DNA from: Acetobacter ghanensis
GTDB lineage: Bacteria; Pseudomonadota; Alphaproteobacteria; Acetobacterales; Acetobacteraceae
Direction of reading: 5' to 3'
Assembly: GCF_001499675.1 (NCBI RefSeq)
Contig: NZ_LN609302.1
Coordinates: forward strand, 404,896-468,895
Length of the DNA: 64,000 nucleotides
A program made the translations under genes and the position numbers. This document shows positions 1 to 64,000 of this stretch, piece by piece (the stretch's first letter is position 1; every line of letters starts with the position of its first letter). The notes beneath the pieces are model-generated. The model searched no databases. It had not been told where the DNA came from and was given only the letters and a program-made list of their open reading frames with translations.

Positions 1-23
1 TCTACCAACTGAGCTATGCACCC
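1..23 (-). tRNA. tRNA, 5' part only (cut by window edge)
   Basis: Read on the minus strand, the first 23 bases give a 7-nt acceptor strand (GGGTGCA), the TA linker and a D-arm beginning GCTCAGTTGGTAGA, which is the canonical 5' end of a tRNA. The anticodon lies outside the window, so the isotype cannot be assigned. It would be the next gene after parB in the same direction. Confidence 0.8.
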
Positions 24-90
24 TTACAGCCCATGAGGCTGAATTGGGGGTCTTTTACCACCCCTTTTTAAACAACACAAGCCTGAAAAT

Positions 91-1002
91 TCAAGATTTT
101 AACAAAGCCAGAACCGTATCTAGCTGATCGAGATTTTTATAGTGAATTTCCAAAGAGCCACCTTTGCGGCCATCAAAATTCACAGCCACCTTCAGCCCCA
201 GTCTGTTGGCCAGGTCACGCTCAAGCGCTGCGATTTCTGGATTTCTGGTTTTTTTCTCTTCAGCCGCTGGTTTACGGTTCTGCTGTTCCAACGCCTTTTG
301 CACCAGAGCTTCAGTCTGACGGACAGACAGGCCCTTGGCAATCACCTCTGCTGCTGCTGCTATGGCATTAGGGTGTGCCAACAATGCTCTGGCATGGCCT
401 GCGGATAACGTGCCTTTTTTCAGCTCATCCCGAACAGCCGGCGGTAGCTTGAGCAAACGCAGCATGTTGGCAACATGCGGCCGGGACTTGCCAATGGCTT
501 TGGCCAGTTCATCCTGCGTCAGGCTGTATTCGTCCATCAAGCGGCTAAAGCCTTCCGCCTCTTCCACAGGGTTGAGGTCCGCACGCTGGAGGTTTTCCAC
601 CAACGCGGCGGCCATAGCATCTGCTTCGCTCAGATCACGCACATGCACCGGAACTTCGTGGCACTGGGCTAGCTGGGCGGCGCGCCACCTGCGCTCCCCT
701 GCGATAATCTGATACTGACCTTTTTTATTCGGGTCCGGACGCACCAGAATAGGCTGTAAAATACCACGCTCACGAATGGACTCAGCCAGTTCCTCAAGAG
801 CGGCTGGCTCCATATCCTGCCGTGGTTGAAAAGGTCCGGCAACAAGAGCCTCGACCGGAAGAACGCTCACTGCACCACCCTTCTGTTCGGAATCAGTTCC
901 TTTTGCATTAGCGGATACGCCAGCGGCTTCCCCCAATAATGCTGCGAGTCCTCTGCCCAGTTTAGGGCGGGCAGCAGACTTGCTCCGCGGTGGTGCGCTC
1001 AT
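91..1002 (-). CDS. parB: Chromosome partitioning protein ParB
   Basis: Centromere-binding CTP-dependent clamp of the ParABS chromosome segregation system; it loads at parS and spreads. The 303-aa protein has a basic N-terminus (ParA-interaction region), the ParB/Srx CTP-binding motif GERRWRA at about residues 102-108, the [14 protein letters not shown] segment at 136-149 and a helix-turn-helix at about 163-182 that should read parS. The C-terminal dimerisation domain is present. Its start overlaps the parA stop by four bases, so the two are probably translationally coupled. Two perfect parS sites lie upstream in the same gene cluster. Confidence 0.97.
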
Positions 1003-1790
1003 GCCGTTCTCCTCATAATTTCGGCAGCAAGCGCCTGATACGCCGCAGCCCCGGTTGCACGGGGGTCATACGTCATGACGGGCAGACCATGGCTTTGCGC
1101 CTCGGAAATACGAATATTTCTGGGGATAAGGGTCTCAAGGACATCATCCCCAAAAAAGCTGCGCGCATCTGCCGCAACCAGTTCAGACAGATTATTGCGC
1201 TTGTCATACATGGTGAGCACAATGCCTGCGATCTTAAGATCCGGATTAAGATTTTTGGTGACATGCCCAATGGTTTTAACCAGATGCCCCAACCCTTCCA
1301 ACGCAAAGAATTCGCACTGCAAGGGCGCCAGCACACCATGGGCCGCCACAAGGGCATTGAGCGTAAGCAGGCCAAGGCTTGGGGGGCAGTCGATAATAAT
1401 ATAGTCAGCCTGCTGGGCCAGAGGGGCTAAGGCCTCGCTCAGGCGATGCTCCCGCCCTTCTGTGTCAACCAGCTCAATTTCTGCCCCAACCAACTCGGTA
1501 TTGGCAGCAATAACAGACAGGTTCTCAATTTCCGTCGGTTGCAGAACATCCTGCGCAGACTTTTCGTGCATAAGCAGGGCATAGGCCCCACCTTTTCTGG
1601 CATCGTAACTGACGCCAACACCCGTGGACGCATTGCCCTGCGGGTCCAGATCCAGAAGAACAACACGAGCGCCATCGGCTGCCAGAGCTGCTGCCAGATT
1701 AATGGCCGTGGTGGTTTTGCCCACGCCGCCTTTCTGGTTTGCTACTGCAAGAATGCAGCAGTCTTTTCTGTTCTTTTTAGCCTTCTGCAC
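999..1790 (-). CDS. parA: Chromosome partitioning ATPase ParA
   Basis: ParA/MinD-family ATPase whose nucleoid-bound gradient moves ParB-parS complexes during segregation. The deviant Walker A motif KGGVGKTTT is at residues 20-28 with the signature lysine, followed by [10 protein letters not shown] at about 47-56. Length of 263 aa is typical. The start overlaps the end of rsmG by 14 bp, which supports one transcript mnmE-mnmG-rsmG-parA-parB, the conserved origin-proximal order in many bacteria. Confidence 0.97.
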
Positions 1791-2373
1791 GATTAAAATT
1801 ACTCACTTCCAGAATCACACCATCGGGGCTTGTCTTGCTGGGCCATGACCGGACATCAAACCGCCAGGTCTTAGCCGCATCCTCAATTTCCTGTTCAGCC
1901 TGCCGTCCTTTTAAAAACAGGCCAACGCCATCGGGCTTTAGCAAGGGACGAGCCCATTCCAACAATTTGTCCAACGGGGCCAGCGCACGCGCCGTTACAA
2001 CGGGTGCAGGGGCAACTTCCGCACGGTCAAGCCGGCATGGCAGAACGGTCAACTGCGCGCCGGTTATTCTGGCAGCCTCACGCAGAAAAGCAGATTTTCT
2101 TTGGTCCGCCTCAATCAGAACACCCGGAATATTGGCGGCAATACCGACCACAATACCGGGGAATCCCCCTCCTGACCCCATATCAACAAAATGTCTGCGC
2201 CCTTTTAACAAAGGAACCAGTTGGAGACTATCCAGAATATGCCGCTCCCACAGGTTATCCATATCCTTTGGGGAAACCAGATTAATCCGCTCATTCCATT
2301 TTTTGAGCAGCGCCGCATAAGCCTGCAATCGTTCTTCTGTTTCACGTGAAACAGAAACACTCTCACTCTGCAT
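1777..2373 (-). CDS. rsmG: 16S rRNA (guanine(527)-N(7))-methyltransferase RsmG
   Basis: Methylates N7 of G527 in 16S rRNA (GidB family). The SAM-binding loop [10 protein letters not shown] is present, and the total length of about 198 aa fits the family. The open frame extends further upstream, but the extra residues are antisense-like and lie inside mnmG. The start is either this ATG or the in-frame ATG six bases upstream at 2379, both overlapping the 3' end of mnmG. A perfect parS site is embedded in the first codons and encodes the SVSRETEE stretch. Confidence 0.93.
2338..2353. promoter_or_regulatory. parS site 1 (perfect palindrome)
   Basis: TGTTTCACGTGAAACA is an exact match to the 16-bp bacterial parS consensus bound by ParB. 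It lies inside the start of rsmG, about 9 kb from the proposed origin, so the coding sequence has to accommodate it. Confidence 0.95.
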
Positions 2374-4249
2374 GAGCATGGTCCTGACCTTTACGCAAAT
2401 ACGCCAGAATGGCCATAAGCGCGGATGGCGTAATGCCGGGAATTCTCTGCGCGGCACTAAAGCTCTCGGGCTTGGCCTGCTCCAACCGTTCCCGCATTTC
2501 GGCACTCAGCCCACCAATGCTGGCAAAATCCATTGCTGCGGGAAACCGGATTTCTGTCTCAGCTTCAAGCTGTTTGATTTCCCTGTTCTGGCGGGTCAGA
2601 TACCCACTATACCGCGCCTGAGTGGTAACATACTGCCGAACACGATCTGGCACATTCAAAAACCATGGCGCCACCTGCTCCACTACGGACTGATCGGCCC
2701 CATAGCCCATAATTTCCAGCAAGGTTCTACGCTTGCCGTCCTGCGCTACTTTCATCCCCACACTGGCAAGTTGTTGCGGCTGCCAGCTCTCGGCCTGTGC
2801 CCGCTCTGTTACAGACTCAATTTCCGCCAGTTCATGCTCAAAGGCCGCTTTACGTTGAGCCCCAACACAGCCCCACTCCATACCCAGCTTTGTCAGACGA
2901 ATATCAGCATTATCGGCCCGCAGCGTCAGCCTGTATTCCGCGCGAGAGGTGAACATACGGTAGGGTTCGCTCACCCCCTGCGTTGTCAGGTCATCCACCA
3001 TAACGCCAATATAGGCCTTGCCTCTATCCAGACTGACGGAGGACTGCCCCCCTGCGCGCCGAGCAGCATTGACCCCGGCCAGAAGCCCCTGCGCACCGGC
3101 CTCCTCATACCCTGTTGTCCCATTAATCTGCCCGGCCAGAAACAGACCGGGGCACTGCCGCAGTTCAAGCGATGTGGTTAGTTCACGCGGGTCAACATAG
3201 TCATACTCCACAGCGTAACCATACTGCGCAATAACAGCGCGCTCGAGGCCGGGGATAGAATGGATCATGGCATCCTGCACATCCGCAGGCAGGCTGGTGG
3301 AAATTCCATTGGGGTAAACCAGATTTCCGCCCTCATGCTCCGGTAGCGCTTCGGGTTCCAGAAAAATCTGATGGCTGGTTTTTTCCGCAAACCGCACGAC
3401 TTTGTCTTCGATCGAAGGGCAATACCGTGGCCCACGGCCAGAAATTGCCCCACCATATACCGCAGACAGATGCAGATGCTCCCTGATAATATCGTGCGTT
3501 TTCTGTGTTGTCGCCGTAATGCCACAAACCATCTGACGGTTGGTTATGCTCTGTGTCATGCGGCTGAACGGTTCTGGGATATCGTCCCCTTTATCCTCAG
3601 CCAGCACGCTCCATTCAATACTATCCCGCTCAAGTCTTGCGGGGGTCCCTGTTTTGAGCCGGCCCATTCGTAGGTTCATGGAACGCAGACGCTGCGCGAG
3701 TGCAACCGAGGGTTGTTCGCCTATGCGTCCAGCGGGCTTTGATTTATGCCCAATATGAATAATTCCATCCAGAAAGGTTCCAGTGGTCAGCACCACGGCT
3801 CCAGCCTGCCATTGCCTGCCATCTTCACAAACAACACCACACACACGCCCGTCCGGCTGGCACAACAGGTCGGCGGCGGCACCTTGCTCTATATCCAGCC
3901 CCGGTGTTTGCTCCAGCATGTCCTGAATGGCCTGCCGGTATAACATGCGGTCAGCTTGCGCACGCGGCCCCTGCACTGCAGGCCCTTTGGAACGATTAAG
4001 CAATTTGAAGTGAATGCCCGCCCTATCTGCCGCGCGGCCCATAAGCCCATCCAGCGCATCAATTTCACGCACCAGATGGCCCTTACCAATACCGCCAATA
4101 GCGGGATTGCAGGACATGGCACCAACCGTCTTTTTATTATGCGTGAGCAGCAGCGTTCTGGCGCCACAACGTGCAGCCGCAGCAGCGGCCTCGCACCCTG
4201 CGTGGCCACCGCCCACCACAATCACATCATAAGACACCATCATAACCAT
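2363..4249 (-). CDS. mnmG: tRNA uridine-5-carboxymethylaminomethyl synthesis enzyme MnmG
   Basis: FAD-dependent partner of MnmE (GidA) that installs the carboxymethylaminomethyl group on U34 of certain tRNAs. The N-terminal dinucleotide-binding motif [10 protein letters not shown] is at about residues 12-21, followed by the family signature [12 protein letters not shown] and a C-terminal helical GidA domain. At 628 aa it is full length. It sits 18 bp downstream of mnmE and overlaps rsmG, consistent with a single operon. The ATG at 4249 is followed by further Met codons (MVMMVSYDV), so the exact start could be up to three codons later. Confidence 0.97.
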
Positions 4250-4267
4250 AGGTCCTGCACTACACCG

Positions 4268-5587
4268 TTATTTACCAATACAAAACTGCCCGAAAATGGA
4301 ACCGAGCAGTTCCTCCACCCCAACATGCCCTGTAAGACGGCCCAAAGCCCGCATGGCCAGGCGCAACTCCTCGCCACGCACTTCCGGCCATTCCTGCCGC
4401 AATGCTTCCTCCAGACTGGCACATGCCTCTTTAACACCAGCGCTATGGCGCGCTCTGGTCAGCAGCGGCATGTTGGTGGATGAGGCCGTAAGCTCCTGCA
4501 CTTTGCTTTCCAGTATCTGCCGCAACGCGCCCAAACCCTGCCCACTTTTAAGACTAACCGGCACAACAGGAACGCCCTCTACCTCTGCCGGAAGTGGTGC
4601 CAAGTCAAGCTTGTTCCCCACCAGAATTGCATCAGGAAAAACACTTTGCGGCACATCCGTTGCAGCGAACATCTGCACAACGCAGTCTGCCTGTTTCACG
4701 TGAAACAACGCACGGCGCACACCTTCGGCTTCAATTTCATCCTCGGTTTCACGCAGGCCTGCCGTATCCACAAACGTAACTTTTATGCCCGCCAGACTGC
4801 CGACAATTTCCAACGCATCACGCGTTGTTCCCGCTATGGACGAAACTATGGCCGCATCCCGCTCCGCCAGCCAGTTCAGCAAGCTGGATTTCCCCGCATT
4901 GGGTGGCCCCGTAATGGCAAACACCACACCCCGTCGGATACGCTCACCCAGTTTGCCGTCTGCAATATGCTGCTGCATCTGGTCAATAAGCTGACGGATT
5001 CCTGAACGAATTTCCTCCTCCACTTCTGGAGGCAAATCCTCATCTGGGAAATCAATCAACGCTTCCTGAAACGCCAGAAGCTTTTTAAGCCGATCCGCCC
5101 AACCTTGGTAAACACCGCTTAACGCGCCATCAGCCTGTGCAAGGGCCTGCCTGCGCTGGCTTTCCGTTTCCGCTGCAATCAGGTCTGCTATCCCCTCGGC
5201 TTCCACAAGGTCCATCCGCCCATTGGTAAAAGCCCGGCGTGTAAACTCGCCCGGTTCGGCTGGTCTGGCGCCGCCCTGCACAAGGGCATTGGACACAGCC
5301 TGAATAATAGCAGGACCCGCATGGAGGTGCAGTTCAAACCCATCCTCCCCCGTATAGCTTTTTGGCCCCGGAAACCACAGCACAAGAGCCTCATCCAGCA
5401 GTGTGTCCTGCGTGCTGGCCTGCTGCCACACACGACGCAACACCGCTTTACGCGGAGGAGGCAGGGCACCACAGAGCTTTATCAGCAGGTCTGCGCTCCC
5501 TTTGCCGCTCACACGCATAACGGCAATGGCAGCCCGCTCCACCCCCGTAGAAAGAGCAAAAATGGTGCCTTCCCCCTGATACCCCAC
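4268..5587 (-). CDS. mnmE: tRNA modification GTPase MnmE
   Basis: G protein that acts with MnmG in U34 tRNA modification. The N-terminal folate-binding domain is followed by a helical domain carrying the inserted G domain, with the P-loop GPPNAGKSS at 227-235. The C-terminal CIGK motif with the conserved cysteine is intact (residues 436-439). Length of 439 aa is normal. It is the first gene of the mnmE-mnmG-rsmG-parAB cluster; the roughly 180 bp upstream to the divergent ogt gene should hold its promoter. A second parS site lies within its G domain coding region. Confidence 0.97.
   Translation of the reverse strand: MGYQGEGTIFALSTGVERAAIAVMRVSGKGSADLLIKLCGALPPPRKAVLRRVWQQASTQDTLLDEALVLWFPGPKSYTGEDGFELHLHAGPAIIQAVSNALVQGGARPAEPGEFTRRAFTNGRMDLVEAEGIADLIAAETESQRRQALAQADGALSGVYQGWADRLKKLLAFQEALIDFPDEDLPPEVEEEIRSGIRQLIDQMQQHIADGKLGERIRRGVVFAITGPPNAGKSSLLNWLAERDAAIVSSIAGTTRDALEIVGSLAGIKVTFVDTAGLRETEDEIEAEGVRRALFHVKQADCVVQMFAATDVPQSVFPDAILVGNKLDLAPLPAEVEGVPVVPVSLKSGQGLGALRQILESKVQELTASSTNMPLLTRARHSAGVKEACASLEEALRQEWPEVRGEELRLAMRALGRLTGHVGVEELLGSIFGQFCIGK
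4692..4707. promoter_or_regulatory. parS site 2 (perfect palindrome)
   Basis: A second exact copy of TGTTTCACGTGAAACA, 2.35 kb from the first and inside mnmE (it encodes FHVKQ). Two perfect copies this close to parAB are not expected by chance. Confidence 0.95.
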
Positions 5588-5771
5588 TGTGCCCTGCCCC
5601 TTTTCTATCCTACATGCCTATTTGCTAGAGTGTTCTAATGCAGTTTTGCCCGTAAACGTAGATTTAAAAGATGATAAAAAAACGGACTATATGAATGACA
5701 TGCCATAAGGCACAATGTGCCACCTGCTTGAATACTGTTCCGTTTTAAACCACCCCAGAAAGTGCCTGACC

Positions 5772-6236
5772 ATGCCCCAGCTTTCCCTCCATTCCCCTCT
5801 GGGACCACTCACCCTGTCTGAAGAAGATGGAAAAATTATTTCTCTGGATTGGGGCTGGGGACGTGACCAGACCGAAACACCATTGCTCTGTCAGGCTCGG
5901 GAGTGGTTGGACCAATGGTTTGATGACCCCGCAGCCCTAGGCGCATTCCCTTTTCCTCTGGAACCTTACGGTACAGCCTACCAGAAAAAAGTGTGGGCGC
6001 TTTTGCAGGATATTCCTGTTGGCGCAACCACAACATATGGCGAACTGGCACAGAAGGCCGGAGGCAGCCCCCAGTCCGTAGGGCAGGCTGTAGGCCGTAA
6101 CCCTATACCCATTCTTATTCCCTGCCACCGCGTTCTGGCGCGTAACGGACTTGGAGGCTATTCGGGCGATGGTGGGGTAGATGACAAGGTCTGGCTGCTG
6201 GAACTGGAAGGCGTGGACCTCCCTACCAAAGCCTGA
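5772..6236 (+). CDS. ogt: Methylated-DNA--protein-cysteine S-methyltransferase
   Basis: Suicide repair protein that transfers the methyl group of O6-methylguanine to its own cysteine. The active-site motif PCHR is at about residues 117-120, followed by RNGLGGYSGD, and the winged-helix DNA-binding segment (TTYGELAQKAG) precedes it. Length of 154 aa matches stand-alone Ogt/MGMT. The frame opens 57 bp upstream, but the ATG beginning MPQLSLHSP gives a normal Ogt N-terminus. It is followed at once by a hairpin terminator and is probably monocistronic. No Ada regulatory domain is present. Confidence 0.93.
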   Translation: MPQLSLHSPLGPLTLSEEDGKIISLDWGWGRDQTETPLLCQAREWLDQWFDDPAALGAFPFPLEPYGTAYQKKVWALLQDIPVGATTTYGELAQKAGGSPQSVGQAVGRNPIPILIPCHRVLARNGLGGYSGDGGVDDKVWLLELEGVDLPTKA

Positions 6237-6243
6237 TCAAGAT

Positions 6244-6281
6244 AAGCTGGTTGCCCTGACGACAAAGAGCAACCAGCTTTT
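6244..6281 (+). terminator. Rho-independent terminator after ogt
   Basis: AAGCTGGTTGC pairs with GCAACCAGCTT (11-bp stem, 14-nt loop), followed by TTTTA. It sits 8 bp after the ogt stop and just before the convergent glycine-rich gene. Confidence 0.75.
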
Positions 6282-6287
6282 ACGCCA

Positions 6288-6989
6288 TTACCGCTTATCG
6301 CAATTTTGCGTTAAGTTGTTGTAAAAATAACCATCTTTACAATTAAACATCGCCGTCCCATCGCTTCCGGGCATATTTGCTGGCGGTGGCATTGTATTTG
6401 TGGAAGCCGGATATTGCCCATAATCCGGACTGGCATAGTAAGACGGCGGGGCATAAATGCTCTGCCCGTCTCCCTGCTGCACCGGCGTACTATCCGGCGT
6501 TGCAGGTGGAGCCTGATTATACTGCGGGTAAGAACCACTATACGTTTCTACATCCGCCATGCGACCATAAGCATAGGGCATGGACCATCCCCAGCCCCAA
6601 CCGGCCCAATAGGGGCTCCAGTATGGATTGCCCCCCCAGTATGGGTTCCAGCCACCATACCCGCCATATCCTCCGTAATAATAGGGGGAATACCAGCCGC
6701 CATAATAGCCGCCCCATCCTCCCCATCCCCAGCCCCATCCTCCCCATCCCCAGCCCCAACCGCGGCCACCACCGCCCCACGGGCCTCCTCCACGCCAGCC
6801 GCCACCGCCACCCCAACCACCGGGACCGCCCCCATGCCAGCCACCGCCAGGACCACCAAAGTGACCACCACCTGGCCCACCGCCAAAATGGCCACCCCCA
6901 TGTTGGGCATAAGCATGACCGCAAGAAAGACTGCCTCCAGCCAACAGAATGGCCAGTAAACCAACTTTCACTTTACTTGCCTGCTTCAT
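6288..6989 (-). CDS. Secreted Gly/Trp/Tyr-rich low-complexity protein
   Basis: No family recognised. The 233-aa product begins with a basic n-region, a hydrophobic core and an AYAQ signal-peptidase-like site near residue 28. It then has about 90 residues of Gly-Trp-Tyr-Pro low complexity (HFGGGPGGG, GWGWGGWG, YYGGYGGYGG), a more ordinary Pro/Gln/Ser-rich part and a short C-terminal segment with two cysteines (FNCKDGYFYNNLTQNCDKR) that could form a disulfide. This suggests an exported, surface-associated or envelope structural protein. Function is unknown; signal peptide and export are inference from sequence character. Confidence 0.75.
   Translation of the reverse strand: MKQASKVKVGLLAILLAGGSLSCGHAYAQHGGGHFGGGPGGGHFGGPGGGWHGGGPGGWGGGGGWRGGGPWGGGGRGWGWGWGGWGWGWGGWGGYYGGWYSPYYYGGYGGYGGWNPYWGGNPYWSPYWAGWGWGWSMPYAYGRMADVETYSGSYPQYNQAPPATPDSTPVQQGDGQSIYAPPSYYASPDYGQYPASTNTMPPPANMPGSDGTAMFNCKDGYFYNNLTQNCDKR
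6712..6753. repeat. 21-bp tandem repeat (two copies) in the Gly-rich gene
   Basis: Two identical 21-bp copies (CCCCATCCTCCCCATCCCCAG) lie side by side and encode consecutive Gly/Trp blocks of the low-complexity protein. Such repeats can change copy number by slippage. Confidence 0.85.
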
Positions 6990-7238
6990 TTTAAGCTCCT
7001 CATCCTGTTGCCTGTTGATCAGCAGACAAGAAAATCATGTTCTAAAAATGGGCATGATCGGGAACGCTTTCCAGCATATGTTTCCATCTTTTTTGGCATA
7101 TCAGAAAAACGAATCACGCACGATTTGCCTTGCATATACAGAATGTCTGATATACCTTTTAATCAACGGAGAAAGCGAGGTGCCACACACCCTACCGCTT
7201 TTGCCCCCTAACAAACCCAAACTTAGGAGGCCGGACCC

Positions 7239-7688
7239 ATGGCATGGAAAAAAGCAACTTTCGTTTCGCTCTGGCTCGCAGCCCTGAGCCTTGCTATCTG
7301 CTCCACTTTTATTTTTGTGACCTGCGGACTCAAGTTTTCCGTATTCCATGCCGGCATGGCCGTGCATTGGCAGGACTTTACGGACAATTCCGCACTCTCA
7401 CATTTCCTGTGGCAGTCTCTGCCTGAATCCGAACACTGGTCGGACTATGCTTTGTCGCTTCCCGGTCTGGTTGCCAGCGCGGCGTTTGTCTCCAGCATTG
7501 TTCTAGGTTCTTATGCCGCATTGCAGCTTGAAGAGCTCAACCACGGTATTCAGGCAGACAGGCAGGCCGATATACGCCGCTGGGAAAGCCTTCTAGTTGG
7601 GCAGGTGCAGGATGCTCATCAACCCAGTCTTTTTGCCGCCAACAATGTTGTGGACGTGCATTATACCACGGTAGCCAAACAGGCCTGA
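7239..7688 (+). CDS. Hypothetical membrane protein with two predicted TM segments
   Basis: Unrecognised 149-aa protein. A strong ribosome binding site (TAGGAGG) lies 9 bp before the ATG. Hydrophobic stretches at about residues 8-30 and 72-93 suggest an inner-membrane protein with a roughly 40-residue external segment between them. The C-terminal tail (about 55 residues) is polar and probably cytoplasmic. It stands alone between a divergent gene and a strong terminator. Confidence 0.7.
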   Translation: MAWKKATFVSLWLAALSLAICSTFIFVTCGLKFSVFHAGMAVHWQDFTDNSALSHFLWQSLPESEHWSDYALSLPGLVASAAFVSSIVLGSYAALQLEELNHGIQADRQADIRRWESLLVGQVQDAHQPSLFAANNVVDVHYTTVAKQA

Positions 7689-7712
7689 GTGGCTTCCCCC
7701 ATAAACACGTAA

Positions 7713-7748
7713 ACCCCTACTTTCTGATTGAGAAAGTGGGGGTTTTTT
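7713..7748 (+). terminator. Rho-independent terminator
   Basis: ACCCCTACTTTCT and AGAAAGTGGGGGT form a 13-bp stem with one G-T wobble and a 5-nt loop, followed by a T run. It lies 25 bp after the two-TM membrane protein gene. Confidence 0.9.
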
Positions 7749-7901
7749 ATAGGTCTACGGGGAAAATTTAAAAGTTTATGGCTGAATACCAGTTAGATTC
7801 TGGATATTTGGCGCACCCCAAACTTATGCTTTAGCCAACACAAGTAGTGTATGCTGCACATGTTCCCCGCCGGGGAGAATTTAATTTTTACAGAAAAGCC
7901 A

Positions 7902-7978
7902 TGGTCGGAGTGAGAGGATTCGAACCTCCGGCCCCTGCGTCCCGAACACAGTGCTCTACCAGGCTGAGCTACACTCCG
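7902..7978 (-). tRNA. tRNA-Pro(CGG)
   Basis: 77-nt cloverleaf on the minus strand. The anticodon stem CTGTG/CGCAG encloses the loop TTCGGGA, giving anticodon CGG. The T-arm GGTTCGAATCC is present and the 3' CCA is encoded. Confidence 0.96.
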
Positions 7979-8049
7979 TAATGGTTGAATGCGCTATACA
8001 TCTCTCTTGCTATATAAGCAAGAGAGTAATTGCATTTAGCCTTGACGCC

Positions 8050-8634
8050 TTAAAGAGCGGACACAGGCAAACCGTCCACCTGATCCGCCACGGTAGAGCA
8101 AGTCAGAGCCGACTGAACATCGGGAACTACCTGCAACAACGCCCGCGCTTCGGCTGAGGCAAACCCCTGCCTGACGGCTGCATCCAGCATGGCGACCATG
8201 GCATCGGCCCATCCATCCACATTAATCAGCAGAATAGGCTTTTTGTGCTGCCCAAGCTGCTTCCATGTCAGAATTTCCATGGTTTCATCAAAAGTGCCAA
8301 ACCCACCGGGAAGAATCCAGAATGCATCTGCCTCTGAAAACATAATCTGTTTACGGGCATGCATGGAGTCCGTCACGATCAGCTGCGAAACCTTCTCGTG
8401 CATCCGCTCACGTGTTTTCAAAAACTCGGGAATAACACCTGTAACAGCACCACCGGATTTGATGACTGAGTCAGCCACAACCCCCATCAACCCATTGGCG
8501 CCACCACCATAAATCAGTCGAATATTTTTTTCGGCCAATGTTTTGCCGGTCAATTCGGCTGTCTGTCGATAAACCGGTTTTTCTCCCATCCGGGAACCAC
8601 AAAAAACCGCAACGGAACGCACAGTAAGAGACAT
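8050..8634 (-). CDS. LOG family protein (TIGR00730 Rossmann fold)
   Basis: Homologue of cytokinin riboside 5'-monophosphate phosphoribohydrolases (LONELY GUY family), which release nucleobases from nucleoside monophosphates; the bacterial physiological substrate is often unclear. The family motif PGGFGTFDE is at residues 109-117 and the upstream MHARKQ, with the conserved Arg-Lys, at 91-96. Length of 194 aa is typical. It stands alone. The roughly 257 bp upstream to hemJ are AT-rich and show no gene. Confidence 0.88.
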   Translation of the reverse strand: MSLTVRSVAVFCGSRMGEKPVYRQTAELTGKTLAEKNIRLIYGGGANGLMGVVADSVIKSGGAVTGVIPEFLKTRERMHEKVSQLIVTDSMHARKQIMFSEADAFWILPGGFGTFDETMEILTWKQLGQHKKPILLINVDGWADAMVAMLDAAVRQGFASAEARALLQVVPDVQSALTCSTVADQVDGLPVSAL

Positions 8635-8891
8635 ATGACTTTTTCCTCCTGAGATTCTCTTTTTATAAATTTGAGCAATTCAAACATATGGGCAAACAAC
8701 AATCCATGTTTTTGCCATTCATTTTAGAAGCTACGTTTAAGGTTACAGAAGTTTTTACAAAACGCAAATATTGGCCATGATCGGGCCTTTATAGTCAGAC
8801 CCGGCAAGGCAAAACCTCTAACCAACGCAGCATGATCTGAACTTTATTACACGCCAGATCAGGACACTATATGATATAATATTATACTTTT

Positions 8892-9344
8892 TTAAAATGG
8901 CCTAACAACAACCATAATAACAATAATCATCATAAGGACAGTTGGAACTTCGTTCGCTATTCTATAGAATTTTTCGGAATTGTGGTTATCATCCCGTGCA
9001 AAACCACGATACCACCGACCACAAAAACCCTGAAATGCAAACATACACAGCACGGCCAGCAACTTTAAGTGCCACCAGCCTGCATGCCAGTCCACTGATC
9101 CGGGTGTTAAAACCAGTAAAACACCAAAGAACAGGCTGGAACACATGGCAGGCACCATAATTGCCTTGATAAGTCGGCGTTCCATGGTTTTGAAACGCGC
9201 GCTTTCCGCCGATCCCACCTTAACCTGACAATGATAAACAAAAAGACGGGGCAAATAAAACAGTCCCGCCATCCATGCCATGACAGACATGATATGGAAG
9301 GCAACCAACCATCTGACCCACGGAAGCAGCGCGTCAAAAACCAT
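8892..9344 (-). CDS. hemJ: Protoporphyrinogen oxidase HemJ
   Basis: Membrane enzyme that oxidises protoporphyrinogen IX to protoporphyrin IX in bacteria lacking HemY/HemG. The 150-aa protein has about four hydrophobic helices. The conserved His of the first helix (AFHIMSVMAWMAGLFYLPRL) is at about residue 17, and a later HLKLL segment is present. Its ATG overlaps the stop of the upstream HAD gene (TAATG), and that gene overlaps hemE, so the three should be co-translated. The hemE neighbourhood supports the heme role. Confidence 0.9.
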   Translation of the reverse strand: MVFDALLPWVRWLVAFHIMSVMAWMAGLFYLPRLFVYHCQVKVGSAESARFKTMERRLIKAIMVPAMCSSLFFGVLLVLTPGSVDWHAGWWHLKLLAVLCMFAFQGFCGRWYRGFARDDNHNSEKFYRIANEVPTVLMMIIVIMVVVRPF

Positions 9345-10036
9345 TATGATACGACCTTGACCAGTCTGGAAAGAATTTCTGGAAAGTCAGACAGTTTGTC
9401 TATTCTTTCGACCCCTTTCCAATCAGGTATCGCCTTGCCCGGCTCACGCAGCATAACACAGGCCATGCCAGCATTAACAGCCGCTCTGGCTCCGGGGTCA
9501 CTATCTTCCAGCACCACACATTCGTAAGGCTGAACACCTTCCGCTTCTGCAGCCTTAAGATACACATCCGGCCGGGGTTTAGGTGTGCCCATATCCCGCG
9601 CTGAATGAATACGCCCATCAAAGTAAGGCGTAAGCTCGGTCACTGCAAACTTTACATCCATTTCCTCGCAAGAGGAGTTGGACGCAACCCTTACGGGAAT
9701 CCCCAGTTCTTTCACGGCATCCAGCATGGCATGTACGCCAGAAATGGGTTCAACACCCTCCTTCATGGCAGCCACAAAACGCTGCTGCATTGTGGGCTCC
9801 CATTGGGGGCCAAGCTTTTTGCCCGCGTGCTGTTCGATCATAGGTTGAATGGTTGCCAGGGACATACCAGAAAAAGTCTGGACGGCCAGATTATCTGGCA
9901 CGTCCCACCCAGCATCCCGCGCCGCCTGAGCACACAGGCGGCAGCAGGCTTCCTCGCTATCAACCAGCACACCATCACAGTCAAAAATAACCAGTTTAAG
10001 CGGTCCACGAAAAACCTGTGAGAGTGCTGATGGCAT
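9344..10036 (-). CDS. HAD-superfamily hydrolase (subfamily IA phosphatase)
   Basis: The motif I signature DCDGVLVDS is at residues 19-27 with both catalytic aspartates. Motif II (VRVASNSS) and the Asp of motif IV (VVLEDSDPGARAA) follow. The helical cap between motifs I and II fits beta-phosphoglucomutase/CbbY/Gph-like phosphatases acting on small phosphorylated metabolites. Substrate cannot be told. It lies between hemE and hemJ with stop/start overlaps on both sides, so expression is tied to heme synthesis, though a direct heme role is not established. Confidence 0.88.
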   Translation of the reverse strand: MPSALSQVFRGPLKLVIFDCDGVLVDSEEACCRLCAQAARDAGWDVPDNLAVQTFSGMSLATIQPMIEQHAGKKLGPQWEPTMQQRFVAAMKEGVEPISGVHAMLDAVKELGIPVRVASNSSCEEMDVKFAVTELTPYFDGRIHSARDMGTPKPRPDVYLKAAEAEGVQPYECVVLEDSDPGARAAVNAGMACVMLREPGKAIPDWKGVERIDKLSDFPEILSRLVKVVS

Positions 10037-11115
10037 CAGGCTGTTTCCCGCACTGTCCGCACAAGATCGGCCACATGCTCAACTGGTGTTTGAGGCAGAA
10101 CACCATGCCCAAGGTTAAATACATGGGCACGCCCTCGTCCTGCTTCACGCACACGCAGGGCCTCACGTCGCATGGCTTCGCCCCCAGCAAGTACAGCCAC
10201 AGGGTCCAAATTCCCCTGTAGTCCCAGAGTCTGGGGGACCATATCGCGCACAATGGCCATATCAGCCCCTGTATCCAGCGCCAGCACATCTACCCCGGTT
10301 TCACGCGCATATTCAGCAGCCATAACACCGGCAAGACGCGGAAAACCGATAACGCGAACATGCGGGTAACGGGATTTGATGGTCTGAACAATCTGCCGGC
10401 TGGGCTGGATAACGTGACGGCGGAATTCAGACGGCGGAAGAAGCCCGGCCCATGAATCAAACAGCATGACGGCTTCAGCACCGGCTTCAATCTGGGCGCA
10501 AAGATAAGTTGCCGTTGTTTCCGTCAACAGGGCCATAAGCCGATCAAAAAGAGCAGGTTCGGAAAAAGCCATGTTCCGCGTTACAGAAAACTCACGCGAT
10601 CCACGCCCTTCTACCATGTAGCAGGCAACGGTAAACGGCGCGCCGGTAAAGCCGAGCAAAGTTGTTGCGCCCGGTTTGGCAACACCAATGCTGTCTGGTC
10701 CATCCACGGCCTTGCGCAACCGGGACAAGGTCTCAATTACAGGGGCGGTGGCCTCGGCAATGCGGGCGGGGTCCAGTGCGTTCAGGTCCTGTTCAGAACG
10801 AATGGCGCCCAGAACGGGGCCTGTGCCTTCCACAAACTCCAAAGACTGACCCATGGCCCATGGCAGAATCAAAATATCGGAGAACAGGATGGCCCCATCC
10901 ATGCCAAACCGGCGGATAGGTTGCAGGGTTAGTTCTGTTGCAATGTCCGGTGTCATGCAACGGGTCAGAAAATCCGCCTGAGCACGCATGGCGCGGAATT
11001 CAGGCAGGAACCGCCCGGCCTGTCTCATCAACCACATCGGAGGGGGCCAGAGAGCTTCTCCATTGAGACTTCTGAGCAGACGTTTGGCGGAGGGAATATG
11101 TGTTTGCGTTGTCAT
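10036..11115 (-). CDS. hemE: Uroporphyrinogen decarboxylase
   Basis: Converts uroporphyrinogen III to coproporphyrinogen III. The N-terminal signature PMWLMRQAGR, the downstream GMDGAILFSDIL and GFTGAPFTVACYM segments and a length of 359 aa are typical. The frame opens 45 bp upstream, but the ATG starting MTTQTHIPSAKRLLR fits the family. It is the first gene of hemE-HAD-hemJ and faces away from the proposed oriC, as hemE does in Caulobacter and relatives. Confidence 0.97.
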   Translation of the reverse strand: MTTQTHIPSAKRLLRSLNGEALWPPPMWLMRQAGRFLPEFRAMRAQADFLTRCMTPDIATELTLQPIRRFGMDGAILFSDILILPWAMGQSLEFVEGTGPVLGAIRSEQDLNALDPARIAEATAPVIETLSRLRKAVDGPDSIGVAKPGATTLLGFTGAPFTVACYMVEGRGSREFSVTRNMAFSEPALFDRLMALLTETTATYLCAQIEAGAEAVMLFDSWAGLLPPSEFRRHVIQPSRQIVQTIKSRYPHVRVIGFPRLAGVMAAEYARETGVDVLALDTGADMAIVRDMVPQTLGLQGNLDPVAVLAGGEAMRREALRVREAGRGRAHVFNLGHGVLPQTPVEHVADLVRTVRETA

Positions 11116-11483
11116 GAGCAGAAGTCCTGCACGTCTTTGTCTGCGCTGTCCACGTCCCACTTCCTATAAAAAAAGAAAGAAAAAGGTTTGATGAAGTATG
11201 AGGGTACTGTTGATAACGGGGTACCCGGCATTCCAAAAATGTACCCCACCTTTCCCACAGTGTGTACAGATTGAAGACCCTTGCAAAACAAAGGATTTTT
11301 GAAGTTATCCAGAAAACATCCAACACCCCCTGTGTACAACTCACCGGTTCATGAGAGTTGCAAGTTGTGCCCGGTACTCGGTACGGCCATGTTCTGAACT
11401 CCGTACAATCCACATGTACCCCGGTACTAAGGATAGTACTCACAGCCCCTTTTTTGACCAGTACCTGAAAGAGACTCGCTCCC
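11116..11483. other. oriC: Candidate chromosomal replication origin (oriC)
   Basis: Non-coding 368 bp between divergent hemE and maf. In Caulobacter and several other alphaproteobacteria oriC lies beside hemE. Seen here: an A-rich stretch at 11168-11187, and 9-mers one mismatch from the DnaA box or its complement at 11208-11216 (TGTTGATAA), 11305-11313 (TTATCCAGA) and 11332-11340 (TGTGTACAA). A weaker one is at 11406-11414 (CAATCCACA). Two perfect parS sites and parAB lie within 10 kb. A perfect TTATCCACA is absent and I could not compute GC skew, so this rests on position and imperfect boxes. It may also hold the hemE and maf promoters. Confidence 0.65.
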
Positions 11484-11499
11484 GTGACCGATTTAGTAC
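11204..11499. repeat. Cluster of 13 GTAC palindromes
   Basis: GTAC begins at 11204, 11221, 11241, 11264, 11334, 11374, 11381, 11403, 11416, 11424, 11436, 11461 and 11496. Thirteen copies in 296 bp compares with about 1.2 expected at equal base frequencies. Several are longer: CCGGTACT twice, GTACCCC twice, TGTGTACA twice, and the 10-bp palindrome TTAGTACTAA at the last site, inside the first codons of maf. Spacing is irregular, so this is neither a tandem nor a CRISPR array. Confidence 0.85.
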
Positions 11500-12116
11500 T
11501 AATGCCGACTCTAATACAGAACAGAGCAGATAAACTGCTTTTAGCCAGTGGATCATGGACCAGACGGCGTATTCTGGAAAATGCAGGACTGGTCTTTGAG
11601 GTTGAAGCGTCACCAGTGGATGAGGCTCCGCTGAAGCAGGAAGGACGGCAGAAAAACTGGTCAGCCGATGTGGTGGCTCTGCGTCTGGCAGAAGCCAAGG
11701 CTCTGTCGATCAAAAAACAGGATACAATTGTGATCGGGGCCGACCAGATGCTGACATGCGGTGCAGACTGGTATGACAAGCCAGAGGGGCTGGCAGGTGC
11801 ACGGCAGCAGCTGCTTCAGCTCAGAGGAAAAACGCATGTCCTGCATACAGCAGTTGTGCTGTGCCAGAATGGGCATGTTCTCTGGCGTCATGTTGCCCAA
11901 CCCACGCTGACCATGCGCATGTTCTCACATTCTTTTGTGGATGCTTATCTGGCTATGGAGGGAGAAGCCTGTCTGGGTTCTGTCGGGTCTTACAGGCTGG
12001 AGGGGCCGGGCATACAACTCTTTGCCACTATAGAAGGGGATGCGTTTGCCATTCAGGGTTTGCCCTTATTGCCCCTTATTGCAGCCTTGCGGGATATGAA
12101 AGTGCTGCCAGATTAA
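11484..12116 (+). CDS. maf: Maf-family nucleotide pyrophosphatase
   Basis: Maf/YceF/YhdE family; these hydrolyse dTTP/UTP or modified nucleoside triphosphates to monophosphates as house-cleaning enzymes. The N-terminal motif LLLASGSWTRR and the DTIVIGADQML segment are visible; length is about 204-210 aa. The GTG starts the frame; an ATG six codons on (11502) is an alternative start. It diverges from hemE across the proposed origin. In many alphaproteobacteria maf is followed by aroE, coaE and dnaQ; here a tRNA follows instead. Confidence 0.9.
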   Translation: MTDLVLMPTLIQNRADKLLLASGSWTRRRILENAGLVFEVEASPVDEAPLKQEGRQKNWSADVVALRLAEAKALSIKKQDTIVIGADQMLTCGADWYDKPEGLAGARQQLLQLRGKTHVLHTAVVLCQNGHVLWRHVAQPTLTMRMFSHSFVDAYLAMEGEACLGSVGSYRLEGPGIQLFATIEGDAFAIQGLPLLPLIAALRDMKVLPD

Positions 12117-12214
12117 AAATAGGGGTTGTCAGCGTTTTGAGGAGGTTGTAAGAGGCTCAACACACGCAGCGGGACTGTTGCAAAACAGAACCAGACAGTG
12201 TGTGACAGAACAGT

Positions 12215-12290
<76 letters not shown>

Positions 12291-12454
12291 GTTCTTCTTC
12301 CCAAAAAAATGCGATGAAATTGCGACTGTTAAAAAACAGTAGCCAGCATTTTTAGGGATATTGCCTTTTTTCAGACATATCCGGATGCCACAGTCTTTGG
12401 CAGGCAAGGCGTTAGGCGCTTTGCACATGGTATTTATGAAGCGAAGGCTGAATA

Positions 12455-12997
12455 ATGAAAAAAGCATTGCTGGCAACAACACTGGTTATGGGTCTTGCGG
12501 CCTTCTCCGGAGCCGCTGCCCGGGCTGATGAGGCCTCTTCCACCGTTGGTGCCCCTCCCCCTCCGCCGCCAGAATGTGGCTGCATGCACCATGGACCGGG
12601 GCCGGGTGGACATATTCTTAAGCTGGATGGCATTAAGCTGACTTCGGACCAGAAGAAAAAGATCAAGGCGATTTTGGATGCTAACCGTCCGGAAGACCCC
12701 AAAGCTGGCATGGAGCAGACGCGTGCTCTGCAGGAGCAGATACGCACCGTTATGACAACGCCGGGGCCGGTTGATCAGGCCAAATTGCAGGATCTGGAGC
12801 AGCAGATTAGCGCGGTGCACACACAACATGCGCTGCATAAGTTGCAGGTCGAAGCCCAGATTCATGATGTGCTGACTAAAAAGCAGCTTAAGCAGATTGC
12901 TGAGCAGCCGGACCATCCGCCTGGCCCGCCGCCGGCATGTGGTGGCAAAATGCCTCCGCCGCCGTCTGAGGCTGGCCAGAGCGCCAAGCCTGAATAA
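12455..12997 (+). CDS. Periplasmic Spy/CpxP-like protein (LTxxQ type)
   Basis: 180 aa. A signal peptide (MKKALLATTLVMGLAAFSG...ARA) ends near residue 24. A polyproline/Cys-His-rich linker (PPPPPPECGCMHHGPGPGG) follows, then an alpha-helical core with the motif LTSDQKKKIKAIL at about 61-73, matching the LTxxQ motif of Spy/CpxP/Zra chaperones or metal sensors, and a Pro-rich tail with one Cys. Cys and His near both ends could bind metal. Assignment is by motif and architecture only. A strong terminator follows. Confidence 0.7.
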   Translation: MKKALLATTLVMGLAAFSGAAARADEASSTVGAPPPPPPECGCMHHGPGPGGHILKLDGIKLTSDQKKKIKAILDANRPEDPKAGMEQTRALQEQIRTVMTTPGPVDQAKLQDLEQQISAVHTQHALHKLQVEAQIHDVLTKKQLKQIAEQPDHPPGPPPACGGKMPPPPSEAGQSAKPE

Positions 12998-13012
12998 CAA
13001 GGTTAGAAGAGA

Positions 13013-13045
13013 GGGCTGCCGGTTTATTCCGGCAGCCCTTTTTTT
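13013..13045 (+). terminator. Rho-independent terminator
   Basis: GGGCTGCCGG and CCGGCAGCCC form a perfect 10-bp stem with a 6-nt loop followed by seven T. It ends the Spy-like gene. Confidence 0.95.
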
Positions 13046-13143
13046 GATTTACGTTGACTGAGCGGGAGTTACCCGGTTTTAGGGAGTGGACAAATACCGG
13101 AGGGCGCGAGAAGAGTGAGTATTCCTCCCCTGGTATTGATGAG

Positions 13144-14376
13144 ATGACTGTCCCTTCCGCGTCCCATGCGTCTTCTTTCCCATTTCGGCTGATTTTTCTT
13201 TTAGGGCTGGTAACGGCCATAGGGCCGCTGGCAACAGATATGTACCTGCCAGCCTTTCCTTCAGTCGAACATGATCTGGGTGGTGGTGCTGGATCGGCGC
13301 AGTTTACGCTTGGCGCTTGGTTTTTAGGGCTGGCGTTTGGCCAGTTTTCGCAAGGTCCCCTTTCTGACCGTTTTGGGCGTAAAGCCCCACTGGTTATTGG
13401 CCTTGGTGTGTATGTGCTGGCTTCTGCCGGGTGTGCGCTTGCCAGTAACTACCATCTGTTCTGTCTGTTTCGGTTTATTGGCGCCTTTGGTGGATCAGCC
13501 GGGGCGGTTATTCCGCGCGCCATTGTGCGGGATGTCGCAACAGGCAAAAAAGGTGCGCATATTATGGCGCAGCTCACACTGGTTTTTGGTGTTATGCCTG
13601 TTCTGGCCCCCGGTATGGGAAGCCTTGTTCTTAAATTTGGTGACTGGCGCTGGATCTTCTGGATTGGTGCATTGTACGGTGTGGCGGCAATTGTGGGTAT
13701 TCTGGTCATGTTGCCCGATACGCTGGCAGTTGCGAAGCGTATCCGCTTTCGGCCAGTGGAAATACTCTGGCGTTATCAGGGGATTCTGCGCGAGCCAGTC
13801 TTTTTTTCTAATGCGCTGATCACAACATTTTCCACTTTTGTCATGTTTGCCTATCTGGGAAGTGCGCCTGTTCTGTTTGAGCAGACATTACATTTCTCTG
13901 CTGGAGCATTCGGGCTGTTCTTTGGAGCAAATGCCGCAGCTTTTATTCTGGGCACCCAGATCAACGGTCGGCTTATACACCGTGTGTCCATGCCCGCTTT
14001 GCTGGAGGGGGCCATTCTATGGGCCTTTGCACTTGGGTGTGTGTTTGTTGCTTTGGCGGTGTCGGGCGTGGTGGGAGTTGCTCATCCGTGGCTGACCTGT
14101 ACCTTTATTGTAGGGATAACGGGTGCTCTGGGGTTTATTGGCCCCAATGGCACGGTCATGTCTTTTTCCCGGCATGGGCATCATGCAGGCAGCGCATCTG
14201 CCCTGCTCGGTACCATGCAGTTCAGCTTTGGCTCGTTGAGCAGTGTGCTGGTGGGGTTGTTGCCCGGCGGAGGGGCTATTCCCACAGCCGTGGGAATGAT
14301 GACTGGCGTGCTGGGTATGGCCATAGGCGATCTTCTACGCCGTAGAACATCTGACCAGCACGAGACAGAAGACTAA
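13144..14376 (+). CDS. MFS multidrug efflux transporter, Bcr/CflA family
   Basis: Twelve-TM drug:H+ antiporter of the Bcr/CflA type. TM1 ends in the family signature GPLATDMYLPAFP, and the motif-A loop GPLSDRFGRKAPL follows TM2. About 410 aa from the chosen start. The frame opens at a TTG 90 bp upstream, but those residues (MTERELPGFREW) are polar and unlike the family, so the ATG at MTVPSASHAS is preferred. Substrate cannot be inferred; Bcr relatives export bicyclomycin, chloramphenicol or sulfonamides. Confidence 0.9.
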   Translation: MTVPSASHASSFPFRLIFLLGLVTAIGPLATDMYLPAFPSVEHDLGGGAGSAQFTLGAWFLGLAFGQFSQGPLSDRFGRKAPLVIGLGVYVLASAGCALASNYHLFCLFRFIGAFGGSAGAVIPRAIVRDVATGKKGAHIMAQLTLVFGVMPVLAPGMGSLVLKFGDWRWIFWIGALYGVAAIVGILVMLPDTLAVAKRIRFRPVEILWRYQGILREPVFFSNALITTFSTFVMFAYLGSAPVLFEQTLHFSAGAFGLFFGANAAAFILGTQINGRLIHRVSMPALLEGAILWAFALGCVFVALAVSGVVGVAHPWLTCTFIVGITGALGFIGPNGTVMSFSRHGHHAGSASALLGTMQFSFGSLSSVLVGLLPGGGAIPTAVGMMTGVLGMAIGDLLRRRTSDQHETED

Positions 14377-14386
14377 AAACCAGATC

Positions 14387-14788
14387 TTATTTGGTTTTCT
14401 GTGTCTGACTGTCGTCCTGCTTGCCATAAACGGCTTGAGCCTGTGGCGTAATGGTGTGCCCGTTATCCGTACGCATGGGGCCCGCAGAGCCGCCGCCATC
14501 ATACATGGGGGGCAGGACTTCGTAGTGGTCTTCGGGTTTGGGAGGTGTGTCAGGCTTTTTTATGCCTGCGGCTTCCTGCGCGGCTTCAAGTTTTTCCTGC
14601 CGTTCAACGTCTCTTTGCGCTGCCCGTGCCTCGGCTGGTGCGGCCTCGGGTAAAAAACGACCGGGCCGTTCCGGCGGGAGATCAATATTGTCTCCCTCAA
14701 TCATATGGTGGCAGCCTGCAAGAAGTGGGGTCAGCAGGAGCAGACGACCAAGGAGTGAGCTGTGTTTTTTTCCCAAAAGCATGGGCAT
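14387..14788 (-). CDS. Hypothetical lipoprotein
   Basis: 133 aa with a lipobox LLAGC (acylated Cys near residue 26) after a basic, hydrophobic signal. The mature part is short, polar and Glu/Ala/Pro-rich with an EARAAQRDVERQEKLEAAQEA helix, possibly coiled coil. No family recognised. It converges with the Bcr-type pump gene only 10 bp away. Confidence 0.65.
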   Translation of the reverse strand: MPMLLGKKHSSLLGRLLLLTPLLAGCHHMIEGDNIDLPPERPGRFLPEAAPAEARAAQRDVERQEKLEAAQEAAGIKKPDTPPKPEDHYEVLPPMYDGGGSAGPMRTDNGHTITPQAQAVYGKQDDSQTQKTK

Positions 14789-14816
14789 ATCCGAGGCAGA
14801 GGGAAAAAAGCGTTAA

Positions 14817-15002
14817 TCAGCCTTCAATACGGCGGGCTTCGTCCGGCAGCATAACGGGAATGCCATCAAGAATAGGAAACGCCAGACCAGCTTTTTCGCT
14901 GATCAGCTCATTGGTTTGCGCATTAAAAACCAGCGGGCCTTTGGTTACCGGGCAGACCAGAATGGACAGAAGGCGCGGGTCAAGCGGTGCTGTATCGGAC
15001 AT
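14817..15002 (-). CDS. Trm112 family protein (UPF0434)
   Basis: Small protein of about 61 aa with the family layout [14 protein letters not shown] ... [18 protein letters not shown]. Bacterial UPF0434/YcaR proteins resemble the Trm112 methyltransferase activator. The first zinc-ligand Cys is present (ILVCPVTKG), but the usual second Cys (CPxCKG) is replaced by Thr-Lys, as in many YcaR proteins. The ATG at [10 protein letters not shown] is preferred over one five codons upstream. It follows the LON-domain gene. Confidence 0.88.
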
Positions 15003-15026
15003 AAAAACGGTTCCCACATCATATAG

Positions 15027-15667
15027 TCAGGAAGGAGGGCCTTCCTGTTCAGGACCGGACAGGTCTAGCAGTGTTTGCAGGACCCGCACACGGTCTGTCA
15101 GATTTTCTGCATCCAGCAATGCCTGTTTTTCCGCCGGAGGAAAAGGACAGATCATGGGTAAAGTAACCAGAAGCAGGCTATCATCCATCTGTTCTATCAG
15201 GGACCAGCGGGCATTCAGCCCTTTTTTTGAAAATAATGCTTGAGCGAGTTCAAAAGCTGGGCACGGTTAAACGGTTCGGATGGAATTTCATTCAGGTCTC
15301 CCGCAAAGGAAGACACATCAATACGCGCAAGCCGGTAACCCCGGCGCAGACCCGTTTCCCGCAGGAGGCGGAAGCGTAACAGGCCGGTCAGGGTAACGGC
15401 ATAGGTGCCATCGGCCCGTTCGGTCATGGAGGTCAGGCGGCCAAGGCAACCAATGGAATAAAGGGGTGGTGCCTCATTACCTTCGTCCTCATCCTCCTGC
15501 CAGCGGGGCTGGATCAGGCCGATAAGCCGGTTGGATGCCAGAGCATCTTCCACCAATGCAATGTAGCGGGGCTCGAACACATTAAGCGGTAGTTTGCCTC
15601 TGGGTAAAAGCAGAACACCACTGAGCGGAAAAAGCCCCACTTCGGGTGGAATATCCGCAAGGGTCAT
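15027..15667 (-). CDS. LON peptidase substrate-binding domain protein, split by a -1 frameshift
   Basis: Stand-alone LON N-terminal domain protein (DUF/PF02190 type) of unknown role. Frame 1 runs from about MTLADIPPEVGLFPLSGVLLLP to HYFQKKG and stops at TGA 15217-15215. The -1 frame then continues with family sequence (GLNARWSLIEQMDDSLLLV, MICPFPPAEKQALLDAENL) to a TGA at 15029-15027. The junction is A AAA AAG GGC TGA, an exact slippery heptamer in the correct phase at 15227-15221. A missing A in an A8 run would give the same picture. The start is uncertain: the frame is open further upstream through the end of cnoX, and a TTG at 15736 is possible. Confidence 0.8.
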
Positions 15668-15743
15668 GTCCCCCAGCCGCGGAATGCGGCGGGGGACATC
15701 GTCATCATCAGAAAAAGGTGGGGAGACGCTAGGCAAGGTCGGA

Positions 15744-16700
15744 TCAGGAGAACAGGAGGGATGAGAGCCGACGGCGGGATACGGCTGTGGCGGGGTCTTC
15801 GTTCCCCCATGCTTCAAAAAAGCGCAGGAGTTGCTGGCGGGCGGCACCATCTTTCCAACCACGATCCACTTTGATGATGTGGAGCAGTTCGTTCGCGGCT
15901 TCCTCCCGTTTGCCTGCGGCATTCAGGGCTGTGGCCAGCTCGCAGCGGGCCTCATAATCTTCCGGGTTGGCGGCTAGGCGTGCGCGGATGCCTTCCATGG
16001 CTTCTGCTGCCTGGCGGCCTTCCTTCTTCAGCTCAAGCGCCGCGCGGGCACCAGCCACTTCCGGGGCATTGGTAATTTTTTCGGGCACATCAGCCAGCGC
16101 GGCTGCTGCGGCTTCCTCATCATCAAGTGCTAGCATGGCGCGGATCAGCCCCGCCCATGCTTTGGGGTTTTCCGGCTCTTCACCAATGACGGTGGAATAC
16201 ATGGCTGCGGCTTCTGCCGGGCGTCCGGTTTCCATGGCAACATCGGCTTCGTGCAACTGCTCTGTGGCCGGTAGAATGCCGCCCCCACTGGCTTTGAGCA
16301 GGGTTTCTATAAATTTTTTGACTTCGCTTTCAGGCAGCGCACCCTGGAACATATCCAGAATCTGCCCTTTCCAGAAGGCAGCCACCAGCGGGATGGACTG
16401 GAGCGGCAGACCTGCCTGTGCAAGCTGGCCAGCCAGTGCACGGTTGGCTTCAATATCAATTTTAACCAGCCGCACCTTACCCTTGGCGGCTTTAACAACT
16501 TTTTCCAGAACGGGGGTCAACTGTTTGCAGGGGCCACACCATTCCGCCCAGAAGTCCACCAGAACGGGCACGTTCCGGCTGGCTTCTATAACGTCCTGCA
16601 TAAAGGTTGCCTGCGTGCCGTCGGTAATCACAGCTGCCGCGCCGGAGCCGCCAAAACTGTTGTCCGAACCCGGGGCTGGCTGACCGATCAGATGCTCCAT
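15744..16700 (-). CDS. cnoX: Thioredoxin-TPR protein CnoX (YbbN)
   Basis: Chaperedoxin family: an N-terminal thioredoxin fold with the active-site motif WCGPC (about residues 54-58) after [14 protein letters not shown], then TPR-like helices ([51 protein letters not shown]). CnoX guards substrates from overoxidation and hands them to GroEL/DnaK. Unlike E. coli, the CxxC is intact, so redox activity is likely. 318 aa, slightly longer than usual. It diverges from uvrA and precedes the LON-domain gene, a common alphaproteobacterial pairing. Confidence 0.9.
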
Positions 16701-16870
16701 CTGGTTTTGTTCCTCAAATTTCTGTCACGCAGGCAAAACAGTGCCTACCGTGCTTTTGGTCACAGTACATCACTTGTGTCTGTAAATGGTCAATCATGTT
16801 TGCAAGCGCAATGGTCAGAATGGCGGGGCAGGCCATTTTGCATACCCATGGCTGCCGTGTGTTTCATGGA

Positions 16871-16918
16871 TTGCATAGGAGTGGATTAAAGCGCCATAAT
16901 AGAGGACAAAACAGGAAC
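16871..16918 (+). promoter_or_regulatory. uvrA promoter with LexA-like operator
   Basis: TTGCAT at 16871-16876 and CATAAT at 16895-16900 are spaced by 18 bp. The 15-mer GGACAAAACAGGAAC at 16904-16918 is one mismatch from the alphaproteobacterial LexA form GAAC-N7-GAAC. Its central AAAACAG is identical to a motif in the same place at recA. It ends 18 bp before the uvrA ATG. Confidence 0.55.
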
Positions 16919-16936
16919 GGCGGCAGAGAATTTTCC

Positions 16937-19804
16937 ATGACAAAATCAGGCCTTCCCGGTCAGCACAGTATTCGGGTGCGTGGGGCACGTGTTCACAACC
17001 TGAAGAACATAGATATTGATATCCCCCGTGATAGGCTGACCGTGGTGACGGGGCTTTCCGGCTCCGGCAAATCCTCTCTGGCGTTTGACACCATTTATGC
17101 CGAAGGGCAGCGCCGGTATGTGGAGAGCCTGTCTGCCTATGCCCGCCAGTTCCTTGAACTGATGGGCAAACCGGATGTGGACTCCATAGAGGGGCTTTCT
17201 CCCGCCATTTCCATTGAGCAGAAAACCACCTCCAAAAATCCGCGCTCCACGGTCGGTACGGTAACCGAAATTTATGACTACATGCGTTTGCTCTGGGCAC
17301 GGGCAGGCATACCGTATTCGCCTGCAACGGGGCTGCCCATTGAGGCACAGACCGTAACCCAGATGGTGGACCGTATTCTGGCCATGCCGGAGGGAACAAG
17401 GCTTGTGCTGCTTGCCCCGGTCATACGGGACAGGAAGGGCGAATACCGTAAGGAACTGGCTGAACTCCAGCGCAAAGGTTTTACCCGCGTGCGGGTGGAC
17501 GGTACGTTGTATGAAATCGCGGACGTACCAAGCCTTAACCGCAAGTTACGCCATACGGTGGAAGTGGTTGTGGACCGGGTGGTGGTCAAACCCGGTATGG
17601 AAGCTCGTCTGGCGGATAGTTTTGAAACAGCTCTGGGCCTGAGTGACGGCATTGTTTACGCCGAGGAAGTGCTTAAGGGAGAAGAGCGAGAACCAGAAAA
17701 ACTTGTGTTCTCATCACATTTTTCCTGTCCCGTCAGTGGTTTTACACTGGAAGAAATAGAGCCGCGTCTTTTCTCCTTCAATGCACCACAGGGGGCCTGC
17801 CCTGCCTGTGATGGGCTGGGCGTGGAGACATATTTTAACCCCGTTCTGGTTGTGCCTGATATTTCGTTGTCCCTTGCAAAAGGGGCCATTGCACCATGGA
17901 AAGATGCAAAATCTCCCCTTCTGGAACAAACGCTGGAAAGCCTAACAAAGCATTTTGGTGTCAGCATGAGCACCCCGTGGCGTGACCTGCCTGAAGAAGC
18001 GCAGAATGGTATTCTGTACGGCGTTACGGATGACATCAGCTTTACCTATCAGGATGGTAAAAAAAGCTATGTTGTGGAGCGACCTTTTGAAGGTGTTCTG
18101 ACCAGTTTACAAAAACGGCTGGCTAATACGGATAGTGCATGGGTTAAGGAAGAACTTTCTCGCTATCAGTCAGAAAAACCCTGCCATGTCTGCCACGGTG
18201 CCCGCCTGCGGCCGGAGGCCCTTTCGGTACGTGTTGCCGATAAAACCATTGCGCAGGCGTGTGACCTGTCCATTGGGCGTGCTCTGGCATGGTTTGATAC
18301 GGTTCTGCCAACCCTTACCCCCCAGCGGGCAGAGATTGCCCGGCGTATTCTGCGCGAAATTCTGGAGCGCCTGAAGTTTCTGGACGACGTGGGGCTGGAT
18401 TATCTGACCCTCTCTCGTGGGTCGGCGACCCTCTCCGGGGGGGAAAGTCAGCGTATCCGTTTGGCCAGCCAGATTGGTTCGGGCCTGACCGGTGTGCTTT
18501 ACGTGCTGGATGAACCTTCTATTGGCCTGCATCAGCGCGATAATGAACGGTTACTTGGAACGCTTGAGCGTTTAAAAAACCTTGGTAACACCCTTATTGT
18601 TGTTGAACATGATGAAGACGCCATAAGAAGTGCTGACTGGTTGGTGGATATGGGGCCGGGTGCCGGGGTTAATGGCGGTCAGGTTGTGGCGCAGGGCACC
18701 CCCAAGGATGTTGCCAAAAATCCGGATAGCCTGACGGGGGCTTATCTGTCTGGTCGCAAACGGATTGATGTGCCAGAGCAACGTCGGCCCGTAAACAAAA
18801 AGCGGATGCTTACGGTGGAAGGGGCTTCAGGCCATAACCTCAAGGATGTTACAGCGCATTTCCCGCTTGGTACCTTTACGTGCGTGACCGGGGTTTCGGG
18901 GAGCGGCAAATCCACTTTGGTGATCGACACGCTGTATAAGGCGCTCTCGCGCCAGCTTATGGGGGCAGCAACATCACCTGAGCCGTATAAAAAAATAAAA
19001 GGTATGGAGCAGGTCGATAAGATTATTGATATTGATCAGTCTCCTATTGGTCGCACTCCGCGTTCTAACCCTGCAACTTATACAGACCTGTTTACCCCTA
19101 TTCGGGACTGGTTTGCCGAACTGCCAGAAAGCAAGGCGCGTGGTTACAAGGCTGGACGTTTTTCCTTTAACGTTAAAGGGGGACGGTGTGAGGCCTGTCA
19201 GGGTGATGGGGTGCTTAAAATTGAAATGCACTTTCTCCCCGATGTGTTTGTAACCTGCGATGCCTGCAAAGGTGCGCGCTATAACCGCGAAACGCTGGAC
19301 ATTCGTTTCCGCGGGAAGACCATAGCCGATGTGCTGTCCATGAGTGTGGATGAGGCGTATCCTCTTTTCTCTGCTCAGAATCGTATTCGTGACCGTCTGA
19401 AAATTTTGCAAAAGGTGGGCTTGGGTTACGTGGCGCTAGGGCAGCAGGCAACAACCCTGTCTGGTGGGGAAGCGCAGCGCATCAAACTTTCCAAGGAGCT
19501 GGCGCGCAGGGCTACAGGTCGAACCGTGTATATTCTGGATGAACCTACAACGGGTCTTCATACAGAAGATGTTAGAAAACTTCTGGAAGTTTTGCACGCT
19601 CTTGTCGATCAGGGGAATACGGTCATCGTCATTGAGCATAATCTGGAAGTCATTAAAACGGCTGACTGGATTATTGATGTGGGGCCGGAAGGGGGCGATG
19701 GCGGAGGCACCATTGTGGCAGAAGGTACGCCAGAAACCATTGCCGCCTGCAAAGCCAGCTATACTGGGCACTTTCTGGCACCCCTTCTGGCTAAAAAATC
19801 ATGA
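16937..19804 (+). CDS. uvrA: Excinuclease ABC subunit UvrA
   Basis: Damage-recognition ATPase of nucleotide excision repair. The 955-aa protein has two ABC modules with Walker [10 protein letters not shown] near the N-terminus and GVSGSGKST in the second half. Two ABC signatures ([18 protein letters not shown]) and zinc modules with paired Cys ([32 protein letters not shown]) are present. The long open frame upstream is not uvrA-like; the ATG at [11 protein letters not shown] is preceded by a purine-rich ribosome site. The stop overlaps the next gene by 4 bp. SOS control is suggested by the upstream motif. Confidence 0.98.
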
Positions 19805-20619
19805 AAAAATTCTGTGTATTCGGTCTAATTTGCAGTGCTTTATCCCTCTTTCCGTTGCAGGTACAGGCACAGTGCCTGCAACTACCCAAGAGCGTTCTGT
19901 TTGAAAAAATGACATGGACCGAAATTGCACAGGATATATCATGTGGTTTTAAAACCATTATTATTCCTGTAGGCGGAACGGAACAGAGCGGGCCTTACAT
20001 AGCGGTTGGCAAGCATAATAGTCGTGTTCTGTTTCAGGCAGAAAAAATTGCCCGGCAGGCAGGGCGTACATTGGTGGCGCCTGTGGTTGCCTATGTGCCA
20101 GAAGGCGGCACCTCACCCCGTACATCCCACATGCGTTTTCCCGGTACCATTACGCTGCCACCAGATGTGTTTGAGAGGATGCTCTCCTCCATAGCGGAAA
20201 GCTTTCGCGTACAGGGGTTTAAGCTGGTTGTTCTGATCGGGGACCACGGTGGCTATCAGAAGGATATGGAAAGAGTGGCTGCGCAACTCAATGTGCGGTG
20301 GCAGAGCACAGGCGCGCATGTGCTGTATGTGCGCGCCTATTACGATGTTATTCCCCAGCAGTATGCAACATGGCTCCGGCAGAATGGGTACAGGCTGGAT
20401 GTGGGCCAGCATGCAGATATAGGCGATACCTCGCTTATGTTGGCTGTGGACCCGTCCATGGTGCGGGAGGAGGCGCTCCGCCATGCACCTAATCCAACCA
20501 TGGCGCAGGGCATTTATGGGGGAGATCCCAGACGGGCAACATCCACATTGGGGCAGCCGGGGCTGGCCATGCAGGTGGAAGCTGCGGTGAAAGCCATTGA
20601 TGATGCGCGAAGCAAATAA
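19801..20619 (+). CDS. Secreted creatininase-family protein
   Basis: 272 aa with a signal peptide ([23 protein letters not shown]). The creatininase/MftE-type amidohydrolase fold is seen in [38 protein letters not shown] and [10 protein letters not shown]. In classical members metal ligands sit in EQHGPH, GTD, HGG and HAGE motifs. Here the first Glu and the GDHGG His are kept, GPH is GPY and GTD is GKH, so the metal site is altered. An ATGA overlap couples it to uvrA, an odd partner. Substrate unknown. Confidence 0.8.
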
Positions 20620-20755
20620 ATATATAAAATAATTTTTCTATAATAATAAATCGAAGATTTTAACCATACTCGAATAGACGTTATTTATTCTGCATGATAA
20701 ATGCGGAGCCTCATCTAAGGTCTAAGAGTGATAACAGGCACAGAGGGTCTGGATT

Positions 20756-21955
20756 ATGGGTTTTAAACAGTATCTGGTTGCGGCTGCTGCCATTGTTGGC
20801 CTGAGTGCTGGCAGTGTGTCGGGTTGGGCGCAGGATGTCGGTACGCCGTCCGAGAGTGTAGCGCCTGCTGAACCTTTGGTTCAGACCATTCCAGGCATGC
20901 CCGCAGTGCCGGACCCGGAGAACCTGTATAGTGAGACGGGCGTGGGCCATATTGCGCCGGACGTTGCGCAGGACCCGGCGCGGATCTATGTGCCCAACCT
21001 GCGGTCGAATGATGTGTATGTTATTGACCCGGCGACCAACAAGGTGGTGGATCGTTTTCCAGTTGGCAAAAGCCCCCAGCATGTTGTGCCGTCATGGGAC
21101 CTGCGCACACTCTGGGTGACCAATAATGCCGAAGGCACCACCCATGGTAGCCTGACCCCCATTGACCCGCGTACGGCGCGCCCCGGCCCGTCCATTGCGG
21201 TGGATGACCCTTACAATATGTATTTCACGCCCGATGGTAAATCGGCCATTGTGGTGGCGGAAGCCCGTAAACGTCTGGATTTTCGGGACCCGCATAGTAT
21301 GCAGTTGCAGCAATCCGTAGATGTGCCTGACTGTAAGGGCGTTAATCACGCCGACTTTTCCATAGATGGGCGTTACGCCATTTTCACCTGCGAATTTGGC
21401 GGCCATCTGGTTAAGGTGGATATGGTTGAGAAAAAGGTCCTTGGCTACCTTAAGCTTTCCAGTGGTGGTATGCCGCAGGATATTCTGGTCTCCCCCAACG
21501 GAAAAACCTTCTACGTTGCCGATATGATGGCCGATGGCGTTTTTCTGGTGGATGGCGATACGTTCCGCGAGGTTGGCTATGTCCGCACAGGTCTGGGGGC
21601 TCATGGGCTGTATCCCAGCCGTGATGGTACAAAAATGTATGTTGCCAACCGTGGTTCGCATCTGATCCACGGTCATCCTCATAGCAAAGGTGGTGGTGTT
21701 TCGGTTATTGATTTTGCAACCAACAAGGTTGTGGCAACATGGCCTATTCCCGGTGGCGGCAGCCCGGATATGGGAAATGTCAGCGCGGATGGGAAAGACC
21801 TATGGCTGTCTGGGCGGTTTGATGATGTTGTTTACCGCATTAATACAGAAACCGGCTCCATGATCAGTATCCCTGTTGGGCAGGAACCTCACGGTCTGAC
21901 CGTATGGCCCCAGCCCGGCCGTTACTCCATTGGTCATACAGGAATCCTACGTTAA
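20756..21955 (+). CDS. Secreted YVTN/cytochrome D1-type beta-propeller protein
   Basis: 399 aa with a signal peptide ending near WAQ (residue 26). Repeated blade motifs such as IYVPNLRSNDVYVIDPATNKVV, TFYVADMMADGVFLVDG, MYVANRGSHL and GGVSVIDFATNKVVATW define a YVTN-type propeller. No heme CxxCH motif is seen. Such proteins act in the periplasm as binding or scaffold modules, sometimes with alcohol-dehydrogenase or nitrite-reductase systems; nothing nearby decides the role. An AT-rich leader of about 135 bp precedes it and a terminator follows. Confidence 0.8.
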   Translation: MGFKQYLVAAAAIVGLSAGSVSGWAQDVGTPSESVAPAEPLVQTIPGMPAVPDPENLYSETGVGHIAPDVAQDPARIYVPNLRSNDVYVIDPATNKVVDRFPVGKSPQHVVPSWDLRTLWVTNNAEGTTHGSLTPIDPRTARPGPSIAVDDPYNMYFTPDGKSAIVVAEARKRLDFRDPHSMQLQQSVDVPDCKGVNHADFSIDGRYAIFTCEFGGHLVKVDMVEKKVLGYLKLSSGGMPQDILVSPNGKTFYVADMMADGVFLVDGDTFREVGYVRTGLGAHGLYPSRDGTKMYVANRGSHLIHGHPHSKGGGVSVIDFATNKVVATWPIPGGGSPDMGNVSADGKDLWLSGRFDDVVYRINTETGSMISIPVGQEPHGLTVWPQPGRYSIGHTGILR

Positions 21956-21980
21956 AATTCGTAGGTTTTCTGGACTGTTC

Positions 21981-22017
21981 AAAAGCCTTTCCTCATAATG
22001 GGGGAAAGGCTTTTTTA
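21981..22017 (+). terminator. Rho-independent terminator
   Basis: AAAAGCCTTTCC and GGGAAAGGCTTTTTT form a GC-topped stem with a roughly 9-nt loop and a T run. It closes the beta-propeller gene. Confidence 0.9.
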
Positions 22018-22034
22018 TTGTTTTTTGGAGTAGC

Positions 22035-23246
22035 ATGATCATGGATGTACAAAATAATCAGGCCTTGCAAAAACTCTCCCCTTACCGTGCTCTTTCCGTC
22101 GAGCAGGAAGAATTGTGCAAAACTGTTATACAGTTCTGTCAGGATCACATTATGCATGGGAATGCTGTTTTTGTAATCAAAGGGGATGCAGGAACGGGTA
22201 AAAGTATTGTCATTAACAAAATATTTAATGAAATACAGGAATTATCCAGTCAAAAAAACAAGACTAATCCTCTATTAGGAACCAAAAATTATCTGTTAGT
22301 CAATCATCCTGAAATGATGAAACTTTACAGAAATATTTCAGAAAATTCCATTTATGTAAAAAAGAAGGATTTTGAAAGGCCGACAACCTTTATTAATGCT
22401 ATGCACAAAACCGGGCAGGTGGCAGACATTGTTCTGGTAGATGAGGCACATCTTCTTTTAACAAAATCAGATAAATACAATAGATTTTCTCAGGATAATC
22501 ATCTTGAGGAAATTCTTAAATGCGCCAAGGTTGTTGTTATCGTTTTTGATGATAAGCAGGTACTCAAGTTTAAAAGCCATTGGACGGAAAGTCAGCTGGC
22601 ATCGGTTCTTGCGCAAAAGCAGGTTAAAACCTACCACCTTAAAAATCAGTTCCGTATGCAGGCTGGTCCAGATATATGCCGATGGATAGAAAAGTTTTGT
22701 CAAAAATCAGTGCTGCCATTCCCTAAAGACCCTAAGTTTGAGCTGAGGTCTTTTGGTGATGCGCAGGAAATGTATGAGCTGGTCCGGCACAAAAATGCAC
22801 AGTTCGGCCTCTCCCGCATGGTCGCGACATATGACTACCCATACAGGCTGGACGGGAAGGAGCATTTTGTAACGGAAGGGCGCTTCCATCTGAAGTGGGA
22901 CATTGCCAAACCCGAGGCCCGCCTGCCGTGGGCTGAGCGGGCGGATACGATAGATGAGGTCGGGTCCGTTTATACCGTGCAGGGGTTTGACCTGAATTAC
23001 GTGGGGCTGCTTCTGGGGCCCTCCGTACGGTACAATGCTCAAACCAACACGCTTGTGCTCGACCCAGCCCGGTATGAAGATGGCGCAGCATTTGCCGGGC
23101 GTAATGGCCTTGCCCACCCAGAGCAGACCATGGAGCGTATTATGCTCAATGCGATGAATGTGCTGATGACACGCGCCGTAAAAGGCCTGTACCTTTATGC
23201 GCATGACCCCGCGTTACGGGCGCATCTGGAGCGTATGCAGGCGTAA
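22035..23246 (+). CDS. DUF2075-type P-loop ATPase/helicase-like protein
   Basis: 403 aa. Walker A GDAGTGKS is at about residues 51-58. Walker B is DEAH, in VLVDEAHLLL. Later blocks NQFRMQAGPDICRW, VYTVQGFDLNYVGLLLGPSV and NAMNVLMTRAVKGLYLYA match the superfamily 1 helicase-like C-half of DUF2075 proteins, which occur alone or in defence-related loci. A GGAG site precedes the ATG; a second ATG is two codons on. The first 700 bp are clearly AT-richer than the rest and than neighbouring genes, suggesting transfer. No partner nuclease or methylase is adjacent. Confidence 0.8.
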   Translation: MIMDVQNNQALQKLSPYRALSVEQEELCKTVIQFCQDHIMHGNAVFVIKGDAGTGKSIVINKIFNEIQELSSQKNKTNPLLGTKNYLLVNHPEMMKLYRNISENSIYVKKKDFERPTTFINAMHKTGQVADIVLVDEAHLLLTKSDKYNRFSQDNHLEEILKCAKVVVIVFDDKQVLKFKSHWTESQLASVLAQKQVKTYHLKNQFRMQAGPDICRWIEKFCQKSVLPFPKDPKFELRSFGDAQEMYELVRHKNAQFGLSRMVATYDYPYRLDGKEHFVTEGRFHLKWDIAKPEARLPWAERADTIDEVGSVYTVQGFDLNYVGLLLGPSVRYNAQTNTLVLDPARYEDGAAFAGRNGLAHPEQTMERIMLNAMNVLMTRAVKGLYLYAHDPALRAHLERMQA

Positions 23247-23449
23247 CCGCCCCCGCCGGGGTACCGTGTCATTGCACGCATGGCAGGATTGTCCACCTAG
23301 CGGGGGCATAACGCGGGAAACAGCCAAATTACCCTCCGCTTCTGACCGGGGTGGACGAAAATTTTCATACAGAACTTGTTCTGTCCTCATTCTGATGCCA
23401 ACTGAAAGGTAACAACACAGGCTTACCCTACAGATCGGATACTTCCGCC

Positions 23450-24010
23450 ATGTTTATAGAAACCGAAGGCACTCCCAACCCCGCCACACTCAAGTTCCTG
23501 CCCGGTCAGGCTGTTGTGGGGGATGCAGGCACCATAGACTTTATTGATGCTGACGCCGTGGCGGGGCGCTCGGTTCTGGCTGATGCGCTGTTTGCCCTGC
23601 CGGGTGTTGCCCGCGTTTTTCTGGGCAACGACTTTGTTTCCGTCACCAAGGCCGATAGCGCGGACTGGGAAGAGCTGCGCCCCTTGGTGCTCTCCACTCT
23701 GATGGATCATTTTGTGGCGGGTCTGCCGGTTGTGGCCGAAGGTGTGGCCGTGCGGGAAGATGAAATTGCACCCGAGGATGCGGAGATTGTAACCCAGATC
23801 AAGGAACTGCTGGATACGCGCGTACGCCCGGCTGTTGCGGGAGATGGCGGGGATATTGTTTTCCGCGGGTATCGCAATGGCGTTGTGCGCCTGACCATGC
23901 AGGGGGCCTGCTCTGGCTGCCCGTCTTCCCGCGCAACGCTCAAGCACGGGGTGGAAAACATGCTCAAGCATTATGTGCCAGAAGTAGTCTCGGTCGAGCA
24001 GGTGGACTGA
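23450..24010 (+). CDS. nfuA: Fe-S cluster scaffold/carrier protein NfuA (NifU family)
   Basis: Delivers [4Fe-4S] clusters to apoproteins. The N-terminal Nfu_N domain (MFIETEGTPNPATLKFLP) is followed by the C-terminal NifU-like domain with the cluster motif GACSGCPSS (Cys154 and Cys157). Length of 186 aa matches alphaproteobacterial Nfu. About 200 bp upstream hold no gene that I can see and should contain the promoter. The following nitroreductase gene starts 98 bp downstream. Confidence 0.95.
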   Translation: MFIETEGTPNPATLKFLPGQAVVGDAGTIDFIDADAVAGRSVLADALFALPGVARVFLGNDFVSVTKADSADWEELRPLVLSTLMDHFVAGLPVVAEGVAVREDEIAPEDAEIVTQIKELLDTRVRPAVAGDGGDIVFRGYRNGVVRLTMQGACSGCPSSRATLKHGVENMLKHYVPEVVSVEQVD

Positions 24011-24108
24011 GCAGCCCCCAAGCTGGCTCTTTTCGGCACGGGGCGCTTGCCTTAAAGAGGTGAGGAAAGCGCCAGAGCAACCCGGCGCAGTTGGAGGCAG
24101 GACGGAAC

Positions 24109-24693
24109 ATGTTGGATGCAAGTGGGTTAGATCTGCTGTTTAACAAAGCGCGCACGCCCCTGCGCTGGACAACCCGCCCTGTGGAAGAAGACCTGTTGCG
24201 TCAGATGTATGATCTGGTGCGTATGGGGCCGACCTCGGGCAATTGCAGCCCTGCCCGCCTTGTTTTTATTACAGGTTCCAATGGGCGGGAAAAACTGCGT
24301 CCTGCCCTGTCTGCCGGGAACATCAACCGTGTTATGGGCGCGCCGGTTATTGCCATTGTGGCGCATGACCCGCTGTTTTTTGAACAGCTTCCCGTCCTTA
24401 GTCCGGGTGAAGACCTGCGTTCGTGGTTTGCTGCGGATGTTGGCCTGTCGGAAGAAACCGCGTTTAGGAATGGCACCTTGCAGGGGGGGTATATGATCAT
24501 GGCCGCCCGTGCCCTTGGGCTGGATGTTCTGCCGGTTTCTGGCTTCGACCAGTCCATGGTGGAGGATGCTTTTCTGGCAGAGCAGGGGTGGCGAGCCAAC
24601 TTTTTGCTGTGCCTTGGGTATGGGGATTTTACAGGCCTGCCTGAGCGCGCTCCCCGCCTGAATTTTGATCAGGCCTGCCGGATTGTACAATAG
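24109..24693 (+). CDS. Nitroreductase family protein, RutE/HadB-like
   Basis: FMN-dependent nitroreductase fold of the malonic semialdehyde reductase (RutE) subfamily. The FMN phosphate-binding segment (RTPLRWTTRPVEE) and GPTSGNCSPARLVFI at the N-terminus, and GLDVLPVSGFDQSMVEDAF, are diagnostic. About 194 aa. The frame opens at a TTG six codons upstream; the ATG at MLDASGLDLLFNKART matches the family. RutE reduces 3-oxopropanoate in pyrimidine breakdown, but no other rut genes are nearby, so the substrate is open. It overlaps tsaB by one base. Confidence 0.88.
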   Translation: MLDASGLDLLFNKARTPLRWTTRPVEEDLLRQMYDLVRMGPTSGNCSPARLVFITGSNGREKLRPALSAGNINRVMGAPVIAIVAHDPLFFEQLPVLSPGEDLRSWFAADVGLSEETAFRNGTLQGGYMIMAARALGLDVLPVSGFDQSMVEDAFLAEQGWRANFLLCLGYGDFTGLPERAPRLNFDQACRIVQ

Positions 24694-25385
24694 TGGTGCA
24701 GCGTATTCTGGTGCTTGATGGCAGCCCGGCTGGCGAGCAGGCCTCGGGCACGGCGGCGTGTGTCGCCAATAATGCGGGACAACTGCATGTGCTGGCCTAT
24801 AGGCAGGAGGCAGGCAAACAGGCGGCGGAAGGTGTTAGCCTGCTGGCGGCCGAGGTTTTGCAGCAGGCCGGCTGGTCACACGCACAGAGCACTGCCCCGG
24901 ATCTGGTCGCTGTTGTTGTGGGGCCGGGGTCGTTTACCGGTTTGCGGGCATCCTGCGCTGCGGCCGCAGGCTATGCCGTTGGTGTTGGGTGCCCGGTGGT
25001 CGGTGTAACGCGGGCGGAAGCACTTGCGCCTGAGTTGGATGCCATTCTTGCCGCTCAAGCAGAAAAGGTTGCGGGTTGGCTGGTGGTGACCGCAGCCCGG
25101 CGTGGCCGTGTGTTTGTTGAGGATGCACAGGGCGCGCGGGCCGTAACCGTAGCAGACTGGGTGCCTCCCGCGGGAACGTGGTTGGTTGCTGGGGAGGCTT
25201 GCTCGGAACTGGCTTTTCCCTCCGTTATTCAGAGCCATGTGAGCCACCCGGACGTAAAGCAGATAGCTGTTGCAGCATTAAAGCGTGTTGAGGGCGAACT
25301 GCCCCCGCGGAGCGCGCTCCCTTTATATGTGGACCCGCCAGAAGCCAAATTGCCAGCGAACGGACTACGGGCCGCACCCGTCTGA
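24693..25385 (+). CDS. tsaB: tRNA threonylcarbamoyladenosine biosynthesis protein TsaB
   Basis: Partner of TsaD in t6A37 tRNA modification. The ASKHA-like N-domain is recognisable by ILVLDGSPAG and by VVVGPGSFTGLRASCAAAAGYA, the TsaB signature. 230 aa. The start is GTG, overlapping the stop of the nitroreductase gene. The stop TGA overlaps the ATG of rimI, so tsaB-rimI are coupled, a pairing common in proteobacteria. Confidence 0.94.
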   Translation: MVQRILVLDGSPAGEQASGTAACVANNAGQLHVLAYRQEAGKQAAEGVSLLAAEVLQQAGWSHAQSTAPDLVAVVVGPGSFTGLRASCAAAAGYAVGVGCPVVGVTRAEALAPELDAILAAQAEKVAGWLVVTAARRGRVFVEDAQGARAVTVADWVPPAGTWLVAGEACSELAFPSVIQSHVSHPDVKQIAVAALKRVEGELPPRSALPLYVDPPEAKLPANGLRAAPV

Positions 25386-25843
25386 TGGCCTCTGTTCATA
25401 TCGCGGTTGTCGGGGCGGGTTATGCGGAGGTGCTGGCCCGCCTTCATGCAGACTGTTTTGTCCCACAGGACCAGTGGAATGGGGCCGCCATGGCCAGCCT
25501 GTTGGCTTCACCCGGCGTGAGTGCCGGGTTAATTCTGGTGGGTGAGCACCCGGCAGGTTTTGTAATGCTGCGCTGTATTGCGGGGGAGGCAGAAATTCTG
25601 ACTCTTTGCGTATTGCCCGGATACAGGCGGCAGGGACTGGCCGCGCAACTGGTGGCATGGAGCCTGACCAGCGCCGCCGCGCAAAAAGCTGAAATGGTTT
25701 TTCTGGAAGTATCCGTGGCTAACCATGCCGCACAGGCTGTGTATGCACAGGCCGGTTTTGTGCAAAAGGGCCAGCGCAGGGCTTATTATCCCGATGGGTC
25801 TGATGCGCTTGTGCTCGCTTATGCTGTGAGCGCAGTTGGATAG
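25385..25843 (+). CDS. rimI: Ribosomal protein S18-alanine N-acetyltransferase-like GNAT protein
   Basis: GNAT acetyltransferase of 152 aa with the acetyl-CoA loop in VLPGYRRQGLAAQL and the C-terminal NHAAQAVYAQAGFVQKGQRRAYYPDGSDALVL pattern typical of RimI (shown here only as spaced motifs NHAAQ, AGFV and YY). Coupling to tsaB supports the RimI assignment, although the exact substrate protein is inferred. Confidence 0.88.
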   Translation: MASVHIAVVGAGYAEVLARLHADCFVPQDQWNGAAMASLLASPGVSAGLILVGEHPAGFVMLRCIAGEAEILTLCVLPGYRRQGLAAQLVAWSLTSAAAQKAEMVFLEVSVANHAAQAVYAQAGFVQKGQRRAYYPDGSDALVLAYAVSAVG

Positions 25844-25846
25844 CAT

Positions 25847-25876
25847 GCTATGCCACCCCTTGGTGGCATAGCTTTA
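25847..25876 (+). terminator. Rho-independent terminator after rimI
   Basis: GCTATGCCACC and GGTGGCATAGC form a perfect 11-bp stem with a CCTT loop followed by TTTAT. It ends the tsaB-rimI unit and faces the convergent purD. Confidence 0.88.
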
Positions 25877-25910
25877 TCCTGCTCCGGTCAGTCTGGTTCA
25901 GACTACCGTG

Positions 25911-27200
25911 TTACAGGGCGCGGTTGCCAATATCCGTCCGCCATACAGCACCATCCCACGTAATGGCCTTAACCCCGGCATAGGCGCGCTTCTGGGCTTC
26001 CTGCACCGTGTCGGCCAGTGCACACACGGCCAGCACACGCCCGCCGGAAACCACCAGTTCGCCCGCCATGTTCTGTGTGGTGCCAGCCTGAAAAACCCGA
26101 ACACCGTCCAGAGCATTGGCTGTGTCCACACCATGAATGACTGCCCCTTTTTCCGGAGCGCTGGGGTAGCCACGGGCCGCCATAACCACACAGACCGATG
26201 CCTGATTGGAGAACGTGATGGGGGCCGTATCCAGCCGGTCTTCAGCCAGAGCCTTGAGCGCGGGAAGCAGGTCCGATGTCAGGCGGGGCAGCAGGGCTTC
26301 GGCCTCCGGGTCACCAAACCGCACATTGTATTCGATCAGGGAGGGGCCTTTATCGGTCAACATCAGCCCGGCAAAAATAACACCACGGAACGGGGTGCCG
26401 CGGCGTGCCATTTCGCGCAGCATGGGGCGCACCAGCAGGTCCAGTGCGGCTTCTTGCTCGGCCCGGCCAAAGCCTTTTGGGGGGGATACAGCGCCCATGC
26501 CGCCGGTGTTGGGGCCTGTGTCCCCGTCACCAATGCGTTTGTGGTCCTGTGCTGCGCCAATCAGGCAGGCTGTTTCCCCCGCGCAGAATGCAAAAAGGGA
26601 GACTTCCTCACCAACCAGACAGTCTTCTATCACTACGCTGCGGCCTGCATCGCCCAGCGCGCCGCCTGTCATCATGTCCGTAATGGCGGCTTCGGCTTCG
26701 GGCACGGAGGCAGCAACAACAACCCCTTTACCAGCAGCCAGTCCATCGGCCTTGACGACTATGGGCGCGCCTTTACGGCGGACATAGGCAATGGCAGACG
26801 CGGCATCCGTAAAGCGTTCCCACGCGGCGGTGGGAATACCCGCAGCGTCACATATTTCCTTGGTAAAGGTTTTGCTGCCTTCAAGCTGGGCTGCGGCTTG
26901 TGTGGGGCCAGCGCAAGGCAGGCCCGCCTGCGCGCAGGCATCGGCCAGCCCGGCCACCAGCGGTGCTTCGGGGCCGGGGACGACCAGATCAATTTTCTGC
27001 TCACGGGCAAATGTAACAAGGGCCGCCACATCCTGCGCCCCAATGGGCACGTTAACGCCGCAACGGGCCGTGCCGGGGTTGCCGGGGGCAATGAACAGCG
27101 CAGAAAGTGCTGGTGATTTGGCCAGTGTTTCGGCCAGGGCATGTTCGCGGCCGCCTGAGCCAACCAGAAGTACGCGCAATTCTTTTCTCCTGCTGTTCAT
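25911..27200 (-). CDS. purD: Phosphoribosylamine--glycine ligase
   Basis: ATP-grasp enzyme forming glycinamide ribonucleotide in purine synthesis. The N-terminal VLLVGSGGREHALA, the KADGLAAGKGVVVA ATP-binding strand and the IEYNVRFGDPE metal-site motif are clear. 429 aa from the ATG at MNSRRKELRV; the open frame upstream overlaps the divergent xseA and is not family sequence. The 37-bp gap to xseA must hold both starts. Confidence 0.97.
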   Translation of the reverse strand: MNSRRKELRVLLVGSGGREHALAETLAKSPALSALFIAPGNPGTARCGVNVPIGAQDVAALVTFAREQKIDLVVPGPEAPLVAGLADACAQAGLPCAGPTQAAAQLEGSKTFTKEICDAAGIPTAAWERFTDAASAIAYVRRKGAPIVVKADGLAAGKGVVVAASVPEAEAAITDMMTGGALGDAGRSVVIEDCLVGEEVSLFAFCAGETACLIGAAQDHKRIGDGDTGPNTGGMGAVSPPKGFGRAEQEAALDLLVRPMLREMARRGTPFRGVIFAGLMLTDKGPSLIEYNVRFGDPEAEALLPRLTSDLLPALKALAEDRLDTAPITFSNQASVCVVMAARGYPSAPEKGAVIHGVDTANALDGVRVFQAGTTQNMAGELVVSGGRVLAVCALADTVQEAQKRAYAGVKAITWDGAVWRTDIGNRAL

Positions 27201-27237
27201 GTCTGCTCTTTCAGGGCGAGCGTCTGTAGCATAGGTT

Positions 27238-28692
27238 ATGCGGATGCACGAAGAGTTTGGAGCCGCTCCCCTTTCTGGCGGTAATGTTCCTGAATATACG
27301 GTTTCGGAAATTTCCGGCGCAATCCGGCGTACGCTGGAGGGCTCGTTCAGCCGCGTGCGCGTGCGTGGCGAAATTACGGAATTCAAACGCTACCCCTCCG
27401 GGCATATCTATTTTTCGCTCAAGGATGAGCGGGGCAAGATTTCCGGCGTGGTCTGGCGCGGTAGTGTCAGCCGCCTTGGGCTGGTGCCTGAAAACGGGCT
27501 GGAAATTATTGCAACCGGCAAGGTCTCCGCTTACGGCGAGCGTTCAAGCTACCAGCTTGTTGTGGAGCGCATGGAATATGCCGGGGAAGGTGCCCTGCTT
27601 GCCCGTATTGAGCGCCTGCGCCTTAAACTGGGAGAGGAGGGGCTGTTTGACCCTGCCCGTAAACGGACCATCCCTTTGCTGCCACGGGTTATCGGGCTTG
27701 TGACATCCCCTCAGGGCGCGGTGCTGCACGATATTTGTACAACCCTTAAACGGCGCTTCCCTCGCCCGGTCGTGCTGTGGCCTGTCCCCGTGCAGGGGGA
27801 AGGTGCCGCAGCCCAGATTGTGGCGGCCATTAACGGGTTTTCCGCGTTGGATGGCACGGGTGCGGTGCCCCGCCCGGATGTGCTGATTGTGGCACGTGGT
27901 GGTGGCTCGCTCGAAGACCTGATGGCGTTTAATGATGAAAGCGTGGTCAGGGCCGCAGCCGCCTGCTCTATTCCCCTGATTTCCGCCGTAGGGCACGAGA
28001 CCGATACAACCCTGATCGACTTTGCATCCGATCGGAGGGCGCCCACGCCAACCGCCGCGGCAGAAATGGCGGTTCCTGTCCGAAGCGAACTGCTGGCGGA
28101 TATTGAACATCGCGCAGCCCGTGCAACAGGCGCTCTGGCGCGGCAGATGCAAACCGTTCGCCTGCGGTTGGACAGGGCGGCAGCCTGTCTGCCGGACCTG
28201 CCTGCTCTGATGCAAACAGCCCGGATGCAGCTGGATGACCGGGGCCGTAGGCTGGATGTTGCCCTGCCTGCCCTTGTTCGTCGGCGCAAGGCAGATCTGG
28301 TTGCGGTTGAGCGGCATATGCCTGCGGTGGAAACGCTTTTGTCCGGGCGTAGAACACGCCTTGCCGTGCTGGCTGGCGCTTTTCAGGGGGGAATGCAGCA
28401 TACGTTGCAACGTCAGGAGGTGCGTCTGGGCCGTTGCCGTGTATCTCCTGCCCCACTCATGGCGCTTTTGCGTGAGCGGCGGATTGCCCTTGGTGGTCTT
28501 GTCGGGCAGCTGGAGGCCGTGTCTCCTCAGGCTGTGCTGGCGCGTGGGTACGCATTGGTCACATCCGACGGTCACCCGGTTACACATGCGGCGGAGTTGA
28601 AGAATGGCCAGCAGGTTGACCTGACCTTTGGCGATGGTGCGCGCCGTGCTGTTATAGGGGGCCGACCGGTGCAGGGGCTTCTGGATCTGTAA
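27238..28692 (+). CDS. xseA: Exodeoxyribonuclease VII large subunit
   Basis: Catalytic subunit of the single-strand exonuclease ExoVII. An N-terminal OB fold (YTVSEISGAIRRTLE, RVRGEITEFKRYPSGHIYF, LKDERGKI) is followed by the nuclease core (LVTSPQGAVLHDI, RGGGSLEDLMAFNDE, GHETDTTLIDFASDRRAPTP) and a coiled-coil C-terminus. At 484 aa it is full length. xseB is not adjacent. It diverges from purD. Confidence 0.97.
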   Translation: MRMHEEFGAAPLSGGNVPEYTVSEISGAIRRTLEGSFSRVRVRGEITEFKRYPSGHIYFSLKDERGKISGVVWRGSVSRLGLVPENGLEIIATGKVSAYGERSSYQLVVERMEYAGEGALLARIERLRLKLGEEGLFDPARKRTIPLLPRVIGLVTSPQGAVLHDICTTLKRRFPRPVVLWPVPVQGEGAAAQIVAAINGFSALDGTGAVPRPDVLIVARGGGSLEDLMAFNDESVVRAAAACSIPLISAVGHETDTTLIDFASDRRAPTPTAAAEMAVPVRSELLADIEHRAARATGALARQMQTVRLRLDRAAACLPDLPALMQTARMQLDDRGRRLDVALPALVRRRKADLVAVERHMPAVETLLSGRRTRLAVLAGAFQGGMQHTLQRQEVRLGRCRVSPAPLMALLRERRIALGGLVGQLEAVSPQAVLARGYALVTSDGHPVTHAAELKNGQQVDLTFGDGARRAVIGGRPVQGLLDL

Positions 28693-28785
28693 GCCCATGT
28701 TGAGCCAGAGCGGGCAACAGGGTTATGTTGGCCTACCTACAACCGTGTGGGCAATAAGCCACATCGTGCTGAAAGACTGAAGTGC

Positions 28786-29127
28786 ATGTCCATTCATGTT
28801 TGTATCAGGGCTATGGGAGCCTGCCTTACGCTAGGGTTACTGGCCGGTTGCGCCAGTCAGCCAGCCCGTATTCCCCCCCAGAGCTTTGCGCCGGGGCTGA
28901 GTGGTGAAACACCTCCCCCCGCGAACGAAAGCCAGTTGGTGAACGACCCTTCCGCTCCGGCTGATACCCCTTTGTGTGGTGCCGCCGCGCGGGAAGCCAT
29001 GGCCATGGCCGTGCAGAATTACCCCCAGCCTCTTGCATCAGGGAACAGCTGCACACGCAGTGCGTGCTTTAACACCCAGACAGGCACCTATATTGCCGCA
29101 GATGGCACACAGCGGGTCTGCCGCTAG
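28786..29127 (+). CDS. Hypothetical lipoprotein
   Basis: About 113 aa from the ATG at MSIHVCIRAMG. A lipobox LLAGC places the acylated Cys near residue 22. The mature domain is Pro-rich at first and then has four Cys (PLCGAAAREA, NSCTRSACF, QRVCR) that could make two disulfides. No family recognised. It lies between xseA and tRNA-Leu. Confidence 0.65.
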   Translation: MSIHVCIRAMGACLTLGLLAGCASQPARIPPQSFAPGLSGETPPPANESQLVNDPSAPADTPLCGAAAREAMAMAVQNYPQPLASGNSCTRSACFNTQTGTYIAADGTQRVCR

Positions 29128-29222
29128 GGTACACAGGGTGTGTCCTTGCCGCTTTTGTGCTATAAATGCCGCCAAGTGCTCTTTTCCGGGCGGCCATTTG
29201 CTGGTAGGGGAAAAAGCAGTTC

Positions 29223-29309
29223 GCGAGAGTGACGGAACTGGTAGACGTAGTCGACTCAAAATCGACCGCCCTTACGGGCTTAGGGGTTCGAGTCCCCTCT
29301 CTCGCACCA
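29223..29309 (+). tRNA. tRNA-Leu(CAA)
   Basis: 87-nt class II tRNA. The acceptor is GCGAGAG/CTCTCGC; the anticodon stem GTCGA/TCGAC holds the loop CTCAAAA (anticodon CAA). A variable arm GCCCTTACGGGC, the T-arm GGTTCGAGTCC and an encoded CCA follow. Confidence 0.96.
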
Positions 29310-29340
29310 GACTTGTCCCTTCCTCTTCTCGGCCAAGGTA

Positions 29341-30516
29341 ATGAACGCCCTTTCCCCTTCCGTTTCGTCCCGTCCGGCCAGCCGCCCTCTTAATCCCTGC
29401 TTTTCGTCTGGTCCGTGCGCCAAACGTCCGGGGTGGAGCGTTGCCGCGTTGTCCAATGCGCTGGTTGGCCGCTCCCATCGTTCGCCAGAAGGGCGTGCAC
29501 GCCTGAACGAGGTTATTGTGCGGTCTCGCAAAATTCTGGGCGTGCCCGATGGCTGGCGGGTTGGGATTGTGCCCGCGTCCGATACCGGGGCGGTGGAAAT
29601 GGCCCTGTGGTCCCTGCTGGGCGCGCGCCCGGTGGACGTGCTGGCGTTTGAAAGTTTTTCCGCCCTGTGGGCGCAGGACATCGTAACCCAGCTTAAGCTG
29701 GAACAGACCCGTGTGCTCAAGGCGGATTATGGTCAGCTCCCTGACCTGTCCGAGGTCAACTGGGCGCATGATGTTGTGCTGGCATGGAATGGCACCACGT
29801 CTGGTGTGCGCCTGCCATCAGCCGATGCCATTCCCGCAGAGCATGAGGGACTGGTGATCTGCGATGCAACCTCCGCAGCTTTTGCCATGGACCTGCCGTG
29901 GGACCGGTTGGATGTGGTCACATGGTCATGGCAGAAGGCTCTTGGGGGGGAGGCGGCTCATGGGATGATCGCCCTTTCACCCCGTGCGGTGGAACGTCTG
30001 GAAACCTTCAAGGCGCCGCGCCCTCTGCCCAAGATTTTCCGTATGACATCCAAAGATGCCCTGATTGAAGGAATCTTCAGGGGGGACACGATTAACACAC
30101 CGTCCATGCTGTGTGTGGAAGATGCGCTGGATAGCCTGCGTTGGGCGGAATCCGCCGGAGGGCTGGAAGGGCTTAAAGCGCGCTCTCAGGCTAATCTGGC
30201 CGCTGTTGCCGCGTGGGTTCAAAAAACCGACTGGGTGTCCTTTCTGGCGGAAAAAGAGGCAGAACGTTCCTCTACGGCCATTTGCCTGCGTATTGTCGCA
30301 CCGTGGTTTCTGGCGCTAACGCGGGAAGAACAGACAGCAACAGTGAAAAAAATGCTGGCTGTGCTGGATAAGGAAGGGATTGCGTTTGACCTTGCCAGCT
30401 ACCGTGATGCGCCTGTGGGTCTGCGCATATGGGGCGGTGCTACGGTGGAAGCCGCAGATGTTGCCGCTTTGCTGCCATGGCTGGACTGGGCGTTTGCACA
30501 GGTTGTGCCGGCATAA
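29341..30516 (+). CDS. serC: Phosphoserine aminotransferase
   Basis: PLP enzyme of the serine pathway (3-phosphohydroxypyruvate to phosphoserine), of the shorter alphaproteobacterial SerC type. N-terminal [22 protein letters not shown] and the Schiff-base lysine K199 in [13 protein letters not shown] are visible; 391 aa. serA, usually the next gene in alphaproteobacteria, is absent here; a terminator follows instead. Confidence 0.94.
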
Positions 30517-30560
30517 CGTAAGGTGCTGATTATGGTCAGCCTTCCTTGCTGACTTTAAAA

Positions 30561-30592
30561 AGGCTGTGTGCAGGGCACACGGCCTTTTTTTA
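30561..30592 (+). terminator. Rho-independent terminator after serC
   Basis: AGGCTGTGTGC and GCACACGGCCT form a stem with one mismatch and an AGG loop, followed by a T run; A residues precede it. Confidence 0.88.
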
Positions 30593-30674
30593 TGTCCGAG
30601 TAAAGCGCGGATGGAGGCGCATAATCGGAAAAAAACATGATCTGATCAAAAGTATTTCAAATAGACCAATATAA

Positions 30675-30706
30675 AAAGGGCGGAAGGAAATATCCTTCCG
30701 CCCTTT
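30675..30706 (-). terminator. Terminator of the adhP-aldehyde dehydrogenase unit
   Basis: AAAGGGCGGAAGGA and TCCTTCCGCCCTTT form a near-perfect 14-bp stem with a short loop. Read on the minus strand a T run follows, placing it 25 bp past the aldehyde dehydrogenase stop. It may work in both directions. Confidence 0.9.
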
Positions 30707-30730
30707 GCCGTTAATGCCGATGAAAAGGCA

Positions 30731-32122
30731 TTAGAACGGTGCGTCAATGTCCACAATGTCGATCAGCTTGGCATTGACGAACTCTTTAAGGCCAAGCCCC
30801 AGCAGTTCGCGGCCAAAGCCGGAGCGCTTGACGCCACCAAACGGCAGGTCGGCCTTAACCATGGTCGGATGGTTGATGTACACCATGCCCGTATCAATCT
30901 GTCGTGCCAGTTCTGCACCACGTTCTTCGTCTTTGGTGAAGATGGAGCCACCAAGCCCGTAAGGGGAGTCATTGGCAATTTCAATGGCGTGATCAGCATC
31001 TTTTGCACGGAACAGCATCGTTACCGGGCCAAAGAATTCCGTATGCCGGGCCGGATTACCTTCTTCCAGGTTGGTCAGAATAACCGGGCGGAAGAAGCAG
31101 CCCTTATTTGGCATTTCCAAAGGAATTTCTTCAGCTTTTGCGCCCTGCGCCACGGCGTCCGCAACCTGCTGCTTCAACCCTTCCACAGCTCCGCGGGAGG
31201 AGAGAGGGGGCAACGTGGTGGCCGGGTCCATAGGGTCACCCATGCGCAGTGCGGAAACGCCTTTGCGGTACAGCTCTACAAACTTGTCGTAAATGCCGTC
31301 TTCCACAATCATGCGCTTGGCGTTTACGCACACCTGCCCACCATTCCAGTGGCGGCCATAAACAGCCCATTTGGCAGCTTTTTCCACGTCGGCATCGTTC
31401 AGCACGATCAGTGCGTCCGAACCACCCAGTTCCATGGTGCACTTTTTAAGGGCAAGCCCTGCTTCAGATGCCACTTTGGCGCCAGCCCCTTCGGAGCCAG
31501 TCAGCGCCACGCCACGCACGCGCGGGTCAGCAATAATTTTAGCCAGCTGGTCACGCGTGGGGTAGAGGTTCTGGAAGCCACCTTCCAGCAGACCTGCATC
31601 ATGCATCAGCTTTTCCATGGCGGCGGCACACTGTGGCACGTTGGAGGCGTGCTTGAGAATGACCACGTTACCAGCGGAAAGCTGCGGGGCAATAATGCGG
31701 GCAACCTGATAGTAGGGGAAGTTCCACGGTTCAATGGCCAGAAGAATACCCTGCGCTTCGAACACAATCTTGGCGCGGCCTTCCTTAACGGAGGCAAGGG
31801 GGAGTACTTCGGGGGCCAGAAGGCGCTCGGCATTGACGGCGTAATATTCAAAAATTGCCGCCGAAAGCTCGGTTTCTGCTTTGGCCTCAGCATAAAGCTT
31901 ACCCATTTCAAGGGTCAGCAGCTTGGAGTATTCGTCCACGTTTGCGCGCAGAAGATCTGCGGCTTTTTGCAAAACGCGTGCACGTTCAGCAAAGGATGTG
32001 TTTTTCCACTTTTTGAAGGCAGTATGACCCTTGTCGAGTGCCGTATCAACTTCGGCATCGGTTGGGTTCGGAAAAACCTTGACCTGTTCTTCGGTAAAAG
32101 GGTTTGTCGTTGCGTAAGCCAT
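30731..32122 (-). CDS. NAD(P)-dependent aldehyde / succinate-semialdehyde dehydrogenase
   Basis: ALDH superfamily, 463 aa. The cofactor loop IEPWNFPYYQ, the general base Glu231 in MELGGSDALIV and the nucleophile Cys265 in GGQVCVNAKR are intact, as is the EIFGPV-like EFFGPVTMLF. It most resembles the GabD/Sad succinate-semialdehyde dehydrogenase subgroup, but acetaldehyde is possible given the adjacent alcohol dehydrogenase. The ATG at MAYATTNPF has an AGGA site. It starts 36 bp after adhP, so the two are likely co-transcribed. Confidence 0.9.
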   Translation of the reverse strand: MAYATTNPFTEEQVKVFPNPTDAEVDTALDKGHTAFKKWKNTSFAERARVLQKAADLLRANVDEYSKLLTLEMGKLYAEAKAETELSAAIFEYYAVNAERLLAPEVLPLASVKEGRAKIVFEAQGILLAIEPWNFPYYQVARIIAPQLSAGNVVILKHASNVPQCAAAMEKLMHDAGLLEGGFQNLYPTRDQLAKIIADPRVRGVALTGSEGAGAKVASEAGLALKKCTMELGGSDALIVLNDADVEKAAKWAVYGRHWNGGQVCVNAKRMIVEDGIYDKFVELYRKGVSALRMGDPMDPATTLPPLSSRGAVEGLKQQVADAVAQGAKAEEIPLEMPNKGCFFRPVILTNLEEGNPARHTEFFGPVTMLFRAKDADHAIEIANDSPYGLGGSIFTKDEERGAELARQIDTGMVYINHPTMVKADLPFGGVKRSGFGRELLGLGLKEFVNAKLIDIVDIDAPF

Positions 32123-32158
32123 CGGAAAAATCCTTTTGTTTGTCAATGTTGACGGGGG

Positions 32159-33187
32159 TTAGTTTCTGAAGTCCAGAACAACGCGCCCTTCAACACGACC
32201 ATTCTTGAGATCATCAAATATCTGATTGATGTTTTCAAGTCTGTCAGTCTTGGTGACCGAGGTCACTTTTCCTTCAGCAAAGAAAGAGAGCGCCTCAATC
32301 ATGTCCAGCCGGGTGCCTACAATGGAACCACGGATGGTAATGGCGTTCATGACCATGTCAAAAATAGAAATGGGGAAATCCCCCGGTGGCAGACCATTAA
32401 GGACCAGTGTGCCACCAGCGCGAACATACCCCATGGCCTGAGAAAAAGCCTTGGTGGAAACAGCTGTGATCAATCCTCCGTGAACGCCGCCAACTTCCTT
32501 TTGCATAAAGGCTGCCGGGTCAGTTGTTTTGGCGTTAACGGTGTGCACTGCGCCAAGTTTCCGTGCCGTTTCAAGTTTGGCATCGTCAATATCGACGGCA
32601 ATCATGTTCAGGCCCATGGCAACGCCATACTGGATAGCCATCTGGCCCAGCCCACCAGCACCAGACACAGCAACCCAGTCCCCTGCGTGCGTGTCAGTCA
32701 TCTTCAGGCCTTTATAAACGGTCAGACCTGCGCACAGAACTGGTGCAATTTTAATGGGGTCCGCCCCGGCTGGAATGTGGGCAACGTAGTTAGGGTCCGC
32801 CACGACATATTCAGCAAAGCAGCCATTAACGGAATAGCCCGTCTCTTCCTGCTTCTGGCACAGGGTTTCCCACCCGGCAAAGCAGTGTTCGCAGTGACCA
32901 CAGGCCGAATAAAGGAACGGAACGCCAACCACGTCTCCTTCCTTTATCCAGTCAACATTGCTGCCAACCGCAACCACGGTGCCCACGCCCTCATGCCCCG
33001 GAATAAACGGGAGGGTCGGTTTTTTGGGCCAGTCACCGCTGGCTGCGTGCAGGTCTGTGTGGCAGACACCGCAGGCGATCATCTTAACCAGAATCTGGTT
33101 GGTGTTGATGGAGGGAATGTCCAGTTCTTCAAGCGTGAGCGGCTTGCCAAATTCATGGACGACAGCGGCTTTCATCTTGCCTGACAT
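32159..33187 (-). CDS. adhP: Zinc-dependent alcohol dehydrogenase AdhP
   Basis: Medium-chain NAD(H)-linked cytoplasmic alcohol dehydrogenase, 342 aa. Catalytic-zinc residues are Cys42 (CGVCHTDLH) and His65 with Glu66 (GHEGVGTV). Structural zinc Cys are 96, 99, 102 and 110 (CGHCEHCFAGWETLC). The cofactor motif GAGGLGQMA is intact. It lies downstream of pntAa-pntAb-pntB, separated by a terminator-like hairpin, and upstream of an aldehyde dehydrogenase. Acetic acid bacteria use such soluble enzymes besides their membrane PQQ-ADH. Confidence 0.95.
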   Translation of the reverse strand: MSGKMKAAVVHEFGKPLTLEELDIPSINTNQILVKMIACGVCHTDLHAASGDWPKKPTLPFIPGHEGVGTVVAVGSNVDWIKEGDVVGVPFLYSACGHCEHCFAGWETLCQKQEETGYSVNGCFAEYVVADPNYVAHIPAGADPIKIAPVLCAGLTVYKGLKMTDTHAGDWVAVSGAGGLGQMAIQYGVAMGLNMIAVDIDDAKLETARKLGAVHTVNAKTTDPAAFMQKEVGGVHGGLITAVSTKAFSQAMGYVRAGGTLVLNGLPPGDFPISIFDMVMNAITIRGSIVGTRLDMIEALSFFAEGKVTSVTKTDRLENINQIFDDLKNGRVEGRVVLDFRN

Positions 33188-33210
33188 AATCTACGCCTTT
33201 TTTTGCGAAT

Positions 33211-33243
33211 AAAAAAACGGGAGAAACCTTCCGGTTCCTCCCG
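33211..33243 (-). terminator. Terminator or attenuator between pntB and adhP
   Basis: On the minus strand CGGGAG and CTCCCG enclose a second AACC/GGTT stem, followed by seven T (33217-33211). The hairpin begins 8 bp after the pntB stop, and adhP starts only 23 bp beyond the T run. There is no room for an independent adhP promoter after it, so partial readthrough or a promoter inside pntB is implied. Confidence 0.85.
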
Positions 33244-33250
33244 CTTGCCC

Positions 33251-34667
33251 TTAGGCAGTGCCGAGTGCCTTGACGGCTTCGACCATTTTGGAGAGCACGG
33301 CCTGTGCATCCCCAAAGACCATGGTGCAGTTCTTTTGGAAGAACAGCGGGTTCTGCACCCCGGAGTAACCTGTGCCAGCACCCCGCTTGATGACAAATAC
33401 CTGACGGGCCTTGTAGGCGTTCAGGATAGGCATCCCATAAATCGGGGAGGATTTATCGGTCAGGGCTTCGGGGTTGACCACGTCGTTTGCACCAATAATC
33501 AGGGCCACATCGGTGGTGGCAAAGCTGTCGTTAATATCGTCCATATCGTAAATCATGTCGTATGGAACGCCAGCTTCGGCCAGCAGCACGTTCATGTGCC
33601 CCGGCATGCGGCCTGCCACGGGATGGATGGCGAATTTGACATCCACACCATCAGCCACAAGCATTTTAACAAATTCGTACAGCTTCTGCTGTGCCTGCGC
33701 CACGGCCAGACCATAACCCGGCACGATAATGACGCTGGAGGCATACCGCATGGAGGTTGCGGCATCCGACGGGTCGGCAGACTTCATTTCCCCTTCTGGG
33801 CCTTTGGCGGCGCTTGCCGTGTCACCAAAGTTGCTGAACAGGACGTTGGTGAGCGAGCGGTTCATGGCTTTTGCCATCAGGGCGGTCAGCAGGGTGCCAG
33901 CCGAACCCACAACCATACCGGCAATCATCAGGGCGGGGTTGCCCATAACGTAGCCTTCAAGCCCAACGGCCAACCCGGTAAAGGCGTTGTAGAGCGAGAT
34001 CACCACCGGCATGTCCGCCCCACCAATGGGAAGGGTCATGCAGATGCCAAACAGCAGGGCCGCACCAAAGAACAGAATACCCGGCAGCACGCCTGTGGGG
34101 GTGCCATACTGCATGACCGTCAGGGCGCCAAGCACCAGAGCGATCAGGAACAGGGCGGCATTGAAGATGCGCTGCCCGCCAAAACGCACGGGTTTCCGCA
34201 TCCGGCCATCAAGTTTGGCCCATGCGATGATCGACCCGGTAAAGGAGATGCAGCCAATCAGCGCACCCACAATGGTGACACTGAGGTGCAGGCCAGATGT
34301 GGCATGGTCAGACAGCAGGCTGACAGCGGCCAGAGAAGCAGCCGAACCACCACCCATGCCGTTAAAAAATGGCAACCATCTGGGGCATGGCGGTCATCTG
34401 CACCGTGCGGCCGCGCCAGCCGGTCCACAGGCAGCCCAGCAGCAGCGCCACAACAGCCAGTGCAACATTGACCAACAGATGTGGGCGCGCATCGGGGCTT
34501 ACGTTGAACAGGTTGAGGAACGTGGCCCCAACCACAAAAACCATGCCATACCCGGCCGTAACAATGCCGGACACGGCGGTAACGGGGGAAGACATGGCCT
34601 TCAGCCCGTAAATGAACAGTCCTGCGGCAATCAGTCCGCTCAGACCAACAATGTATTCGATAAACAT
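33251..34667 (-). CDS. pntB: NAD(P) transhydrogenase subunit beta PntB, frameshifted
   Basis: Membrane and NADP-binding subunit of the proton-translocating transhydrogenase. Frame 1 (from 34667) encodes the first helices and ends VQMTAMPQMVAIF at a TAA. The homology resumes one base on as NGMGGGSAASLAAVSLL and runs to the C-terminal NADP domain (VPGYGLAVAQAQQKL, GRMPGHMNVLLAEA, GANDVVNP). Together about 470 aa, the normal length. The break is at GCC ATT TTT TAA C (A6 on the plus strand, 34364-34369): one T too many, or a +1 shift. It may be a sequence error, since all other features are intact. Confidence 0.88.
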
Positions 34668-34668
34668 G

Positions 34669-34995
34669 TTACTGCTGGCCTTTTTTCTCTGATGTCTGTT
34701 TCTGGCTCGGGCGGAACATGGCCAGCATACGGTCGGTCACGACGTAGCCGCCCATGACGTTCCCTGCGCCCAGAAAAACGCCAACAAAACCAATAATCTG
34801 TCCGGTCAGCGTGGTGGCGTTGAACAGCGCATCCAGCGCGCCAACCACCACAATGCCGTGGATAAAATTGGAGCCGGACATAAGGGGCGTATGCAGGATG
34901 GAGGGCACCCGGCTAATCACCACGTAGCCGGTAAATGCGGCCAGCATGAAGATGTAGAGGGCGATAATGAAGGTCATGGATGTTACGGAATCCAT
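34669..34995 (-). CDS. pntAb: NAD(P) transhydrogenase subunit alpha part 2 (PntAb)
   Basis: Small membrane subunit of the three-gene transhydrogenase, 108 aa with three hydrophobic helices (FIIALYIFMLAAFTGYVVI, HGIVVVGALDALF, IIGFVGVFLGAGNVMGGYVV). It overlaps the pntAa stop and abuts the pntB start, so the three are coupled. Confidence 0.93.
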   Translation of the reverse strand: MDSVTSMTFIIALYIFMLAAFTGYVVISRVPSILHTPLMSGSNFIHGIVVVGALDALFNATTLTGQIIGFVGVFLGAGNVMGGYVVTDRMLAMFRPSQKQTSEKKGQQ

Positions 34996-36143
34996 TATGC
35001 TTTCTCCGCTGGTGTGCCTTCGATGACCTTCTGGATGGCGGCATTGGTAATCTTGCCATCGTGGGTCAGCGTGGTGCCGGTTATGACTTCGTCTGTAAAA
35101 TCGGGCTTGAGCACACCATCATGCAGAACCTGCTCCAGCAGGTTGTAGATGTTCTTGGCGTACAGTTCACTGGCCTGAGCTGCCAGACTGGAAGGCAGGT
35201 TGGTCGGACCAACCAGAACCACAGGGCCAACCTTGGTTATTTCGCCTGCCTTGGTGCCTTCACAGTTGCCACCATTGGGGGCCCCCATGTCCACCACCAC
35301 GGACCCTTCCTTCATGCCAGCAAGCTGTTCCGCATCAATCAGGCGCGGGGCTTTACGGCCGGGGACGGCGGCTGTGGTAATAATCAGGTCTGCCTGTGCA
35401 ATGTGCTGGGAAAGTGCAGCCCGGACCTTGGCTTTTTCTTCATCCGTCAGTTCGCGGGCATAACCGCCTGCGCCGCGGGCATCGACCCCGGTATCCACAA
35501 ACTTGGCGCCAACGGACTCTGCTTCTTCCTTTGTTTCGGGGCGCACGTCGTAGCCTTCGCATACGGCGCCCAGACGGTGCGCCGTGGCCAGCGCTTGCAG
35601 GCCCGCAACACCAAGCCCCATGACCAACACACGGGCTGCACGTAGCGAGCCAACGGCGGTTGTCATCATGGGCAGGATTTTCTGCATATGGACGCTGCCC
35701 AGCAGCGGAGCGTAATACCCGGCGAGCGCTGCCTGGCTGGACAGAGCGTCCATGGCCTGCGCACGGCTGATACGAGGGATAAGCTCCATGGCAAAAGTGG
35801 TAATTTTGCCATCCCGTAGCGCCTTGACCAGTTCAGGCTGGGTTTGGGCGTAAATGAAGGAAACCAGCAGGGCGCCGGGCTTCATTTTTTTGACGGTATC
35901 AACCGAGGGGGGCTGGACGGCCAGCACAATGTCCGCATCTGCAACCAGCTTCCCTATGTCGGGCTCCTGCGTTACCTGCGCCTTTGTGTAAGCATCGTCC
36001 GTGTAGGTTGCAGCACTTCCGGCTCCCTGCTCCAGAACAAGATTTGCCCCAAGCTTGGCTATGCGCTGCGCTACCGCGGGAATCATGGCAACCCGGCGTT
36101 CGTCGGGTTGCGTTTCCTTCAGGATGGCAATTTTAACGGTCAC
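34995..36143 (-). CDS. pntAa: NAD(P) transhydrogenase subunit alpha part 1 (PntAa)
   Basis: NAD(H)-binding domain I of transhydrogenase, homologous to alanine dehydrogenase. VKIAILKETQPDERRVAMIP opens the family sequence, and MELIPRISRAQAMDALSSQ, VLVMGLGVAGLQALATAHRLGA (given here as two motifs, MGLGVAG and LGAVCEGYDVR) and AGEITKVGPVVLVGPTN follow. The GTG at 36143 follows GGGAAAAG and gives about 382 aa, the usual length; ATGs at 36161 and 36242 are alternatives. It heads the pnt operon. Confidence 0.92.
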   Translation of the reverse strand: MTVKIAILKETQPDERRVAMIPAVAQRIAKLGANLVLEQGAGSAATYTDDAYTKAQVTQEPDIGKLVADADIVLAVQPPSVDTVKKMKPGALLVSFIYAQTQPELVKALRDGKITTFAMELIPRISRAQAMDALSSQAALAGYYAPLLGSVHMQKILPMMTTAVGSLRAARVLVMGLGVAGLQALATAHRLGAVCEGYDVRPETKEEAESVGAKFVDTGVDARGAGGYARELTDEEKAKVRAALSQHIAQADLIITTAAVPGRKAPRLIDAEQLAGMKEGSVVVDMGAPNGGNCEGTKAGEITKVGPVVLVGPTNLPSSLAAQASELYAKNIYNLLEQVLHDGVLKPDFTDEVITGTTLTHDGKITNAAIQKVIEGTPAEKA

Positions 36144-36250
36144 GTTCTTTTCCCAATGCATTCTGTATGGGGGGAGGAGGGACCGGGGTGGCAGGGTAGA
36201 AAAACGGTCGTCCTCCACAACTTCTTCTGGTTGATATGACAACCATATCT

Positions 36251-36290
36251 GGGAAAGGTTGCATTGATATGCGTCAAAGAAACCTTTCCC
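36251..36290. repeat. Inverted repeat upstream of pntAa and asd
   Basis: GGGAAAGGTT at 36251-36260 is the exact complement of AACCTTTCCC at 36281-36290. A smaller GCAT-TGAT-ATGC hairpin lies in the 20-nt spacer. It sits 108 bp upstream of the pntAa GTG in the 407-bp gap between divergent pntAa and asd. It could be an operator pair or a leader RNA hairpin. The rest of the gap is AT-rich at 36290-36340 (likely promoters) and shows no gene. Confidence 0.6.
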
Positions 36291-36550
36291 TCGCGATATA
36301 AAATTATTTTTTTCATTATTGCACTTTATAAATAAGTTTCAGGCAGCATTTCTCGTAATGGTGTTCCAGTTATCAGCCGTGTGCGGGCCGCATGGGAGCA
36401 CACCGTGGGGTGCGCACGCCCTTGCGGTGGAAACTGGGGGCGGGCAATTCCATTTGCAGGCGGAATGGTCTAGGGTTCGCGCAATTGGACGGACCCCGTG
36501 CAGGTGGCCGTTTTTCTGACTTTTAACGTGCTCTGAATCAAAGGTGGATT

Positions 36551-37573
36551 ATGGGTTATCGGGTTGCTGTTGTAGGCGCGACAGGTGCTGTAGGACGGGA
36601 AATCCTCAAGACACTGGCCGAACGGGAATTCCCGGTGGATGATATTGTCGCACTGGCCTCCCCTCGTTCCGCGGGACGTGAAGTCTCGTTTGGGGACCGT
36701 GTTCTGAAAGTCCAGAACCTTGAGACCTTTGATTTCAAGGGCTGGGATGTCGGGCTGTTCTCCCCCGGTGGGTCTGTGTCCGCCAAGTATGCACCCATTG
36801 CCGCCAAGGCTGGTTGCGTTGTGATCGACAACACATCCCACTTCCGTATGGAGCCGGATGTGCCGCTGGTGGTGCCCGAGGTAAACCCCCTCGCCCTCAA
36901 GAGCATGAAGCGCAATATCATTGCCAATCCGAACTGCTCGACCATTCAGATGGTGGTGGCGCTCAAGCCCCTGCATGACCTGTTTACGCTCAAGCGGGTG
37001 GTTGTCTCCACGTATCAGGCCGTATCCGGCGCGGGGAAGGATGGCATGGACGAGCTGTTCTCCCAGACCCGTGGCTCCTTTGTGAACGACCCGCCAAAGA
37101 TCGAGCAGTTCCAGAAGCAGATTTCCTTCAACTGCATTCCCCAGATCGACCGCTTCATGGATGACGGTGCGACCAAGGAAGAATGGAAGATGCGAGTCGA
37201 GACCAAGAAGATTCTCGACCCAGACGTGGAAGTTATTGCCACCTGCGTGCGTGTACCGGTGTTTGTCGGTCATTCCGAATCCGTTATTGCCGAGTTTGTG
37301 GAGCCGGTGGACCTGGAGCGTGCCCGTGAGGCCCTGCGGGAGTCCGAGGGTGTTGTGCTGCTCGATCAGCGTGAAGATGGCGGATATGTTACGCCACTGG
37401 AATGCGTGGGTGAGGATGCAACCTATGTGTCACGCCTTCGTGTCGATCCGACTGTTCCGCACGGTCTGGCCTTCTGGTGTGTGGCCGATAATCTGCGGAA
37501 AGGCGCGGCTTTGAACGCGGTGCAGATTGCTGAAACGATGGTTGCGCTCGACCTTCTGCCCAGACACGCCTGA
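36551..37573 (+). CDS. asd: Aspartate-semialdehyde dehydrogenase
   Basis: NADPH-dependent enzyme leading to lysine, methionine, threonine and peptidoglycan diaminopimelate. The N-terminal VAVVGATGAVGRE, the catalytic Cys129 in NPNCSTIQ and the HSESV segment are intact; 340 aa. A GGTGG site precedes the ATG. It is followed after 137 bp by sdhC with no obvious terminator. Confidence 0.97.
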   Translation: MGYRVAVVGATGAVGREILKTLAEREFPVDDIVALASPRSAGREVSFGDRVLKVQNLETFDFKGWDVGLFSPGGSVSAKYAPIAAKAGCVVIDNTSHFRMEPDVPLVVPEVNPLALKSMKRNIIANPNCSTIQMVVALKPLHDLFTLKRVVVSTYQAVSGAGKDGMDELFSQTRGSFVNDPPKIEQFQKQISFNCIPQIDRFMDDGATKEEWKMRVETKKILDPDVEVIATCVRVPVFVGHSESVIAEFVEPVDLERAREALRESEGVVLLDQREDGGYVTPLECVGEDATYVSRLRVDPTVPHGLAFWCVADNLRKGAALNAVQIAETMVALDLLPRHA

Positions 37574-37710
37574 GTGAGAATCCCGCCCCTCTCGGTCTCG
37601 TGTTGATCCGTTGAATTGACCGGCCGGAGGCGCGGGGCGTAGGACAAAAACGATGCAAAACGCTGGATGCAACCAGCGCACAGGGATAGACACGGGGTAC
37701 GAGGCTGACA

Positions 37711-38184
37711 ATGCAGGATATCCGTAAGGCCCTCTATGTAGGGAGCCGAAGTGACGGCACACTGATCCAGCGACCCATGTCGCCGCACTTGCAGGTGTAC
37801 CGTTACCGGCTTTCCATGGTTCTTTCCATTTCGAATCGAATCACGGGAGTGATCGCTACAGCCGGTGCCGCGCTGGGCGTGTTCTGGCTTGGGGCAGCGG
37901 CCAAGGGGCCCAAGGCCTTTGCCACGGCCCGCAAGGTAACGGGCAACCCGCTTGGCCAGTTGGTGCTGGTAGGGTGGCTGGCTTCGGTCGTTTACCACAC
38001 AGTCGGTGGCATCCGGCATCTCATCTGGGATGCGGGGTACCGGTACGACAAGGAAGAGCTGAACAAGGATGGCCCAGTGGCAGTGGGTGTTACAGCCGGC
38101 GTAAGCACCGTGCTGGCCGCTGCCCTGCTTGCTGTGGCAGGTTGCCGCAGAAGCAAACGCGCCAAAGCCGGGAAGGTGTCCTGA
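37711..38184 (+). CDS. sdhC: Succinate dehydrogenase cytochrome b556 subunit
   Basis: Membrane anchor and heme b subunit of complex II, 157 aa with three hydrophobic helices. The SdhC signature RPMSPHLQVYRYRLSM is present. The second signature, normally S-x-x-H-R-x-[ST]-G, reads SISNRITG with Asn for His. The later YHTVGGIRHLIWD supplies the heme-ligand His region. It begins sdhCDAB. Confidence 0.95.
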   Translation: MQDIRKALYVGSRSDGTLIQRPMSPHLQVYRYRLSMVLSISNRITGVIATAGAALGVFWLGAAAKGPKAFATARKVTGNPLGQLVLVGWLASVVYHTVGGIRHLIWDAGYRYDKEELNKDGPVAVGVTAGVSTVLAAALLAVAGCRRSKRAKAGKVS

Positions 38185-38185
38185 C

Positions 38186-38599
38186 ATGAATGCTTCTGTT
38201 CCACATATTGAAGTCATGCGCTCCCAGCTTGGGCGTGCGCGTGGTCTGGGTGCCGGACATTCCGGTGTGGGTCATTGGTGGGCCGAGCGCGTTTCCGCTG
38301 CCAGCCTGTTGCCGCTGTCCACGTGGTTTGTTGTGCAGATGTTCCGCCTTGGTGGCGCAGACCATGCCGAGGTGGTCAAATGGGGCGGCAAGCCCGTTAA
38401 CGCCACAATGCTGGCTGCGCTGATCATCACCACATTCTACCATGCGCAGGTTGGCCTGCAGGTTATTGTGGACGATTACGTGCATGGCAAGGCGCACCTC
38501 CCTACCCGCCTGCTGGTCAAAATCGGTACGTCCCTTCTGGGGCTGCTGGGCGTGTTCGCCGTGATCAAGCTGGTGGCACGGAGCAGCACCGGTAAGTAA
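38186..38599 (+). CDS. sdhD: Succinate dehydrogenase membrane anchor SdhD
   Basis: 137 aa from the ATG at MNASVPHIEVMR, one base after the sdhC stop. Three hydrophobic segments and the AALIITTFYHAQVGLQVIVDDYV pattern (His and the quinone-site Asp-Asp-Tyr shown as HAQ and DDY) identify SdhD. The open frame upstream runs inside sdhC and is not real. Confidence 0.93.
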   Translation: MNASVPHIEVMRSQLGRARGLGAGHSGVGHWWAERVSAASLLPLSTWFVVQMFRLGGADHAEVVKWGGKPVNATMLAALIITTFYHAQVGLQVIVDDYVHGKAHLPTRLLVKIGTSLLGLLGVFAVIKLVARSSTGK

Positions 38600-38716
38600 C
38601 CGGGGCACCTGCCCAAGTATTTAAAGAGCCTTGTGCCGCCGACGGAACAGGTCGGATACGCGGCGGCATGAACCTGAACGACTGACAGGCCGAACGCATA
38701 TGGGAGCGCCGTCACG

Positions 38717-40528
38717 ATGAATGCCAATTCCTCTCCTTCTCGGGGAGCTTACCGGATTATTGATCACGCATATGATGTTGTGGTCGTGGGTGCAGGTGGT
38801 TCGGGCCTGCGTGCAACGCTGGGCATGGGGGCCGCTGGCCTGAGCACCGCTTGCGTAACCAAGGTTTTTCCTACGCGTAGCCACACGGTGGCAGCACAGG
38901 GGGGTATTGGTGCCTCCCTTGGCAACATGGCCGAGGATAACTGGCGCTGGCACATGTACGACACCGTAAAGGGGTCTGACTGGCTGGGGGATCAGGACGC
39001 AATCGAGTTCATGTGCCGTGAGGCCGTGCCCGCAGTACAGGAATTGGAGCACTTTGGTGTGCCCTTCTCCCGTACGGAAGATGGTAAGATCTACCAGCGT
39101 CCGTTTGGTGGCCATATGAGCGATTACGGCAAGGCGCCGGTGCCCCGCGCATGTGCCGCAGCCGACCGTACGGGCCATGCCATTCTGCACACGTTGTACC
39201 AGCAGTGCCTCAAACATAACGTTGAGTTCTTTGTCGAATACTTCGCCATTGACCTGATTATGGATGACGAGGGCGCCTGCCGTGGTGTTATGGCGTGGTG
39301 TCAGGATGATGGGACGATCCATCGCTTCAACGCCAAAACGGTGGTGCTGGCCACAGGCGGTTATGGCCGTGCTTACCAGTCCTGCACATCCGCCCATACC
39401 TGTACGGGTGATGGTAACGGCATGGTCATGCGTGCTGGCCTGCCCACGCAGGATATGGAATTTGTGCAGTTCCATCCTACGGGCATTTACCCCGCAGGCT
39501 GCCTGCTGACCGAAGGGTGCCGTGGTGAGGGTGGTTACCTGACCAACTCCGAAGGTGAGCGCTTTATGGAGCGTTATGCTCCCACGGCCAAGGACCTTGC
39601 CTCGCGCGATGTGGTGTCCCGCGCCATGACGATCGAGATTAAGGAAGGGCGTGGCTGTGGTCCCAAAAAAGACCACATCATGATGCATCTGGAGCATCTG
39701 GGCTCCGACCTGCTGCATGAACGTCTGCCGGGTATTCTGGAAACATCGCGTATTTTTGCTGGTGTGGACGTAACCAAGGAACCCGTGCCGGTTCTGCCGA
39801 CCGTGCATTACAATATGGGTGGTATTCCCACCAATATTCACGGCGAAGTCGTGCGCCCCACAGCGGAAAACCCGGATGCCGTGGTCCCCGGTCTGATGGC
39901 CGTGGGCGAGGCAGCCTGTGTGTCCGTGCATGGTGCAAACCGTCTTGGTACCAACTCCCTGCTCGATCTGATCGTGTTTGGTCGTGCGGCTGCCCGCCGT
40001 GCGGCGGAAGTGGTTAAGCCGACGGACTTTGTGCGCCCCCTCCCCGCCGGTGCGGGTGAAGCTGCGCTGGATCGTCTGGACAAGCTGCGTTACGCCAAGG
40101 GTGGTACCAAGGTTTCCGCCATGCGGGACAGGCTCCAGCGTGACATGCAGACCCATGCCGCCGTGTTCCGCACGGAGGACAGTCTGCAGGAAGGCGTGAA
40201 CAAGATTCGCGAAATCTGGAGTGGTCTGGGCGACATCTCCGTTTCCGATAGCTCACTGATCTGGAACAGTGACCTGATGGAAGCGCTGGAGTTTGAAAAC
40301 CTGCTGGCCAACGCAACCGCCACGCTGGAAAGCGGCCTTGCCCGGCATGAAAGCCGTGGCGCACATGCCCGCGATGACTTCCCCGATCGTGATGACAAGG
40401 AATGGCTCAAACATTCCGTTTCCTGGCTGGATGACAAGGGTGGCGTCAAACTGACCTATCGTCCGGTGCATATGAAAACCCTGACCGACGATGTCGAGGT
40501 TTTCCCACCCAAAAAGCGCGTTTACTGA
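38717..40528 (+). CDS. sdhA: Succinate dehydrogenase flavoprotein subunit
   Basis: Catalytic FAD subunit, 603 aa. [14 protein letters not shown] is the FAD P-loop. SHTVAAQGG carries the His that covalently binds FAD. Substrate-site segments include [13 protein letters not shown] and [14 protein letters not shown]. Length and order are typical. Presence of the whole operon means a complete TCA step here. Confidence 0.98.
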
Positions 40529-40552
40529 TCCGCAGGGCAAAGGGAGGCGAAC

Positions 40553-41335
40553 ATGGTCGAACTCAGACTGCCGCGCAACAGCACCATAGGGAAAGGTCAG
40601 ACCTTTCCCGCTCCGGCCGGCGCAAAGAATGTTAAAACCTTCAGGGTTTACCGTTGGTCTCCGGACGATGGTAAAAACCCGGTCATAGACTCATACGAGC
40701 TTGATCTGGATACAATCGGGCCAATGGTGCTGGATGCCATTATCCACATCAAGAATGAAGTGGACCCCACATTAACGTTCCGGCGCTCCTGCCGTGAAGG
40801 GATCTGTGGGTCCTGCGCCATGAACATTGATGGCGAAAACACCTTGGCGTGCCTTAAACCGATCAAAAGCATAAAGGGTGATGTACGGATTTATCCGTTG
40901 CCCCATATGCCGATTGTAAAAGATCTGGTGTCCAATCTGGATGGGGCCTACGCGCAGCTTCGCTCCATTCAGCCTTGGATGCAGGCGGATAGCGCACCTC
41001 CTCCGGATGGTGAACGCCGCCAGAGTATTGAGGAACGCGCCAAGCTGGACGGTATGTGGGAGTGCATTCTGTGCTTCTGCTGCACCACGTCTTGTCCGTC
41101 TTACTGGTGGAATGGGGACAAGTATCTCGGCCCGGCCGTGCTGCTTGCCGCATATCGCTGGATTGCGGATAGCCGTGATGAACATACAGGCGAGCGGCTG
41201 GATTCATTGGAAGATACGTTCAAGCTCTACGCTTGCCGCACTATTATGAACTGCACCCAGACCTGCCCCAAGGGGCTAAACCCGGCCAAGGCTATTGGCC
41301 GGATCAAGGAACTACAGATCGAACGCAAGATCTGA
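40553..41335 (+). CDS. sdhB: Succinate dehydrogenase iron-sulfur subunit
   Basis: 260 aa. The [2Fe-2S] site is [15 protein letters not shown] with a later CLKP. The second domain has [16 protein letters not shown] for [4Fe-4S] and CTQTCPKGL for the 3Fe-4S side. It starts 24 bp after sdhA and ends in a strong terminator. Confidence 0.97.
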
Positions 41336-41368
41336 CTATATCGGTCCAGTCTGGCAAATGTTCAGGAG

Positions 41369-41401
41369 AACCCGGCAGAGCTTTTTCTGCCGGGTTTTCT
41401 G
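41369..41401 (+). terminator. Rho-independent terminator of the sdh operon
   Basis: AACCCGGCAGA and TCTGCCGGGTT form a perfect 11-bp stem with a 6-nt loop followed by TT and more T residues. Confidence 0.93.
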
Positions 41402-41460
41402 TTTGCGCATTGTTGCAGATGAAATTGGCCAATGTTGACGCACAGGGCTGGAGGTGGAAC

Positions 41461-41487
41461 ATGGTGGCCACCCATGCACCTGCATGA
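41461..41487 (+). CDS. Possible 8-codon leader ORF before the phosphatase gene
   Basis: An ATG with a GGAGG site six bases upstream opens MVATHAPA and stops at TGA, whose ATGA overlaps the ATG of the following phosphatase. The phosphatase ATG has no ribosome site of its own, so coupling through this mini-ORF is plausible. A GTG at 41454, in frame with the phosphatase, is an alternative that would make this ORF unnecessary. Confidence 0.4.
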   Translation: MVATHAPA

Positions 41488-42164
41488 CACAAGGGGGTTT
41501 AGTGTTTAACGGCCATCTTTCTTCCCTGACCGGCCGTGCCAGAGCATGGACGGACAGCCTGTTTGTTGATCACGCTGTTCTTCGTCTGGTCTGGACCAAC
41601 TTTCATGCGGTTATTCCCGGCAAGGTTTATCGCTGTAATCACCCAACGCCTGCCCGCCTGCGGAGGGCTGTAAGCAAACTGGGGTTGCGTACGCTGGTTA
41701 ACCTGCGTGGCCACAGGCAATGTGGTTCGGACGCACTCTCGCGCAATGCCGCGGCACAGATCGGGATTACCCATCTGGACATGGCGTTTGAAAGTAGGGG
41801 TGCCCCCCATAAAGACCGTATCCTGCGCTTTGCACAAATGTACCGGGAGTTGCAGTTCCCCATGTTAATGCACTGCAAGTCCGGGGCAGACCGGGCAGGG
41901 TTGGCCTCAGCATTGGTCATTATGTTTGAAGGCGGAACAGCCGAGCAGGCTTTGGGTGAGCTTTCGTGGCGCTATTTGCATTTCCGTCGTTCGCGCACAG
42001 GTATTCTGGATGCTTTTTTCCTACGGTATCAGGCTCAGGCAGAAGGGCGCATACCGTTCATGGACTGGGTGCAGCATGAGTATGATGAGGTTGCCCTCAA
42101 GCAGGATTTTGTAGCAGGGCAGTTTTCCTCTTTCCTGACAGATCAGGTACTTCGTAGAGAATAA
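41484..42164 (+). CDS. Tyrosine/dual-specificity phosphatase-like protein
   Basis: About 226 aa. The CX5R P-loop HCKSGADRAG gives Cys131 and Arg137; upstream, GKVYRCNHPTPARLRRAV and LRTLVNLRG match bacterial Siw14/DSP-like phosphatases that act on phosphotyrosine, inositol phosphates or lipid phosphates. The C-terminal third (RYLHFRRSRTGILDAFF, PFMDWVQHEYD) is typical of a proteobacterial subgroup. Start alternatives are discussed at the leader ORF. It precedes an EamA transporter by 26 bp. Confidence 0.85.
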   Translation: MTQGGLVFNGHLSSLTGRARAWTDSLFVDHAVLRLVWTNFHAVIPGKVYRCNHPTPARLRRAVSKLGLRTLVNLRGHRQCGSDALSRNAAAQIGITHLDMAFESRGAPHKDRILRFAQMYRELQFPMLMHCKSGADRAGLASALVIMFEGGTAEQALGELSWRYLHFRRSRTGILDAFFLRYQAQAEGRIPFMDWVQHEYDEVALKQDFVAGQFSSFLTDQVLRRE

Positions 42165-42190
42165 AAGTATTTTTTAATAAGGGATGTACC

Positions 42191-43108
42191 ATGACACATG
42201 CGGAAGCAGCGCCGCGCAATGTGCCGGGGCTGGCTGTGTGTGCGGCTATTCTGTCTTGGGCCAGCGCCTATCCATTGGTGCGTATGGCGTTGATATATGT
42301 GCCCCCCGTCCCGCTTGCGGCTTTGCGTTATGCTGTGGCGGCGTTGGTGGTGTTGGGCTGGTTCTGCGTGTGTCGGCCAGCCTGCCCGCAGTGGCGGGAT
42401 ATGCCACGGTTCCTGCTGTGTGGGGCTGTGGGGATCGCTCTGTATAATATTCTGTTCAATACGGGCGAGCAGACGGTCTCTGCCGGAGCGACCAGCCTGC
42501 TCATTAACTTTGCGCCGTTTATGTCTGCTTTTGTGGCTGTGGTCTTTTTGGGAGAGACGCTGCCCTTATGGGGGTGGGTTGGCTCGGTTATTAGTTTTAC
42601 TGGCATTGTGTTGATTGGGAGCGAGCAGCCCGGCGGTTTTGGCTTTGGGTCGGGTGCTATGGATGTGCTGGCCGCAGCATTCTGCTCTGCCCTGTATTTT
42701 TTGCTGCAACAGCCTCTGGTCGCGCGATACGGCGCATTGGCGTCAACCGCGTGGATCTTGCTGATTGGGGCGGTGGTATTGCTGCCATGGGTCCCTACAG
42801 GCGTTATGGCTTTGCAGGGTAAAGGGGCGTGGCCGTGGTGTTTGGCAATACTGCTCGGTTTTTTTCCAGCCGTGCTGGGTTATGCGGCATGGGCGCATGT
42901 GGTGGGGCAGATTGGGGTCGCCCGTTCATCGGGTTTTTTATACCTGCTGGCTCCAACAACACTGGTGCTGGCCTATGGCATGACTGGTGAGGTTCCAGCC
43001 CTTAAAACCCTGCTTGGTGGAGCTGTGGTTATGGCCGGGGTGGTGTTGATGCAGACTTATGGCCGCCCGCGCCCCATCCCGGTGGTGCTGCCTGATGGTC
43101 AGACCTGA
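42191..43108 (+). CDS. EamA/DMT family transporter
   Basis: Drug/metabolite transporter superfamily, 305 aa with about ten hydrophobic helices in two EamA repeats (first LSWASAYPLVRMAL ... ALRYAVAALVVLG; second from AAFCSALYFLLQQPLV). Substrate unknown; relatives export amino acids or metabolites. Probably co-transcribed with the phosphatase. Confidence 0.9.
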   Translation: MTHAEAAPRNVPGLAVCAAILSWASAYPLVRMALIYVPPVPLAALRYAVAALVVLGWFCVCRPACPQWRDMPRFLLCGAVGIALYNILFNTGEQTVSAGATSLLINFAPFMSAFVAVVFLGETLPLWGWVGSVISFTGIVLIGSEQPGGFGFGSGAMDVLAAAFCSALYFLLQQPLVARYGALASTAWILLIGAVVLLPWVPTGVMALQGKGAWPWCLAILLGFFPAVLGYAAWAHVVGQIGVARSSGFLYLLAPTTLVLAYGMTGEVPALKTLLGGAVVMAGVVLMQTYGRPRPIPVVLPDGQT

Positions 43109-43114
43109 TCGGCA

Positions 43115-43149
43115 CAAAAAAACCGCTGGAACCATGTGGCTCCAGCGGT
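43115..43149 (-). terminator. Terminator of the tkt-like-gap-pgk operon
   Basis: On the minus strand ACCGCTGGA and TCCAGCGGT form a 9-bp stem with a 10-nt loop, followed by eight T. It lies 28 bp after the pgk stop. Confidence 0.9.
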
Positions 43150-43176
43150 CCTGATGGATAAAAAACGTGCCGAAGT

Positions 43177-44403
43177 TTAGACCGGCAGGGTTTTTTCCAG
43201 CGTAGTGCTAATGGCGGTCAGGCCGGGCAGAACCTTGCCTTCCAGCCATTCAAGGAAGGCACCGCCTGCGGTTGAGACATAGGTCATGTCATGCAGCACA
43301 CCAGCATGGCGCAGGGCGGAAACAGTATCCCCCCCACCGGCAACAGTCTTCAGGCTCCCTGCTTTGGTCAGGCGGCCAGCTTCCTGTGCAACGGCGTTTG
43401 TACCCTCATCAAATGGGGGGAGTTCAAACACGCCAAGCGGGCCATTCCAGACCAGTGTTTTAAGGCCTGCCAGTTTGCTGTTGAGCAGTTTGACGGTTTC
43501 CGGCCCGACATCAAGCGCCATCCAGCCATCGGGGATGGCGGTAACGGGAACGGTGCTGGTTGGAGCACCCGCCATGAAGTCTTCCGAAATTACCACATCA
43601 ACAGGCAGGATCAGGTCGCAGTTCTTGGCCTTGGCCTGCGCCATGATCTGGCGGGCCGTATCCAGCATGTCATCTTCTTTAAGTGACTTGCCGACATTTA
43701 GGCCCTGCGCCGCCAGAAAAGTGTTGGCCATGGCGCCGCCAATAGCCAGCATGTCCACTTTTTCCAGCATGTTTTCCAACAACTGGAGTTTGGTGGAAAT
43801 TTTGGCTCCCCCCACAATGGCCCCTACAGGGCGTTCGGGGTTTTCCAGCGCGGCATACAGAGCCTGCAATTCCGCTTCCATCAGGCGGCCACCAAAGGAT
43901 GGCAGATGGGTGGCAACGCCTGCCGTGGAAGCATGGGCACGGTGTGCGGCCGAGAACGCATCGTTCACATACACATCGCCAAGGCTGGCAAGGGCGGCGG
44001 ACAGAGCCGCGTCATTTTGTTCCTCGCCGGGCTGGAAGCGGGTGTTTTCCAGCAGCAGCACCTCGCCATCCTTCAGGGAGCGGGTGGCTGCTTCGGCATC
44101 GGGGCCAATGCAGTCATGCGCAAAATTGACCGGGCGGCCCAGTGCTGTCGCCAGCGCCGTGGCAATGGGCTTGAGCGACATGTCGGGCACAACCTGCCCT
44201 TTGGGCCGGTCAAAATGGCTGAGCAGAATAACCCGGCCGCCCTTGTCCGCCAGTTCCCGAATGGTGGGTACGACCCGCTCAATGCGGGTCTGGTCGGTAA
44301 CCTGACCGTCCTTCATGGGGACGTTCAGATCAACACGGAGCAGGACGCGCTTACCCTTGGGGTCCAGCTTGTCCAGCGTGGCAAAAGGAAGATTTGTAGC
44401 CAT
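43177..44403 (-). CDS. pgk: Phosphoglycerate kinase
   Basis: Glycolytic ATP-forming enzyme, 408 aa from the ATG at [54 protein letters not shown] and the C-terminal GGGDTVSAL motifs are intact. Its ATG overlaps the gap stop (TAATG). The longer open frame extends into gap and is not used. Confidence 0.97.
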
Positions 44404-45425
44404 TAGAGCGATCCAAAAAGGGCTGCCGTGTCCGACATACGGTTGGAGAAACCCCATTCGTTGTCGTACCAGGAGCACACACGTACCAGTTTGCCACTAT
44501 CCACCAGTGCGGTCTGCGTTGCATCAAAGGTGGAAGAAGCAATGGCGTGGTTAAAGTCGGAGCTAACCAGCGGCGCGGCGTTGTAGGCCAGCGCGTTCTT
44601 CATTTTACCAGAGTCTACAACAGCTTTGATCGCGTTGTTGACGTCTTCCACGCTGCCGGGAACTTTTTTGGGCACAAAGTCGAGCGAGACAACGGAGACA
44701 TTGGCCGTTGGCACACGAATGGCCGTGCCATCCAGCTTACCTTTGAGCTGTGGCAGAACCAGACCCACGGCGCGGGCTGCCCCCGTGGAGGTGGGGATCA
44801 TGTTCATGCCAGCGGCGCGGGCGCGGCGCAGGTCCTTGTGCAGGGTGTCCACCGTGCGCTGGTCACCGGTGTAGGAGTGGATGGTCACCATGTAACCACG
44901 CTCAATGCCAAAGGCATCTTCCATCACCTTGGCAATGGGGGCCAAGCAGTTGGTGGTGCAGGATGCGTTGGAGATGACGGTCATGTCCGATGTCAGCACA
45001 TCCTGATTGACGCCGTAAACAATGGTTGCGTCCACATCTGTTGCCGGGGCGGAAACAATAACCTTACGTGCGCCAGCGGCCAGCAGTTGCCCTGCTTTTT
45101 CCTTGGTGGTGAACAGGCCGGTGCACTCCATGGCCACATCCACACCCTGAAAAGGCACTTTGGACGGGTCACGCTCTGCAGAAACGGTGATCGGGTCCCA
45201 TGTCCGGCCATTGGCGGAAATGACCAGTTTGCCGTTTTCCACCCGCACATCCGCAGGCAGGCGTCCATGCACGCTGTCATAGCTCAGGAGGTGGGCGTTA
45301 TCTTCAACGCTGCCCAGATCGTTAATGGCAACCGGCACCACGTCTGTGCGCCCGCTTTCAATAATGCCGCGCAGCACAAGGCGACCGATACGTCCAAAGC
45401 CATTGATGGCGATTTTGACTGCCAT
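44403..45425 (-). CDS. gap: Glyceraldehyde-3-phosphate dehydrogenase
   Basis: 340 aa. NAD-binding INGFGRIGR at the N-terminus, the catalytic Cys in [12 protein letters not shown] and the STGAARAVG and [12 protein letters not shown] segments are intact. It lies between the transketolase-like gene (20 bp) and pgk (overlap), the usual tkt-gap-pgk order. Confidence 0.97.
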
Positions 45426-45445
45426 GGGATGTGTCTCCGTATTTT

Positions 45446-47398
45446 TTATAATCTTGTTATCGTTAGTGACATGTCCAGGTCTTCCAGCCGGGACGGGGTT
45501 GGGGCGGTCAGGGACGGGTCCTTTTGCGCTCCAGCTGCAAGAAGGCGCGTGAGCACTTTCTCGCAGATCGCTCCGGCTGTAATGCCAAAGCGTTCATACA
45601 CCGCGTTGGCGGGGGCGGATATGCCAAAATCATCCATACCGATGAAAATTCCCTCCGCGCCAAGCCAGCGTTCCCAGCCAAAGCTGCTGGCGGCTTCTAT
45701 ACCGACGCGCAGCCCTTCCCGGCCCAGCACGGCTGAGCGGTAGGTGGCTGGCTGCTGTGCAAAAACCTCCCAGCAGGGGATGGAAACAACGGCCACATTC
45801 AGCCCCTGTTGGCTCAGATGCTGCCCTGCCTGCGTGGCAATGGCAACCTCTGGGCCGGATGCCATAAGTGTGACATGCCGCGGCCCTGTTCCGCAGCTTA
45901 TGAGATACCCTCCGTGGGACGGCCCGCCGTAATGCCCTGCCCGCCTGCTGGCGCGGGGTGGTGGGGGGTGTGGGCAAAGAATGAGCAGGGCCGGGCCTTC
46001 CGGCCAGTTCAGGGCCGCTTGCCAGCAGGCAAAAGTTTCTTCCGCGCAGGCAGGGCGGAAAACAGCCAGATGTGGCATGGCGCGCAGGCTGGCCAGTTGT
46101 TCCACGGGCTGCCAGCCGCCTCCGTTGTCGCTTAGGGCCAGCCCGTCATCCGTTAACAGGTAGAGCACCTTGCTGCGCATGAGGGCGGTCATGCGGAGGG
46201 CGGAGCGCATACGGTCAATGGTCATCATGCCAGCAACCCCACAGGGGAGGACGCCACCATGCCGGGCCATGCCATTCAGCATACCAGCCATGCCGTGTTC
46301 CTGTATGCCGCAAGGTTGTGCCGCATGGCCAAAGGGGGCGGGCAGGTTAGCGCGGCGCGAGCTGCGGGTGCTGGAGGTTGCCGCCAGAATGGTAACATCC
46401 TGCCGTAGGATGGAGAGAGAGCGCAGCCCGGCAAAGGCTGCCTGCTGGGTGGACCCGTTCGGCGCCGTGCGCATGGTCTGGCGCCATACGCGGCCCCAGT
46501 CTTCGCGCATGGTCTGGCGGGCCTTGCCCAGTTGCTCACGTTCAAAATCGGCTCTGGCACGGTGTTGGGCCAACCTACGGAGCCATGAGCGGCGGATGGA
46601 GCTACCGCGCCGGGCGGTGGGGCTCCACGGGCCTGTCAGCTCTTCTTCCGGCGGCATGTCGGGCAGGGGGGAGCAACATTCCGGCATACAGGCCAGCAGC
46701 GTGGGCTTTCTGGCGCGTAGAATGGCCTGCAAGGCCGCCATTATGGCCCCAAGGTCGTGCGCGCGGACCTTGCGCACGCTCCATCCTGATGCGCTGAAGC
46801 GGGCCAGTGAGTCCGAAAAATCCGTCGGGTCAGTCAAGGGGGATGGGCAGACCAGAACAGCCATGCGGTTCAGGCCAAAACGGCTGGCCAGTTGTGCGGC
46901 TTCCAGTGCAACGCCGGTGGCCAGGTCGCTGTCCCGCGCCAGCACCCATGTACGGTGGTTGACCAGAGACCGCCCGTAGCGGTTGGCTAGTTGTTGCTCG
47001 GCCAACGCCATGCCAGCCGCTGCTGCCATACCCTGCCCGGCCGGTCCGGTTGCAATTTCCACCGCGGGGTGTTGGCCATATTCCAGAGTGGTGGGGCTGA
47101 GGCCGTGCGCATCCGGCGCTGTAAGGCGGAGCATGGCGGCCAGCAAAGGCAACATGGCGGAAGATGGAACAACGCAGCGGTCCCGGTCCGGCCAGTCCGG
47201 CACTGCGGGGTCAAAGCGGAGGATGCGGCACCACAGGGCGGTAATGGGCAGGCACATGGTTTGCAGCTCGGCCTGCGTGTCCACTTCGGTTGTGCCTGCG
47301 GTCAGCAGTTTGCGGGCGGCCGTGTCCATGCGCAGTACAAGCGCGTCCTGCGTGGAGGTGGAAGAAGCAGTGTGGTCTGAAGAAGACGTGCTGGCCAT
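45446..47398 (-). CDS. Transketolase-family protein with degenerate active site
   Basis: 650 aa that align along a transketolase ([68 protein letters not shown]). Key residues are lost. The thiamine diphosphate motif GDG is RDSD, and its Asn partner (DDN) is CPS. The SGHPG and SNGHGS His, and the His of GTHDSHG and GPTHQP, are absent; the last reads GGGWQP. The catalytic Glu survives (IQEHGM), as does the HP after the Gly-rich loop. It occupies the tkt place upstream of gap-pgk. Catalysis is unlikely; a binding or regulatory role is inference. Confidence 0.85.
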
Positions 47399-47647
47399 CA
47401 GCCCTGTGTCTGTCAGAAGGAGACTGTAAAAAGCGCCGGATCAACCGGGCCGAGATGCTTTTGCAGTTAACCAGAGAGCCAACGGTAACGGCAAGGGGCA
47501 GTTTTAGAGCCAGATATGTGTATTTAGGGGGCCGTTGCGGAGGTTGGGGCTTGCGTCTGGCGCATTGGAGCGCGAAAGAAGAAGGCGATAACCCTGTAAA
47601 TACGTGCGTCTGGCACACTATATGTTTGAGTGGAGAAGAGTCCGGTC

Positions 47648-48124
47648 ATGCTGTCCGTTGTTCATGGCGCACAAAAAAGGGGGGCTTTTCGGGCTGTTCT
47701 GGCACTATGTCTGTTAACGGGCATGGCTGGGTGTAAGCCTCTGGACCAACGGACATTCAACCCGTCAGCCAGTGTTGAGCCCAAACCGTACATTCCGCCA
47801 CCCCCGCCGGCTCCCCCGCCCGTGCCGCCCCTGATCGAACTGGTTGCAGGCACGCCGCAGGCGGAGTGGAAGGCGCCAGTCGACCAGATTGCCCATCAGG
47901 CTCTTGCACGTAAAAAAGAAGTACTCTTTGTTGTAAGCTGTCTGGTGCCACCGCAGGCCAGTCAGGGGGATGAGCAATCTGCTCTGCTGGAACTGGTACA
48001 GCATGATGGTCGCGCTGTTATGCAGGAGCTAATGGACGCCGGGGCACCCGAAGCACAGGTGGAAATGTCCGCTATGCCGGATTCGTCGGTGACGAAGCCA
48101 ACCGTACGGGTGTATGTGCGGTAG
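47648..48124 (+). CDS. Hypothetical Pro-rich lipoprotein
   Basis: About 158 aa from the ATG at [13 protein letters not shown] lipobox MAGC ends the signal. A polyproline spacer ([12 protein letters not shown]) leads to a small alpha/beta domain of about 90 residues ending KPTVRVYVR; the spacer could span the periplasm toward peptidoglycan. The domain ([23 protein letters not shown]) recalls OmpA-like folds only faintly. No family assigned. hemA follows 50 bp later. Confidence 0.7.
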
Positions 48125-48174
48125 GTTGCGTAACCGAAACACTAAGTATTGAAGACAGAAAGGCCAGACGGCCG

Positions 48175-49500
48175 ATGGGTAAGCCCATGCCCCGACCGTT
48201 TCTGACGAGAAGCGAGGAGAAACCAAGCGTGGGAGCGATCAAGAACGCCCGGCACCCTTTTTACAACCACTGCGAGGAAACGCTGGAGCGTATCAAGCAG
48301 CAGGGGCGCTACAGAACCTTTACGCCGCTGGCGCGTCAGGCAGAACGCTTTCCCCTGTATGAGGAATACGTCGCCAACCTGCCCGAAGGGCGTGACGTTA
48401 TTGTCTGGTCCACCAACGACTATCTGGGTATGGGCGTTGTGCCCGAAGTGCAGGAAGCGGCCATTGCCGCCATTCGTGAGCATGGTGCAGGGGCAGGCGG
48501 AACCCGCAATATTGCAGGCACCAGCCCGCTGCATAACCAGCTGGAAGCGGAGCTTGCCGCCCTGCATGGCAAGGAAGCGGGTCTGCTCTTTATTTCCGGT
48601 TATGTGTCTAACCAGGCCAGTTTGCAGACAATTCTTATGTCCATGCCCGGCTGGATCTGCTTTTCCGACCGCCTGAACCACGCTTCCATGATTGCGGGCA
48701 TCAAGAGCGCGCGGGGGTCGCAGACCGTTATTTTTGAACATAACGACCTACAGGATCTGGAAGCCAAGCTGGCAGCGGCTCCGGCCGATGCGCCTAAATT
48801 GATTGCGTTTGAGAGCGTGTACTCCATGGATGGAGACATGGCGGATATTGGCGCGATCTGTGCTCTGGCCAGAAAATACAACGCTCTGACCTATCTGGAC
48901 GAAGTCCATGCTGTTGGGCTGTACGGTCAGGAAGGGGGCGGTGTGTCGCAACGTGATGGCGTTGCGGATCAGGTGGATATTATTGAGGGCACGCTGGCCA
49001 AAGGGTTTGGCGTGCATGGTGGGTATATTACCGCATCGGCCGAGATTGTGGATTTTCTGCGCTCAACGGCATCTGGGTTCATATTCACCACGGCTCTGCC
49101 TCCCTCTGTGGTGGGAGCTGCTTTGACAAGCGTACGCAAGGTGCGGGCGGAAAACTGGCGGCGCGAGTCCCTGTTTGAGCGTGTGCATACCATGCGGCAG
49201 CGTTTGCGGGCGGCTGGTGTGCCGTTTACCATGACACCAAGCCATATTGTGCCTATTCCCATTGGCGATGCTGAGCGCTGCAAACGGATAAGCCGTCGCC
49301 TTCTGGTGGAATTTGGGCATTATGCAACGCCCATTAATTACCCCACCGTGCCTGAAGGGACTGAACGCCTGCGGCTGACGCCGGGACCATTCCATACAGA
49401 TGAGATGATGGATGATATGGTACGCGCTCTTGCCACCTTGTTGCGTGAGGAAGGTGCGATGCCTGAAGCCGCCCTGCCAAAGGTGGAAAAGGTAGCCTGA
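48175..49500 (+). CDS. hemA: 5-aminolevulinate synthase
   Basis: PLP enzyme of the C4 (Shemin) heme pathway, condensing glycine and succinyl-Co[21 protein letters not shown] opens the family domain. [33 protein letters not shown] and the Schiff-base lysine in EGTLAKGFG are intact. The first 18 residues are not typical; the GTG at 48229, nine bases after AGGAG, may be the true start. Succinyl-CoA use fits the complete TCA branch seen at sdh. The ATG start has weak support. Confidence 0.95.
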
Positions 49501-49525
49501 TTACAGGGGAAGACGTTGCAAAAAT

Positions 49526-49557
49526 AAAAAACCCTCCAGTTTTCTGGAGGGTTTTTT
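49526..49557. terminator. Bidirectional terminator between hemA and MCP gene
   Basis: AAAAAACCCTCCAG and CTGGAGGGTTTTTT form a perfect 14-bp stem with a TTTT loop and T/A runs on both sides; it serves both convergent genes. Confidence 0.93.
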
Positions 49558-50809
49558 ATTGCAGGTTATAGTGCGCAGGCAGGCTGTTCATGTTGGTTGT
49601 AATCTGCGCGAGTTCAGATACGTTGATAAAAAGATTGTCACAAATGGTATTCGTGTTGTGAACCGTCTCATTATTTTTGGCGGTTGAAACATTCAGTTTC
49701 TGCATAATCTGATGGAGTTGGTGAATTTCCTCCTTCTGTGCAAGCGCCGTTTCTTCAAACTCTTTAAAAGATTGAGCTATTTTTTCAACATGGTGGATAA
49801 TGCCTGCCAATGTCTGGGAATTATCATTCATGGAGTCTGAGCAGGTGCTTATGGCATCTTGTGAATATGCAATAAGTGTTTTTGTGCGTTGCAGGGCTTC
49901 TGAAGTTTTGTGTGAGAGGTTACGGATTTCCTGCGCAACAACGCCAAACCCTGCACCATAGCTTCCCGCTTTGGCGGCTTCTATGGTGGCATTAATGCCC
50001 AGAATATTGATCTGGGCAGAAATGCTTTTCATAATATTAAGAATTTTTCCAATATCTTCTGATGCTTCTGATATTTTTTTGAATTTATCAATGGTGTCGT
50101 TAATTTTTATGCAGGAGTCTTTAATGTTAACAGAGGCGTGTTCTATATAATTTCTGGATTGCTCCATTTTGATATTCTGGTCTTCAGTTTTTTGAATAGT
50201 GGATTTTATTCTCTGGTCAGATTCAACAAGGTGCTGGTTCTGTATCTTGTTCCGTTCCGAAAGGTTCTCGGATTCATCTTTCAGATTGCGAGATTCGGCA
50301 TTGATGGAATGTGTGGCGGTCTGAATTTTATGAAGTGTTTCATGGAGAGTTTGGGTGCGGTTTTGTAGCGTGTCAGAAATATGGTTACTGTGGATGTAGG
50401 ACATCCGCATAAGATCAAATGGGGTGGCTGTTCCAACGTATGACTGATTATGCGTAATGATAAAAGACTTGTTAATATCAGATATTTTGTTGTTAAGAAT
50501 TTCTTTTGTAAAATCAAGAATGGGTGTTCTGGCTTCAACCGTTAGCGGGTTGTCATCCATAAGCAGGGTGACGGGCCGTTTATGGTACAAAGCGTAGGAA
50601 AACGGGCTGGACATAAGGGAGAGGAAGCGTTGCCTCTCAACCACGCCAACAGGAATGTTTCTCCCGTTTATAATGCAAATATGATGGGTGTCAGGATGAT
50701 TTTTAAAAATATCCATGACTGCGCTTCCGGATTCTGACGGACAGAGTCTGAATCCTTCCTGCGCGAGGGAACCCATGCTGAGCTGGTCAAATTTTTGCGG
50801 CAGGGTCAT
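49556..50809 (-). CDS. Soluble methyl-accepting chemotaxis-like protein with N-terminal CBS-like region
   Basis: 417 aa without a transmembrane segment. Residues about 1-140 resemble the CBS-pair module seen in GGDEF/EAL proteins (RQRFLSLMSSPFSYALYHKR, PVTLLMDDNPLTVEA, FIITHNQSYVGTATPFDLMR). A long coiled coil follows, then the MCP signalling hairpin tip (ISAQINILGINATIEAAKAG, GAGFGVVAQEIRNLSHKT). That tip replaces the canonical QTNLLALNAAIEAARAG by QINILGINATIEAAKAG. The gene is AT-rich against its neighbours. No che genes are in the window; a cytoplasmic sensor is inferred. Confidence 0.88.
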   Translation of the reverse strand: MTLPQKFDQLSMGSLAQEGFRLCPSESGSAVMDIFKNHPDTHHICIINGRNIPVGVVERQRFLSLMSSPFSYALYHKRPVTLLMDDNPLTVEARTPILDFTKEILNNKISDINKSFIITHNQSYVGTATPFDLMRMSYIHSNHISDTLQNRTQTLHETLHKIQTATHSINAESRNLKDESENLSERNKIQNQHLVESDQRIKSTIQKTEDQNIKMEQSRNYIEHASVNIKDSCIKINDTIDKFKKISEASEDIGKILNIMKSISAQINILGINATIEAAKAGSYGAGFGVVAQEIRNLSHKTSEALQRTKTLIAYSQDAISTCSDSMNDNSQTLAGIIHHVEKIAQSFKEFEETALAQKEEIHQLHQIMQKLNVSTAKNNETVHNTNTICDNLFINVSELAQITTNMNSLPAHYNLQ

Positions 50810-50955
50810 TTTTCGATTTTTTGTTAAAATAGAAGGATTTATAAAAGTAAGATTACTTTTTGTGGGGAGTAAAGTGACAGTTTTATGTCGCCCCGCGGGT
50901 GATGAAAACCCGTATGGGTGGCGTGTCCGGCTGGGGCCACGAGGGGGCAGGCGGT

Positions 50956-50990
50956 GGTCTGGCTAGCGCTGTAGCGCGCCGGGCCAGACC
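50956..50990 (-). terminator. Hairpin downstream of the DsbA-like gene
   Basis: GGTCTGGC and GCCAGACC flank an inner GCGC-TGTA-GCGC hairpin, 18 bp past the gene's stop. There is no T run, so its role as terminator is uncertain. Confidence 0.4.
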
Positions 50991-51007
50991 GTTGGTTGTG
51001 CGTGGTG

Positions 51008-51784
51008 TTAGTGGGTCTGCTTCAGCTTTTCGACTGCGGCCTTCAGGTCCTCCAGAGAGACCGCACCGGGAATAATCTGCTGCTCGCCAATAATAAAAGT
51101 CGGTGTGCCGTCCAGATCAATCGAGCGGGCCAGAGCAACATTCTGGGCCAGAGCCGTGGCAACGGCGGTACTCTTCATGTCTTTTACCAGCCGGTCTGCA
51201 TCCAGCCCGGCCAGTCCTGCGGCATGGCGAATGCGCTCCACACCCGGTGCGCTGGTGTCCGCCATAAGTGCTTGCTGGAAGGGCTTGTAGGCGTTCTGTA
51301 GGCCAGCCGCCACAATGGCCTGAGAATCCAGCACGCTGTTTGGCCCCAGTACGGGAATAACTTTTTCCACCAGCTTCAGGTCAGGTTCCGCAGCGACCAG
51401 TGCGTCCAGGTCAGGCAGAACCTTGCGGCAGTAAGGGCAGCGCGGGTCATAAAATTCGACCACGCTCAACGTGCCGTGCGGGTTGCCCAGAACAATGTCG
51501 GTCGTGCTGTTGCCAAACTGTGCCTTGTTGCGGCGCACAACCTCCAGTGCGGAGGAGGCCTTCTGCTCCGATGCCTTGTTCTGCATCGCCGCGACCGCAT
51601 CGGTCAGGATGGTAGGGTCGGTTTTGAGCGCGTTCCGTACGATCGAGACAATTTCGGCCCGTTGTGCGGGGGTAAAGCTGCCCTCGGTTGCGGCCTGCGC
51701 TGCGGACTGGCCGCCAAGCGCAAGCAGTGTTGCCAGAGCGCCTGAGGCTGTCAGACGGGAGAATGAAGAGATCAGTTTCTGCAT
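51008..51784 (-). CDS. DsbA-family thiol:disulfide protein (periplasmic)
   Basis: 258 aa with a signal peptide ending AAQA near residue 31. An N-terminal helical extension (TPAQRAEIVSIVRNALK, as in Com1/ScsC-like proteins) precedes the thioredoxin domain with CPYC in FYDPRCPYCRKVLPDL and the cis-Pro loop DGTPTFIIG. The N-terminal helices may oligomerise as in ScsC-type isomerases. The redox partner is not visible here. Confidence 0.9.
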   Translation of the reverse strand: MQKLISSFSRLTASGALATLLALGGQSAAQAATEGSFTPAQRAEIVSIVRNALKTDPTILTDAVAAMQNKASEQKASSALEVVRRNKAQFGNSTTDIVLGNPHGTLSVVEFYDPRCPYCRKVLPDLDALVAAEPDLKLVEKVIPVLGPNSVLDSQAIVAAGLQNAYKPFQQALMADTSAPGVERIRHAAGLAGLDADRLVKDMKSTAVATALAQNVALARSIDLDGTPTFIIGEQQIIPGAVSLEDLKAAVEKLKQTH

Positions 51785-51980
51785 GGTGTCCTTAATCCGT
51801 AAAACAGGACGCTACGGTGCGCGCACCCCTTGGGGCAAGGGAATACAATAGTGTTCTGTGGGAATGGCGCAAACCAAGTCTGTTGCTGACTGCCGGAAAG
51901 CAGGGTAATCCAGCAGAGAGATATTTAAAGTAGAGAAACGTCTGCCCGCCGGACGGGCCCAGAAGTGGAGAGAGCTAGGC

Positions 51981-53420
51981 GTGGCTGCCCGATTCAAGAA
52001 ACACCGTTCTGTTCTGTCCCGCACCGGCTTGTCCGGTCGTTCCCGCGCGGCAGCGCTAGCACTTGCCCTTACCGGCACACTGGCCGCTTGTGGTGAGCCT
52101 GCACAGCAGGTCAGTCAGCCTGTTGTCAGTGGGTTTGTGGGGGAAGTGGCAGCGGATGAGCCGCGTGCGGCTCTGGTTGCGCGCGATGTGCTGGCCAAAG
52201 GCGGCAACGCGGCTGATGCGGCTGCGGCGCTTGGGCTGGCGCTGTCCGTCTCCTTACCGTCCCGCGCCTCCTTGGGTGGTGGTGGGGCCTGCCTTGCTTG
52301 GCGGCCGGGTGAGGCCGCAGGGCAGGCTTTTGTGTTCCTGCCTCATGGCCCTAGCCAGACCGATGCCGGAGCGGACAGACCTGCATCCGTGCCCCTGCTG
52401 GCGCGTGGCCTTTTTCTGATGCAGATGCGCTATGGCAGCGTCGATTTTGCGGATCTTGTTGTGCCAGCCCGCAATATGGCCTCTCACGGGGTGCCGGTGA
52501 GTGGCCTGCTGGCCGCCGACCTTGCCGCGGTTCAGTCTTCGCTTTTAGCGGATGACAAGGCGCGGGCCGTGTTTGGTAATGAAAATGGGCAGGCTTTGGC
52601 GGCTGACGATATTCTGGTGCAGTCCCGTTTGGCGGGTGCGTTGGAGCGTATGCGTATTGCCGGGGTGGGTGACCTGTACACGGGTGCGCTGGCCCAGACG
52701 TTTGTCGAAGGGGCGCAGGTTGCAGGCGGCGGTCTGGCAACAGCGGATCTGCGGAGTAACGTGCCTGTGGCGGAACCGCCGCTTACGGTCCATGCCAATG
52801 GGATGGATATTAGTTTTCTGCCGCCCCCGGCTGATGGTGGGCTGGGTATGGCTGCGTCCTATCTTGCCGGTGGCCGTGGTGGCGAACGTGTTGTGGCAGC
52901 ATGGCGTGCGCGCCAGACAGGCAAGGGCAGCAGCGTAAGCGTGGCCGATGCGCAGGCGCTGCTTAACTCTGGTAGCCTGTCGGCTGGTGGGGGCCTGCCT
53001 GCGCTGCCTGCTTCCACATCGTTTGTGGTGACGGACCGGCAGGGTGAAACCGTGGCCTGCGCATTGAGCATGAACAATCTGTTCGGCACCGGCCGCATTG
53101 CGGGCTCTACGGGCATTGTGCTTGGGGCATCCCCAGCTCAACGGCCGCAGCCCCTGCTGGCGGCGGGTATTGCGCATCAGGGCGCGCAGCAGTTCCGTGC
53201 TGCTGCGGCGGCATCGGGGCAGAATGTTGCAGCCGATACGGCAGCCATTGCCCTTCAGGCGGCGGTTGCGGGTGTGCGGCCTCAGGTCACCAATGGGAAT
53301 GGTCGGGCCAATTTTGTATCCTGCCCCGGCGGACTACCCTCTAACGCAGGCCGGTGCTTTGGCTGGACAGACCCGCGGGGCGCTGGTCTGGCTGTGGGGA
53401 ACGCGCCAGTTTCTCATTAA
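51981..53420 (+). CDS. Gamma-glutamyltransferase-like lipoprotein, degenerate
   Basis: 479 aa, shorter than the usual 560-580. After a GTG start and a basic n-region, LAAC forms a lipobox. The large-subunit fold is visible (ASDEP-like ADEPRAALVARDVLAKGGNA, AAAALGLALSVSLPS, GGGGACL). At the autoprocessing site, normally TTHYSVVD, it has STSFVVTD, so the nucleophilic Thr is Ser and the His is lost. The NNxMDDF and SSMSP motifs of the small subunit are absent; instead Cys occur (SCPGG, RCFGW). A non-catalytic or altered role is inferred. Confidence 0.75.
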   Translation: MAARFKKHRSVLSRTGLSGRSRAAALALALTGTLAACGEPAQQVSQPVVSGFVGEVAADEPRAALVARDVLAKGGNAADAAAALGLALSVSLPSRASLGGGGACLAWRPGEAAGQAFVFLPHGPSQTDAGADRPASVPLLARGLFLMQMRYGSVDFADLVVPARNMASHGVPVSGLLAADLAAVQSSLLADDKARAVFGNENGQALAADDILVQSRLAGALERMRIAGVGDLYTGALAQTFVEGAQVAGGGLATADLRSNVPVAEPPLTVHANGMDISFLPPPADGGLGMAASYLAGGRGGERVVAAWRARQTGKGSSVSVADAQALLNSGSLSAGGGLPALPASTSFVVTDRQGETVACALSMNNLFGTGRIAGSTGIVLGASPAQRPQPLLAAGIAHQGAQQFRAAAAASGQNVAADTAAIALQAAVAGVRPQVTNGNGRANFVSCPGGLPSNAGRCFGWTDPRGAGLAVGNAPVSH

Positions 53421-53442
53421 CATTGATGATGAAAAAAACATG

Positions 53443-53473
53443 AAGGGTGGCGTAGGATAAGCGCGCTACCCTT
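53443..53473 (+). terminator. Hairpin after the Ggt-like gene
   Basis: AAGGGTGGCG and CGCTACCCTT form a 10-bp stem with one G-T wobble and an 11-nt loop. It is followed by a mixed T-rich stretch and overlaps the -35 element of recA. Confidence 0.45.
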
Positions 53474-53515
53474 GCCATGTTTTTGTTTCGTTCTATATTG
53501 GAACAAAACAGGTCC
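53472..53515 (+). promoter_or_regulatory. recA promoter with LexA-like operator
   Basis: TTGCCA at 53472-53477 and TATATT at 53494-53499, 16 bp apart, make a good promoter. GAACAAAACAGGTCC follows at 53501-53515, sharing GxAC-AAAACAG-GxxC with the uvrA site at the same distance from the -10. A second half-site set, GTTT-N7-GTTC at 53479-53493, overlaps the spacer. Confidence 0.6.
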
Positions 53516-53689
53516 AAATTCTTAACGGGACCTACACCAAAGCCGGGTGAACGTGGCGGTGCGTTGCGGAGCAAAAGGGTTTGTGGCAGGGGTTTAAAAT
53601 CTGAACCAACAGGTTTTAGGCTTTGCTGCGCGGTTTGTGCAGGGCGCTGGTCAGGTTGTTCGGCCCATATGCTGAGGGAATGGTAGAGA

Positions 53690-54721
53690 ATGGATAAGGC
53701 AAAGGCGCTGGAAGGCGCTCTTGGGCAGATTGAGCGGGCTTTTGGCAAAGGGTCCGTCATGCGGCTGGGCCAGCGGCCCAAGGAACAGTCGGATGTCATC
53801 TCCACCGGCTCGCTCGGGCTGGATATTGCGCTGGGCATTGGCGGTCTGCCGCGTGGCCGCGTGGTGGAAATTTACGGGCCGGAAAGCTCGGGTAAAACCA
53901 CTTTGGCCCTGCACGCCATTGCAGAAGCGCAAAAGCGTGGCGGCACCTGCGCGTTTATTGACGCCGAACACGCGCTAGACCCCGGCTACGCCAAAAAGCT
54001 TGGGGTGGATATTGATAACTTGCTGATCAGCCAGCCTGATGCGGGTGAGCAGGCGTTGGAAATAGCTGATACACTGGTGCGCTCTGGCGCGATTGACGTG
54101 CTGGTGGTGGATAGTGTGGCGGCTCTGGTGCCCCGCGCCGAGCTTGAAGGCGATATGGGCGACAGCCATGTGGGCCTGCATGCCCGTCTAATGAGTCAGG
54201 CGTTGCGCAAGCTGACCGGCACGGTAGCGCGGTCCAATACGCTGATGATCTTCCTGAACCAGATCCGCCTCAAGATTGGTGTGATGTTCGGTAACCCGGA
54301 AACCACGACCGGGGGGAATGCGCTCAAGTTCTATTCTTCCGTGCGTATGGATATCCGCCGTATCGGGTCCATCAAGGACAAGGACGAGGTCACGGGGAAC
54401 CAGACGCGCGTTAAGGTTGTCAAAAACAAGATGGCGCCTCCGTTCCGTCAGGTCGAGTTTGACATCATGTACGGCGAAGGCATCAGCAAGGTGGGGGAAC
54501 TCATCGACCTTGGTGTGAAGGCCGGTGTGGTGGAAAAATCCGGCGCATGGTTCTCGTACGACAGCCAGCGCATTGGTCAGGGGCGTGAGAACGCCAAGCA
54601 GTTCCTGCGTGACCACCCGGAAATGGCCGCGGATATTGAACGCAAGGTGCGCGAACATGCAGGTGTTGTGGCGGAAGCCATGATGGTCGCGCCCGAACAC
54701 GATACCGACGGCGAAGACTAA
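53690..54721 (+). CDS. recA: Recombinase RecA
   Basis: Strand-exchange protein and LexA coprotease activator, 343 aa. Walker [10 protein letters not shown], the [15 protein letters not shown] region, the L2 segment [15 protein letters not shown] and the C-terminal acidic tail (EHDTDGED) are intact. The 170-bp leader after the promoter is long. Its stop overlaps that of the convergent GNAT gene. Confidence 0.99.
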
Positions 54722-55233
54722 CCAATAGGGCGGGAGAGTAGGCGGGCTTCCGGGTCGTAAGAAGCCAGAATGGTCTGCTCTTCCGCGCTGACGGCTTCTG
54801 GCGCAAACCCCTGTTTGGCCCAGAATTGCAGGGCATGGCGGGTGGATGTCAGGGTCAATGTATTCAGCCCGGCCTTACGGGCAGCCTGTTCGGCCAGCGT
54901 AATGGCCAACTGGGCATAGCCTTTTCCTCGCGCCTGTGGGGCTATTGCCAGATCATGAATGTACCATCGGTCGGCCGGTGCTGGTAAGGTATCCAGCAGG
55001 GTGTTTAGCGGGGGAGACAGCACACCTCGCCACGGATGGCTGATTAGATAACCGCTAAACTGGCCATCCAGAATCAGGCTCAGGCAGCCTGCGGGAGCAA
55101 GGTGCAGGCGCTCAGCAAAAATAATTGTGTCTTCGGGGTAGTCAGGGTGCACTCTGGCAGCCAGTGTTGTAACATAGCCAAGATCATCTGGCGCCATCAA
55201 ACGCCAGATGGTATCTGCGCGCAAAGTGTTCAT
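54718..55233 (-). CDS. GNAT family N-acetyltransferase
   Basis: About 171 aa from the ATG at [11 protein letters not shown]. The acetyl-CoA loop is in [20 protein letters not shown], and the C-terminal [10 protein letters not shown] is typical GNAT. Substrate unknown. It is convergent with recA (stop codons overlap) and divergent from the ModE-like gene. Confidence 0.88.
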
Positions 55234-55297
55234 ACCCAGGTTCCGCTGTTGATACGTGGTGTTGCACGGGGCCACTTATGACTGAAAAGCGGAGATC

Positions 55298-55672
55298 ATG
55301 ACAGGGCGACTGAGACTGACATTGCGGGTTGATGCCGATGGCCGTGCGGCATTGGGGCACGGCAAGGTACGCCTGCTGGAACAGTTGGCGGAAACCGGGT
55401 CCATTTCCGCCGCGGGCCGCGCCATGGGCATGTCCTACAGGCGCACATGGCTGCTGGTGGACAATCTGAACCAGCTTTTTGTGGAGCCTCTGGTTATGAC
55501 CAGACCCGGCGGGGGTGGGGGTGCGTTCCTGACCGAAACCGGCAAAACCGTTCTGGCCCTTTACCGGCAGATCGAGCAGGATGCAGCCCAAGCAACCCAG
55601 GCTGGCCTTAGCCAGATGGAAGCTCTGTTGGCACCGCAGGCGGAATGCCTCCAAAAAACCTTATCTGAGTGA
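55298..55672 (+). CDS. ModE-type N-terminal winged-helix regulator
   Basis: 124 aa. GKVRLLEQLAETGSISAAGRAMGMSYRRTWLLVDNLN is the ModE/LysR-type helix-turn-helix (motifs GSISAAGRAMG and SYRRTW). It lacks the C-terminal TOBE/molybdate-binding domains of full ModE, so it resembles the HTH-only ModE subgroup. It may regulate opgGH, which begins 60 bp later on the same strand, but this is only context. Confidence 0.85.
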   Translation: MTGRLRLTLRVDADGRAALGHGKVRLLEQLAETGSISAAGRAMGMSYRRTWLLVDNLNQLFVEPLVMTRPGGGGGAFLTETGKTVLALYRQIEQDAAQATQAGLSQMEALLAPQAECLQKTLSE

Positions 55673-55732
55673 CAAATTGCACGGCGTAAGTACAATTACG
55701 CCAGATAATTTCGGCAATAGCGGGAGATCAAA

Positions 55733-57277
55733 GTGTCATCAAACGTACAGCGACGAGGGGTCATTCGGGCCGGGGCAGGCGTGACTTTGGCATCGCTTGT
55801 TGGCGGAGTCGCCCGTAAGGCGCGCGCGGAGGGCCTGAGTGGGGCCACAGGTAAGTTTGATGACAGCACCGTAATTCAGATTGCCCGCCGGCTGGCAAAT
55901 GCGGAATATCATCCTCCGGGCCAGAGCCTGCCTAAAGCGTTGGATAATCTGACATTCGACCAATATCGGGGCATTGCCTACAGGCCCGACCGCGCCTTGT
56001 GGGCCGGGGATAATCTGGCATTTGATGTTGAGTTCTTCCCCCGCGGTTTTCTTTATCGCCCCCGTATTGAAATTTATGAGGTCAGGGACGGGCAGGCTGG
56101 CGTTGTGCCCTACTCCCCCGACCTGTTCACCTACGCGGACCCCGCCTTGCGGGTAACGGACGATCTGGGTTTTGCCGGGGTCCGCCTGCGTACCGCCATT
56201 AACACCCCCGGTGTTATGGAAGAATTCTGCGTCTTTTTGGGGGCGTCCTACTTCCGGGCTGTTGCCAAAGGGCAGGATTACGGCCTGTCCGCCCGTGGTT
56301 TTGCCAATGGGACGGGGGACCCCAAGGGCGAGGAATTCGCCCTCTTCCGCGCATTCTGGCTGGAAAAACCCCAACCCGGCGTGCAGTCCATTGTGGTCCA
56401 TGCCCTGCTGGACAGCCCAGCGGTGACAGGTGCTTTCCGCTTTACTATCCGCCCCGGTGACAACACCGTGTTTGATGTGCAGACAACCTTGTTCCCGCGG
56501 ACCAAAATCGAGCAGTCCGGCATCGCACCGTTGACCGGCATGTTCTATTTTGATGTGAACGACCACAACCACGTGGACGACTGGCGCCCCGCAGCGCATG
56601 ACAGTGAAGCCCTGCAAATGTGGACAGGTGCTGACCTGCAACTCTATCGCCCGTTGCGTAACCCGCTGGACCTCCAGTTCTCAACCTTCTCGGATGTGTC
56701 TCCCCGTGGGTTCGGGCTGATGCAGCGCCGCCGTGCCTTCCATGACTTTGAGGATCTGGCGCTTCATTACGAAAAACGCCCTTCCTTGTGGATCGAACCG
56801 ATCGGGGATTGGGGTGCTGGCTGGGTAGATCTGGTGGAAATTCCCACCCCGAACGAGGTGAACGACAACATCGTTTCCTTCTGGCGGCCCAAGGAGCCGT
56901 TGCGTGCAGGGCAGGAATACCACTTTACCTACCGGATGTACTGGGGGTGGGATGCGCCCTTCCCCACGCCGCTGGCCCGTATTGGCGCAACCCGCATTGG
57001 CTCGGTTGTGGACAATAATGACGCCCGTTTTTTTGCCATAGACTTTATGGGGACGCCCTTTGAGCATCTGCCCAAGGACACCCATTTTCATGTGACGCCC
57101 AAAACCTCGGCAGGCAAAATCCAGAATGTGGTGGTCGAGCCTAATCCGGAAATTAACGGTGTGCGCACAACTTTCGAGTTTGTGCCCGGTGATGCCAAGG
57201 TCGCGGATCTGAGCGCGACGCTGGAAACGGATGCAGGGCCTATTTCTGAACAGTGGCTGTATCGGTGGACGCCGTAA
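55733..57277 (+). CDS. opgG: Periplasmic glucan biosynthesis protein OpgG/OpgD
   Basis: Periplasmic branching/modifying protein for osmoregulated periplasmic glucans (MdoG family), 514 aa. A Tat-like signal (RRGVIRAGAGVTLASLVGG) suggests folded export, as for OpgD. FDQYRGIAYRPDRALW, FHP-type FDVEFFPRGFLY and YHFTYRMYWGWDAPFP are family motifs. GTG start. It precedes opgH by 2 bp. Confidence 0.93.
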   Translation: MSSNVQRRGVIRAGAGVTLASLVGGVARKARAEGLSGATGKFDDSTVIQIARRLANAEYHPPGQSLPKALDNLTFDQYRGIAYRPDRALWAGDNLAFDVEFFPRGFLYRPRIEIYEVRDGQAGVVPYSPDLFTYADPALRVTDDLGFAGVRLRTAINTPGVMEEFCVFLGASYFRAVAKGQDYGLSARGFANGTGDPKGEEFALFRAFWLEKPQPGVQSIVVHALLDSPAVTGAFRFTIRPGDNTVFDVQTTLFPRTKIEQSGIAPLTGMFYFDVNDHNHVDDWRPAAHDSEALQMWTGADLQLYRPLRNPLDLQFSTFSDVSPRGFGLMQRRRAFHDFEDLALHYEKRPSLWIEPIGDWGAGWVDLVEIPTPNEVNDNIVSFWRPKEPLRAGQEYHFTYRMYWGWDAPFPTPLARIGATRIGSVVDNNDARFFAIDFMGTPFEHLPKDTHFHVTPKTSAGKIQNVVVEPNPEINGVRTTFEFVPGDAKVADLSATLETDAGPISEQWLYRWTP

Positions 57278-57279
57278 CA

Positions 57280-59430
57280 ATGCCGGAACTGAACAGGGAC
57301 GACCATCCGCAGCCTTTTCAGGCTCTTCCGCCCGAATCACGGTTGGAGATGCCGGTCCAGAGCCTCCAGCAGCCAGCCAATATGGAAGGGCGTAGCCGCA
57401 CACCCGCTACATCGCCCCACAGCATTGTGTTGCGCCGCCTTGCGGTTATTGGCTCTGCTCTGGTTCTGACGGCTTACGGGGCATGGCGTACGCATATGGT
57501 TATGGACGAGGCAGGTGTGTCTGCCTTGGGCGTGGTCATGCTGGTGTTGTTTATTGCGCTGTTTATGTGGATTGCGCTGGCATTTACGTCCTCCGTCGCC
57601 GGGTTCTGCTCATTGGTGATGCATGGTGGTTTGGGCCTTGGTATCCGCCGGTCAGGTCCCCTGCCCCAGCTTACGCGCAAAACGGCCCTGTTGCTGCCAA
57701 CCTATAACGAGCCGCCTCATCGCGTTATGGCCGGACTTAAGGCCATTTACAGCAGTCTGGAAGAAACCGGGCAGTTGGATAGCTTTGACCTGTTCATTCT
57801 GTCCGACACCACAAACCCGGATATATGGGTGAAGGAAGAAGCTGCTTTTCTGGCTCTGCGGGAGCAGGTCGGTGGGCAGGAGCGCATTTTTTATCGCCGT
57901 AGGCATAACAATGTGGAGCGCAAGGCAGGCAATGTGGGGGAATGGGTGCGCCGGTTTGGTGGCGCATACGACCACATGGTTACGCTGGATGCAGATTCCG
58001 TCATGTCTGGTCAGACGTTGGTGCGCATGGCGGATGCCATGGAGCGCAACCCCGGCGTAGGCCTTATTCAGACGCTTCCGGTTATTGTGGGTGGCACTAC
58101 TCTCTTTGCCAGACTCCAGCAGTTTGCCGGTCGTGTTTATGGCCCCATTATTGCCTATGGCATTGCTTGGTGGCATGGCGCGGAGGGGAACTACTGGGGG
58201 CATAACGCCATTATTCGCACCCGGGCCTTTGCCAGTCAGGCTGGCTTGCCCCATGTGCCGGGTAAACCGCCTTTTGGTGGGCATATTCTGAGCCATGACT
58301 TTGTGGAAGCGGCACTCATGCGCCGTGGCGGCTGGGCCATTCATATGGTGCCCGCGCTGGATGGGTCTTACGAGGAAAGTCCGCCATCGCTGACCGATGT
58401 GGCCATTCGTGACCGGCGCTGGTGCCAAGGCAATCTGCAACACGTCAAGGTTCTGCCGACCAAAGGTCTGCATTGGATCAGCCGTATGCACATGGTGGTT
58501 GGTATTGGTGCATATGTGACCTCGCCTTTATGGCTGGTGTTCCTGCTGACCGGGATTCTGATTTCCCTTCAGGCGCATTTTCAGCGGCCTGAATATTTTG
58601 GCGATACCAAGCTCCTGTATCCGCACTGGCCGCATGTGGACCCGGTACAGGCCAAATACGTGTTTATTGGCACCATGGTTGTGCTGCTGGCGCCCAAACT
58701 GTTGGCCTATATTGCCCTGCTGCTGGACCCGGAGGCACGGCGTGGCAGTGGTGGCCCTGTTCGCGCGGCAGTCTCCGTACTGGTGGAAACACTTATTGGC
58801 GGTCTGATTGCCCCCATTGCCATGCTGATTCAGACATCAGGGGTTATTTCCATTCTGAGCGGGCATGATTCCGGTTGGAACACCCAGCGCCGGGATGATG
58901 GTGGTATTCCGTTTATGGAAGTGGCGCGGCAGTATTGTCGCTTTACCCTGTTTGGCCTTGCCCTTGGTGCTGGGGCATGGGTTGTGTCTCCTTCGCTGTT
59001 TTTCTGGATGACGCCGGTTTTGCTTGGGTTGGTTTTTTCCATTCCGTTGGTGGCGTTTACCAGCAGCCGAGGGGTTGGGTTGAGCTTCCGTCGGGCTGGT
59101 CTGCTGCTGGTGCCAGAGGAAACGCACCCTCCAGACGTGCTGAAAAAGCTGGAACGGGCGGAGGAAGATGATCAGGAACCAACCCTGCCAGATGATGCCC
59201 TGCGTGCCCTGCGCGCTGACCCAGAGCTCTGCCATGCGCATGTTGCCATGTTGCCCGCAGAGCGTAAGGCGGGAGATCCCATTAATCCTGACCAGCTTGT
59301 TGGGCTGGTCAAGCTGGAAGAAGCGCCGAGCCTACCAGCCGTAGAAAGCCGTTTGACGGTAAAAGAAAAAGCAGCCGTGCTGGGGAGCCGCAAAGGGGTC
59401 GAACTGATCCTGCATCTGCCGGAGGCCTAA
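57280..59430 (+). CDS. opgH: Glucans biosynthesis glucosyltransferase OpgH
   Basis: Inner-membrane GT2 glucosyltransferase making the beta-1,2-glucan backbone, 716 aa from the ATG at MPELNRDDHP. Two N-terminal TM helices precede the GT domain (LLPTYNEPPHRVMAGL, TLDADSVMSG, DFVEAALMRRGG, RRWCQGNLQHV); several TM helices and a polar C-tail follow. The start three bases past the opgG stop shows coupling. Confidence 0.95.
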   Translation: MPELNRDDHPQPFQALPPESRLEMPVQSLQQPANMEGRSRTPATSPHSIVLRRLAVIGSALVLTAYGAWRTHMVMDEAGVSALGVVMLVLFIALFMWIALAFTSSVAGFCSLVMHGGLGLGIRRSGPLPQLTRKTALLLPTYNEPPHRVMAGLKAIYSSLEETGQLDSFDLFILSDTTNPDIWVKEEAAFLALREQVGGQERIFYRRRHNNVERKAGNVGEWVRRFGGAYDHMVTLDADSVMSGQTLVRMADAMERNPGVGLIQTLPVIVGGTTLFARLQQFAGRVYGPIIAYGIAWWHGAEGNYWGHNAIIRTRAFASQAGLPHVPGKPPFGGHILSHDFVEAALMRRGGWAIHMVPALDGSYEESPPSLTDVAIRDRRWCQGNLQHVKVLPTKGLHWISRMHMVVGIGAYVTSPLWLVFLLTGILISLQAHFQRPEYFGDTKLLYPHWPHVDPVQAKYVFIGTMVVLLAPKLLAYIALLLDPEARRGSGGPVRAAVSVLVETLIGGLIAPIAMLIQTSGVISILSGHDSGWNTQRRDDGGIPFMEVARQYCRFTLFGLALGAGAWVVSPSLFFWMTPVLLGLVFSIPLVAFTSSRGVGLSFRRAGLLLVPEETHPPDVLKKLERAEEDDQEPTLPDDALRALRADPELCHAHVAMLPAERKAGDPINPDQLVGLVKLEEAPSLPAVESRLTVKEKAAVLGSRKGVELILHLPEA

Positions 59431-59502
59431 GTTCCGTGCATCGGGCCTGATGTCTCATGGTCCATGTTGCGGCAGATCATGTGGGTCAAATCTGCGGTCT
59501 GG

Positions 59503-60609
59503 TCAGGCAATGCGCTGGCCAGCTACCCAGACTTCCTGCACGTTGAACTCAAAATCCATAACCACAAGGTCCGCAAGCTTGCCTGCGTGCAGCGTGCCTC
59601 GGTCGTCCAACCCAAGGTAGCGGGCCGGGTTGCGGGTGAGCAATACCGCAGCCTGATGCAAGGGGATGCCGGACTGTACGGCGTTGCGTAGAGCGGTATC
59701 CAGCGTTAGCACGCTGCCTGCCAGATTGCCGCTGGGCAGGCGTACCGCACCCTGTTCCACCACAACCTGCTGCCCACCCAACAGGCTTGGGCCTTCTGGC
59801 AAACCAGCAGCACGCATGGCGTCGGTTACAAAAAGAAGCCGGTCGGGCATAACGCGCTGGGCCAGGCGGAATGTGGCAGGGTGTACGTGGTGCGTATCAA
59901 AAATAAGCTCTGCGTAGGCGTCGCTGCACATCAGGGCGGTAGCTGGGCCGGGTTTGCGGCTTTCTATGCCAGCCATGGCGTTGAACAGATGTGTGGCGCC
60001 AGTTGTGCCCCCTGCGTTGCAGATCTGGCAGATGGCCTGTTCAGTCTGTTCATATCCGGCCAGCGTGTGCCCCAGACTGACCCGTACACCAGCCTGCGCA
60101 AAAAGCTGCATGGCATTGTGGGCATGGGGCAGCTCAGGGGCGAGGGTTACCACTTTGACGCAGCCAAAGGCCAGAACTTCCGCGACACGGTCAGGCGTAG
60201 GGGGGATGGCGTGTGGGGGCTGTGCACCTAGTTTGTGCGGGCTGACAAAAGGCCCTTCCAGATGCGCCCCATGTACATGAGGTCCTTGCGGTATGGTCGT
60301 GCCGGTCACTTCCTGAATAGCGGCCAGAGCACCCAGCACGTCTGCCCAAGGGCTGGTAATGGTGGTGGGCAGGATGGTGGTTGTGCCGTGCTGGGCATGG
60401 AAGCGTGCCAGAGCCTTAATAGCCTGCACTCCATCCATTGTGTCGGCACCGTTGCCGCCGTGTACATGGCAGTCAATAAAACCGGGCAGGATGTAGCGGT
60501 CTGGTACAGCGGCGCTGTCGGGCGTGATGGTATGTAGGCGGTCGGAGAACGCAATCTGCCCCGGCATAATGCGGTCTGGTAGAACAAGGTGCCCTTTAAG
60601 CTCAGTCAT
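59503..60609 (-). CDS. nagA: N-acetylglucosamine-6-phosphate deacetylase
   Basis: Amidohydrolase-superfamily enzyme, 368 aa, deacetylating GlcNAc-6-P. The metal-site HxH is H48-x-H50 in DCHVHGGNGADTMDG. HLEGPFVSPHKLGA holds the Glu ligand, and ATHLFNAMAGIESRKPG and FVTDAMRAAGLPEG are conserved. It follows the sugar transporter by 16 bp. No nagB is in the window. Confidence 0.95.
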   Translation of the reverse strand: MTELKGHLVLPDRIMPGQIAFSDRLHTITPDSAAVPDRYILPGFIDCHVHGGNGADTMDGVQAIKALARFHAQHGTTTILPTTITSPWADVLGALAAIQEVTGTTIPQGPHVHGAHLEGPFVSPHKLGAQPPHAIPPTPDRVAEVLAFGCVKVVTLAPELPHAHNAMQLFAQAGVRVSLGHTLAGYEQTEQAICQICNAGGTTGATHLFNAMAGIESRKPGPATALMCSDAYAELIFDTHHVHPATFRLAQRVMPDRLLFVTDAMRAAGLPEGPSLLGGQQVVVEQGAVRLPSGNLAGSVLTLDTALRNAVQSGIPLHQAAVLLTRNPARYLGLDDRGTLHAGKLADLVVMDFEFNVQEVWVAGQRIA

Positions 60610-60625
60610 GGTTCAGATTCTTTTT

Positions 60626-61948
60626 TCAGGAGACATTGTTTTTGACGGCGGGAGCCACAGTGGAGAGTTTTGCATATGAGGCAATCAGTGCGTAGGAGCA
60701 AAGAGCCAGACCGGCAAAGGTTGTCTGAAAACCCATGACTGGTTTTAACAGTACAAAAATCTGCGGTACAACACCCCCTCCGCAATAGGCCATGACCAGA
60801 AAAGCCGAAACCTGAGCGGTATGGTGTCCTGCCCCTTTGAGAGCGATTGGGAACAGGGATGGAAAAATCATGGAGTTTGCAAAACCAAGTAGTGTCACAC
60901 ATAGAACAGACGCGTAGCCGTGGGTTGCCCATGCCCCAAGGCTGAGAACACCCCCACAGAGGCAGGAGAGGGGAAGGTAACGTTCCTGCGTGATAAACCG
61001 GGGGGACAGCACCAGACCCGTTATGTAACCACAGAGCATGAAAAACAGGGTCAAAGATGTAAAAAACTTTGTCTGGTCAACAGAAATACCAAACCCCTGC
61101 GCATAAGTTCCCACAGCATCCCCTGAGAGAACCTCTACTCCGACATAAAAAAACATGGCTCCGGCGCCGAGTAGGTTCCGGTAGCTGAGAGATGTTGTAA
61201 GTATTTTTAAAAATCTGTATTCAGAATTGTAATTATGAGAATAGTCTACACTTATTTCTGGTAAGGATGAGCGATCTGCCCACAGGGCGGTCAAAGCCAG
61301 AAAAACAGCCATGCCCATATAAGGCCAGTAAATGGAATTCAGAAAAACCTGCTGAACAGAGCGTTTTGTTTCAGGGTCCGTTAGAGTCTGGAGTTGTGCA
61401 GATATATCTCCAACATGGTGCATGGCTAGTGTAGCCAGCGCAATGGGGGCCAGAATACCCCCCAGTTTGTTGCAAATGCCCATAATGGCTATGCGCTGGG
61501 CGCTTCGATTGTCGGGGCCAAGCAGGCTGACATAGGGGTTTATGGCGACCTGCAATAAGGACAGCCCTGCCCCGAGCACCAAAAAGCCGCTTAATGCGCC
61601 GGGGTAGGAGCCCGCGTGGAGGCATTGGCCTGTAAGCACCATGCCGCCAGCCATGATGAGCAGAGCGTACACCAGTCCGTTTTTAAAACCTGTGTGTGTA
61701 ACGCTCAGGCTCGCGGGGATGGAAAACAGGAAATAGGCAAAATAGAACACAAGCGGCACCAGAAAAGCCGCAAGATCATTCAGGGTAAACGCAACTCTTA
61801 CAAAGGAGATAAGCGGCCCATTCAGCCACGTTACAAAACCGATGATAAAAAATAGAACGGCGGTCAGCACCAGCGGCCGCCACCCATAGGCTCCAGCCGG
61901 GCAGGGGATGCGCGCTGCGCCGGGTGTCTGGGTGGAGGGCTGTGGCAT
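60626..61948 (-). CDS. nagP: MFS sugar transporter, FucP/NagP type
   Basis: Sugar:H+ symporter of the fucose/glucose/galactose group, 440 aa with twelve hydrophobic helices. The family pattern FFIIGFVTWLNGPLI in TM1 and GAGLSLLQVAINPYVSLLGP are diagnostic. Coupling to nagA points to N-acetylglucosamine uptake; this needs a kinase elsewhere, since no PTS EII is present. Symbol is by context. Confidence 0.85.
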   Translation of the reverse strand: MPQPSTQTPGAARIPCPAGAYGWRPLVLTAVLFFIIGFVTWLNGPLISFVRVAFTLNDLAAFLVPLVFYFAYFLFSIPASLSVTHTGFKNGLVYALLIMAGGMVLTGQCLHAGSYPGALSGFLVLGAGLSLLQVAINPYVSLLGPDNRSAQRIAIMGICNKLGGILAPIALATLAMHHVGDISAQLQTLTDPETKRSVQQVFLNSIYWPYMGMAVFLALTALWADRSSLPEISVDYSHNYNSEYRFLKILTTSLSYRNLLGAGAMFFYVGVEVLSGDAVGTYAQGFGISVDQTKFFTSLTLFFMLCGYITGLVLSPRFITQERYLPLSCLCGGVLSLGAWATHGYASVLCVTLLGFANSMIFPSLFPIALKGAGHHTAQVSAFLVMAYCGGGVVPQIFVLLKPVMGFQTTFAGLALCSYALIASYAKLSTVAPAVKNNVS

Positions 61949-61992
61949 TGCTGGCTAAGGCCCCGTGGGAGAAAAGAGTAAGGAAGAAAGGC

Positions 61993-62427
61993 TTAATCGG
62001 CCGCCTGTACATCTTTGGATGGCAGGCTGTCTATTTTTTCGCAGGCTGCACGCAGGTCAGAGGACGGGTTGTGCGTTTCGCACAGTTTTTCCACATCTTC
62101 GGCGCAGGCCTCAATCGAGGTTTCAAAGTCGGATTCCAGCACGTCTTCCGCAACGGTCAGGTCCTGATTGCGCGTGTTTTCCTGTTCCTTTTGCAGGAGG
62201 TCCTGCGTTTTGTGCAGCTCCTTGAGCGAGTCAATGCAGGCAGGGCCAGCGGCATCGGGTTTGAAGTGCAGAACGGCGAGTTCCTTTTGCAACTGAACAT
62301 TGTTGACGTTGCTGCGGGGGGCGGTTTCATCATCATCAGCCCGGGCGGCAGGGGCCATGGCCAGACTGCCAGCCAGAAGAACAGATGCCATTGCGGCATG
62401 ATACAAACGGAAACCGGACACGGACAC
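61993..62427 (-). CDS. Hypothetical secreted Cys-containing helical protein
   Basis: 144 aa from the GTG at 62427, which has AGGAG four bases upstream; the open frame continues upstream without support. A signal peptide ends ARA near residue 30. The mature part is helical and acidic with three Cys (GPACIDSLKEL, SIEACAEDVEKLCETH and LRAACEKI give four in all), suggesting disulfides. No family recognised. It lies upstream of the nagP-nagA unit. Confidence 0.65.
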   Translation of the reverse strand: MSVSGFRLYHAAMASVLLAGSLAMAPAARADDDETAPRSNVNNVQLQKELAVLHFKPDAAGPACIDSLKELHKTQDLLQKEQENTRNQDLTVAEDVLESDFETSIEACAEDVEKLCETHNPSSDLRAACEKIDSLPSKDVQAAD

Positions 62428-62527
62428 AATTCTCCTGACTTTGCGACGGTGCGCACCTATCATCCTGTTTTCTAGCCTGTCTGTGTTCAACAGGTAAAGA
62501 AACAACCCCGAAAAGCTGCCAGCAGGG

Positions 62528-62556
62528 TTGGCATGGGGCGGGGTTTGGTGCTAGGT
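62528..62556 (+). promoter_or_regulatory. Predicted promoter of the 4.5S RNA gene
   Basis: TTGGCA at 62528-62533 and CTAGGT at 62551-62556, spaced 17 bp, lie just upstream of the RNA's outer stem. The -10 is weak. Confidence 0.4.
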
Positions 62557-62561
62557 GTAGT

Positions 62562-62661
62562 GTCGGAAAGTCGGCGGTGGACGGACACCTTGCTAAACCG
62601 GTCAGGTCCGGAAGGAAGCAGCCATGGTGAGTTTCGTCCGGGTCATTGTTCGGCTTTCCAC
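62562..62661 (+). ncRNA. ffs: Signal recognition particle 4.5S RNA
   Basis: The small bacterial SRP RNA is identified by GGTCAGGTCCGGAAGGAAGC, which forms the GGAA tetraloop and the Ffh-binding symmetric loop. The outer stem GGAAAGTCG pairs with CGGCTTTCC. The gene lies about 90 bp before dnaX, a conserved alphaproteobacterial placement. Exact ends are estimated from the pairing. Confidence 0.93.
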
Positions 62662-62748
62662 CTCAATTTTCCGCCCTTGTGGATCAGACCATGCCGCGCC
62701 ATCTGTGCCGGATATGCAGGGCGTGACCTTACATTCTTCGGGCAAAGC

Positions 62749-64000
62749 ATGAGCGACACGACTGACGAGCAGTTTCCTCACGACGAGGGGCTTCCCAGTC
62801 CGGAACCGGAAGGCCCCGGCCTGTTTGGCGAGGCTGAACCGCCCGCTCCGGCCGCAGCAACGCCACCCCAGCCTCCGGCCCCTAACGCTGTAGCACCGCC
62901 TTACCGGGTTCTGGCGCGTAAATACCGTCCTACAACATTTGATGACCTGATTGGCCAAGAGGCTATGGTCCGCACCCTACGCAATGCGTTTGCGCTGGGG
63001 CGGGTGGCACACGCCTTTATGCTGACCGGGGTGCGGGGTGTGGGCAAAACCACCACGGCACGTATTATTGCCCGCGCCCTTAACTGCACCGGGCCAGACG
63101 GCAAAGGTGGCCCCACGGCAGACCCGTGCGGCGTATGCCCCAACTGCGTTGCTATTCTGAACGACCGCCACCCCGATGTGCTGGAAATGGACGCCGCCTC
63201 CCGTACGGGGGTGGATGATGTGCGCGAGATTATAGAGGCCACACGCTTCCGCCCCATGCAGGGCCGGATGAAGGTCTTTATCATCGACGAAGTGCACATG
63301 CTCTCCCGCAATGCCTTCAACGCCCTGCTCAAAACGCTGGAAGAGCCGCCTGCGCAGGTCACGTTCATTTTTGCTACGACCGAACTGCGTAAGGTGCCGG
63401 TTACAGTGCTGTCGCGCTGCCAGCGCTTTGACCTGCGGCGCGTGCCACAAGCTGATCTGGCCGGTCTGTTTGCCCGTATTGCGCAAAAGGAACATGTCCA
63501 ACTGTCGGAAGATGCGTTGGCCCTTATTGCCCGTGCTGCGGACGGCTCGGTGCGTGATGGCTTGTCCCTGCTTGATCAGGCCATTGCGCAGGGGAGCGGC
63601 CTAACGGATGAAGGCGGCGTTATTGGCGCGACCATAGTGAGCGACATGCTGGGTCTGGCCGACCGCGAGGTTGTGTTTGACCTGCTGGACGCGGTGCTGA
63701 CTGGCAAACCGGATGTAGCTCTGGCCCTGCTGGATGCCGCCTACGCACGGGGAGCAGACCCTGGGCTGGTGCTGGGGGATATGCTGGAACTGGTGCATGT
63801 CGTCTCCCGCCTGCGGGCCGTGCCCTCGCTGGGGGACTCGGCAGACATGCCGGAAGCCGAGCGGGTACGTGGCACGCATATGGCGGGTGCGTTTACGGTG
63901 CCCGTGCTTATGCGCGCATGGCAAATGCTGGTCAAAGGCGTGAGGGAGGTCGAGTCCGCACCAGACCGGCGCGCCGCGGCGGATATGGTGCTCATCCGCC
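62749..64000 (+). CDS. dnaX: DNA polymerase III subunit gamma/tau, 5' part (runs off the window)
   Basis: Clamp-loader ATPase. After a variable Pro/Glu-rich N-terminal extension (about 50 residues, common in acetic acid bacteria) comes YRVLARKYRPTTFDDLIGQ. Walker A GVRGVGKTT is at 94-102; then zinc module CGVCPNC, Walker B IIDEVHMLS and sensor FIFATTELRKVP follow. The gene continues past the right edge; 417 codons are visible without a stop. The tau part cannot be judged. Confidence 0.96.
   Translation, partial: MSDTTDEQFPHDEGLPSPEPEGPGLFGEAEPPAPAAATPPQPPAPNAVAPPYRVLARKYRPTTFDDLIGQEAMVRTLRNAFALGRVAHAFMLTGVRGVGKTTTARIIARALNCTGPDGKGGPTADPCGVCPNCVAILNDRHPDVLEMDAASRTGVDDVREIIEATRFRPMQGRMKVFIIDEVHMLSRNAFNALLKTLEEPPAQVTFIFATTELRKVPVTVLSRCQRFDLRRVPQADLAGLFARIAQKEHVQLSEDALALIARAADGSVRDGLSLLDQAIAQGSGLTDEGGVIGATIVSDMLGLADREVVFDLLDAVLTGKPDVALALLDAAYARGADPGLVLGDMLELVHVVSRLRAVPSLGDSADMPEAERVRGTHMAGAFTVPVLMRAWQMLVKGVREVESAPDRRAAADMVLIR

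Follow-up and report, generated by a model that had tools for sequence, protein, structure and literature searches.

The window, by which we mean the whole 64-kb stretch of DNA from an acetic acid bacterium that was analysed here, contains at 11116..11483 an intergenic gap that separates two divergent genes. On its left, hemE, encoding uroporphyrinogen decarboxylase, is read from the minus strand (10036..11115; TIGR01464, 364 bits), and on its right a gene for a maf-like nucleotide pyrophosphatase is read from the plus strand (11484..12116); the latter matches PRK02478 and the maf models with scores under the curated cut-offs, and the ATG at 11502 is an alternative start. The genes parB, parA, gidB, gidA and mnmE are all found within 91-5587 of the window, parB (91-1002, minus strand) scoring over the cut-off of TIGR00180 and parA (999-1790, minus strand) under the cut-off of the ParA-family models. 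A motif scan placed perfect parS sites at 2338..2353 and 4692..4707. With up to two mismatches allowed, 0.03 sites would be expected in the window, and these two are the only perfect copies in the whole 2.84-Mb genome, both lying 6-9 kb from the gap. The original prediction had described divergent hemE and maf genes around a 368-bp gap, the adjacency of hemE with parABS nearby, two perfect parS sites within 10 kb and an A-rich tract; the gene coordinates, profile matches and parS scan bear out the first three, and the A-rich tract is present at 11165..11186 (plus strand). This tract, which aligns at the matching place in the gaps of the same genus, is a candidate unwinding element. Across 29 loci of the same genus, the gap measures 367-378 bp in 22 and 405-446 bp in seven.

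Other types of element were also considered. Rfam over 10900-12400 gave only a tRNA at 12215, direct repeats or iterons of at least 10 bases were not found, and no sigma-70 promoter was detected in 11000-11600. Two GANTC sites of the CcrM type are present at 11473..11511 (motif scan; starts 11473 and 11507). The exact CtrA motif, TTAA-N7-TTAA, has no occurrence in the window, and control of the CtrA type was therefore dropped.

The GC skew was sampled along the main contig (2,664,599 bp) in twenty 20-kb samples. It was negative in all four samples to the left of the window, positive in all ten between 480 kb and 1.75 Mb and negative again in all six between 1.86 and 2.55 Mb, with a value of nearly zero at 1.995 Mb. 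Therefore, the sign switches once in the window and once at a roughly opposite place on the chromosome. Inside the window the flip falls between the first and the second 8-kb bin, and the cumulative skew has its minimum at 10329, 0.8 kb from the gap. Whole-genome skew had been named as a check in the original prediction, and it supports the claim that the gap is the chromosomal origin; the DnaA boxes and hemE, which had been given as reasons, are weaker ones. An origin elsewhere in the window is ruled out by the skew. Given the sign change and minimum of the skew and the two parS sites, unique in the genome, we consider it very likely that the hemE-maf gap is the chromosomal oriC of this acetic acid bacterium (Acetobacteraceae). 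Among the deposited relatives, contig C1 of genome G021 ends exactly at the hemE start (L035, G021:C1:1-3000), and C1 of G069, G086 and G087 starts at or near the hemE gap; some depositors thus seem to have set position 1 at the origin.

The element that best identifies this origin is a cluster of GTAC palindromes, which the original prediction had missed. Thirteen copies occupy 11204..11499 (at 11204, 11221, 11241, 11264, 11334, 11374, 11381, 11403, 11416, 11424, 11436, 11461 and 11496), 12 of them inside the gap coordinates 11116-11483. In the 385 bp from 11116 to 11500, 13 copies are present, whereas 5000 dinucleotide shuffles average 1.99 and never exceed 8, and the density of the array is about 18-fold that of the window as a whole (119 GTAC in 64 kb). 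Elsewhere, the genome is poor in this tetramer, with 608 copies in the 400 kb sampled against 887 expected from trinucleotides. Close GTAC triplets number 19 in the genome: seven belong to the array and the other 12 are each single. A triplet at 829 kb, which looked origin-like at first sight, lies among genes that by eye are phage-tail-like. One of the 20 samples (L260, G000:C1:1995001-2015000) has the fewest GTAC (9, against 18-44 in the others), together with a near-zero skew and 128 GATC, and is perhaps an acquired island.

The original prediction had also reported several 9-mers one mismatch away from a DnaA box in the gap. Only two such boxes are present, so that "several" was overstated, and the accompanying remark that the matches are imperfect holds, none being perfect. 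The two are TTATCAACA at 11208..11216 (minus strand), which abuts the GTAC at 11204, and TTATCCAGA at 11305..11313 (plus strand), which has 40 occurrences in 65 gaps of relatives. Over the whole window, 16 boxes with at most one mismatch were counted against 9.9 expected, and 5 of 100 shuffles reach 16; such boxes are not clearly enriched over the window. Allowing two mismatches raises the number in the gap to five, against 1.2 expected from the window's rate. The additional three are TTTCCCACA at 11251..11259 (plus strand; 37 occurrences in the 65 gaps), TTGTACACA at 11331..11339 (minus strand), which contains the GTAC at 11334 and is the commonest box-like 9-mer with 77 occurrences in the 65 gaps, and CAATCCACA at 11406..11414 (plus strand), between the GTAC at 11403 and 11416. 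In the window, three of the five boxes overlap a GTAC or sit within 1 bp of one, and four lie within 4 bp. Over the 65 gaps, where the loci outside the genus were chosen for at least 6 GTAC, 167 of 345 boxes overlap a GTAC or are within 1 bp, compared with 133.6 expected, and contact between DnaA-like boxes and GTAC is thus only slightly above chance. The 65 cluster loci together contain six perfect DnaA boxes.

The array is a constant feature of the genus. All 37 same-genus genomes carry 8-16 GTAC at the site (29 gaps, 7 loci and the gap of L035, which is also the gap of L023, a locus dropped at a contig end), and the 29 gaps together have 347 GTAC where 59.6 are expected. Among 55 further loci of the family, six of them from the same genus, 29 have at least 6 GTAC in the 400 bp upstream of hemE and 26 have 0-2. 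Class-level outgroups have 0-1 GTAC in 600 bp in the 12 of 18 matching outgroups that were covered. Genomes that gave no hemE match were dropped from these comparisons (six of 61, and also G635 and G748). A pattern scan of named genomes gave a similar picture: among the 80 matches listed, all 15 from Acetobacteraceae, including Acetobacter, Gluconobacter, Gluconacetobacter and Asaia, have 8-16 GTAC, and 20 hand-picked from the 65 listed matches outside this family have 1-5.

Comparison of individual positions points to the tetramer itself. In an alignment of 61 relatives with the window, the columns of the window's own GTAC sites are 90% identical and the other columns 65%; in the 25 least similar rows the values are 80% and 53%, and the GTAC columns stand above the remaining columns in 61/61 comparisons. 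Of the 62 rows of this alignment, the 36 from the same genus were unselected and 26 were chosen for at least 8 GTAC, which favours the result. Four of the 12 in-gap sites are kept in all 62 aligned rows and a fifth in 60; the gap's other tetramers survive intact in a median of 19% of rows. Moreover, 131 of the 758 GTAC in the 62 rows fall where the window has none, and therefore the sites turn over while their number is maintained. We consider it very likely that selection acts on GTAC as such.

Part of the array can be recognised as a block of 25 bases, GTACCC-N10-AAAY-GTACC (11221..11245, plus strand), found in exactly one copy in each of 144 of the 395 genomes of the order, from 23 genera. 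It detects 67 of the 71 known clusters, which are its own source set, and none of 26 negatives, and an off-register control pattern shifted by one base has no match in the 395 genomes. In two genera, g37 and g61, the array is missing at hemE (one locus each) and the same array lies about 20-32 kb from that gene. The skew of one such genome was covered: in G147, from g37, the minimum falls at 55,550, close to the array (about 55,900-56,300), with hemE 21 kb off, at 77,223. It is thus the array that marks the origin, rather than hemE; the rearrangement in G147 parts the two markers, and the skew minimum stays with the array.

Clustering of a four-base palindrome at an origin hints at methylation. 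Three methylases of family PF01555 are encoded in the genome, namely a CcrM homologue, a protein that matches NF010253 over its cut-off (L057, G000:C1:293175-293717) and a 284-residue enzyme that seems to be of the RsaI type (G000:C1:1246547-1247395; L056:1372-2223; PF01555, 149 bits), whose gene is 0.83 Mb from the origin gap. The CcrM homologue (L055) scores 633 bits with NF050803, under the model cut-off of 830, and the 284-residue enzyme 69 bits; since a separate CcrM homologue exists, CcrM was rejected as the identity of the methylase matching the array. A Tim44-domain gene and a cytochrome c peroxidase-like gene flank the 284-residue methylase gene, with hemC-like and hemD-like genes upstream (all names except Tim44 were given by eye). 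The three neighbours tested included no recognisable restriction enzyme. The endonuclease model PDLC03550 matched 0/385 genomes and its controls were silent too, which makes it uninformative.

Among annotated phages, the closest proteins are cyanophage methylases with 43-45% identity over 88-92% of the length, and in Syn19 and ACG-2014j the methylase gene overlaps a gene annotated as R.RsaI endonuclease. The neighbour with this label matches a PADLOC type II restriction model in Syn19 (42 bits) and does so weakly in ACG-2014j (17 bits). PDLC03295 of PADLOC is the best model for both our methylase (266 bits; next best 134) and that of Syn19 (283 bits; next best 142). Our enzyme and the cyanophage enzymes have in common the region VKSI..GHFKP.NS.R and the stretch before HP.TFP, which are absent in CcrM. 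The closest phage relative (48%) is unannotated, a relative in ACG-2014f has no R.RsaI label beside it, and two Paracoccus plasmids, one of them carrying the closest plasmid relative (51%), also have no such label. The 284-residue methylase has the motif SPPY, compared with DPPY in CcrM; by the usual motif rule SPPY would fit m4C. GTAC is the site cut by RsaI. In Rhodobacter blasticus, M.RsaI places m4C in this tetramer (PMC6256690), and M.PabI and M.CviQI are described as making m6A there (PMC4357717). Taken together, the depositors' R.RsaI label and the homology make it likely that GTAC is the target of the 284-residue methylase. In G084, a second copy of the methylase (L235:5846-6979), 54-57% identical and with a C-terminal extension, lies close to genes that by eye resemble an integrase and a further methylase; it perhaps belongs to a prophage that mimics the GTAC mark of its host.

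Orthologues of the methylase (E up to 1e-60) were found in 190 of the 395 genomes of the order and in 44 of 84 genera. When the two lists were compared by eye, 144 genomes had block and methylase, none had the block without the methylase, 46 had the methylase without the block and 205 had neither; some of the 46 have a divergent cluster. Methylase-negative loci of the family have 0-3 GTAC per 400 bp near hemE in 38/38 cases. A perfect co-occurrence of methylase and cluster at the level of genera was rejected, being broken by methylase without cluster, which is common outside the acetic acid clade. Indeed, 20 methylase-positive genomes taken as lying outside this clade, among them g342 and g352, which were not placed in the HemE tree, have 1-5 GTAC per 400 bp near hemE. 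Because the methylase often occurs there without the array, it seems to be the older of the two, and the methylase alone is not sufficient for the array. In pairs of methylase-positive and methylase-negative genomes from the same genus, the GTAC counts near hemE are 5/3 for G676/G766 (g336), 1/2 for G712/G670 (g334) and 4/3 for G604/G611 (g325); acquiring or losing only the methylase thus had no clear effect on the origin in these genera.

The converse situation is found in g27 (one genome) and g65 (two genomes), which have neither methylase nor block; a search of one representative genome of each detected no GTAC cluster. Both fall inside the acetic acid clade in a 79-row HemE tree, with support of 97/84 and 100/95 for the enclosing branches and weak support (96/51) for their grouping as sisters, and their joint absence of methylase and array may represent one or two losses. 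Cluster labels on this tree were assigned by hand, G676 with 5 GTAC being labelled positive, and the tree is open to distortion by long branches or odd base composition. The skew minimum of g27 and g65 lies within about 2 kb of hemE. Beside hemE, the g27 genome (L061, G063) carries an origin-like array in which 14 perfect DnaA boxes TTATCCACA fall within 270 bp (948,575-948,843 of C1), and g65 has two perfect boxes. In these genera array and methylase are thus absent together, their place being taken by perfect DnaA boxes, numerous in g27 but few in g65.

We propose that DnaA loading at oriC is tuned by an RsaI-type methylase that marks the GTAC sites there, in the manner of Dam and SeqA at GATC, and we give this reading a probability of roughly 60%. 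The methylase, which has no recognised restriction partner, would methylate GTAC, probably on the C as m4C, and after replication the array would be hemimethylated. Whether by itself or via a reader protein, the state of methylation might then alter the loading of DnaA on the weak boxes among the GTAC, and this altered loading would help the origin to fire once per cycle. The choice of base, the influence on DnaA and the putative reader are conjectural parts of this model. The gap appears to behave like a methylation-site origin and is a candidate member of that kind. More tentatively, and with somewhat greater doubt than belief, acetic acid bacteria might have invented an m4C methylation clock at oriC independently of Dam/SeqA, by recruiting a methylase from restriction-modification, with a putative reader of hemimethylated GTAC that holds back re-initiation. 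If this is true, initiation would be controlled in m4C rather than m6A, alongside CcrM, and g27 and g65 would have reverted naturally to an origin of the DnaA-box type.

The array might instead consist of binding sites for a sequence-specific protein, either an accessory factor of the initiator or an altered DnaA, that acts independently of methylation, the methylase being an unrelated core gene of the clade. Several observations agree with this explanation: certain flanks are conserved (CTGTGTACA in 63 and ATGTACCCC in 61 of the 65 loci, those outside the genus having been chosen for at least 6 GTAC), the commonest DnaA-like 9-mer of these origins is TTGTACACA, and many genera have the methylase without the cluster. 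However, when flanks are pooled over 777 GTAC sites they are weak, with no flanking base above 42%, as for a four-base methylation site; moreover, none of the 144 block genomes is without the methylase, and both are missing in g27 and g65. We regard a methylation-independent array as unlikely, yet deserving of serious attention.

It could also be argued that this is an ordinary hemE-type oriC, in which GTAC was inherited without a role of its own and the co-occurrence with the methylase reflects shared ancestry. The hemE neighbourhood, parABS and the skew would be enough to explain an origin, and most block-positive genomes belong to one clade. Such passive inheritance is nevertheless quite improbable in our view, given the better preservation of the GTAC columns in every comparison and the sites at new places (in rows partly selected for GTAC), and given that in G147 the array is at the skew minimum away from hemE. 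The position of the cluster between two divergent genes would be compatible with a regulatory region of hemE or maf, with the true origin elsewhere nearby, but the cluster is far from hemE in g37 and g61 and coincides with the skew minimum in the one genome of this kind tested, so that we give a regulatory region hardly any credence.

The location of the origin itself has been given differently for this genus. In two reports, oriC of A. pasteurianus 386B is placed near dnaA (PMC3751514) and that of A. cerevisiae KSO5 near dnaA at the skew maximum (PMC13209655); the two placements count against the reading of the hemE gap as the origin. A. cerevisiae KSO5 carries the methylase (P0015). A literature search on titles and the beginnings of abstracts, which covered longer lists in part and left most subscription journals outside, returned no link of GTAC to an Acetobacteraceae origin, and no methylome of the acetic acid group was found.

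The present work offers a sequence-defined origin for industrial Acetobacter, Gluconobacter, Asaia and Gluconacetobacter, where two published predictions point to dnaA instead. It also provides a second candidate methylation-site origin that can be put to the test and would have evolved apart from that of E. coli, and genera without the GTAC system are ready-made controls. Should initiation prove to be controlled by the GTAC methylase, methylation clocks at origins would have arisen more than once and would not be confined to gammaproteobacteria with Dam.

The locus can be compared with several known systems. As in RsaI restriction-modification, the methylase resembles two cyanophage enzymes encoded beside genes annotated as R.RsaI (43-45% identity over 89-92%); unlike in that system, it lies between the Tim44-domain and cytochrome c peroxidase-like genes, with no recognised endonuclease among the three neighbours tested. 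It belongs to PF01555 like CcrM, but has SPPY in place of DPPY and exists besides the genome's own CcrM homologue. In Caulobacter, Cori adjoins hemE (PMC1914354). The present gap agrees with origins of this hemE type in the adjacent hemE, the nearby parABS and gidAB, the CcrM homologue and the two GANTC sites, and differs from them in that the window is without TTAA-N7-TTAA, maf lies directly across the gap and the gap has no perfect DnaA box. With regard to Dam and SeqA, the differences are that the tetramer is GTAC and not GATC, that the methylase is a PF01555 enzyme of the RsaI kind (SPPY) and not Dam, that the excess of contacts between boxes and palindromes is only slight here, and that methylation is predicted from sequence; to our knowledge, there is no SeqA-like reader for GTAC. 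In E. coli oriC, several low-affinity DnaA sites overlap some of 11 GATC, which SeqA binds when hemimethylated (PMC5145175). The gap analysed here has in common with that origin a dense array of a four-base palindrome (11 GATC there and 13 GTAC here), a methylase that is conserved together with the array and has no recognised restriction partner, and weak DnaA-like sites among the palindromes.
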